This document shows positions 1 to 27,387 of a stretch of DNA of 27,387 bases, piece after piece; the first letter of the stretch is position 1, and each line of letters begins with the position of its first letter. Source of the stretch: a virus. Under the pieces are notes generated by a model. The model saw nothing but the letters and a program-made list of their open reading frames with translations. It was not told the DNA's origin and did no database searches. A program made the position numbers and the translations under genes. The stretch is taken from positions 1 through 27,387 of the IMG/VR virus record IMGVR_UViG_3300042317_000038. The stretch is one strand, 5' to 3'.

Positions 1-364
1 TAGGGTGGTTCATGGGGCGTGATTGTCGCCCCGTAGCCGGCGTCAATGTCACCTCGTTAGCGACAGACTTACGCCGCGGCATATTGTCGCCCCGTAACCG
101 TGACAAAATTATCGTGTAACGGTTGGGTCTTCGGTCATCACGACAATCAGCAGAACCACCGGCCCGCTTTTCCAACCGGACATATCCATGCTTAACCAGC
201 GTGTTCACCGAGCGTTGAACTGTGCGCACACTTATTGAACACTTCATAGCGATTGTCGCTTGGCTTGGCCATGCTTCAGTACCGTCATCGCTCGCGTGGT
301 CAGCGATAACAAGCAAAACCATTTTTTCAGTTGTCGGTAAGTTTGTTTTCCATACTTCCGTCAT
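1..364 (-). CDS. Winged-helix replication-initiator-like protein, 3' end cut by window edge
   Basis: An open frame begins at ATG 364 and runs off the left edge, giving 121 codons without a stop. Residues 14-62 read like the helix-turn-helix of phage replication initiators and RepA/DnaD-type proteins (HTH_36-like): LLVIADHASDDG (17-28), then AWPSQATIA (31-39) and SVRTVQRSVNTLVKHGYV (45-62), followed by a GG turn (69-70) and RPNRYTI (79-85), which resembles the wing. The residues after about 90 are basic and low in hydrophobics, like the linker between a DNA-binding domain and a helicase-loader domain. It overlaps the end of the WhiB-like gene by 38 bp, and no strong ribosome site is visible. 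The family resemblance is by eye; a transcriptional regulator with the same fold is the main alternative. The C-terminal part is not in the window. Confidence 0.72.
   Translation of the reverse strand, partial: MTEVWKTNLPTTEKMVLLVIADHASDDGTEAWPSQATIAMKCSISVRTVQRSVNTLVKHGYVRLEKRAGGSADCRDDRRPNRYTIILSRLRGDNMPRRKSVANEVTLTPATGRQSRPMNHP
14..96. repeat. 14-bp direct repeats and GC hairpin inside the initiator-like gene
   Basis: ATTGTCGCCCCGTA occurs exactly at 22-35 and 83-96 (61 bp apart). The core ATTGTCGC recurs at 252-259, and ATTGTCG occurs on the other strand near 142-148. The first copy also forms an inverted repeat, GGGGCG (14-19) with CGCCCC (27-32) around a 7-nt loop. The two copies lie in different reading frames of the gene, so the repeat is not explained by a protein repeat. 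Iterons within the initiator gene are a known phage origin arrangement (lambda O), so an origin is possible here; this is inference. Confidence 0.5.
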
Positions 365-701
365 TACGCGAATACTCATAGGCCTCCCAAATAGTGTCGT
401 AGGTTATGCCATACTCCTCTAAATCAAAAAGAGCGCGCCTCAATTGAGCCGGATATTTTTTAGGCTCCACTATGGCTTTCCGCTCAAGAGTGGTCATGCC
501 ACCCCAAACTCCATATTGCTCATGACCGAATCCATACGCTAAACAATCGCGTTGAATTGGACACCTTCCACAGATACTTCGCACCGCGTTTATGTACATA
601 TAAGCCCGGACATTCCGTTCTTCTTCCACGGCGTAAAATAAATCTGTATTGAGTCCCCAACATTCGGCTTTATCCCAATCTACTTGTTCGTACCGGGGCA
701 A
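327..701 (-). CDS. WhiB-like Fe-S transcriptional regulator
   Basis: The 124-residue product has the four-cysteine signature of WhiB proteins: C14, then C44-x2-C47-x5-C53. These ligate a [4Fe-4S] cluster. GVWGG (64-68) matches the family's G[VI]WGG turn and is followed by a basic segment and a long C-terminal extension. WhiB proteins bind the sigma factor or DNA and regulate actinobacterial genes; phage copies such as TM4 WhiBTM4 interfere with host WhiB2. The start is a TTG codon at 701, supported by AGGAG seven bases upstream; no in-frame ATG precedes the first cysteine. It overlaps the Cas4-like gene upstream by 22 bp and the initiator-like gene downstream by 38 bp. It is the best evidence for an actinobacterial host. 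Confidence 0.93.
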   Translation of the reverse strand: MPRYEQVDWDKAECWGLNTDLFYAVEEERNVRAYMYINAVRSICGRCPIQRDCLAYGFGHEQYGVWGGMTTLERKAIVEPKKYPAQLRRALFDLEEYGITYDTIWEAYEYSRNDGSMENKLTDN

Positions 702-1348
702 CCTATTTCTCCTGACGGGTCATAGAACTGGCAGTAATTAGAACACCACGAAAGTTTTTCCGTAGGCTCCGGGGCGGGAAGGTCGTTATCAACGATGTCT
801 TGGACATCTTGAATCCATTGAAGTCCAAGTTCAGCGATTTCACGAGAATAAGGTTCACGAAACTCTTTAACTTTGTCGCTACCGCCGTCACGGCATATAG
901 CAACCAGCGCAACCTCATTGACTTTGTATCCATTTTCCTCAAGTAGATACCCGTAGATATGTACTTGGTAGCGATACTTTTCGCTTGGAAAATATCGTAA
1001 ACCGTTTACCTTGGTTGTTTTCCAATCAACGACAAGGCCTTGGTCTTTGATAAAGAGGTCAATGTTGCCGGTGATATTTCCTGCCGTGAACTGTTGTTCA
1101 ATCAGGAAGTTATCGCCAAACGGGTCTTCTCTGCGAATGGCCTCAGATATACCGGCATGTATGTAGGTACCCATAATCGCGGGAAGGTTGTCCGTTTCAG
1201 CGGTCTTGGGTGTGTCTTTGAGTATGTGCCATAGATACCGTTTACATGAACCGGCACCACTAGGCCCAATTTTCTTTTGCTTAGAACGCGCTCTGTTGCC
1301 GTCATGAGCCTTCAACGCGTTCAAGAGCATGCTAGGTAGGTCCGTCAT
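680..1348 (-). CDS. Cas4/RecB-like PD-(D/E)XK nuclease with Fe-S cysteines
   Basis: The 222-residue protein shows the nuclease core H64, D97 (GNIDLF, 94-99), D108-W-K110 (VVDWKTTK, 106-113) and Q128 (YRYQVHIYGY, 125-134), as in RecB/Cas4 exonucleases. One cysteine before the core (C35) and three after it (C202, C206, C217) match the Cas4/AddB [4Fe-4S] pattern. Such enzymes resect DNA ends to give single-stranded tails. Phage genomes often pair them with an annealing protein, and one lies about 1 kb upstream here (2434-3006), suggesting a recombination or replication module. There is no CRISPR array nearby, so a role in CRISPR adaptation is unlikely. ATG at 1348 overlaps the preceding stop as ATGA. 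Confidence 0.88.
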   Translation of the reverse strand: MTDLPSMLLNALKAHDGNRARSKQKKIGPSGAGSCKRYLWHILKDTPKTAETDNLPAIMGTYIHAGISEAIRREDPFGDNFLIEQQFTAGNITGNIDLFIKDQGLVVDWKTTKVNGLRYFPSEKYRYQVHIYGYLLEENGYKVNEVALVAICRDGGSDKVKEFREPYSREIAELGLQWIQDVQDIVDNDLPAPEPTEKLSWCSNYCQFYDPSGEIGCPGTNK

Positions 1349-1536
1349 CTCACCCGCCCCAATACAGCCTCTATACAGCGTTCAATGATTGCGCCTTCTT
1401 GGAGATTGCCACACCGTTCACATACGCAAACCGGCATGACTTTCTTACGAAGTTCCTCAGCGATTTTGGCTCGCCAATATGCTTCAGCGAGAGCGGTTTG
1501 ACCTTTATCGGTCAAGGTGTAACCAGTATCTTCCAT
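1345..1536 (-). CDS. Small Cys-containing protein, function unknown
   Basis: Product of 63 residues. The first half is helical with a pattern like the end of a winged helix (LTDKGQTALAEAYWR, 8-22). The second half has four cysteines (C37, C39, C42, C54) in a CVCERCG arrangement that could bind a metal. It starts with TAATG coupling to the gene upstream and ends in an ATGA overlap with the Cas4-like gene, so it is translated within the same operon. I do not recognise a family. Confidence 0.75.
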   Translation of the reverse strand: MEDTGYTLTDKGQTALAEAYWRAKIAEELRKKVMPVCVCERCGNLQEGAIIERCIEAVLGRVR

Positions 1537-1904
1537 TAAATTATCTCCATACTTGTTCTAACACTTGTTCCAACAGAACGCGCAATATCAACTTGTGCGC
1601 GAATTCTTTGAGCGTTTGCTCGTGCGGCTCTAACTAGAGCGTCTACTTCAGCCATTTCAATATGCTTCTCACGGTTTGCGATTATCGCCATGTCCTCGCG
1701 CTCGCCTACGGTGTAATTCTTGCCGTTCGGTGCGGATTGTTTGGTAAGTGCCAACCGAGTTTCTGCCATTGAGATTTCATATTGAGCCTTCGTGTGATAG
1801 TAACGATATTCAGCCTTCACTAAATCTTCGTGACAACTATCAAGTTCCTTGCTCAATGATTTGAGTTTGGCTTCTACTTGTGCCGGTGTAACTACTTCAC
1901 TCAT
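1536..1904 (-). CDS. Coiled-coil protein, function unknown
   Basis: The 122-residue protein is almost entirely charged and helical, with long stretches of heptad-like spacing (residues 8-58 and 72-112) and a single cysteine at 24. There is no membrane segment. A GGGAG ribosome site precedes ATG 1904, and the start lies eight bases inside the preceding gene. Its position between a HTH-like protein and the nuclease suggests an accessory role in the recombination/replication block, but nothing in the sequence fixes one. Confidence 0.75.
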   Translation of the reverse strand: MSEVVTPAQVEAKLKSLSKELDSCHEDLVKAEYRYYHTKAQYEISMAETRLALTKQSAPNGKNYTVGEREDMAIIANREKHIEMAEVDALVRAARANAQRIRAQVDIARSVGTSVRTSMEII

Positions 1905-2133
1905 TAAATTCTGCTCCCGTTTTCTTTTTTTGCGCTTGTAGCAAAACCTTAGCGGAGTCCCCTGACAAATCCATGATGTCAGGTTGAAGCATCAAACCGG
2001 CGCGTTCACAAGCCAAGGCCAATTCAATAGGTTCTATATTGAGTTCTTTAGCGAGCGCCCGGATACCAAGCATGTTGATATGGACGCCAACAACGAATCC
2101 AGCGGGCGGTTTGAATGGTTTGTTTTTACTCAC
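1897..2133 (-). CDS. Small HTH-like protein, GTG start
   Basis: I choose GTG 2133 as the start: it forms a GTGA overlap with the upstream stop and has AGGA nine bases upstream. An ATG 39 bp further up would overlap the previous gene by 43 bp. The 78-residue product contains IRALAKELNIEPIELALACE (about 24-43), which looks like a helix-turn-helix (xxLAxxLNI...), followed by an acidic stretch and a lysine-rich tail. Function is unknown; DNA binding is a guess from that pattern. Confidence 0.65.
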   Translation of the reverse strand: MSKNKPFKPPAGFVVGVHINMLGIRALAKELNIEPIELALACERAGLMLQPDIMDLSGDSAKVLLQAQKKKTGAEFNE

Positions 2134-2444
2134 AACAACATATCCTGTTCTGCGGTTCGCCAAACGATACATTCGTGACCCTTGGCGTTTTTCCGCGTAG
2201 TACCTGTGTCAATTAGATAACCGTCTTTAACCAAACTCCCACGAGTGGGGCGCATGGTGTTACCGTCTATGTCCAACGCGGCTTGTGCTTCTTCATCTGT
2301 TGAGCCGGCCAATCCACGGCGGTAAAAGTATTCATAGACTTGTCTGCGTAAAGTGCCGGTTCTAGGTAGCACTTTTTCAGCGACCGCTCTGCTAGTGCGT
2401 TGAGCGTTGTTTGCGATTATTACGGTGTTACGGTCAATTGTCAC
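2130..2444 (-). CDS. Winged-helix DNA-binding protein, GTG start
   Basis: GTG 2444 is preceded by AAGGA at eight bases, while the first ATG (2477) lies deeper inside the upstream gene and has no such site. The 104-residue product contains a winged helix: GTLRRQVYEYFYRRGLAG (about 30-47), STDEEAQAALDI, the recognition-like NTMRPTRGSLVKDGYLIDTG and a wing ending in IVWR. This architecture (segments, then NTxRPRRxELxxxGxI) is common in small phage proteins annotated as HTH and in MarR-like fragments. Its site between the annealing protein and replication-type genes suggests a regulator or an accessory replication protein. Confidence 0.78.
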   Translation of the reverse strand: MTIDRNTVIIANNAQRTSRAVAEKVLPRTGTLRRQVYEYFYRRGLAGSTDEEAQAALDIDGNTMRPTRGSLVKDGYLIDTGTTRKNAKGHECIVWRTAEQDMLL

Positions 2445-3006
2445 TTGACAATTCCTTGACGCGTCCGTTGATAACATCTTTCAAGGTTTGGCCTTCCACC
2501 TTGACTTCAAGGACATCTTGATTATTGGTCCACATAGCCCGTAGGTCATCTACGGTCGTAAGGTGCTTGGCTGTTGGAATCAAAAGAGCGGCCTTGGCTA
2601 CTTGTTCCGGTGTTACTTCAACTACCGGCCGGCTCTTGGGTGCCGGTTTGCGTGGTTCAGACTTATAGCGCTCAACCTTTTCCATTTCTTGGCGGCTTGG
2701 GCGTTTGCCTTCCGGAGCGCCAAGGCATAGAACGGAGTTACTTATGGCCCTGCCAATTGCCGAGGTTTCACAGTTCTCTAGGGCAGAGGTTTTGTTCACG
2801 AAACCAGCGCCTACGATTTCCTCAGCGTATCCGGTCGCGGACGGTGATAAGTCCTCGGGTGTCAAATAGATTTCAGCCTTCACGATAAAACTACGCTCAT
2901 CGCGGTAGACCATGTCTGTTAAAACCCGGGCTAGTGGGTATGCGGTATAGAGTCTACGAAGCCGGCTCTCAACCAGTTCGTAATCCTCTAGGTATTCAGT
3001 TGCCAT
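2434..3006 (-). CDS. ERF/Rad52-like single-strand annealing protein
   Basis: ATG 3006 is chosen because AGGAAGG lies six bases upstream; an upstream ATG at 3171 would add 55 residues of poor composition that overlap the opposite-strand gene. The 190-residue product has a conserved core: RSFIVKAEIYL (38-48), an AT/GYAEE segment, then CETSAIGRAISN (79-90), which matches the ETSAIGRAL motif of phage ERF-type annealing proteins. A lysine/proline-rich linker separates a small C-terminal helical domain (about 130-190). Such proteins anneal complementary single strands during recombination. With the Cas4-like nuclease downstream it forms a probable exonuclease/annealase pair. It is short for ERF proteins, so I am less sure of the subfamily than of the type. 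Confidence 0.75.
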   Translation of the reverse strand: MATEYLEDYELVESRLRRLYTAYPLARVLTDMVYRDERSFIVKAEIYLTPEDLSPSATGYAEEIVGAGFVNKTSALENCETSAIGRAISNSVLCLGAPEGKRPSRQEMEKVERYKSEPRKPAPKSRPVVEVTPEQVAKAALLIPTAKHLTTVDDLRAMWTNNQDVLEVKVEGQTLKDVINGRVKELSSDN

Positions 3007-3025
3007 TACTTGCCTTCCTGTTAGG

Positions 3026-3078
3026 GGGTCTAAGACCCGTTGTGCGTAGATTGCCGTAATACTTCCCGGAATGGAAGT
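3026..3078. promoter_or_regulatory. Two inverted repeats in the divergent gap
   Basis: The 125-bp gap between the divergent genes starting at 3006 (leftward) and 3132 (rightward) holds GGGTCT-A-AGACCC (3026-3038) and ACTTCC-N6-GGAAGT (3061-3078). Either could be an operator or a short hairpin. I see no convincing -35/-10 pair for either direction, so promoter activity here is only inferred from the divergent layout. Confidence 0.3.
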
Positions 3079-3131
3079 CCCCCGCCGGCGTGGCGTGGAA
3101 TTCTTTTTGTAATAGGTCTTAGAATCGCGAT

Positions 3132-3362
3132 ATGGCCAACCCACCTCAAATACCACAGAACCCTCACCCAAACGCGAGAGTCGTTTTGAGCCTTCATCAG
3201 TTGTATATTGAAATTGAACATGAAGCGATTTATCCTGACCAAATAACTGACATGGCCAGCCGAGCCTATGATTTGTTTGTCAATTCGCTTGTGGCCTCTA
3301 AAGAAGCCGGCATGGATATTCGTAGGACTCCTGACTTTGAGTGGGACGAGGACGAGGATTAA
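3132..3362 (+). CDS. Lone rightward gene, small acidic-tailed protein
   Basis: This is the only plus-strand gene I accept. The 76-residue product has a normal, soluble, amphipathic composition (segments ARVVLSLHQLYIEIEHEA and ITDMASRAYDLFVNSLVAS) and ends in a very acidic tail (FEWDEDED). No coding candidate on the minus strand of this interval looks like a protein. Its stop overlaps the stop of the leftward gene at 3359-3361. No clear ribosome site is visible, only AGG about 15 bases upstream. It could be a regulator or a small inhibitor with an acidic, DNA-mimic-like tail, but I recognise no family. Confidence 0.55.
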   Translation: MANPPQIPQNPHPNARVVLSLHQLYIEIEHEAIYPDQITDMASRAYDLFVNSLVASKEAGMDIRRTPDFEWDEDED

Positions 3363-3592
3363 ATTTTCTGTTTGTGTTCGTCACAAACACAAGTACATGG
3401 AACCGGATAAGCCGCTCTCATTTGAGTCCTGAGCATGCGGGTCATTTGATACGCGTCCAAGGCGATTTCAGCCCAATCAACTAGAGCCTCTGCGGCATAC
3501 GGCTCCTTAGTCATTTCTGCTATTGCGTTGATTGCTCTACCTCTGCGTTCAACTTGTTTTTCAATAGCCTCTTGGAATTGTTCTTTGGTCAT
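3359..3592 (-). CDS. Small helical protein with Cys-rich C-terminus, unknown
   Basis: ATG 3592 has AAAGGAG six bases upstream and overlaps the previous stop as TAATG; an ATG 39 bp further upstream lacks such support. The 77-residue product is helical over most of its length (EQFQEAIEKQVERRGRAINA, then an acidic and hydrophobic helix) and ends in PVPCTCVCDEHKQKI, a short cysteine/histidine cluster that might bind metal. It is the last gene of the leftward run that meets the opposing gene at 3132-3362. Confidence 0.75.
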   Translation of the reverse strand: MTKEQFQEAIEKQVERRGRAINAIAEMTKEPYAAEALVDWAEIALDAYQMTRMLRTQMRAAYPVPCTCVCDEHKQKI

Positions 3593-3669
3593 TAGTAACT
3601 CCTTTGAATACATTCGTAGCACATTCCACATTCACATTGGTACTTAGGCTTCTTGATTTTTTTGGTCAT
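3592..3669 (-). CDS. 25-residue Cys-rich microprotein
   Basis: A 25-codon frame begins with ATG 3669 inside the stop of the upstream gene (TAATG) and ends with TAA that overlaps the ATG of the next gene (again TAATG). The product starts with a lysine-rich stretch and carries C12, C14, C17 and C20 (CECGMCYEC). Its own stop region contains the AAAGGAG ribosome site of the next gene. Perfect coupling on both sides and a metal-site-like cysteine pattern support a translated gene rather than chance, but it could be mainly a translational bridge. Confidence 0.55.
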   Translation of the reverse strand: MTKKIKKPKYQCECGMCYECIQRSY

Positions 3670-4073
3670 TAGTCCAACCGCCCTTCTGCTGTTGCGTTAA
3701 TTCCCCAACCGCGTAGAACTACTGCGAACGCTTCAGCCGCGGCCATTTTGCGCTCGTATGATTGTCCAAAATTACAACCAGTTTCACGCTCAATAGCGTT
3801 CGTGGATATTTCGTATCCGCCGTAGTAACCCTTGTGACCAACTCCGCGGGCCTTGAGCCATTGAACAAATCCACCGCGGGCCGGCCGGATTGTCACCCAA
3901 GCAAAACCGCATGGACCTTCCATAATCACACTTGGGGCTTCAAGAGGTGTGCCGTCAAGGTCTACACGGACAACGCCCATAGGTGTCGGCGTCATATCTT
4001 TGCCGGCGTTCATCGCTTTTCCGCATGCGTAAATCCACAAGTCAAGCGCTGTGGTTGTAGGTGCTAATGTCAT
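3669..4073 (-). CDS. Conserved-looking hypothetical protein
   Basis: ATG 4073 (GGAAGG nine bases upstream) is preferred over ATG 4142, which would add 23 basic residues covering the leader. The 134-residue product has a mixed alpha/beta composition: an N-terminal segment (TTALDLWIYACGKAMNAG), a beta-rich middle (VVRVDLDGTPLEAP...CGFAWVTIRP), a Gly-rich stretch with YYGGYE, and a C-terminal helix containing RKMAAAEAFAVVLRGWG. I do not recognise a family. It precedes and is coupled to the 25-residue microprotein. Confidence 0.75.
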   Translation of the reverse strand: MTLAPTTTALDLWIYACGKAMNAGKDMTPTPMGVVRVDLDGTPLEAPSVIMEGPCGFAWVTIRPARGGFVQWLKARGVGHKGYYGGYEISTNAIERETGCNFGQSYERKMAAAEAFAVVLRGWGINATAEGRLD

Positions 4074-4088
4074 TTTGTACCGCCTTCC

Positions 4089-4101
4089 GGGCCTGTGGCC
4101 C
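4089..4101 (-). other. Small hairpin before the gene at 4073
   Basis: On the minus strand GGGCC-ACA-GGCCC ends right next to the GGAAGG ribosome site of the gene starting at 4073. It could modulate translation initiation. The 87-bp leader (4074-4160) also has TTGTAT, 17 bases, TACTCT, which is only a weak promoter candidate. Confidence 0.3.
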
Positions 4102-4160
4102 CTAGTTGTTCTTAGAGTAAACCCACCGGCAGACAAATACAAGCATTTGACAAACTTTTT

Positions 4161-4265
4161 TTAATTTATTTTGTGATGTCCGTTACGCTCAACGATTGCG
4201 ACATCTACATTGTCGTCAATATTGTTTTCATGTTCAAGAGTACAGTTGCCACATTGAATACACAT
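4161..4265 (-). CDS. 34-residue Cys-containing microprotein
   Basis: ATG 4265 overlaps the TAA of the upstream gene (TAATG). The frame runs 34 codons to TAA at 4161-4163. The product has an N-terminal CxxCxxC (C2, C5, C8: CIQCGNC) followed by an acidic, Asn-rich middle (EHENNIDDNVDVAI) and a basic tail with HHK. The N-terminal motif resembles one knuckle of a zinc ribbon. It closes the run of coupled genes that starts at 5953. Existence is supported by position and composition only. Confidence 0.5.
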   Translation of the reverse strand: MCIQCGNCTLEHENNIDDNVDVAIVERNGHHKIN

Positions 4266-4447
4266 TAGATACTCCACCACCCGCGAATCGTTCCCCCAAG
4301 AGGACAAACATTCCAATCAGCCTTACCGTCTGCTATCCATTGTTTATGAAGTTGCGTTTGAAATGTGAAATCAGGTTCATGAGTATTGCGCCCACAATCA
4401 GGACATAGTGGAGCATTGACATACTCGTAAACATGCCGGCAATACAT
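4265..4447 (-). CDS. Small zinc-ribbon-like protein
   Basis: The 60-residue protein has C3, C15-x2-C18 (CPDCG) and C48, plus several Trp and His residues (H5, H23, H34), and ends in GGTIRGWWSI. The CPDCG knuckle is typical of zinc ribbons. ATG 4447 overlaps the metallophosphoesterase stop as TAATG, and its own stop overlaps the next start the same way. A role in nucleic-acid or protein binding is possible; no specific family is recognised. Confidence 0.72.
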   Translation of the reverse strand: MYCRHVYEYVNAPLCPDCGRNTHEPDFTFQTQLHKQWIADGKADWNVCPLGGTIRGWWSI

Positions 4448-5484
4448 TAGTCAAGCCAAATCTTGTACGCGGCTGTGACGCGACCTTTCTGCGGGTCTAC
4501 GAAATGTAAACGCTGTGAAGGTGTTGCGCTCGCGGCCAACATAACACCGGCATAACGATTATCAGACTCCGTTGAACCGGTTTGATAAACAGAACCTAAA
4601 CCGTTTGCCATAGGCCATTCAGCGTGAGTGTGATAATGGCCAATATAGACATCACGGAAATCCCAATCGTAAGCACCGGAGCGCCAGCGGTTTGCGTGTT
4701 GAACTATCTGCCCGGGTGAAGCGAATCCGTTGCGACCAACTTCGTCACCGTGAATCAACAAGGCTTTGTAATTGCCTATCTGTACTCGTTGAATATCCTC
4801 AGGGGAATCGTTCCATGTCAATCGTTTTTCATTGGCCAATAATTGCCGGGCCAACTCGTAACACATACGGTCAAAGTTATCTGACCGGGGAACTGAATCG
4901 CGCTTACTACCAATACGGCCGTGATTTCCCCATTCCGCTACGACCTCAACTTTTTCATAATGACGCAACGCGTACCTAACGACATCTACGGCTAGTCTTG
5001 ACACATTTACATATTGCTCAAAGAGTGTGGAATCTATTTCAAATACTTGGCTTGGGAAATTAAACAAACCCTCAATCATGTCCCCGCCGAACATAATCGT
5101 ACAATTTTTAACCGGGTGGTCTGCCCGGTGGATTTCTGTAATGCGTACAGCCTTTTCCGCAAACGACATGACTCGTTTTTTCATGATTGTTGAGTCATAA
5201 GTAGTTGTCCGTTTGGCCCCTTGCCAATCCGTCATGTGCCACAAGGCAACCTCAGGTTTTCCTTTGACACCTTTTGCCACCTTGAATTCTTCAACTGGTT
5301 TGATTTCGCCCATAGACAACATCGCGTCATAGGCAGATTGTTTAGTGACCTCAACTAATTCTTCGTTGCGCTCCTTGGCTTTCTTGAGTTGCTTTTGTAA
5401 CCGGATAACGGCTTGTTGTAATTCTTTTAGATTTTCACTCTTGAGTTCATCAGGAGTTTCATCAAATTGGTCTTTGAGTGTCAT
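4447..5484 (-). CDS. Metallophosphoesterase with N-terminal coiled coil
   Basis: ATG 5484 overlaps the upstream stop as ATGA. The 345-residue product begins with a coiled coil (about 12-48), then a calcineurin-like phosphoesterase domain: D86 (HMTDWQ, 83-88), GGD (133-135), GNHG (186-189), HGD (245-247) and GHYHTH (282-287), the expected metal-binding blocks in order. The first block has Q88 where the classical DxH motif has histidine, a variant to note. Such phage enzymes cleave phosphodiesters or phosphomonoesters (nuclease of the SbcD/Mre11 type, or nucleotide phosphatases); the substrate cannot be told from sequence. The neighbourhood of recombination genes favours DNA processing, as inference. 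Confidence 0.87.
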   Translation of the reverse strand: MTLKDQFDETPDELKSENLKELQQAVIRLQKQLKKAKERNEELVEVTKQSAYDAMLSMGEIKPVEEFKVAKGVKGKPEVALWHMTDWQGAKRTTTYDSTIMKKRVMSFAEKAVRITEIHRADHPVKNCTIMFGGDMIEGLFNFPSQVFEIDSTLFEQYVNVSRLAVDVVRYALRHYEKVEVVAEWGNHGRIGSKRDSVPRSDNFDRMCYELARQLLANEKRLTWNDSPEDIQRVQIGNYKALLIHGDEVGRNGFASPGQIVQHANRWRSGAYDWDFRDVYIGHYHTHAEWPMANGLGSVYQTGSTESDNRYAGVMLAASATPSQRLHFVDPQKGRVTAAYKIWLD

Positions 5485-5741
5485 TGGTTCACAATTTCTA
5501 CGGCGTGGTGAATGTAACCAAGTTTGTCTACCCAAGAATCATTATGAGTTGGATTATTAAACAAGCGTACTGTTTTAAGTGAGTCCATCATAAGAGCCAC
5601 TTGATACGCCGGTATTGGGTCAATATTTAATAACGCTCCCCATACCTTGCCAATGCGCTCAAAATTTTCAAGCGCTCCACCATATTCGGCTTCGCGGCTA
5701 TCTAGGACTTCTTGGAGTTTTGCGTTTTGGGGCAACGACAT
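5481..5741 (-). CDS. DUF6378-like protein
   Basis: The 86-residue product reads like a small family common in phages (annotated DUF6378): SREAEYGGALENFERIGKVW (16-35), then PAYQVALMMDSLKTVRLFNN and a histidine/aspartate segment (THNDSWVDKLGYIHHAV). This arrangement of Asp/His-bearing helices resembles the all-alpha nucleotide pyrophosphohydrolase style, though no function is established. ATG 5741 has AGGAAGGG just upstream and lies 40 bp inside the previous gene; the overlap is real because both ends are supported. Confidence 0.78.
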   Translation of the reverse strand: MSLPQNAKLQEVLDSREAEYGGALENFERIGKVWGALLNIDPIPAYQVALMMDSLKTVRLFNNPTHNDSWVDKLGYIHHAVEIVNQ

Positions 5742-5953
5742 AATCCCTTCCTATGTTCCATAATTGAAATTTCAGCGATACGGTGGCCTTCTGTCCGTAA
5801 CGCTTTTGCGATTGTGATATTTGGATAACCCTCAAGTAATGCTTGAGAGAGTGTGGCCTTATCTTCCGGTGACAGTTTGTTGATTACTCGTTGAAACGGA
5901 CAATACAAACTTTTATCAACTGCGAATTTCTGTAAAGACTCTTTGAGCGCCAT
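5702..5953 (-). CDS. Small HTH-like protein, first gene of early block
   Basis: The 83-residue product has a segment like a helix-turn-helix (DKATLSQALLEGYPNITIAK, then ALRTEGHRIAEISIMEHRKG) and ends with CRCPKTQNSKKS. The C-x-C, the EHRKG turn and an early CPF (C18-P-F) suggest a small DNA-binding or metal-binding protein. ATG 5953 is used; a TTG two codons earlier is an alternative. No ribosome site is visible upstream, because the leader consists of 12-bp repeats. It is the first gene after the terminator-like hairpin and so may head an early transcript and act as its regulator. Confidence 0.68.
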   Translation of the reverse strand: MALKESLQKFAVDKSLYCPFQRVINKLSPEDKATLSQALLEGYPNITIAKALRTEGHRIAEISIMEHRKGLCRCPKTQNSKKS

Positions 5954-5957
5954 GGGC

Positions 5958-5993
5958 AAAGACTAACGCAAAGACCCTAGAAAAGACTAGACC
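5958..5993. repeat. Three 12-bp tandem units beginning AAAGAC
   Basis: AAAGAC occurs at 5958, 5970 and 5982, exactly 12 bp apart; the units are AAAGACTAACGC, AAAGACCCTAGA and AAAGACTAGACC. They fill the leader between the terminator-like hairpin and ATG 5953. Regular spacing near one helical turn suggests binding of a regulator to one DNA face, but a translational role is also possible. Confidence 0.6.
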
Positions 5994-6007
5994 CCGCCGA
6001 AGCGGGG
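5978..6007 (-). terminator. Leftward terminator with UUCG tetraloop
   Basis: In the leftward transcript CCCCGC-UUCG-GCGGGG (6007-5992) forms a perfect six-pair stem with the very stable C(UUCG)G loop, followed by a moderately U-rich tail (UCUAGUCUUUUCUAG). It sits just after the lysis genes and before the early block, where a terminator would be expected. The tail is weaker than in a classical intrinsic terminator, so partial read-through is likely. Confidence 0.68.
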
Positions 6008-6023
6008 CCTGTCGGGCGTGTTG

Positions 6024-6269
6024 CTACTTCTTTTTCTTAGGTGCGCTTTTCTTGGCGAGTTTGTCAATCTCGGCAGTTACCCAATCGGCAACGCGACCAA
6101 ACGCCGGGTCATTTTTGTCAATGCCACGAATAGCAGGGCCAACGATAGCGGCGGCAGTTGCGAACGCTAAGGCTTTGATGTCTGTGACGCCGGCTCCATA
6201 TAGAGCGAGCGCGGTTAATGCGAAGTGTCGTAGAGCGGATTTAAGCGCTTGTAGATGTTGTGGCTTCAT
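6024..6269 (-). CDS. Holin-like small membrane protein
   Basis: The 81-residue protein has two hydrophobic stretches (about 15-29 and 32-47) joined by a short GVTDIK turn, then RGIDKNDPAFGRVADWVTAE and a lysine-rich end (KKSAPKKKK). Two short membrane helices with a basic cytoplasmic tail fit small phage holins, which make the membrane lesion that lets the endolysin out. AAAGGAG four bases before ATG 6269 makes this start firm, although the gene overlaps the endolysin by 29 bp. Adjacency to a CHAP endolysin supports the role. Confidence 0.75.
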   Translation of the reverse strand: MKPQHLQALKSALRHFALTALALYGAGVTDIKALAFATAAAIVGPAIRGIDKNDPAFGRVADWVTAEIDKLAKKSAPKKKK

Positions 6270-6735
6270 GTTTCTCCTTTATTGGACGGGCTACCGCGAG
6301 AACATACTTATATGGTCTTTTCTTACGATATACGCCGTCACCGTTTGCTTGAGAGCCGGATTTATTTCCTGATGTGTTGCCCTCTATACACACTAGGGTT
6401 TTTGTGACCTTGTTGTTTCTAACGACAATACCTACATGGTCAGGTTCAGCGTCAGTATCAAATTGAAAGAAGGCTATGTCCCCGGGTTGTGCGTCACCGA
6501 TAGGCACAAGTTTATTCTTTTTTGTGAACCAGTTTAGACCCGCGGCGCATGAAGCAAAACCTTTTTTACCACTCGCGGCGATATGTTTTACAAGTCCCGC
6601 CTCGTTGTAAACCCATGAAACGAACATAGCGCACCATGGATTATTGTTGAGTCCGTACCATTTTCCATATTTAGTGTTGTTGTTAGGGCCTTCTTGAAAC
6701 CCGATTTCATTACGGGCTATATCTATAAGTGTCAT
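6241..6735 (-). CDS. Endolysin, CHAP-type peptidoglycan hydrolase
   Basis: The 164-residue protein is a single CHAP-type (NlpC/P60-like) domain. C35 in NPWCAMFVSW is the predicted nucleophile, H100 in DHVGIV the base, and E118/N120 (IEGNTSG) the third residue. GDIAFFQ (85-91) is a typical core strand. There is no recognisable cell-wall-binding domain, only a short Thr/Ser/Ala tail. It cleaves peptide bonds or the amide link in host peptidoglycan. There is no signal peptide, so it needs a holin. ATG overlaps the upstream stop as ATGA with GGAG five bases upstream. Confidence 0.9.
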   Translation of the reverse strand: MTLIDIARNEIGFQEGPNNNTKYGKWYGLNNNPWCAMFVSWVYNEAGLVKHIAASGKKGFASCAAGLNWFTKKNKLVPIGDAQPGDIAFFQFDTDAEPDHVGIVVRNNKVTKTLVCIEGNTSGNKSGSQANGDGVYRKKRPYKYVLAVARPIKEKHEATTSTSA

Positions 6736-6950
6736 TTTTTCTCCAATAGAAGTCGGTAGATTTCATCTATCCGCGACTCTAGTTTGTCTACCTTGGAGTC
6801 TATATCTTTGACTTTATCTTTGATACTTGAGCCACCGTTCGGTTTAAGTTCAGCGAGGTAATACTTGACTAAATGGCGAACGCCCATAGCGACCGCACCT
6901 ACAAGAGTTGTCACCCCAACCGAGAGGGCTACCCATTCATTAACAGACAT
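6732..6950 (-). CDS. Membrane-anchored coiled-coil protein in lysis cassette
   Basis: The 72-residue product has one N-terminal transmembrane segment (about 6-24, WVALSVGVTTLVGAVAMGV), a short basic stretch, and then a charged coiled coil (about 42-72, IKDKVKDIDSKVDKLESRID). This TM-plus-coiled-coil plan is common next to phage endolysins, as a second holin or an antiholin. It is coupled to the endolysin by ATGA. Which of the two membrane proteins is the holin cannot be told from sequence. Confidence 0.72.
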   Translation of the reverse strand: MSVNEWVALSVGVTTLVGAVAMGVRHLVKYYLAELKPNGGSSIKDKVKDIDSKVDKLESRIDEIYRLLLEKK

Positions 6951-6967
6951 GACCCGAAGTATAACAA

Positions 6968-7594
6968 TTACGCAATAATCGCAACGCCATTGAGTATTAG
7001 TTTGGAAGTTGCGTCTAATACCGTAGGAGAATTATGGTCCACTATTGCTGAACCGCCGTTAGAGGTTGGTGACCACAAATACATATTTGATGAACCTTTA
7101 GCCAATAAACCGAAAATTGTGTAAGTGTTGCCGTTGTCTGTAATGTATCCCGGAGCCACGACATCGTGAGCAAAAGTTGGAAATCCAGCCGGGAGCGTAA
7201 AATAGATTTGACCTGTTCCCCAACTTGTAACAGTAGTGCCAAGGATTTCAGCATAAGCGGTGAGCATTTTGCCTACGCGCTCACCTTCAACAGTTACCGG
7301 AGTTCCTGTATAAGTAATGTTGTTGTTTGTGGTTTTGAGTACAGGATTTGTCGTTATGATTGTTGGAGATAAATTGTTATCCGCAATTTCAACCCATTGA
7401 GTACCGTTCCAATACTTCATGAGTTCAGCGTCCGTGTCATAAAATTGGTCGCCAATACGAGGGTTGGTTGGCGTATCTGTTGAAAAATCTACATTCGGCG
7501 CGGTAAACCGTACAGCGGTTTCAAGTTTGCGAAGCCGGGAATCTAAATCTGCGAACATAGTTCTAAGGTCAGGCGGTTGATTGATGTATGCCAT
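6968..7594 (-). CDS. Tail tip / baseplate-type minor structural protein
   Basis: The 208-residue protein starts with a short helix (LRTMFADLDSRLRKLETAV, about 10-28), which looks like a trimerising coil, followed by NPRIGDQFYDTDAELMKYWN, a motif seen in phage fibre proteins where a small domain of form GDxYxxTxxxLKxYxGxxW follows. The rest is beta-rich and Thr/Gly/Asn-heavy, compatible with a head domain of a fibre or tip. It is the last structural gene before the lysis cassette. Specific role is inferred. Confidence 0.7.
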   Translation of the reverse strand: MAYINQPPDLRTMFADLDSRLRKLETAVRFTAPNVDFSTDTPTNPRIGDQFYDTDAELMKYWNGTQWVEIADNNLSPTIITTNPVLKTTNNNITYTGTPVTVEGERVGKMLTAYAEILGTTVTSWGTGQIYFTLPAGFPTFAHDVVAPGYITDNGNTYTIFGLLAKGSSNMYLWSPTSNGGSAIVDHNSPTVLDATSKLILNGVAIIA

Positions 7595-7600
7595 AAGTCC

Positions 7601-8701
7601 TCAGTTCGTAGTAATCGTAAGAGTAATAGTAACGCGCTCCGGGCCGTCCTCACCCGGTTGAACATTAAGGCCCACAATACGATAAACAGCGTCAAGGCCA
7701 CTAGGAAAACGAGGGTCTTGGATAATCAAACGAGCGTCATCTCCAATGGAATATGTGCCAAACACCGGTTCAACATAAGCCGGGACAACTATCTTAATAA
7801 TTGGGGGCGGTTCAGATAGGGCCAACACTTGACCAAGGGCTAGTTCATTAAGAACTGTTTGGTCTGTTATGTCAGAGTAATTGGCTTGGTCCTCAAGCAA
7901 CGGCCAACCAGCGGTCAATTTATTTGTATCTTGAGCAACCGCGCTTAATTTACCTTCATTAGACCCGGCGCCCAACACATACAAGGTATTAGCGGCAATT
8001 GACCCGTCCTCAGGATACTCATAGGTAACTATGTTGCCAGCGGGAAAAATAAATACGGGGGTAGATACATCTCCAATACCGCTATCAACATTTCCAGTTC
8101 TTGGATAACCAAGCACAAGAGTCTTGAGTGGCTCATTAGTAATAGGGTCGTACTCCACCTTGATATTGAAATCGAACCCGTCATCTTGGCGAGATAAATC
8201 TTGAATAGCGCCATAAACCGTTTTAAGTTCATAGTCATAATAAACGCGGTCTACAAGCACACCGGAAGTTTCTGACCCGGTGATAACGCCTATATCACCG
8301 CTAGGGTTTGTTTGAGCATTGTCTATGAGCGTTCGGGCTATAACGAGTTGGTCTGTGTTGTTGAAGTTTTGCGTAGTCGTAATACGCCGGCGCTCAAAAT
8401 ATGATTCAAACTCACGGGCCGTGATTGTTATGGCTTGTTCATCGCTGTTATATGAACGACCCCAAACAACTCCACCCCATACAAGAGTTCCGTTGCGGTC
8501 TACATATATCGCGTTGCGGGTTGGCGTAGTGGCCGCGTCCACATTGAATTCAGCGGTGTTGATACCCGTGATAAGTAAATGAGCCTGAAAAGTTCCAGCC
8601 TGATTAAGTTGTTGAGTAAACGAAACGCCGGTCAATGGTAATTCGGCGATAATCTCATTAGTGAGAAGGTCGGCGAATAAATACCGATAGGTGGTAGTCA
8701 T
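7601..8701 (-). CDS. Minor tail protein, hub/Gp37-like
   Basis: The 366-residue protein resembles the minor tail proteins of Gram-positive siphophages related to baseplate hub proteins (the ReqiPepy6 Gp37-like group): an N-terminal beta domain (LTGVSFTQQLNQAGTFQAHL), LVWGGVVWGRSYNSDEQAIT (strand-turn-strand), AREFESYFERRRI, and a later FGTYSIGDDARLIIQDPRFP followed by a final strand (RVTITLTITT). These are the features of the hub assembled below the distal tail protein. In most siphophages this gene follows the distal tail gene directly; here about 5.7 kb of fibre genes separate them. Confidence 0.78.
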   Translation of the reverse strand: MTTTYRYLFADLLTNEIIAELPLTGVSFTQQLNQAGTFQAHLLITGINTAEFNVDAATTPTRNAIYVDRNGTLVWGGVVWGRSYNSDEQAITITAREFESYFERRRITTTQNFNNTDQLVIARTLIDNAQTNPSGDIGVITGSETSGVLVDRVYYDYELKTVYGAIQDLSRQDDGFDFNIKVEYDPITNEPLKTLVLGYPRTGNVDSGIGDVSTPVFIFPAGNIVTYEYPEDGSIAANTLYVLGAGSNEGKLSAVAQDTNKLTAGWPLLEDQANYSDITDQTVLNELALGQVLALSEPPPIIKIVVPAYVEPVFGTYSIGDDARLIIQDPRFPSGLDAVYRIVGLNVQPGEDGPERVTITLTITTN

Positions 8702-8716
8702 TACCGACCCCTCCTA

Positions 8717-8947
8717 TTAAAGAACTATTGCGGCGGCTTCTTCGTCTGTTAGAGGCTCACCCGCGGTTAGTTTAGCCTTCGCTGAGGTTTTAAGGTCAGC
8801 CAATTTTTGCGTTTCTGCTTCACGCTTTGATTGTTCCTCTGCGGCTTTAGCGGCTAATTGGTCGCGTTCTGCGATTTCAGCGGCAGTTAAAGCGATATAT
8901 TCTTGCTTACCTGTTGAGCAATCCACTACTAATTTATACTGTGTCAT
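8717..8947 (-). CDS. Small tail-associated charged helical protein
   Basis: The 76-residue protein begins with a short strand (YKLVVDCSTGKQEYIALTAA) and then becomes a charged, alanine-rich helix (IAERDQLAAKAAEEQSKREA...) and ends in EEAAAIVL. Proteins of this plan occur beside fibre genes in marine and freshwater phages and are thought to be fibre accessory or assembly factors. It overlaps the gene upstream by 14 bp. Function is inferred from position only. Confidence 0.7.
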   Translation of the reverse strand: MTQYKLVVDCSTGKQEYIALTAAEIAERDQLAAKAAEEQSKREAETQKLADLKTSAKAKLTAGEPLTDEEAAAIVL

Positions 8948-9281
8948 ATTTTACCGGCTCCCAGTCTAGGTTTTCTTCATTCCATACATACATTAAATCA
9001 TCTTCCGGCTTTGGAACCGGCGGTTGCCAGTCATGGTTTTCATCTAATGTCCATGATGGGAAAGGTTGAGGCGCAATAAATACATCTGCCTCAGAATCAT
9101 ACTTAAAGCCAATTCCAGCATATTGCTTGCGGATACGATGGTTGTAGGATGTCTGAATCCAGGTTCCACCTAGTCCTAAGTCGCTCGCCAAGTATTCTTG
9201 ACCACGATGTTCTTGTTGGTCAGGTACGACAAGTACCTGCTTGACGATACCGTCATTGTCTATCTCTGCGAAGTGTGCCAT
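8934..9281 (-). CDS. Conserved tail-fibre-associated hypothetical protein
   Basis: The 115-residue product matches in pattern a protein widespread in cyanophages and other aquatic phages: MAHFAEIDNDGIVKQVLVV at the start, GGTWIQTSYNHRIRKQYAGIG (from about 38), PFPSWTLDENHDWQPPVPKP, and a WxxExxxW-like end. These genes sit with fibre genes and are probably structural or assembly factors. Position immediately after the fibre cluster agrees. The role is not established. Confidence 0.78.
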   Translation of the reverse strand: MAHFAEIDNDGIVKQVLVVPDQQEHRGQEYLASDLGLGGTWIQTSYNHRIRKQYAGIGFKYDSEADVFIAPQPFPSWTLDENHDWQPPVPKPEDDLMYVWNEENLDWEPVKYDTV

Positions 9282-9290
9282 TGTTTTCCT

Positions 9291-10700
9291 TTACTTTGCA
9301 TATCTGACTATTATTACACCTGAGCCACCAGAACCACCGGTAGAGTTAGAACCGCTACTTCCGGTTCCACCGCCACCGCCACCGCCAGTATTTGCAGTAG
9401 CGCTAGTGCCGTTTGTGACTCCATTACCACCACCATTTCCACCACCGCCGGTGCCACCTGTTCCTTTATTTTGAGTGGTGCGACCGCCTGCTCCACCTCC
9501 ACCGCCAGCAAAATAATAATTGCCGCTAGATAAAACACCCGCACCGGTTGTTGCGCCGCCTGAAATTGAAGTGTAAGAACCAATACCACCATTTCCGCCG
9601 TTGTATGTTCCCGCTCCACCTGTTGAGCCAGCAGCACCAGCACCGCCACCGCCACCACCACCACTACCATTAATTGAGTCTGTAACGGCAAGCGCACCAG
9701 CATTACCTTCTGCCGGTGAGTAACCACCTTCGTTTCCTGTTCCTGCTGTTCCTGCAGTTGTTCTTCCTGAACCAGCGCCTGAACCACCAGCAGTACCATC
9801 CCAAACATTCAATTGACCTTTGCTGTAACCGCCACCGGTAGAAGTAAAGGTTGAAAATCCGCTACCTGAAATAGAACTATTACTACCTTTTGCTCCATCA
9901 CCTTTTGCTGTTCCACCAGCGCCACCTGCGCCAACTGTAACTGTATAAGCAGTTCCGTTTGTAAAACTCTGCGATGTATTAGTTCTATATCCACCAGCGC
10001 CGCCGCCACCGGTACCGGTATCTGAACCACCTTCAGAACTACCAGCACCACCACCACCTGCGACTACAAGATAGTCAGCAGTGATATTGCTTGTCGGCGT
10101 AAATGTTCCTGAAGCAAGGAAGGTGTGGTAGAAGTAGTTAGCATCAGAGGTGATGATTCCGCCAGTAGCCTTTGCGCCATAGGCAGATGAGGTAACGCCA
10201 TACAAGGTGGCTGTGGAGTATTCTACATATTCTGTCGCAATATTATTGGTTAAAGTGACACTAGTTATAGCGGCAGTATTTGACCACAATCCAGCAGTCA
10301 GCCATAAACCATTATCTCCGCTAGTGTTATTTTCACTAACTGTATCAGCGCTATAACTTTTATTGTTAGCAGAAGTGTAATTAGGAATATATATTTCTGT
10401 ATTGCTAAAAGTATTGCTAGTTCCGTTTGCCGAATTGGATACGCCGATACTTCTAGGAATGGAAGTTATAGAACCGACAGTTGTTCCAAAAGCATAAAGT
10501 TGCCTATTAGTTATAGAAGCGGTGCTACCATTAAAAGAGATAAGTGTATGGTCTTGTGTGTCGGCTCTGTCATTTCGGGCAGATAATTTAATTACCAAGT
10601 CAGTATAGGTCTGCGGAATGTTGGTAAATTCAATGCTTGCCGCACCGCCACTGCCGACAGTTACGGTTTGGATCGCTACCATATTTGGATTAGTTGGCAT
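9291..10700 (-). CDS. Glycine-rich tail fibre / adhesin (copy 1)
   Basis: The 469-residue protein has an N-terminal beta domain (1-175; includes IEFTNIPQTYTDLVIKL), a hinge (FYHTFLASGTFTPTS, about 190-205; ADYLVVAGGGGAG) and a long run of polyglycine/Gly-Ser-Thr repeats (about 215-460) ending in SGVIIVRYAK. The hinge-plus-polyglycine layout is that of the Glycine-rich domain family, thought to form polyglycine-II sandwiches in phage receptor-binding proteins. It is adjacent to a second copy with the same plan (10715-12007). Codon-frame stays open over the Gly repeats, whose other frames show long artefactual open stretches. Confidence 0.85.
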   Translation of the reverse strand: MPTNPNMVAIQTVTVGSGGAASIEFTNIPQTYTDLVIKLSARNDRADTQDHTLISFNGSTASITNRQLYAFGTTVGSITSIPRSIGVSNSANGTSNTFSNTEIYIPNYTSANNKSYSADTVSENNTSGDNGLWLTAGLWSNTAAITSVTLTNNIATEYVEYSTATLYGVTSSAYGAKATGGIITSDANYFYHTFLASGTFTPTSNITADYLVVAGGGGAGSSEGGSDTGTGGGGAGGYRTNTSQSFTNGTAYTVTVGAGGAGGTAKGDGAKGSNSSISGSGFSTFTSTGGGYSKGQLNVWDGTAGGSGAGSGRTTAGTAGTGNEGGYSPAEGNAGALAVTDSINGSGGGGGGGAGAAGSTGGAGTYNGGNGGIGSYTSISGGATTGAGVLSSGNYYFAGGGGGAGGRTTQNKGTGGTGGGGNGGGNGVTNGTSATANTGGGGGGGTGSSGSNSTGGSGGSGVIIVRYAK

Positions 10701-10714
10701 TTAGATTTCCTTCC

Positions 10715-12007
10715 TTATACCGCATACCGAATAACAATAATGCCGGAGCCGCCTGCGCCACCAGCGAGAGTGTCGCCACCACCGCCTCCGCCACCGCCAA
10801 GATTGGCAGTTGCATTTGAACCAGCGCCTCTAACAGTTGTTCCACCAGCACCAGCACCGGAAGCATCAGCACCAGCACCGCCGCCAGTAGGAGCATTAAC
10901 AGCGCCACCGCCACCTCCAGCGTAATTAACTGCTGAACCAGTAATTGAATTAGAAGTAGCAGCGCCACCATTTCCACCGGTTGTTGTTGTTGTTGAATTT
11001 TGACCTACCGCAGCAGAACCACCACCACCTGAACCAGCCCCAGGATTTGCCGAAGTTCCGCCGTTATAACCTTCAACGGGTGAATAACTGCCAGCATTAC
11101 CAGCACCGCCAGTTCCACCATTAGCACGACCACCGCCACCGCTACCACCGGAAGCGCCACCAGTATTTGATGAAGAACCACCACCGCCACCGCCTGATGA
11201 TGAAGATGAATTAAATGTTGAGGTAGTTCCACTACCACCCTTATTTGCTCCAGTTGTAGCGCCAGCACCGCCAGCGCCTATCGTTACTGTGTAATTAGTG
11301 CTAGAAGTTAGTGATTGAGAAGTGAAATAACGATAACCACCTGCGCCTCCACCACCACCGGCATCAAATCCACCGCCACCACCACCAGCAACTACTAAGT
11401 AGTCACAGGTAAGAGCAGTTGTCGGAGTGAATGTGCCGCTTGTGCGGAATGTGTGATACCAATAAGTGCCATCGGTAGTAATGCTATCTCCACCGGTAGC
11501 CTTAGCAGTATTGGTAATAGAGGCATTGGCTACGCCGTAGAGGTTGAAGGTTGAGCCAGAAGTAAAAGTATCTCCACCAAGAATATTAAATCTAACTTCA
11601 TTTACAGCAGCAGTACTGCGCCAAAGATTTACTGTTGCTGCTACTCTATTTCCTGGAACTGACGACCTAACAATTGCAGTTTTATTGGTTGTTGTATTGG
11701 AATAACTTTGTATATTGATTATATTATTTCCTCTACCAGTTCCAAGAAAACCAATATTACAGCCACCTGTAGTGATATTAGAATCTCTGTCGGATACCGC
11801 AGCAGAACCAGTGCCCCACATATATGTACTACTATAGTTTGTTCCAGTATCGCCATTAAATCTCATCTGTATTGTTCCAAGAGATGTAGTTGCTGTTCCT
11901 TCTATAACTGCAACCAAATCAGTATAGGTCTGTGGGATGCCACTGAAGGTGACAGATGATTGTGCGCTAGTCAGAGTAACGCTTGCTATTGGTGTATATG
12001 TACTCAT
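10715..12007 (-). CDS. Glycine-rich tail fibre / adhesin (copy 2)
   Basis: The 430-residue protein repeats the plan of its downstream neighbour: N-terminal beta domain (1-165, with FSGIPQTYTDLVAVI at about 21-35), a hinge (YWYHTFRTSGTFTPT; CDYLVVAGGGGGG) and polyglycine repeats to SGIIVIRYAV. The DNA encoding QTYTDL is nearly identical in both copies (about 10593-10619 and 11913-11939), which points to fairly recent duplication or recombination. The N-terminal domains otherwise differ, as would be expected of host-range determinants. Confidence 0.85.
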   Translation of the reverse strand: MSTYTPIASVTLTSAQSSVTFSGIPQTYTDLVAVIEGTATTSLGTIQMRFNGDTGTNYSSTYMWGTGSAAVSDRDSNITTGGCNIGFLGTGRGNNIINIQSYSNTTTNKTAIVRSSVPGNRVAATVNLWRSTAAVNEVRFNILGGDTFTSGSTFNLYGVANASITNTAKATGGDSITTDGTYWYHTFRTSGTFTPTTALTCDYLVVAGGGGGGFDAGGGGGAGGYRYFTSQSLTSSTNYTVTIGAGGAGATTGANKGGSGTTSTFNSSSSSGGGGGGSSSNTGGASGGSGGGGRANGGTGGAGNAGSYSPVEGYNGGTSANPGAGSGGGGSAAVGQNSTTTTTGGNGGAATSNSITGSAVNYAGGGGGAVNAPTGGGAGADASGAGAGGTTVRGAGSNATANLGGGGGGGGDTLAGGAGGSGIIVIRYAV

Positions 12008-12577
12008 TTAGGCTCCTTTAACCGCATACAAGGCGAACTGGGAGTACTGTTGAAAGTTTGTTCCAACGCGAGGTGTAATTGTAATGCTTGTTATCGCACT
12101 TGTACTTAACCAAGCCGCGCTATTTAAGGCTATACTGCCTGTTCCATTACCGTCCCAACCGGCTAAATTCCTAATTGTTTTGTTTTTGTTCGTATTTGCA
12201 TAATCTAAAATGTCTAAAACCGTAGAACCAAAAACATTTGAACCACCCGTAGAGCCAACAATGATTCCCGTACGAGCAGCAGTTTGAGAAGTAGAAGCGT
12301 AAGCCTGAGCACTTGAGCCATCGCCTATAAGTTGATGCCAAGAATAATTAGAACCTGAATCTGAATTAAATCGCATATTAGCATCAGATGCTTGGCTGTT
12401 AAAATCATCTCTAGCAATCCATCTAATTTGTAAATGGCTATAAGTGTTAGGAATGTTTGTGAATGAAACGCTAGAAGCACCAGCGGCACCAACGGTGACT
12501 ACCTGCAATGGGAACATTGCGCCGGTATCCGCTACTGCGGTTTGGCGTGAAGAAGCAATAACTCCAAGAATAGGCAT
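12008..12577 (-). CDS. Tail fibre paralogue without glycine tail
   Basis: ATG 12577 overlaps the upstream stop as TAATG. The 189-residue product has a short N-terminus then the same beta domain as the two glycine-rich fibres (VSFTNIPNTYSHLQIRWIA), with strands INDIL-like segments and QYSQFALYAVKGA at the end, but it stops where the others continue into the hinge and polyglycine. It could be a stand-alone fibre tip or a truncated copy; the intact frame and good coupling favour a functional gene. Confidence 0.75.
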   Translation of the reverse strand: MPILGVIASSRQTAVADTGAMFPLQVVTVGAAGASSVSFTNIPNTYSHLQIRWIARDDFNSQASDANMRFNSDSGSNYSWHQLIGDGSSAQAYASTSQTAARTGIIVGSTGGSNVFGSTVLDILDYANTNKNKTIRNLAGWDGNGTGSIALNSAAWLSTSAITSITITPRVGTNFQQYSQFALYAVKGA

Positions 12578-13212
12578 TAGGAAATATCTCCTACTACATA
12601 CCAAGTATCAGTTCCGGTCTTGATAAGTGTCGCTGAGGAATTCTGTGCGCGTAGTTTAGGCGCGGTTGCTGTTGCTCCGGTGCTATTTACAGTTACACCG
12701 CCAGCGCCTTGAACTGTTAATTGACCCGCGCCGGTTTGAATAATTGTAATTTGAGTTCCAGTAGGAAACGCTACGGTTGCGTTTGTTGGAATCGTGATTG
12801 TTCCTGCCGTTGCGCCGTTGCTTGCTAAAAGAATATCGCCTTGGTCGCCAAGAGCCAGCGTATAAGCATTAGTTGTAAAGGTTGGAGTCAAAAGTGTTTG
12901 AGTGTAAATAAGACCGGTTGCGGTTTTATTTGTAAGTGTTTGAGTACCGGTTAAAGTCACAACAGTTGAGTCAATTGAAAGCGTGACCGTACCGCTTGTG
13001 CCGCCTCCTGTTAATCCGGTTGAGGCTGTAACTCCTTCAATATCTCCTGCGCCTGTATAGGCTAAAGAATTCCATGCGGTTGAACCATTACCAATTTTGA
13101 CTTTACCGGTATCAGTTTCATAACCCCATTCGCCAGCGGCGAGAGTTGGGTTCGCGGAAGTCCATTGTGCGGCGGTTCCTCTGCGGGTTTGAATTTGTGT
13201 TACTACTGCCAT
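12577..13212 (-). CDS. Tail fibre with Mtd-N-like domain
   Basis: The 211-residue protein starts with QIQTRRGTAAQWTSANPTLA (6-25) and AAGEWGYETDTGKVKIGNGS (25-44), closely resembling the N-terminal domain of the major tropism determinant family found in many phage fibres. A middle Thr/Ser/Gly-rich part (GLTGGGTSGTVTLSIDSTV) precedes a C-terminal module (about 125-211) that is shared with the gene at 13469-14437 (GAGQLTVQGAGGVTV..., GDIS end). It probably attaches to the tail and binds the host surface. Confidence 0.83.
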   Translation of the reverse strand: MAVVTQIQTRRGTAAQWTSANPTLAAGEWGYETDTGKVKIGNGSTAWNSLAYTGAGDIEGVTASTGLTGGGTSGTVTLSIDSTVVTLTGTQTLTNKTATGLIYTQTLLTPTFTTNAYTLALGDQGDILLASNGATAGTITIPTNATVAFPTGTQITIIQTGAGQLTVQGAGGVTVNSTGATATAPKLRAQNSSATLIKTGTDTWYVVGDIS

Positions 13213-13472
13213 TATGGAGTACCCCCGTTTACTGTCTGAGTTGCCGCAATATCAGGAGAGTAACCACCTTGATATGGAGCAATACTATCAAAGGCTCCAC
13301 CGTCTATCTCGGTTAGAACCGTGGTTGTTGAAACTAATTGCCAAGCCGCTCCGTCATAAACCTTGAGGCCTTGCGAGGTATTAAAATATAAATCGCCAGC
13401 CCTAAGAGTAGGCGTAGATATATCTGAGGCAGATACCGGGACATTTGTAGGCGTTAAGGCTAAACGACTCAC
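13212..13472 (-). CDS. Small fibre-associated protein
   Basis: The 86-residue protein contains AGDLYFNTSQGLKVYDGAAW (about 26-45), the same short motif (GDxYxxTxxxLxxYxGxxW) as the tail tip protein at 6968-7594, with little else. It probably acts as an adaptor between fibre proteins. TAATG coupling to the next gene and a 4-bp overlap with the previous one place it in the same operon. Confidence 0.7.
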   Translation of the reverse strand: MSRLALTPTNVPVSASDISTPTLRAGDLYFNTSQGLKVYDGAAWQLVSTTTVLTEIDGGAFDSIAPYQGGYSPDIAATQTVNGGTP

Positions 13473-14437
13473 GAAATATCACCCATGACTAGCCAATTAT
13501 CTATTGAAGTTTGTACTGCCGTCAAAGTGCTGTATTGAGCGCGAGTTTTAGGCGTTGCCGCTGTTGCGCCAGTTGATACCACGGTTACACCGCCGGCTCC
13601 TGACGCCGTGACTTGACCGGCTCCTAATTGGGCCATGTTGATTTGAGCGCCAACGGGATAAGCAACGCTTGAATTCAATGGAATAGTCACAGCGATAGCG
13701 GCCGCATTTGTGAGCGTGACAAGTTTTCCATTATCCGCTAGAACGGTTGTGTAAGTCGTTCCAGTTTGAGCGTTTATACCCAAGTTGATTAACGGAGAAG
13801 TAAGAGTTTTGTTTGTGAGCGTTTGCGCTGTTGAAAGGTCTGCGGTAACGGAAGTGTCAATTGAAAGCGTAACCGCGCCTGATGAACCCCCACCACTTAA
13901 ACCGGTGCCGGCTGTAACGCTTGAAATGTCACCGGATTCAGGAATGTTTGTTGTTACCAATACGCGAGTATCGGTAATGTTTCCTGAGTTGATTGAAAGA
14001 ACTGCCGCACCTACGGCGATAGTCGCCAATGAAATTGAGTTTGCGGGTGTAACGGGAGCAACCGGAGAACTAGCCGGAGTTCCTGCGATTACTTGTAGAA
14101 CTACATTGTTTGTGGACCCGGTGTAGTACGCGTCATTAACGGTCATTACGACACGGTCAATACGAGGATTAGTTGGGTCGGCTGTTGCGATTGTTAAAGT
14201 TACTTGAGCGTCATTGTAAGCAACATAAGTTCCCATGTTTGCTTGGGTGGTTCCAACAATTGCGGCCCAACCACTAGCAACAAGAACGGACATACCTACC
14301 GGTGAGTTAGCCGTAACCGCAAGAGAACTTGAGTTGATAATTCCAGTTGTAGCCCAAAGAGCCTGAGTCGTTAAACGGTCATTTTCAGCGGGGTGAGAGC
14401 CGTTCTGTAACCACGAAGGGGGTGTGCGTAATGCCAT
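13469..14437 (-). CDS. Tail fibre / baseplate upper-type protein with shared C-terminal module
   Basis: The 322-residue protein begins with an N-terminal domain (about 1-165) whose strands and NPRIDRVVMTVNDAYYTGST segment resemble the attachment domain of baseplate upper proteins of Gram-positive siphophages. SGDISSVTAGTGLSGGGSSG leads to a beta region and then a C-terminal module (about 230-322) that is paralogous to that of the protein at 12577-13212, including GAGQVTASGAGGVTV and a GDIS end. It is the first adhesin gene after the distal tail protein. Confidence 0.8.
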   Translation of the reverse strand: MALRTPPSWLQNGSHPAENDRLTTQALWATTGIINSSSLAVTANSPVGMSVLVASGWAAIVGTTQANMGTYVAYNDAQVTLTIATADPTNPRIDRVVMTVNDAYYTGSTNNVVLQVIAGTPASSPVAPVTPANSISLATIAVGAAVLSINSGNITDTRVLVTTNIPESGDISSVTAGTGLSGGGSSGAVTLSIDTSVTADLSTAQTLTNKTLTSPLINLGINAQTGTTYTTVLADNGKLVTLTNAAAIAVTIPLNSSVAYPVGAQINMAQLGAGQVTASGAGGVTVVSTGATAATPKTRAQYSTLTAVQTSIDNWLVMGDIS

Positions 14438-14445
14438 TTATGCTC

Positions 14446-15306
14446 CTAAATGAACGCTGAGTTCCATGTTACCGTACCGCCGGTTAATCCTACGGTTGTA
14501 GAACCAGCGTCACCCGTTAGATAGAACAAGTTGTTCCCGGGTTGAGCCGAGAACCACTCACCCGAAATTAACAAATTTCGGGCCGGACTACCGTTTAGGG
14601 TAATGAGTTTATTATACAAATCCACCCTCAATATATCCGTGTTGGTATATGTTCCGGTGAAATAAAGGGCCGCGTTTTGAGTTTGATTGCCCAAAACAGG
14701 GTTTGTGATAGGTCCGTTGATTTCAATGACCGGATAAGTGGTTGCCCAACCGGTGTTAGAAATCGTGGTCGTGATTAAAACTGAACCGCCGCCATAAACA
14801 AGATTATAGACACGATTATAGGTACGACCGCCGGGTGGGGTGTAATCAAGGCTCGCTGTCTGCGTGTTTTCATTGTAATAAGCGGGGTCAGGACAAAAAA
14901 ACTCTACTTGAGAAGTAATAAATCCGTAAGTGTAATTAGGGTCTACGGTAGTTCTAAGGCCACGAACACGAGCGTTGATAAATTGAGTTTCATTAGGCGG
15001 TAGATAAAAATAAAGAGGTGTCGTGCCGCTTGTCTGCGGTAATAACTTTCTTTGAATAGCGTTGAAGTTTTCTTGAGCCGTGGCTGTATTTGTGCCAAAA
15101 GTATTGAAAATGATACTTATGGTTCTGCCACCGTAAAAATCTTGACCGGAAAACATGCCGTCTGCGAAACCACGGTTGTCATCTTGATTACGAATACCGG
15201 GTAAACCTTCGAGGCCGTCTACGCTCAATATTTGATAAGGGGAACCCTCGCCGCCAAAAGTTTGACCGTTAAACGAAAAAGAATATTGAACTGTTAATAC
15301 TGTCAT
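14446..15306 (-). CDS. Distal tail protein (Dit-like)
   Basis: The 286-residue product lies directly after the tape measure, where siphophages carry Dit. It has the expected N-terminal pattern: a strand pair (YSFSFNGQTFGGEGSPYQIL), then DGLEGLPGIRNQDDNRGFADG and a long beta-rich region (GGRTISIIFNT, then TTPLYFYLPPNETQFINARV), plus EFFCPDPAYYN at about 135-150. The C-terminal half (galectin-like in the family) carries beta strands. Dit forms the hexameric ring linking tail tube and baseplate. It is coupled to the tape measure by a TAATG-type overlap. Confidence 0.83.
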   Translation of the reverse strand: MTVLTVQYSFSFNGQTFGGEGSPYQILSVDGLEGLPGIRNQDDNRGFADGMFSGQDFYGGRTISIIFNTFGTNTATAQENFNAIQRKLLPQTSGTTPLYFYLPPNETQFINARVRGLRTTVDPNYTYGFITSQVEFFCPDPAYYNENTQTASLDYTPPGGRTYNRVYNLVYGGGSVLITTTISNTGWATTYPVIEINGPITNPVLGNQTQNAALYFTGTYTNTDILRVDLYNKLITLNGSPARNLLISGEWFSAQPGNNLFYLTGDAGSTTVGLTGGTVTWNSAFI

Positions 15307-18300
15307 TACCTAGCCCTCATCGCTATCTGTTGAGCAGTTAATTTAGGCGGAGAAATTACTTGGGTACGGGCCGCAATTGAAGCCGCTCCAATGGCTCCGC
15401 TTTCTTTAGACGCGAGCGCGGTTGGGGCGGTAGGCACCACGACATTTCCAAACTTAATTGCGTTGATAACGCTGTTTGCCGTATCTGTTGGGTTGGTCAA
15501 ATTGACTCCTGTGACATTTACGGTCGTGCTAGAACTTGTGCTAGGCGTTGTTGTAACGGTACTTGAAGTCACCGGGGTAATTGGGGTATATACAGGAGCG
15601 CTCGCCACCGCTAATGACGCTGAAGCCGCCGCCAATTGGGCCATAAGAGCCGCAACCTCAGCCAACTTACGCTTGAGTTCATCAAGTTTCTTTTGGGTGG
15701 ACGCGTTGATGTCGTCAATGGCTTTTTCGTATGCCTTTTGAGCGTCAATGAGAGCCTTTTGTAGTGTTGCTTGGGCCTCAGCGAGTCCCTTGTTTAGTTC
15801 CTCTTGAGCCTTACGGCGTGACTTTTCTAGTTCCGCTTGGGCTTCAGCCATGCCCTTATCAAGAGCCTCTTTAGCCTTGACCCGGGCTTCTTGAAGTTCA
15901 CGCTCAGACTCAGCGATAGCCTCACGCATATCGTTGTAAGCCTCTGTGAGTTTGTCAGTACGAGTCTTAGACGCTTCCGCCATAGCCGCGTCAAACGCCG
16001 CTTGTTGTTGCGCCATATTTTGCGTGAGTTCGCGGTCTACTTCATTAAGGGCCTGTTTGAGGTCTACGGCGACTTCGTTGTAAGCATCACGAAGTTCTTG
16101 GGTAGCCAAGTTGGCACCGGTGTTCATTGACTTGGCGAGCGCGTCAAGGCCGGTGTTGGAAACCGTTTCCATAGCAACAAAACTCTTTTTGAGTTCGTCA
16201 ATAGTTTCCGGTGAAGCGTTTAGAATTGAGTCGGCTAATGAACTACCGACTTCAGGACCAGCGGATACAACTTGCTCAATGAATGTTTGACTAAACCCTA
16301 AGCCCTGTAATTGACCCGCTTTATCTGCGAGAGTTTTTGCGGCATTAAGTTTATTCTTGAGGTCAGCGAGTATCTGCTCACCGGTAGCGCCCTTACCAAA
16401 CGCTTCGGCTACGCTAAAACCGGTTTTAGAAGCAAACGCACTCCGTAAACGGTTAATGGATTGTTGAATAATCCCGGCTTGTTTTTCAGCCGCTTTTTGA
16501 GTGAGGTCAGACGCTTTTTCTGCGGCGTTAGCACGAAGTTCAGTAAGTTTGTCCTGTAACGATTTTTCAAGGTCAATTTTTTTCTTATTGAACTCTTGGT
16601 TGATTTTGATAACTTCTTCGCCATAGCGCTTAGTAGCCTTGGTTTCCGCTTCTTTTTGACGCTTAATTGCCTCGTCAATTTGGTCAAGATAGCGTTCATC
16701 AAGGTCGGCTTTACGCTCATTGAAACGCTCTTGAGCCGCGGCCATTTGCTCGTTATAGCGTTCATTAAGGTCAGCGACTCTTTCGTTATATCTTTCTTGA
16801 GCCTCAGCCATGCGCTCATTACGAGTTTCAAGAGCCGCTTCGGCTTTTTCGTTAGCCTCTTTTATGACATCGTTCATGTCACGATAAATGTCTTTGACTT
16901 TCTTTTGATAGTCAGCGAGTTTTTTCTTTTCTTTTTCACCTAAACCGCCGCCACCTTTGCCGCCTTTACCGCCGCCGGCGAATGGGTCACCCGCGGTACC
17001 GTCACCGGTCATAGATATATTACCCATGCCCTTGAACCCTGATTTAAGGTCCATTAGATTTTTACTTGCTATTTTTACTTTGTCACTAATACCGTCTAAG
17101 CCGTTGCCTATACTTTTAGCCCAACCCATGCCCGGGATTTTTCCTAACATTGAGAAAAACTTGCCGGCAATTTCAGACAATTTGGCAAACCCATTCATCA
17201 CAACTTGTGCCACTTTGATTACAACCTCACGGAAAGTTTCACTTCGTTTCCACGCGTACACAAAACCAGCGCCAATTAAAGCGAGCGCCGTAATAATCAA
17301 GCCTAAGGGGTTTGCCCTCATGGCCGCATTTAATCTAAGCATAGAGGCCGCGAGGCCGTTTGTAGAGGCAATACTCGCTAATTGTTGGCCTTTCATGAGC
17401 GTTGTGGCCACCGTATAGGCTTGTGTAGCGATTTTTGTGGTAACTAATATTCCTTTGTATAACTTAAACGCTGTGTAAGCACCGCCGACTATGATTGTAA
17501 ATACTTTGAGCGCTCCGTAATTTTCCTTGAACCATTTAGCCATGGCGCGAAGTCCCGGTATTAAATCATCACTAATAAACCGGCTCAATTGGTCAATAAG
17601 CGGTAGCAAGGCCTCTCCAATATCGCCTTTGAGTTTATCTAAATCGTTGATAGCCGCCTGTAATGGATTATTGTCACGGAGCGTTTCATTAAAGCCTTTA
17701 TAGGTTGAATCCAATACTTTAACGATTGCCGCGGCTCGCTCACTTTCTGTTCCTGATGAAATTTGTTTCTTGGTTGTTTCATCAAGTACGAATCCAACTC
17801 GTGTGAGTGAAGCGAAGTTTCCATTCAATGCTTGTGCGAGGCTGTTGGTCATTTGACGGTAATCGTCTGCGCTCGCGGCCGCACCTTTTTCAGCGGTGAC
17901 ATAATCAAGAATCGCCGGGGTAAGTTTGTTAATAGTTGAGGCTTGTAAATCAAAAGTCGCTAACTGTGATTGTGCGACAATGATGTTGTCTTTACTTACA
18001 ACACCTACGGCCTCAAGAGCCTCGGCTTGGCCTATAAGCGCTTGTATTTGAGCCTCTGTGCCACCGTTTGTATTGCGTAGAAGCGTTGCTAACCGTTCTT
18101 GAGCGTTGCTTGCCTCATTGGCGGCTGTAATACTTTCACGAAAAAACGAAATAATTTGAGTACCGGCGAAGGCAATACCAAGGGTCGCACCGACTTGTTT
18201 TATTCTATCCATGAACTTAGTCATGCTTGAACCGGTTTGTTCAACGCTATTGTCAAGACCTTTTAAGGTGTTCTGTGCGTCTGCTAAGCCTTTTTTCAAC

Positions 18301-18353
18301 GAGGCTACATCAGCCTGAATCTCTACAAGAATCGGGGGTAGTGCTGAAGCCAT
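15306..18353 (-). CDS. Tape measure protein
   Basis: The 1015-residue protein is by far the longest, is followed by the distal tail gene and preceded by the chaperone pair, as tape measures are. It sets tail length and is ejected ahead of DNA. N-terminal coiled coil (about 10-60) leads to a globular region, hydrophobic segments (about 280-325 and 345-365), a Gly/Lys-rich hinge (about 450-470) and a long helical part. Between about 505 and 560 the sequence repeats every 11 residues (NERMAEAQERY, NERVADLNERY, NEQMAAAQERF), a hendecad pattern. A second cluster with 22-residue periodicity lies at about 800-890. Using about 1.5 angstrom per residue gives a tail of roughly 150 nm. Confidence 0.92.
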   Translation of the reverse strand: MASALPPILVEIQADVASLKKGLADAQNTLKGLDNSVEQTGSSMTKFMDRIKQVGATLGIAFAGTQIISFFRESITAANEASNAQERLATLLRNTNGGTEAQIQALIGQAEALEAVGVVSKDNIIVAQSQLATFDLQASTINKLTPAILDYVTAEKGAAASADDYRQMTNSLAQALNGNFASLTRVGFVLDETTKKQISSGTESERAAAIVKVLDSTYKGFNETLRDNNPLQAAINDLDKLKGDIGEALLPLIDQLSRFISDDLIPGLRAMAKWFKENYGALKVFTIIVGGAYTAFKLYKGILVTTKIATQAYTVATTLMKGQQLASIASTNGLAASMLRLNAAMRANPLGLIITALALIGAGFVYAWKRSETFREVVIKVAQVVMNGFAKLSEIAGKFFSMLGKIPGMGWAKSIGNGLDGISDKVKIASKNLMDLKSGFKGMGNISMTGDGTAGDPFAGGGKGGKGGGGLGEKEKKKLADYQKKVKDIYRDMNDVIKEANEKAEAALETRNERMAEAQERYNERVADLNERYNEQMAAAQERFNERKADLDERYLDQIDEAIKRQKEAETKATKRYGEEVIKINQEFNKKKIDLEKSLQDKLTELRANAAEKASDLTQKAAEKQAGIIQQSINRLRSAFASKTGFSVAEAFGKGATGEQILADLKNKLNAAKTLADKAGQLQGLGFSQTFIEQVVSAGPEVGSSLADSILNASPETIDELKKSFVAMETVSNTGLDALAKSMNTGANLATQELRDAYNEVAVDLKQALNEVDRELTQNMAQQQAAFDAAMAEASKTRTDKLTEAYNDMREAIAESERELQEARVKAKEALDKGMAEAQAELEKSRRKAQEELNKGLAEAQATLQKALIDAQKAYEKAIDDINASTQKKLDELKRKLAEVAALMAQLAAASASLAVASAPVYTPITPVTSSTVTTTPSTSSSTTVNVTGVNLTNPTDTANSVINAIKFGNVVVPTAPTALASKESGAIGAASIAARTQVISPPKLTAQQIAMRAR

Positions 18354-18790
18354 TATTGCCCCTTCATCTTTCTAGCGAACGCTTGAGTAAAGACTCGGTT
18401 GAGTGTGCCGTTCTTCCTCAAGGTGTCCGCGGCCGGCCCTAGATATGGGTATTTTACTCCGGATTTCCAGCGAGATGAGCCGAGTTCAACAGCACGAGCA
18501 TATTCAGCGTAAGCGCCTACGGTCGCGACATAACTGCCAAAACCATATTTAACATCTGTGCGAATACTTCTGCGAAGGTTTCCAGTAACAACATTTGGGC
18601 CGGGGCCAGTTCCGGGGATATGTCCTTGACCGCGTTTATGTGTTCCGGTGTTTGCGTTGAGTTTGGCTTGACGCTCTACGGCTAAACCGGCCATGGCTAC
18701 CGCATATTCAGCCGCGAATTCCATGTTCTCCGTGAATTTATCCCAACCCGCCATTACTGCCGCGAGGTTGCGAACAATTACAACGGCCAC
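18353..18790 (-). CDS. HK97 gp10-like tail completion protein
   Basis: The 145-residue protein starts with GTG 18790, overlapping the stop of the chaperone extension (TAGTG). It has the HK97-gp10-like pattern: an N-terminal helix (WDKFTENMEFAAEYAVAMAG), TGNLRRSIRTDV, VGAYAEYARAVELGSSRW and PYLGPAADTLRKNG. Members are head-tail connectors or tail completion factors. Its position between the chaperone pair and the tape measure is unusual; such genes usually precede the tail tube. The call rests on this pattern alone. Confidence 0.75.
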   Translation of the reverse strand: MAVVIVRNLAAVMAGWDKFTENMEFAAEYAVAMAGLAVERQAKLNANTGTHKRGQGHIPGTGPGPNVVTGNLRRSIRTDVKYGFGSYVATVGAYAEYARAVELGSSRWKSGVKYPYLGPAADTLRKNGTLNRVFTQAFARKMKGQ

Positions 18791-19014
18791 TACGACTTCT
18801 CCATTTTCTCGGCTTTTACTTGGTCAATGGTAGCGCCAATCGCGAGCAACCAATCGGCCGTATATGCCGGTAATTCATTTACTTGCTCAGGCGTCCAACC
18901 GAAACGCTCCGCCATAGCGTAGTAAAACCATTCTTCATCAGGATACTCAAACTCAGGGTATCTAGCCCCGCCTTCAAGTTGCCATTTTAAGCGTTGGAGT
19001 TTTCGGTACTCGCT
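18790..19014 (-). CDS. Tail assembly chaperone, -1 frameshift extension
   Basis: This frame has no start of its own: it becomes translated when ribosomes slip back one base at 19014-19020 near the end of the chaperone gene. It adds 74 residues, beginning SEYRKLQRLKWQLEGGARY and continuing PEFEYPDEEWFYYAMAERFG, then a Trp/Leu-rich end; this is typical of the T domain of gpG/gpGT-like chaperones. An in-frame TGA just upstream of the slip site prevents other entry. The gpGT-type product (about 183 residues) binds the tape measure and recruits tail tube subunits. Confidence 0.9.
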   Translation of the reverse strand, partial: SEYRKLQRLKWQLEGGARYPEFEYPDEEWFYYAMAERFGWTPEQVNELPAYTADWLLAIGATIDQVKAEKMEKS

Positions 19015-19340
19015 TTTGGGTCTTTGACGGTTTCCTCAGTTTCCTTGAGGTTTGGGTACAAATACTTTTGTGCCTCTTTAGTTTCCTCAACCAAGAAGTC
19101 GTAATCTGCCATTTCCAATTCGTCAAGTGATTCCATTTTCGCTGAAGGTATAATCAAATCAAATGACCAATCTTCAACGAGCATGCTAATTAGAGCGTCA
19201 CTTAACGCGAGCGCTTTTGCGAGGTCGCCTTCAACTTGGTCTACCGTTGTCATGAGTCTGCGGCGGTCTTTCACGCGTAGTGTTTTAGGGTCACGGAAGG
19301 TGACGGTTGCGCCGGACGGGAGTGTGAGTTTTTTTGACAT
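18987..19340 (-). CDS. Tail assembly chaperone (gpG-like)
   Basis: The 117-residue protein lies just before the tape measure block and is the short product of the frameshift pair. It has a beta N-terminus (KKLTLPSGATVTFRDPKTL), a helical middle (DRRRLMTTVDQVEGDLAKAL) and an acidic C-terminal region that ends TENSNA at the zero-frame TAA. Its 3' end overlaps the extension frame. Chaperones of this type coat the tape measure during tail assembly. AGGAAAGG upstream of ATG 19340 gives a strong start, with a second copy of that motif further up. Confidence 0.9.
   Translation of the reverse strand: MSKKLTLPSGATVTFRDPKTLRVKDRRRLMTTVDQVEGDLAKALALSDALISMLVEDWSFDLIIPSAKMESLDELEMADYDFLVEETKEAQKYLYPNLKETEETVKDPKASTENSNA
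19014..19020 (-). other. Programmed -1 frameshift slippery site CCCAAAA
   Basis: In the zero frame the sequence reads GAC CCA AAA GCG; the tRNAs can re-pair as CCC AAA one base back, then read AGC and enter the extension frame. The heptamer fits XXXYYYZ. It is the only such heptamer between the -1 frame TGA and the zero-frame TAA, so the slip site is well localised. Continuity of the chaperone-like sequence across it supports use. Confidence 0.9.
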
Positions 19341-19365
19341 GTTTGCCTTTCCTAGTTTGCCTTCC
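19341..19365 (-). promoter_or_regulatory. Tandem ribosome-binding sites before chaperone
   Basis: On the minus strand GGAAGGCAAAC (19365-19355) is followed by GGAAAGGCAAAC (19352-19341), the second placed correctly for ATG 19340. A closely related AGGAAGGCAAG precedes ATG 3006. A doubled site could raise ribosome loading or reflect a local duplication. Confidence 0.5.
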
Positions 19366-19383
19366 TTTATCTTACATTATGGC

Positions 19384-19445
19384 GAGTAGGGGCCGGAGCG
19401 GGAAGGCGGGCGCTCTAAACTGAATAAACAGTACAGCCCCTACTC
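19384..19445 (-). other. Structured intergenic RNA element after tail tube
   Basis: GAGTAGGGGC (19384-19393) and GCCCCTACTC (19436-19445) are a perfect 10-bp inverted repeat. In the leftward transcript it encloses two further possible hairpins, ACUG-UUUAUU-CAGU and GAGCG-N10-CGCUC, giving a three-way-junction-like fold. There is no U-run after it, so a classical terminator is unlikely; a role in mRNA stability, processing or transcript attenuation after the tail tube is possible. Confidence 0.6.
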
Positions 19446-19454
19446 TTGAACTAA

Positions 19455-20441
19455 TTAGGCGTAGGTTCCTGAAGCCTTAGCGTTCTTCAATACCCATTTG
19501 ATAGGTGCGAAGCCGCCGCTAGAACCTGCGTCTGTGGTGTTTGCTTGGCCGTTGATGTCTACGGATACGGTCACGAAATCTTGACCGCGCTCAATAGCCG
19601 CCGCAACATACGCACCCTTTGTGATTGTCGCCTGAAGTTGTAGTTCATTGGCGCCGGAACCATAGTTCCAATTCAACACAAGAGCGGGTTGTGTGTTGGT
19701 CAAGAAGCGGGTTAGTTCGGTGTCATTCTCCATTACGAAGTTCAACTTACCGGTAACTTCCAATGCTCCAAGGAAAATTTGATATGGATTTTGTGTGCTA
19801 CTGATTCCATAGATAGGTGTTACTGGACGCTTGAGGTCAATGTTTCCTTCAATGGTGTAAGACACAGCAGAGCCACCGATTGACACGGTGCCACGCCATA
19901 CCGGGGTCGGTAGGACGGTGCTAAATGAAGGTGTAGGTGTTGAAACGGTCGCGGAAGCCCAACCAGTTCCTTTAGCGTCATACTCCAACATTCCGTCTGC
20001 GTTGAACTTCAACGAGAAGTCATGAATTTGGATACCGGCATACGAACGGACATTCGCCGCGTAAAAATCGGTAAGTGTGTATGAAATTGGTTGTGCGTCT
20101 GCGCCAGTAGCCGCCGCGTTCAATAGCGATACGGTGTGGGTATAAGGTGCGCTTGAACCAGTGGTAGCAACAGAACCCATGATTCCGGCAATTGGATAAC
20201 CAACGGTGTCAGCGAATACATGTCCGCCGAAATCAAAAGTTGAACGAGTACGACCCGGAATGTAGTTGTAGTTTGTAACCATTGAACCACGAAGGCCGGT
20301 GTCATAGAGCGGGTCAATTATGTCTACGGGCTTTAGGCTATCTACCATGACCGGGATAAAGTCCGTAGGTGCTACGGCTGTTCCCTTAGTTGCTTCTTTA
20401 GCGATACCTAAATAACTGCGTACGGAATTTTGTACAGCCAT
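19455..20441 (-). CDS. Major tail tube protein
   Basis: The 328-residue protein has the pattern of siphophage tail tube proteins: an N-terminal segment (SYLGIAKEATKGTAVAPTDF, 9-28), a beta core with DPLYDTGLRGSMVTNYNYIP and GHVFADTVGY, and repeated strands (VWRGTVSIGGSAV, YTIEGNIDLKRPV). It lies directly before the chaperone pair, the usual order in siphophages, and would polymerise into the tail tube. The structured RNA after it suggests it is expressed in excess. Confidence 0.85.
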   Translation of the reverse strand: MAVQNSVRSYLGIAKEATKGTAVAPTDFIPVMVDSLKPVDIIDPLYDTGLRGSMVTNYNYIPGRTRSTFDFGGHVFADTVGYPIAGIMGSVATTGSSAPYTHTVSLLNAAATGADAQPISYTLTDFYAANVRSYAGIQIHDFSLKFNADGMLEYDAKGTGWASATVSTPTPSFSTVLPTPVWRGTVSIGGSAVSYTIEGNIDLKRPVTPIYGISSTQNPYQIFLGALEVTGKLNFVMENDTELTRFLTNTQPALVLNWNYGSGANELQLQATITKGAYVAAAIERGQDFVTVSVDINGQANTTDAGSSGGFAPIKWVLKNAKASGTYA

Positions 20442-20445
20442 TTAT

Positions 20446-20634
20446 TCACTCTCCTGCTTTCTTGTCTGACGCGGCAGACGGGGTTGATTGTGGTGTTACT
20501 TGTGGTTTTGCCGCGCCACCTTGTACGAAATCAGGGTGGCTAAAACCTTCAGGCGCTTCTACGACATCGCCCGGTTTGACAATTCCAAGCGCCGGGAACA
20601 CGCGTTCCTCTGTGCCTTTGTATGTAAGTTTCAT
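20446..20634 (-). CDS. Small head-tail junction protein
   Basis: Two adjacent ATG codons exist (20637 and 20634); GGAG sits one base before the first and four before the second, so I prefer the second. The 62-residue product begins KLTYKGTEERVFPALGI, then VKPGDVVEAPEGFSHPDFV, a short beta motif seen in small phage proteins of this position, and ends in a Pro/Ser/Thr-rich tail. Role is inferred from position. Confidence 0.7.
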   Translation of the reverse strand: MKLTYKGTEERVFPALGIVKPGDVVEAPEGFSHPDFVQGGAAKPQVTPQSTPSAASDKKAGE

Positions 20635-20642
20635 CATGCTCC

Positions 20643-21131
20643 TTATGCTTGAATCATCTCGGTCACATCAAATTCTAGCGAAGCGAAGGTTTCCGTTGCG
20701 CCCAATTCGGTTGTGTTTGGTTCACCGTATAAAGCGTTGATAGCCGGTTCTGCGCCCTGCCATACAAGTCTACCCGTAGTATCCCCGAAGTTGTGGTCCT
20801 CGCGTAGCCTTTCTTTGATAGCGTCAATGAGTACATCAAAATCCGCCATAGCCGCCTCGCTGTTAGGCTCAACAGAATGGTGGAATATTTGTAATACAAC
20901 GGTGTAGTCAATGCGCTTCCAACCGGTGTGAGGGCCGCCTACTGCGATACGACTCTCGCGTTCGGCTTGAATAAATATCACGACAGCCGCTCTTGATAGT
21001 TCGCCGGCTACTGCGTTTACTTCAAAGTTAATTATCTTGGGAAATGAGGTAAAGATTTGGTTGAGGTGTTTGATGTTTCCGTTCAACAACCACTTGTACA
21101 AGGTGTCGCGAACGCCTACGCGACCGGCCAT
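20643..21131 (-). CDS. Tail terminator-like protein
   Basis: The 162-residue protein sits between the connector gene and the tail tube, where siphophages carry the tail terminator. It shows a helix-strand start (LYKWLLNGNIKHLNQIFTSF), strand AAVVIFIQAERESRIA, then WKRIDYTVVLQIFHHSVEPN and DFDVLIDAIKERLRED, and a C-terminal strand FASLEFDVTEMIQ, compatible with the gpU/terminator alpha-beta fold. It caps the tube and joins tail to head. Specific family is not certain. Confidence 0.7.
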   Translation of the reverse strand: MAGRVGVRDTLYKWLLNGNIKHLNQIFTSFPKIINFEVNAVAGELSRAAVVIFIQAERESRIAVGGPHTGWKRIDYTVVLQIFHHSVEPNSEAAMADFDVLIDAIKERLREDHNFGDTTGRLVWQGAEPAINALYGEPNTTELGATETFASLEFDVTEMIQA

Positions 21132-22015
21132 TAACGAACCCTTCTATATTTGTCAATCATGTCTAGGGCTATCTTGATATTTGAGCCGTAGAGGTCAGAG
21201 CCGACTACTTGGCCTACCGGGCGCTGTGTCATGCTCATCATCATCGCTGAGTCACCGCGTACCTTGAGAAATGCGGTCGTGAGCAGGATACATGCTTGTT
21301 TGATTGCTCCCGGCATGTTGCTAAATGACGCTCCTGCGAGGTGTGTGTAAGCGAGTGCGCTCACAAGAGGTACCGTAGTGCTACCGAATGTGTAGTTGCT
21401 CGCTACGGTCACGCGTTCGGTCTTTGAGCCGTCTGTGAGTAAATACTGTTGGCCAGCGATAATTCCGGTGCCGTCTGTGACGGTGATTGTGGTTGCGCCA
21501 GCGCTCGCCGCCCCTGCCGTAGTGTTCACATAACCCGAAATGTATGTGTATTTCGTGAAAATCTGTGTGAAAGGTGAAGTCCCGCCAAACGCTAGAGGCC
21601 CTTGACTTGTGTATGTGGTTGCCAATTGTGACAGCGGGATAATGACTTGTGAGTTCTCAAACCAAGCGGTTGAAGGGTCGGTGAGTGTTTGTAGATTGTT
21701 TGGGTCGCTTCCGTATTGAAACGAAACAAGCGCCAAGATTGGATTGTTGTTCGGGTGTAACGAAATGTAACCTTGTGGAGTCATGCGAATACGCTGAGTT
21801 TCCACGGTTTGTGTGGCTACTAGGTTTTGATTTAGATACTCGTCCATGAATGACGAGGCCCGGAGAATTACTGCCGCGAGTTCTGCGTCTTGAGCCGCTT
21901 CATTACCACCGACTACAAGGTTGCTTGTCTGTTGCGCGGTAGGAGCCGACTTATATTCGGCAATTGTAATGTAAGACTTTTCGTTGAATGTGAGCGGTGT
22001 AATTCCGGTTGTCAT
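21131..22015 (-). CDS. Head-tail connector (adaptor) protein
   Basis: The 294-residue protein follows the capsid by one small gene. An N-terminal helical part (AAQDAELAAVILRASSFMDE, YLNQNLVATQTVETQRIRMT) and C-terminal helices (GAIKQACILLTTAFLKVRGD; DMIDKYRRV) resemble head-tail adaptors of the HK97 gp6 kind, but the middle (about 125-235) is a beta-rich insertion with TITVTDGTGIIAGQQYLL. The insertion makes it longer than usual. It closes the portal and docks the tail; subfamily inferred. Confidence 0.72.
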   Translation of the reverse strand: MTTGITPLTFNEKSYITIAEYKSAPTAQQTSNLVVGGNEAAQDAELAAVILRASSFMDEYLNQNLVATQTVETQRIRMTPQGYISLHPNNNPILALVSFQYGSDPNNLQTLTDPSTAWFENSQVIIPLSQLATTYTSQGPLAFGGTSPFTQIFTKYTYISGYVNTTAGAASAGATTITVTDGTGIIAGQQYLLTDGSKTERVTVASNYTFGSTTVPLVSALAYTHLAGASFSNMPGAIKQACILLTTAFLKVRGDSAMMMSMTQRPVGQVVGSDLYGSNIKIALDMIDKYRRVR

Positions 22016-22294
22016 TTATTCTCCGTCCCGGGCTATTGGACTTTCGGCCTCATGACCACACCGGCCACATTTACGAAACCACCCGTTAAAACCACATTGT
22101 ACGCAAGTGAACCCTCTTTGTTGGTCGCCTTCAGAATAAGGGTTAAGTGACGCTTCAAAATAACCTTCGCGCTTCATTAAATCTCCGTGGCGTTTACTTT
22201 CTACATTGTAGATACCACTTTTGTCAGGATTGTATTTAACTCCGCCAATAACTGTTTCCTTGACACCTTTATCCGGTGCTACATATCTTCCCAT
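22016..22294 (-). CDS. Small zinc-ribbon head protein
   Basis: The 92-residue protein ends with a zinc-ribbon-like C-x2-C (CVQCG) and, 10-11 residues later, C-x2-C (CGRCGHEA). Before it are short strands (GVKYNPDKSGIYNVE, RHGDLMKREGYFEASLNPYS). It lies between the major capsid and the connector genes and may be a head accessory. AGGAAAGGCAA precedes its ATG. Confidence 0.72.
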   Translation of the reverse strand: MGRYVAPDKGVKETVIGGVKYNPDKSGIYNVESKRHGDLMKREGYFEASLNPYSEGDQQRGFTCVQCGFNGWFRKCGRCGHEAESPIARDGE

Positions 22295-22307
22295 GATTGC
22301 CTTTCCT

Positions 22308-22358
22308 ACTGAGTAAGGGGGTGGGGTTTCAAGGCCCGCACCCCCTTATCTATTCAGT
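22308..22358 (-). terminator. Long hairpin after the major capsid gene
   Basis: TAAGGGGGTG (22314-22323) pairs with CACCCCCTTA (22339-22348), continued by three G-C pairs around an 8-nt loop with one bulged base, and by an outer ACTGA/TCAGT pairing. No U-run follows. It stands directly after the most abundant gene product, so attenuation or mRNA-end protection are both possible. Confidence 0.5.
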
Positions 22359-22364
22359 TATGAA

Positions 22365-24032
22365 CTACGCGTTGATGATTCCTGAAACTGCGCCGTTCCA
22401 AGCAGGAGCGGTACAGAAGAAGGTTCCACGGAAATATGTGGAGAAGTCGTAGGTGAACTGTACGACCGGCCATTGAATTCCCATGTAATCCTGAACCATG
22501 AAGTTCGCCCAAACATCTGATACCTCAGTATCAGGAATTGGAAGGGTGAACGATAGAACAGGAGCAACACCTTGGTTGAGCCAAGGGTGAACCATGAGGT
22601 CTACTGCCTTTCCGGTTACTTCGTTCTGAAGTCCGGTGACGATTGAACCGTAGGTGGTTCCGCCAGCGCCCGGGTCGTTGATGACTAGGCGGTAGTTAGC
22701 AGTTGAGCCGTTCTTGATTGCGTCAGAAAGTTGCTTACGGTCGTTGCCGTTCAAAAGAACAACATCAGGGTCAGCCTTTACATTCTGATACATGGTTGCG
22801 AATACACTCTGGAATTCCACGCCCGGATTGCTTGTGCTGAACGCGCTGTTGATTGCGTTGATAGCACCGCTGTTTGGACCTAGAACTGTTGGAAGGATTC
22901 CGTCATAACCTGTTGCGTAAGCAGAGGTATCTGCGGACGCACGAGAAGCGGCGGCTCCTGAAGTTGTGAAAGCCGCGTTGTTTCCGGATAGACCGGCTGT
23001 TCCAGCACCTTGAATTGTAAAAGTGCCAGTTCCCTTAAGGGTTCCCTGATACTTGAGGTTTGCGGCACCGGTAGCGGTTCCAACATAAATGTTGTATCCA
23101 AGTGCGCCGACAACAGCGCTCGCAACGGTGATTGTTAGAACATCACCTGAAGCAACAGCGGTGTTAGCCTCTGTACCAAGAATTGACTCGCCGAAACCGT
23201 TTCCTGAAATACCTGCGTCTGCGGTGACATTTACATAGTAAGTTGTCGCGGCGAGTGCGGTCTGTCCGGAAGTAGCAACAGGTGAAGCGAGTGTGAAAGT
23301 TGGAGCGGATAGTGCGCCTGAGTAACCTGAGGCAGTTCCGCGAGCCATCAACATCATGCGTTCTTCCATAAGCATTGTCGCGTATAGAGTTGAAGTTGAG
23401 GACAACTGGCGTAGGTCCTGATAACCAAGACCGGAGAAGTTGGCGTCAAACGAAACGCTATCGGATAGTGAGTATGAGTTGTATGGCAATACTAAATCAT
23501 CAGCGGCATACGAAATCTGTGGACCGCGCTCAAGAGTGAGGCCACCGAAGGTGTTTGTCGTTGATTCTGTGATTCCCGGCCATAGATTGCCGACTCCGCC
23601 AGTACCAGTACCGGTGTAGCCAAGAATTCTCTTGACACGGTGGCTTGTACCAACACCCTTCTTACGAGGGATTCTGTTACGGAGTGGAGTTGGGCGAGGG
23701 GTGAGCAACTTAGCAGGAGCCTCTAGGTCAAACGCCGCAAACGAAGTTGAAAGCGGGGTTGTTAGAGTGATTTCCTTGTTGATGTCGCCCATAGCACCGC
23801 GTTGTGCGGCGAGAGCGGTCTGAAGGCTCGCGGTTGCCTCAGGTGAGAGGGACTTGTTAATCGCGAGTGCTTCAATGGCGGCAACAGGGTCGGTAGGTGC
23901 TTGACCCGGCGTTGTTGAGCCATTAGCGAGGGCCTTATTGAGTACGCCTTGGAATTCTTCCATGCGTTCAGCGGCTTCTACTGGAGAAGCGCCGTCAAAT
24001 AGGTCCGCCGCCTTAGGGGCTTGGAGAGCCAT
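22365..24032 (-). CDS. Major capsid protein, HK97-fold, with Ig/FN3-like insertion
   Basis: The 555-residue protein follows the protease/scaffold gene. An N-terminal helical region (about 1-90, possible delta domain) precedes HK97-like features: LTPRPTPLRNRIPRKKGV, a PQISYAADDLVLPYNSYSLS strand set, EERMMLMARG helix, and a C-terminal half with PDVVLLNGNDRKQLSDAIKN and VHPWLNQGVAPVLSFTLPIP. Between about 243 and 350 is an insertion resembling an Ig/FN3-type beta domain (TYYVNVTADAG, GALGYNIYVGTATG). Such domains decorate capsids in many phages. The gene is flanked downstream by a strong hairpin. Confidence 0.88.
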   Translation of the reverse strand: MALQAPKAADLFDGASPVEAAERMEEFQGVLNKALANGSTTPGQAPTDPVAAIEALAINKSLSPEATASLQTALAAQRGAMGDINKEITLTTPLSTSFAAFDLEAPAKLLTPRPTPLRNRIPRKKGVGTSHRVKRILGYTGTGTGGVGNLWPGITESTTNTFGGLTLERGPQISYAADDLVLPYNSYSLSDSVSFDANFSGLGYQDLRQLSSTSTLYATMLMEERMMLMARGTASGYSGALSAPTFTLASPVATSGQTALAATTYYVNVTADAGISGNGFGESILGTEANTAVASGDVLTITVASAVVGALGYNIYVGTATGAANLKYQGTLKGTGTFTIQGAGTAGLSGNNAAFTTSGAAASRASADTSAYATGYDGILPTVLGPNSGAINAINSAFSTSNPGVEFQSVFATMYQNVKADPDVVLLNGNDRKQLSDAIKNGSTANYRLVINDPGAGGTTYGSIVTGLQNEVTGKAVDLMVHPWLNQGVAPVLSFTLPIPDTEVSDVWANFMVQDYMGIQWPVVQFTYDFSTYFRGTFFCTAPAWNGAVSGIINA

Positions 24033-24051
24033 TTGGTTTCCTTTCGTGGAG

Positions 24052-25797
24052 TTACTTTGATTCGGCTTCAGCGGCGTTTGCGAATTTCTCTGCGAGCGCC
24101 TTGTAGCCTTTAATCAAAAGTGGGTCTGTGGTTGCGTTTGCTTTTGCGCGATAGACAGCGGCTTTTGTCAAATTGTCAGAAACCTTTGTATCTATCGGTT
24201 TGGCGGTTCTCTTTGGACCGCCGGCAACAGCCAAAGACTTAGCAACTGCTAACTCGGATTCCAAGGACGCCGCCTTCGTTTCTGCCGCCTCTTTTGCGGA
24301 CAACAACGAAGCGACCTCAGCCCTAATGGACTCGGTAGCACTCTTGACAGCCTTTTCTACTATTGCTTCTACATCTGCGGAAGCGGGTGCTTCCTCAGAA
24401 ACTTCTGCGTCTGCCGGTTCCTTAACTTCTTCTTCAACTTTTTCCTCGGCAGGAGTTTCAACTACATCACCTTCAGCGGACTTAGGAGTTTCGCCGGGTG
24501 CGTACATTTCAGCGGTCGTGACATGTGAAGGCATGGCAACATTCGCGAAATCATTTGTAGTTGTTGCGCCATGGTCAGCGCCGGGAGTAGCACAACCACA
24601 TTCAAGGCACTTAGATACCTCAGCGGTTTTTTCTACTTCTTCTTTTTCATCATTATCACTTTCAACCGACTTCATATATTTGTCGTAAGCCTTTTCAGCG
24701 GCGTCATTTTCCATGCCGGCTTCTTTACAACGCTTCATGAAATCAGATTTTGATTCACCCTTTTTAGGTTTCATCTCGTCTGAATGTGCGGCGAGTTCAA
24801 TGTTTTCTTCCATTACTTCTCCTTCTGCTTCCTCACCCGCGTACCACGCGAATAGGTGATGAACGGCGGCTAATAGGTGAGAGAGCGAGGCTTCTTCGTT
24901 GTGGCCCTCGCCCATTTCTTCGGCTTCAATTGCGATAAGTTGTGCCAGCGCTTGACGAGCGTTGTCATAAGTTTTCTTATCAAACTTCAAGAGGTCGCCA
25001 CCGGCATACGACTTAGACATGTCAATAATGTCTTGGGCGAGTAAGTCCATGGCACCCCTTTCTGTAACTTCCGATAATTGTAATCTATCGGCCGATTTCT
25101 CGGTCTTTTTCTTGTAGGTACCCCCGCGCTTTTTGTATTCACGGACGACCCAAGCATTAGCAACAGCAGAAGGGTAGACATCAAACTTTTCTTTAGCCTC
25201 ACGCTTTACCCGGTTATACAGTTCCTTGTCAGCCGGCTCAGAGCCACCGCCGCCACGGAGCATACCCTCATAATTTGGCTTCTTGTCTTCTTTCTCAATG
25301 AGTTGTTCAACCTTCCACCACCCGTTTTCACCTTCAGCGGACTTGGCTAGAACCAATTGACAATTTGGGTTAGCAGGACGGTCTACAAGTGAAACCTCAA
25401 CGATTTGGCCGTCAATAATTCTGCCGTTTGCCGCCTTTTGGTCACGAACAACGCGTGGGGATTTAATACCAATACTGAAACCCTTGAGTACGCCAGTATC
25501 AACCTTCTTGACGCTTACAGGGTCTACAACGAGAGCGCGAATATAGTGGCCGTCATTTTTCTTTTCATATTCCTTGGCAACACCGGCCGCGATATTGGAG
25601 TGTTGCTCACGAATGTTGCCGCCGGATTTGAACCAATCAGGCATAGCCCTGTCTAACCAAACCGGGTCACAGATTTGTTGGTCAATATCTAGGGAGTCAT
25701 CTGTTGCCTTGCCATACACCATGAGCGTACCGTCTGCGTTCTTATCAGCCTTAATAATATTAAAGAAGGCGGTGGTCATATCAAGCGTATTGGCCAT
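24052..25797 (-). CDS. Prohead protease fused to scaffold-like C-terminus
   Basis: The 581-residue protein has an N-terminal prohead protease domain (about 1-155): H66 (NIREQHSN), S108 (KGFSIGI) and E134/D139 (VEVSLVDRPANP) fit the U35-type His-Ser catalytic set. A middle segment (about 190-232, KFDVYPSAVANAWVVREYKK) looks like the small phage domain often called DUF5872. After an acidic helical region there is a cysteine-bearing stretch (CLECGCATPGADH) and a coiled coil (about 480-560) that would act as scaffold. Such fusions mature the capsid and are then cut away. It lies directly before the capsid gene, as expected. Confidence 0.87.
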   Translation of the reverse strand: MANTLDMTTAFFNIIKADKNADGTLMVYGKATDDSLDIDQQICDPVWLDRAMPDWFKSGGNIREQHSNIAAGVAKEYEKKNDGHYIRALVVDPVSVKKVDTGVLKGFSIGIKSPRVVRDQKAANGRIIDGQIVEVSLVDRPANPNCQLVLAKSAEGENGWWKVEQLIEKEDKKPNYEGMLRGGGGSEPADKELYNRVKREAKEKFDVYPSAVANAWVVREYKKRGGTYKKKTEKSADRLQLSEVTERGAMDLLAQDIIDMSKSYAGGDLLKFDKKTYDNARQALAQLIAIEAEEMGEGHNEEASLSHLLAAVHHLFAWYAGEEAEGEVMEENIELAAHSDEMKPKKGESKSDFMKRCKEAGMENDAAEKAYDKYMKSVESDNDEKEEVEKTAEVSKCLECGCATPGADHGATTTNDFANVAMPSHVTTAEMYAPGETPKSAEGDVVETPAEEKVEEEVKEPADAEVSEEAPASADVEAIVEKAVKSATESIRAEVASLLSAKEAAETKAASLESELAVAKSLAVAGGPKRTAKPIDTKVSDNLTKAAVYRAKANATTDPLLIKGYKALAEKFANAAEAESK

Positions 25798-25994
25798 TAT
25801 TTTTCTCCTTGTAATGTGGATATAACTTTATCAGGTTTGTAACCCTTCTTGAGGTAAGAGCGGTAGGGTTCAAGAATTTGGTCCTCGCTAGAGGCTAGTT
25901 CAACTGCCTCAATAAAACGATACTTGACTTCAATCGGCATAGGTTGAACCACCTTGGCCATACGCCTTGATAAATCCGGCTCATTTATGTTCAT
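25797..25994 (-). CDS. Small protein between MuF-like and protease genes
   Basis: The 65-residue product is basic and amphipathic (RRMAKVVQPMPIEVKYRFIE, then AVELASSEDQILEPYRSYLK). It overlaps the stop of the MuF gene by 4 bp and ends at the start of the protease. Possibly a capsid-assembly helper; no family recognised. Confidence 0.65.
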   Translation of the reverse strand: MNINEPDLSRRMAKVVQPMPIEVKYRFIEAVELASSEDQILEPYRSYLKKGYKPDKVISTLQGEK

Positions 25995-27387
25995 CGTTTG
26001 ACTATTGCCTTTCCACGATTTAGGACTATGTAATAATTTTCCTCTAAATTGTTTGCGACCATTTGACTCGTAACAACCCTTATACCGTCATATCCTAGAA
26101 GGGTTGCCACCGTACCTTCATCGTCAAGTAATGTTCTCAAATCATGATACTTGGCTTCTTTTTTGGTCCACTCAATCCATATTGGATTATCAAAATAAGT
26201 CATACCAGCGGCCAATGAATCAGCCTTGGCTTTAGCCCTACCGGCCAAGATTAGTTCATCAAGAGCAGTTCGTATGTCTTTGATTTTGTATCTTAAATCC
26301 GTTTGTTTAATAAAATTGGCGCTGTTTGGAATCAACATTTCCATAACATTATTCATGTCACCCTTGGCATAGTTCAAGGCTGTTTGAAGGCTTGTTGATG
26401 TATAAGTTCCGTTACCGTGTACTCCAAACCCGGCATAATGTTTTCCATACTTGTAATCATTTATGAATTCTGCCGCGTTAATGCCTCGTGCGTCTACGAT
26501 ACCTCTAAATACCGGTACGCCCTCTTTTTTGGCTACGAGAGCGTCAAACTCATCAGGACCTAGCACCGTAGGGTCAGCGTTATATCCCTTGACGCGATAA
26601 GCGGCAGACAATCGGTATTCGCCAATACCAATAACATCTGAATCTATTAACTCGCGATAAGTTTCGCTTGTTTCAAATAATTCTCTTTCAGATAATCCGC
26701 TGATAGTTGGCTCAATTGGCATGATGTCATTTATCTCGCCAGTAGGCTCAAAATCAGGAACAACCGGCAATAAAGCGCAACGGCAGTTCGGGTGAACCGG
26801 TGGTTGAGTATCACCGCTCGGGAATGTGGCCCCTACATTTACAACCTTGCCTTCATTGAGTACACACTTATCACAAGGGTCTGATGTCACCCATTCCATT
26901 TGTTCAAGGCCGAATTGTTGGTATCGCTCAATCGTGGCCCGGCTAATTGCTCTATTGGTTTCAGTAATTGCAATTGTGAGCGCCCTCGCCGGGTCACTAA
27001 CGCTATCTTGAATTAGTTTAGCCGCTCTCCTACCCGATAATCCAAGCGCTAAGGCGTCTGCGAGCGCCGTTCCTAGACGGTCGTATCCTGTACGGTCAAT
27101 ACCCCTAATCGTGGCTCCTTGGGCCTCTAAGAGCCGTTGAAATGCCTTTGTAGGTTTAACCAGTAGTGCCGCCGCCGCGTCACCGGGTTTCCAGTTTGCC
27201 CAATCTATGTAATCAGGGTCATCGGCTTTCTTGAGTTCTTTCGCTTGGCGTATAGCGTCATCTGCGGACACAATTCCAAGAGCAAAACCCTCAGCCCAAG
27301 TCCTGCGAAGTGCGGCTATGAGTGCGTCATTGTCAAACGGTACGGAGAGCATGGCCCACGCCCTAGCCCTAGCCCTATCTTGAGCCG
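25991..27387 (-). CDS. MuF-like minor head protein with C-terminal ADP-ribosyltransferase-like domain, 5' partial
   Basis: The frame stays open to the window edge, and ATG 27352 has no ribosome site, so the true start is probably outside. Numbering from that ATG, residues about 60-198 form a MuF domain: ALTIAITETNRAISRATIER (124-143), DPC160DKC163, then HPNCRCALLP (187-196) with H187, C190 and C192. A linker leads to a domain (about 240-451) with R283 (VPVFRG), GNGTYTSTSLQTALNYA (313-329; S319-T320-S321), GYDGIRVV (420-427) and YYIVLNRGKAIV (440-451). That order (Arg, STS, final strand with LNR) matches ART-type toxins fused to MuF proteins in polymorphic toxin systems. The catalytic Glu is not obvious. 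Such a domain may be packaged and injected with the DNA. Confidence 0.82.
   Translation of the reverse strand, partial: AQDRARARAWAMLSVPFDNDALIAALRRTWAEGFALGIVSADDAIRQAKELKKADDPDYIDWANWKPGDAAAALLVKPTKAFQRLLEAQGATIRGIDRTGYDRLGTALADALALGLSGRRAAKLIQDSVSDPARALTIAITETNRAISRATIERYQQFGLEQMEWVTSDPCDKCVLNEGKVVNVGATFPSGDTQPPVHPNCRCALLPVVPDFEPTGEINDIMPIEPTISGLSERELFETSETYRELIDSDVIGIGEYRLSAAYRVKGYNADPTVLGPDEFDALVAKKEGVPVFRGIVDARGINAAEFINDYKYGKHYAGFGVHGNGTYTSTSLQTALNYAKGDMNNVMEMLIPNSANFIKQTDLRYKIKDIRTALDELILAGRAKAKADSLAAGMTYFDNPIWIEWTKKEAKYHDLRTLLDDEGTVATLLGYDGIRVVTSQMVANNLEENYYIVLNRGKAIVKR

Follow-up and report, generated by a model that had tools for sequence, protein, structure and literature searches.

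A conserved CCCH microprotein family in phages of aquatic actinobacteria

Among described systems, those closest to the microprotein considered here are the bacterial 2[4Fe-4S] ferredoxin loop and ferredoxin maquettes (PF00037, PF14697), the N-terminal nickel site of E. coli HypB and the WhiB/Wbl proteins. In the first, a short self-contained loop has C-x2-C-G-x-C spacing with a conserved glycine, and a 16-mer maquette (KLCEGGCIACGACGGW, CxxCGxC) suffices to hold a [4Fe-4S] cluster (PMC10946529). HypB carries Cys-x2-Cys-Gly at its extreme N-terminus, a motif that binds Ni(II) with a subpicomolar Kd (PMC7055735). WhiB/Wbl proteins have a cysteine metal site and are restricted to actinobacteria and their phages, WhiB having been cited by Kavagutti et al. 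as a key indicator of actinophages (PMC10202952). In addition, metagenomes have yielded predictions of small phage gene families (Fremin et al. 2022, as cited in PMC11323111).

The stretch of DNA analysed here, hereafter the window, is a complete IMG/VR record of 27,387 bases. Since it encodes a WhiB-like transcription factor (327-701, minus strand; PF02467, E 7e-14), an actinophage marker, its source is taken to be an actinophage. At 4161-4265 on the minus strand lies a 34-aa frame (MCIQCGNCTLEHENNIDDNVDVAIVERNGHHKIN) in which CxxCxxC is followed by x3-H, with the codons for C2, C5, G6, C8 and H12 at 4230-4262. Judging from the sequences of the frame and its relatives, it is a functional gene in a large, previously unnamed phage microprotein family, referred to here as CCCH. 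The family shares the spacing, the glycine and the short self-contained loop of ferredoxins, but its members are microproteins with an invariant histidine as the presumed fourth ligand, and they lack the CP motif, the second loop and the ferredoxin fold. A classical 4Fe-4S ferredoxin was rejected because the fourth cysteine (CxxxCP) is absent and position 12 is a histidine; the window member scores 14.2 bits against PF14697, for which the cut-off is 35. A zinc ribbon was set aside as well, the 34-aa family having one C-x2-C-x2-C-x3-H cluster and not two CxxC knuckles. With WhiB/Wbl proteins the microprotein shares a cysteine metal site (predicted in its case), the restriction to actinobacteria and their phages, and occurrence in the same phages, but it differs in cysteine spacing and size, and PF02467 was absent from the families matched by 73 CCCH members. 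PHROGs and PADLOC gave no match, the latter result speaking against a defence or counter-defence family, and Pfam and NCBIfam gave nothing near a curated cut-off. The family is unnamed in these four libraries, which assign it no function. It falls into the same general class as the catalogue of Fremin et al., as far as that is described in PMC11323111, namely small phage genes missed by annotation, and with millions of small phage genes predicted (PMC11323111), an unnamed family is no surprise in itself. More remarkable are how strongly this one is conserved and how unrelated the phages are in which it occurs.

Gene order and coding status in the window

Leftward from a metallophosphoesterase gene of the exonuclease family (4447-5484, minus strand; phrog_284, E 4e-41; 523 IMG/VR relatives), the first-pass annotation had described a chain of successively coupled genes for small cysteine-rich proteins. 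The four TAATG couplings are exact, all on the minus strand: the phosphoesterase gene is joined to a 60-aa gene at 4447 and the latter to the 34-aa frame at 4265, and a 134-aa gene is joined to a 25-aa frame at 3669 and the latter to a 77-aa gene at 3592. Both short coupled frames bear the cysteine patterns claimed for them, CxxCxxC in the 34-aa frame and CxCxxCxxC in the 25-aa frame (3592-3669, minus strand; MTKKIKKPKYQCECGMCYECIQRSY; CxCGxCxxC), and their neighbours do contain cysteine pairs. These lie in the 60-aa protein (4265-4447, minus strand) among C3, H5, C15, C18 and H23 (CRHxYE...CPDCG..THE...GWWSI; alignment A6), and in the 77-aa protein (3359-3592, minus strand; C-terminal end CTCVCDEHKQKI) at the C-terminus (PCTCVCDEHKQKI). 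The chain is broken, however, 3' of the 34-aa stop by an 87-base gap and the 134-aa gene (3669-4073, minus strand; phrog_22149, E 1.2e-7), whose product is of unknown function, has no cysteine cluster and has relatives at L005, L028, L039 and L059; the four cysteine proteins therefore form two pairs and not one run. Convergent with the 77-aa gene is a gene for a 76-aa protein (3132-3362, plus strand) with a beta-hairpin, a long helix and an acidic tail. Coupled frames of 20-40 codons with these cysteine patterns were counted in sequences resampled from the window by a first-order Markov model; the chance expectation was 0.08 such frames per window, and two or more arose in 4 of the 300 runs. 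The window has two.

The nearest relatives of the window, L001 and L002, came from an IMG/VR scan with the phosphoesterase. In an alignment with them, the 87-base noncoding spacer (4074-4160, minus strand) is nearly identical in all three, though the flanking genes differ, and its GGGGCC-ACA-GGCCC hairpin precedes the ribosome-binding site of the 134-aa gene; this spacer looks regulatory.

Both tiny frames have an excess of synonymous over nonsynonymous changes: the 34-aa frame differs from that of L002 at 8 of 18 synonymous and 4 of 84 nonsynonymous sites (P = 7e-5), and the 25-aa frame from that of L001 at 8 of 10.5 synonymous and 5 of 64.5 nonsynonymous sites (P = 3e-6). Loss of either frame by frameshift or stop in close relatives had been named beforehand as counting against the frames, and on this point the outcome is mixed, each frame being missing from one close relative but neither showing such decay: the alignment shows that a clean 79-base deletion removed the 34-aa frame from L001, and a 92-aa gene takes the place of the 25-aa gene in L002. 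Since codon selection acts on both frames and yet each is missing from one of these relatives, they are coding but accessory. The second gene, that of 25 aa, is young and specific to its lineage, with no IMG/VR member beyond the window and L001 (84% identical), and relatives of the 77-aa protein were found in L001 and L002 only. Between the genes for the 134-aa and 77-aa proteins the content is hypervariable: the 25-aa gene stands alone in the window, a 61-aa cysteine-rich gene accompanies it in L001, and the 92-aa gene takes its place in L002.

By the spread of its 181 IMG/VR relatives, the 60-aa protein is a separate widespread phage family, which has no library match at cut-off. Among the best 80 of these 181 loci (L254-L333), only 2 have the microprotein nearby. 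Of 29 records checked for this family, 21 have WhiB, and none of the 29 contains a convincing microprotein (there are two weak matches, to the helix part only), so the presence of WhiB does not imply that of the microprotein. Cysteine-poor versions of the 60-aa family follow the 76-aa gene in L013, L015, L023 and L025.

The idea of a single four-protein metal module tied to the phosphoesterase and an annealing gene did not hold, since the 34-aa family lies mostly elsewhere, with other neighbours and often on the opposite strand, and the distributions of the 60-aa, 77-aa, 25-aa and 34-aa proteins differ. From the earlier metal-protein reading, the part that survives is that both tiny frames, by codon selection, encode proteins; the conserved four-gene module does not.

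Conservation and distribution of the CCCH family

The first homologues of the 34-aa frame were found in relatives of the window, on the opposite strand and coupled to a homologue of the 76-aa gene. Members are as a rule 27-35 residues long, with the consensus MCKxCGxCSKEHxRTIDDAVDxxLDSPI. In IMG/VR, at least 119 stretches matched a degenerate DNA pattern in which only M, C2, C5, G6, C8, E/Q11, H12 and D17 were specified, and together with earlier members these gave at least 105 distinct proteins (window copy and a match in a bacterial MAG included), 75 of them of 30 residues or fewer. Positions that this pattern left free are conserved among the matches listed, with T/S15 in 89%, D/E18 in 100%, A/S19 in 89%, V/I20 in 93% and D21 in 98%. 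A second pattern that specified no cysteine codons recovered C2, C5 and C8 together in 87 of the 88 distinct proteins among the matches listed, so that a CxxCxxC loop of the Fer4 type is present. Scans of IMG/VR for a residue other than histidine at position 12 (first codon base A, G or T, which includes cysteine) or other than glycine at position 6 (first codon base A, C or T) found zero matches; these scans held the remaining motif fixed and are blind to substitutions that share the excluded first codon base.

Purifying selection on the family is strong: across 56 independent pairs pN/pS is 0.207 (P = 5e-70), and it is 0.363 (P = 1e-24) over the codons left free in the first pattern, with values near or above 1 in shifted frames. 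The C-termini mostly read ...SPI or ...ASI, the copy in the window lacking a hydrophobic C-terminus; a mimic of the SSB C-terminus was rejected, as F is the last residue in only 3 of the 75 short members. In the AlphaFold2 model of the 34-aa protein, which has low confidence (pLDDT 64, pTM 0.24), a helix spans residues 16-27.

The carriers are unrelated phages of aquatic actinobacteria, and the family is restricted to actinophages. WhiB is encoded in 37 of 40 IMG/VR records with the CCCH microprotein (record sizes 17-125 kb), and in a control of 14 genomes WhiB was positive in Corynebacterium glutamicum only. A tblastn search of 50,697 GenBank phages gave no convincing CCCH match. The first pattern had two matches in 257 Gb of genomes from bacteria and archaea. 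One is genuine and comes from an Actinomycetota MAG, where it lies on a phage-like contig that has the gene order of the window; the other, whose surroundings bear no resemblance to the family, was judged to be due to chance. The microprotein gene is present in 24 of 39 phosphoesterase records, many of which are fragments, and is single-copy in those that have it; this incidence and the clean deletion in L001 indicate that some phages, at least, can do without it. Common gene finders such as Prodigal have a minimum of 90 bases, and most CCCH members, at 27-29 codons, are at or under it, which is why such a conserved gene has gone unnamed so far.

Candidate roles and ligand-less homologues

We favour, with a probability of roughly 0.5, the reading that the CCCH microproteins are a mobile, single-copy family of aquatic actinophages in which one metal site stabilises a helix that docks on a partner, the microprotein serving as an adaptor or inhibitor. 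The N-terminal twelve residues (C2-x2-C5-G6-x-C8-x2-E11-H12) would provide this site from three thiolates and one imidazole, which fits the invariance of C2, C5, C8 and H12 within eleven residues, and structural zinc is a likelier occupant than an iron-sulphur cluster. The site would cap and stabilise a short acidic amphipathic helix, T15-[IVL]-D17-D-[AS]-[VI]-D21, usually terminated by a hydrophobic C-terminal residue, and during infection this helix may dock on a protein partner, the microprotein acting as a small adaptor or inhibitor and not as an enzyme. A host protein is the likelier target, because the carriers are unrelated phages that share only the type of host.

Thirteen homologous loci (L019, L022, L024, L027, L032, L037, L038, L043, L045, L048, L051, L053 and L070) occupy the same coupled position and have lost C2, C5 and H12 together while keeping the G-x-C-[ST]-x-E and LDDAxD parts, with the consensus MKNDGDCTKExxPSLDDAxDxWDNLGF. 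The joint disappearance of these residues from an otherwise retained sequence is expected if one site scaffolds the helix, and it favours an adaptor over a redox role; if this clade is functional, its retention of the second half suggests that the metal is the scaffold and the acidic helix the working part. In the ligand-less clade, the sign of purifying selection is no more than suggestive (P = 0.06 with independent pairs, not significant), and for this reason the clade could be decaying.

The best of the alternatives, which we consider unlikely, is a natural miniature ferredoxin, in which the C-x2-C-G-x-C loop and His12 as fourth ligand would hold a [4Fe-4S] cluster in a redox or oxygen sensor or an electron carrier. 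An iron-sulphur site is a serious rival because the weak similarities of the family are mostly to 4Fe-4S loops (Fer4_21 in 4 of 73 members, best E 0.0039; FdxA, 0.015) and because 16-residue CxxCGxC peptides bind such clusters; the equal cysteine spacing and the glycine after the second cysteine point the same way. Furthermore, in large phages bearing WhiB (L117, L142, L098, L105, L111, L145 and L136), a gene for a KatG-type peroxidase, acyl-ACP desaturase, AhpC, glutathione peroxidase or IscA-like protein lies within about 4 kb of the microprotein, which places redox and Fe-S genes in its vicinity. Nevertheless, all of these library matches are far under curated cut-offs, a profile search of the PDB gave only chance-level matches, cysteine at position 12 occurred in no IMG/VR match when the remaining motif was fixed, and the retention of the remaining sequence in ligand-less homologues would be incompatible with a redox role.

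Ranked next, and also rather unlikely, is an adaptor directed at a protein of the phage itself, in which the microprotein would form a complex with the small protein encoded by the coupled upstream gene. The CCCH microprotein is usually a coupled second cistron, the upstream stop being in TAATG or TGATG register at 70 of 121 CCCH loci among the matches listed, and it has two main upstream partners: at 45 loci the 76-aa protein, which is the customary first cistron in related phages, and at others a small protein with a basic tail that is unrelated to the first. The 76-aa family has an invariant Y34-P35-D36 (alignment A5), and its confident model (pLDDT 81) had no convincing structural match in the PDB or among viral models. 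A complex with this protein would agree with the arrangement at its 116 homologues, 70 of which have the CCCH microprotein immediately downstream, a further 13 the ligand-less form, and the other 33 neither of the two. However, a second large group is coupled to the basic-tailed protein (32 of 108 upstream genes), and in the window the microprotein is separated from the 76-aa gene, on the other strand, having joined the phosphoesterase operon instead, which indicates that the gene moves between partners. In L005 and L008, the microprotein also directly follows the phosphoesterase.

A metal chaperone or sequestering peptide, comparable to the N-terminal nickel site of HypB, is improbable. The position of Cys-x2-Cys-Gly at the extreme N-terminus is common to both, but HypB has CxxCGC, whereas the third cysteine is one residue further throughout the CCCH family (CxxCGxC), His12 and the acidic helix are without counterpart in HypB, and the microprotein has no GTPase domain; a HypB nickel site as such was therefore rejected. 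Finally, it is very improbable that the frame is no gene at all but conserved regulatory DNA or RNA, open by accident, an idea prompted by a short frame often found at gene junctions, given that purifying selection at the codon level is confined to the named frame and that the same peptide recurs amid unrelated DNA contexts on either strand.

Beyond the adaptor or inhibitor reading favoured here, a broader proposal is possible, though clearly tentative: the microprotein, of about 28 residues, may be pan-actinophage and among the smallest conserved phage metalloprotein families, capturing a shared host factor (for example, RNA polymerase or the Fe-S/WhiB pathway) and spreading between unrelated phages as a self-contained mini-gene. 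This hitherto unnamed gene is conserved in phages that differ greatly from one another and whose hosts are among the most abundant freshwater bacteria, and its invariant CCCH residues lead to clear predictions. Its target, if in the host, would mark a weak spot of aquatic actinobacteria.

What the first reader, a model, noticed from the sequence alone, without database searches (positions are those of the whole stretch)
25991..27000. Capsid minor head protein carries an ART-like toxin domain
The C-terminal 210 residues carry the arginine (FRG), the STS strand and the YDGI...LNR final strand of ADP-ribosyltransferase-type domains. The MuF domain suggests packaging in the head. If the domain is active it would be an effector injected with phage DNA, modifying a host protein or nucleic acid at infection. 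ART domains in MuF proteins are known; what is notable here is that the catalytic glutamate is not obvious (E437/E438 lie just upstream of YYIVLNR), so it could be an active variant or a degenerate one.
Basis: partly seen in the sequence, partly recalled or inferred. Interest (0 to 1): 0.62.

Follow-up and report, generated by a model that had tools for sequence, protein, structure and literature searches.

The report
Swappable phage-head ADP-ribosyltransferase with small partner
A head protein of an uncultured phage (probably of an actinobacterium) ends in an ADP-ribosyltransferase-type enzyme domain of an unusual subfamily that lacks the classic catalytic glutamate, and that domain is exchanged between phages together with a tiny downstream gene, which suggests an injected effector with its own inhibitor protein.

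Summary
Window 25991-27387(-) encodes a MuF minor head protein (true N-terminus off the contig) whose last ~200 residues form an ADP-ribosyltransferase (ART) fold: models reach pLDDT 86-89, and nearly all of the best PDB matches of a compact relative are PARP- or diphtheria-type ARTs plus AcrIF11. Across 37 homologues R283 and Y317 are invariant and D422 is present in 31. The 'STS' serine is present in 10, E438 in 19, and the usual catalytic-Glu slot is aromatic (Y440; Glu in 1). This resembles the H-Y-D site of ART-PolyVal with His replaced by Arg. The domain is not decaying: dN/dS is 0.13. It moves as a cassette: MuF and protease flanks stay similar while the ART diverges, is lost, or is replaced by an R-S-E ART. 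A 65-aa gene overlapping the MuF stop travels with it. Among 77 relatives sharing this MuF, 15 have both ART and small gene, 62 have neither, none only one (Fisher p 3e-16). Best reading: a head-carried, injected ART effector with a dedicated inhibitor (immunity protein or chaperone). Fold, family, cassette and gene pair are shown computationally; activity, injection and inhibition are inferred.

The parts
25991..27387 (-). MuF minor head protein gene with C-terminal ART domain; 5' end off the contig (ORF from first ATG: 25991-27352, 453 aa)
   Evidence: full-length relatives L003 (512 aa) and L007
26771..27076 (-). MuF domain (residues 93-194)
   Evidence: PF04233 E 9.3e-12; TIGR01641 E 2.3e-10
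25994..26587 (-). ART-fold domain (about residues 256-453) with a helical-hairpin insertion
   Evidence: AlphaFold2 pLDDT 86.4; compact relative pLDDT 89.0; Foldseek hits
26504..26506 (-). R283 (FRG), strand 1, invariant 37/37
26402..26404 (-). Y317 (GNGTY), strand 2, invariant 37/37; aligns with the Tyr of GFYFT in ART-PolyVal
26087..26089 (-). D422 (GYDGI), acidic in 31/37; aligns with GYD/YDG of ART-PolyVal
26039..26044 (-). E437/E438, loop before the last core strand; E438 is Glu in 19/37 and acidic in 23/37; alternative acid, compare the loop acids of AcrIF11
26033..26035 (-). Y440, occupies the usual catalytic-Glu slot; Y/F in 33/37, E in 1/37
26015..26017 (-). R446 of LNR, invariant 37/37
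25797..25994 (-). Small downstream gene (65 aa, SR[RK]xA motif), ATGA overlap with the MuF stop; candidate inhibitor/immunity protein or chaperone
25890..26740 (-). Exchange cassette: ART plus the 5' half of the small gene; sharp identity breakpoints on both sides (approximate ends)
24052..25797 (-). Conserved right flank: probable head maturation protease (phrog_3270 E 4e-5; PF19197 stretch)
   Evidence: 92.5% DNA identity to L008

Best explanation
The C-terminal ~200 residues of this MuF minor head protein are an effector module of the ADP-ribosyltransferase superfamily, in the H-Y-E/H-Y-D (PARP, diphtheria-type, ART-PolyVal) branch rather than the R-S-E branch. The active site is non-canonical: R283 replaces the strand-1 histidine, Y317 is the strand-2 tyrosine, and the acid is D422 or the E437/E438 loop, because the normal Glu slot holds Tyr. 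The MuF part anchors the protein at the portal inside the head so that the ART enters the cell with the DNA and uses NAD+ to modify a host target early in infection. The overlapping 65-aa gene encodes a partner that binds and silences (or chaperones) the ART while the phage is assembled. ART and partner are inherited and exchanged as one toxin/immunity-like cassette on a conserved MuF scaffold. Shown by computation: fold, conservation, purifying selection, cassette exchange, gene pairing. Inferred: NAD+ chemistry, packaging, injection, target, role of the small protein.
For: Fold: pLDDT 86 and 89. For the compact relative, nearly all of the top 50 PDB matches are PARPs; the top ten also include a PE-like toxin (prob 0.98) and AcrIF11 6kyf (prob 0.99). 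BFVD matches include ART-PolyVal proteins at 7e-5 and 2e-4. Profile-profile with ART-PolyVal gives E 8e-5, aligning GNGTY with GFGFYF and GYDAI with GYDHI. R283, Y317, R446 are 37/37 and D422 31/37. dN/dS 0.13 in the ART. Exchange: MuF dS 0.11 against ART dS 1.10 between window and L003, with sharp breakpoints; L008 has the same MuF (92%) but a PF03496 ART (E 1e-16). Small gene: found by group-left-out HMM in 29/30 loci, and in the last one by the full model; 6 of 7 independent whole-record hits lie within 200 nt downstream of an ART; 15/15 against 0/62 in the MuF clade. Precedent: MuF-ART toxin Bxa with a binding immunity protein, Bsi (PMC11699363).
Against: No acid is strictly conserved: D422 is His in 5 of 37 and Gln in 1, and the canonical Glu slot is aromatic, so catalysis is not assured. 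PDB matches have E about 0.01 and TM about 0.4, and PF18760 is not reached by any member (best E 0.0036). Several ARTs lack the small gene. The small gene is co-transcribed with late genes (inferred from gene order), so it could be a chaperone or structural. Packaging and injection are argued from the MuF fusion only; some ART-small pairs have no recognisable head domain (L044, L057, L062).
Confidence: 0.58

Rival explanations
1. Canonical R-S-E (Alt/VIP2, PF03496-type) ART with R283, S319-T320-S321 and E437/E438.
For: The letters are present. The same MuF scaffold carries a true PF03496 R-S-E domain in L008 (E 1.1e-16).
Against: No PF03496 match for the window domain. S319 is Ser in only 10/37, S321 in 2/37. 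No ExE followed by the strand; E438 in 19/37. Fold matches are PARP/diphtheria type.
Confidence: 0.04
2. Catalytically dead ART fold kept for binding NAD+, ADP-ribose or a host partner, or as a structural head part.
For: The usual catalytic Glu is replaced by Tyr/Phe in 33/37; no single acid is invariant.
Against: Invariant R and Y and dN/dS 0.13; exchange with a canonical R-S-E ART at the same place (L008) suggests functional equivalence; a dead domain would not obviously need a linked partner gene.
Confidence: 0.22
3. The domain is an NAD+ glycohydrolase or phosphorylase (NAD+-depleting) rather than a transferase.
For: ART-fold NADases and phosphorylases exist; PMC9503650 notes that some viral ARTs may be of this kind; an early NAD+ change could counter host defence.
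Against: No specific similarity to those families was found; the best structural relatives are transferases.
Confidence: 0.12
4. The small protein is not an inhibitor but a loading chaperone or a structural/regulatory part needed by ART-bearing head proteins.
For: Conserved SR[RK]xA core across very divergent ARTs, unlike fast-diverging immunity proteins; overlap of genes suggests coupled synthesis.
Against: It also follows ARTs with no recognisable head domain (L044, L057, L062) and extra ART copies elsewhere in jumbo-size contigs G201 and G202.
Confidence: 0.35

Closest known systems
MuF polymorphic toxins (Jamet et al. 2017, PMC5576092); Bxa with Bsi/BAH (PMC11699363)
   Same: MuF N-terminus, exchangeable C-terminal enzyme domain, small gene directly downstream.
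   Different: A different ART subfamily (PARP/PolyVal-like; the catalytic Glu E820 reported for Bxa has no counterpart here). The partner family has no significant match in Pfam or PHROGs. Lifestyle of this phage unknown. Not tested for toxicity.
ART-PolyVal (PF18760) / Tox-ART-HYD2 / N4-ART of polyvalent proteins (PMC5512222)
   Same: GxGxY strand-2 tyrosine, GYD aspartate, phage virion context; significant profile-profile similarity.
   Different: Strand-1 His replaced by Arg in every member; all below the PF18760 cut-off.
AcrIF11 anti-CRISPR ART (PDB 6kyf; PMC12421852)
   Same: Compact phage ART of diphtheria-like fold with atypical residues and loop acids (D115/E116, D146/E147); structural match prob 0.99.
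   Different: Stand-alone, not a head protein; His in strand 1; no sequence similarity detected.
Alt/VIP2-type ART (PF03496) on MuF, as in L008
   Same: Occupies the same C-terminal slot on a nearly identical MuF protein.
   Different: R-S-E active site with E-x-E; unrelated sequence; not paired with the small gene.

Membership tests
MuF minor head proteins (PF04233) | Pfam match above gathering score | tested here: met
   46.1 bits against cut-off 29.6, E 9.3e-12
MuF minor head proteins (PF04233) | Position next to the portal gene and head genes | tested here: met
   L003: large open frame upstream reading as portal, then MuF, small gene, protease (portal reading by inspection); window: protease then phrog_13692 protein
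ADP-ribosyltransferase superfamily (fold) | Split beta-sheet ART core | tested here: met
ADP-ribosyltransferase superfamily (fold) | NAD+-dependent activity | not testable with these tools
   needs purified protein
R-S-E ARTs (PF03496, Alt/VIP2) | Pfam match; STS motif; E-x-E | tested here: not met
   no match; S319 10/37; no conserved E-x-E
ART-PolyVal / Tox-ART-HYD2 (PF18760) | Match above gathering score | tested here: not met
   best member E 0.0036, window no hit
ART-PolyVal / Tox-ART-HYD2 (PF18760) | His in strand 1 | tested here: not met
   Arg 37/37; His in ART-PolyVal members
ART-PolyVal / Tox-ART-HYD2 (PF18760) | Tyr in strand 2 | tested here: met
   Y317 37/37, aligned by hhalign
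ART-PolyVal / Tox-ART-HYD2 (PF18760) | Asp in strand 5 | tested here: inconclusive
   D422 aligns with GYD/YDG and is present in 31/37, but which Asp PMC5512222 means could not be checked residue by residue
MuF polymorphic toxins | Conserved MuF with exchangeable C-terminal domain | tested here: met
   several unrelated C-terminal types or none on one MuF clade; L008 swap
MuF polymorphic toxins | Small gene directly downstream | tested here: met
MuF polymorphic toxins | Toxicity neutralised by the small protein | not testable with these tools
   needs co-expression
MuF polymorphic toxins | Temperate phage | not tested
   partial genome; no integrase search made

The most novel reading that the evidence does not exclude
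A previously undescribed phage ART subfamily that works with an Arg-Tyr-(Asp or loop acid) site instead of a glutamate, coupled to a new family of 50-80-aa proteins that are its dedicated inhibitors. The pair is a mobile cassette that phages swap onto MuF, portal and stand-alone carriers.
Probability: 0.4. Interest if true: 0.74.

Novelty: new variant of a known kind. Interest (0 to 1): 0.6.

Why it matters
It defines an ART-fold subfamily in phage heads that lacks the usual catalytic glutamate yet is under strong selection, and it links the domain to one specific small gene family by a clean comparative test (15 with both, 62 with neither, none with one). That makes two questions testable with two genes: whether ARTs can work without the classic Glu, and how phages keep injected effectors silent during assembly.

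Tried and rejected
Pfam/NCBIfam on the window domain: no hit. Sequence search of PDB with the window or small alignments: only chance-level or biased hits; with the larger alignment a 606-aa entry named 'Diphtheria toxin, C domain' at E 0.0026 over the N-terminal half, in line with the H-Y-E branch but weak. Foldseek with the window domain itself: PARPs and ParT on top but E about 1, probably because of the long helical insertion; solved by folding a compact relative. PF18760 in 195 genomes of one phylum: only two matches, so ART-PolyVal members were taken from phage SecTim467, the RPP1 vRNAP and non-clinical plasmids instead. The idea that D422 and the loop acids substitute for each other (36 of 37 have one or the other) was dropped: about 36 are expected by chance. 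The small alignment's PDB hits are short biased matches and were ignored. No residue-level superposition on PARP or AcrIF11 could be made because model coordinates are not exposed; the statement that Y440 sits in the E988-type slot rests on motif alignment, on the Glu at that place in RPP1 and in L047, and on general knowledge of PARP1.

Full report
WHAT IS THERE. The window is a whole 27,387-base IMG/VR contig. On its minus strand the right-most gene (25991-27352 from the first ATG, frame open to the contig edge) encodes a MuF minor head protein (PF04233 E 9e-12). Relatives L003 and L007 show that about 59 N-terminal codons lie off the contig; the large open frame upstream in L003 reads as a portal protein, by inspection. 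Downstream come a 65-aa gene (25797-25994, ATGA overlap), a probable head maturation protease (24052-25797) and further head and tail genes.

THE C-TERMINAL DOMAIN. Residues 228-453 match no Pfam or NCBIfam family, but homologues exist in dozens of viral contigs, in Cyanophage PSS2, where the same protein also carries a zeta-toxin domain, and in Gordonia phages Phendrix and GodonK. AlphaFold2 on a 17-row alignment gives pLDDT 86.4 for the window domain, with a long helical hairpin inserted in the core. A compact relative (L016, 37 rows) gives pLDDT 89.0. Foldseek of the latter against PDB: the best 50 matches are, but for AcrIF11 and the PE-like toxin Jlx, all PARP-family catalytic domains, with probabilities up to 0.99 and E about 0.01. 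Against viral models the window domain matches ART-PolyVal proteins (7e-5, 2e-4). It is an ART fold of the H-Y-E branch.

ACTIVE SITE. Over 37 homologues R283, Y317 and R446 are invariant, N445 is 36/37, and D422 is acidic in 31 (His in 5). E437 and E438 are Glu in 4 and 19. Y440, where the last core strand begins, is Tyr/Phe in 33 and Glu in one, L047. Profile-profile comparison with genuine ART-PolyVal sequences aligns GNGTY with GFGFYF and GYDAI with GYDHI (E 8e-5). The published ART-PolyVal/Tox-ART-HYD2 site is His (strand 1), Tyr (strand 2), Asp (strand 5) (PMC5512222), and the prototype RPP1 vRNAP reads YHGT / GLFFT / GYDGAIV. Hence R-Y-D (or loop acid), with His replaced by Arg, not R-S-E. 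Loop acids before the last strand are functional in AcrIF11 (D115; D146/E147; PMC12421852), so E437/E438 remain possible. Which acid acts is unresolved.

NOT DEGENERATE, AND MOBILE. Against L003 the MuF part has dS 0.11 and the ART dS 1.10 with dN/dS 0.13: strong purifying selection, and a domain that came from elsewhere than its neighbours. Identity drops sharply at about 26,740 and recovers at about 25,890, inside the small gene, against L003, L007 and L008. L008 keeps the MuF (92%) and the protease flank (92.5% DNA) but carries a canonical PF03496 R-S-E ART (E 1e-16) and a different 38-aa downstream frame.

THE SMALL GENE. A 50-80-aa frame with an SR[RK]xA core follows the ART in nearly all relatives, often with a 4-base overlap. 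With its own sequence group left out of the model, it is the best frame of its locus in 29 of 30 loci; in the 30th (L057) a second copy behind a second ART scores higher, and the first is found by the full model. In 1.57 Mb of whole phage records, 19 of 20 matches lie within 200 nt downstream of an ART on the same strand; of the 7 not used for the model (or near-copies of it), 6 do so, among them extra pairs elsewhere in G201 (327 kb) and G202 (277 kb). In 77 loci sharing this MuF scaffold, 15 have ART and small gene, 62 have neither, none has one alone (Fisher p 2.8e-16). The 15 fall into four MuF groups that each also contain ART-less members, for example L113 against L120 at 84.5% MuF identity. 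So the small gene goes with the ART, not with MuF. The pair also occurs where the ART is fused to a portal protein (L054) or stands without a recognisable head domain (L044, L057, L062). The small proteins have no significant Pfam or PHROG match. Limits: the loci are not phylogenetically independent, several ARTs have no small gene, and a few of the 15 ART loci contributed to the model.

MECHANISM. Best reading: the MuF part places the ART inside the head, it enters with the DNA and modifies a host target with NAD+, and the small protein keeps it silent (or helps it fold) in the producing cell. Precedents: T4 Alt (PMC9503650); MuF polymorphic toxins followed by small genes (PMC5576092); the MuF-ART toxin Bxa, neutralised by a binding protein, Bsi (PMC11699363). 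Activity, injection and inhibition are inferred here.

VERDICT. A new ART subfamily and a new partner family within the known class of MuF polymorphic effectors: a new variant of a known kind.

Noticed in passing
window 327-701 (-): WhiB-like transcription factor (PF02467 E 6.8e-14), which points to an actinobacterial host.
   Followed up: partly
window 24052-25797 (-): Probable head maturation protease carrying an inserted stretch of DUF5872 (PF19197 E 3e-8) and a long acidic, low-complexity C-terminal half.
   Followed up: no
window 9291-10700 and 10715-12007 (-): Two tandem related proteins with long glycine-rich C-terminal halves, probably tail or host-contact proteins.
   Followed up: no
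L057 (G201) and L028 (G205): G201 (327 kb) holds six copies of this ART, five of them in tandem, with three small genes; the 42-kb contig G205 has an array of at least five ARTs with one weak small-gene match 1.3 kb upstream.
   Followed up: partly
L053:58-3648: One protein with MuF, a PF03496 R-S-E ART and this second ART type at the C-terminus.
   Followed up: no
L037:1-3651: Portal fragment, 2'-5' RNA ligase (2H) domain, MuF and this ART in one protein.
   Followed up: no
L101-L180: The same MuF scaffold carries several unrelated C-terminal domains or only a 16-20-aa tail; several types are uncharacterised, for example L126/L141, L111, L154, L171.
   Followed up: no
window 25797-25890 (-): The last ~12 codons of the small gene are kept even in L008, where the rest is replaced; they contain the AGGAG ribosome-binding site of the protease gene.
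   Followed up: partly
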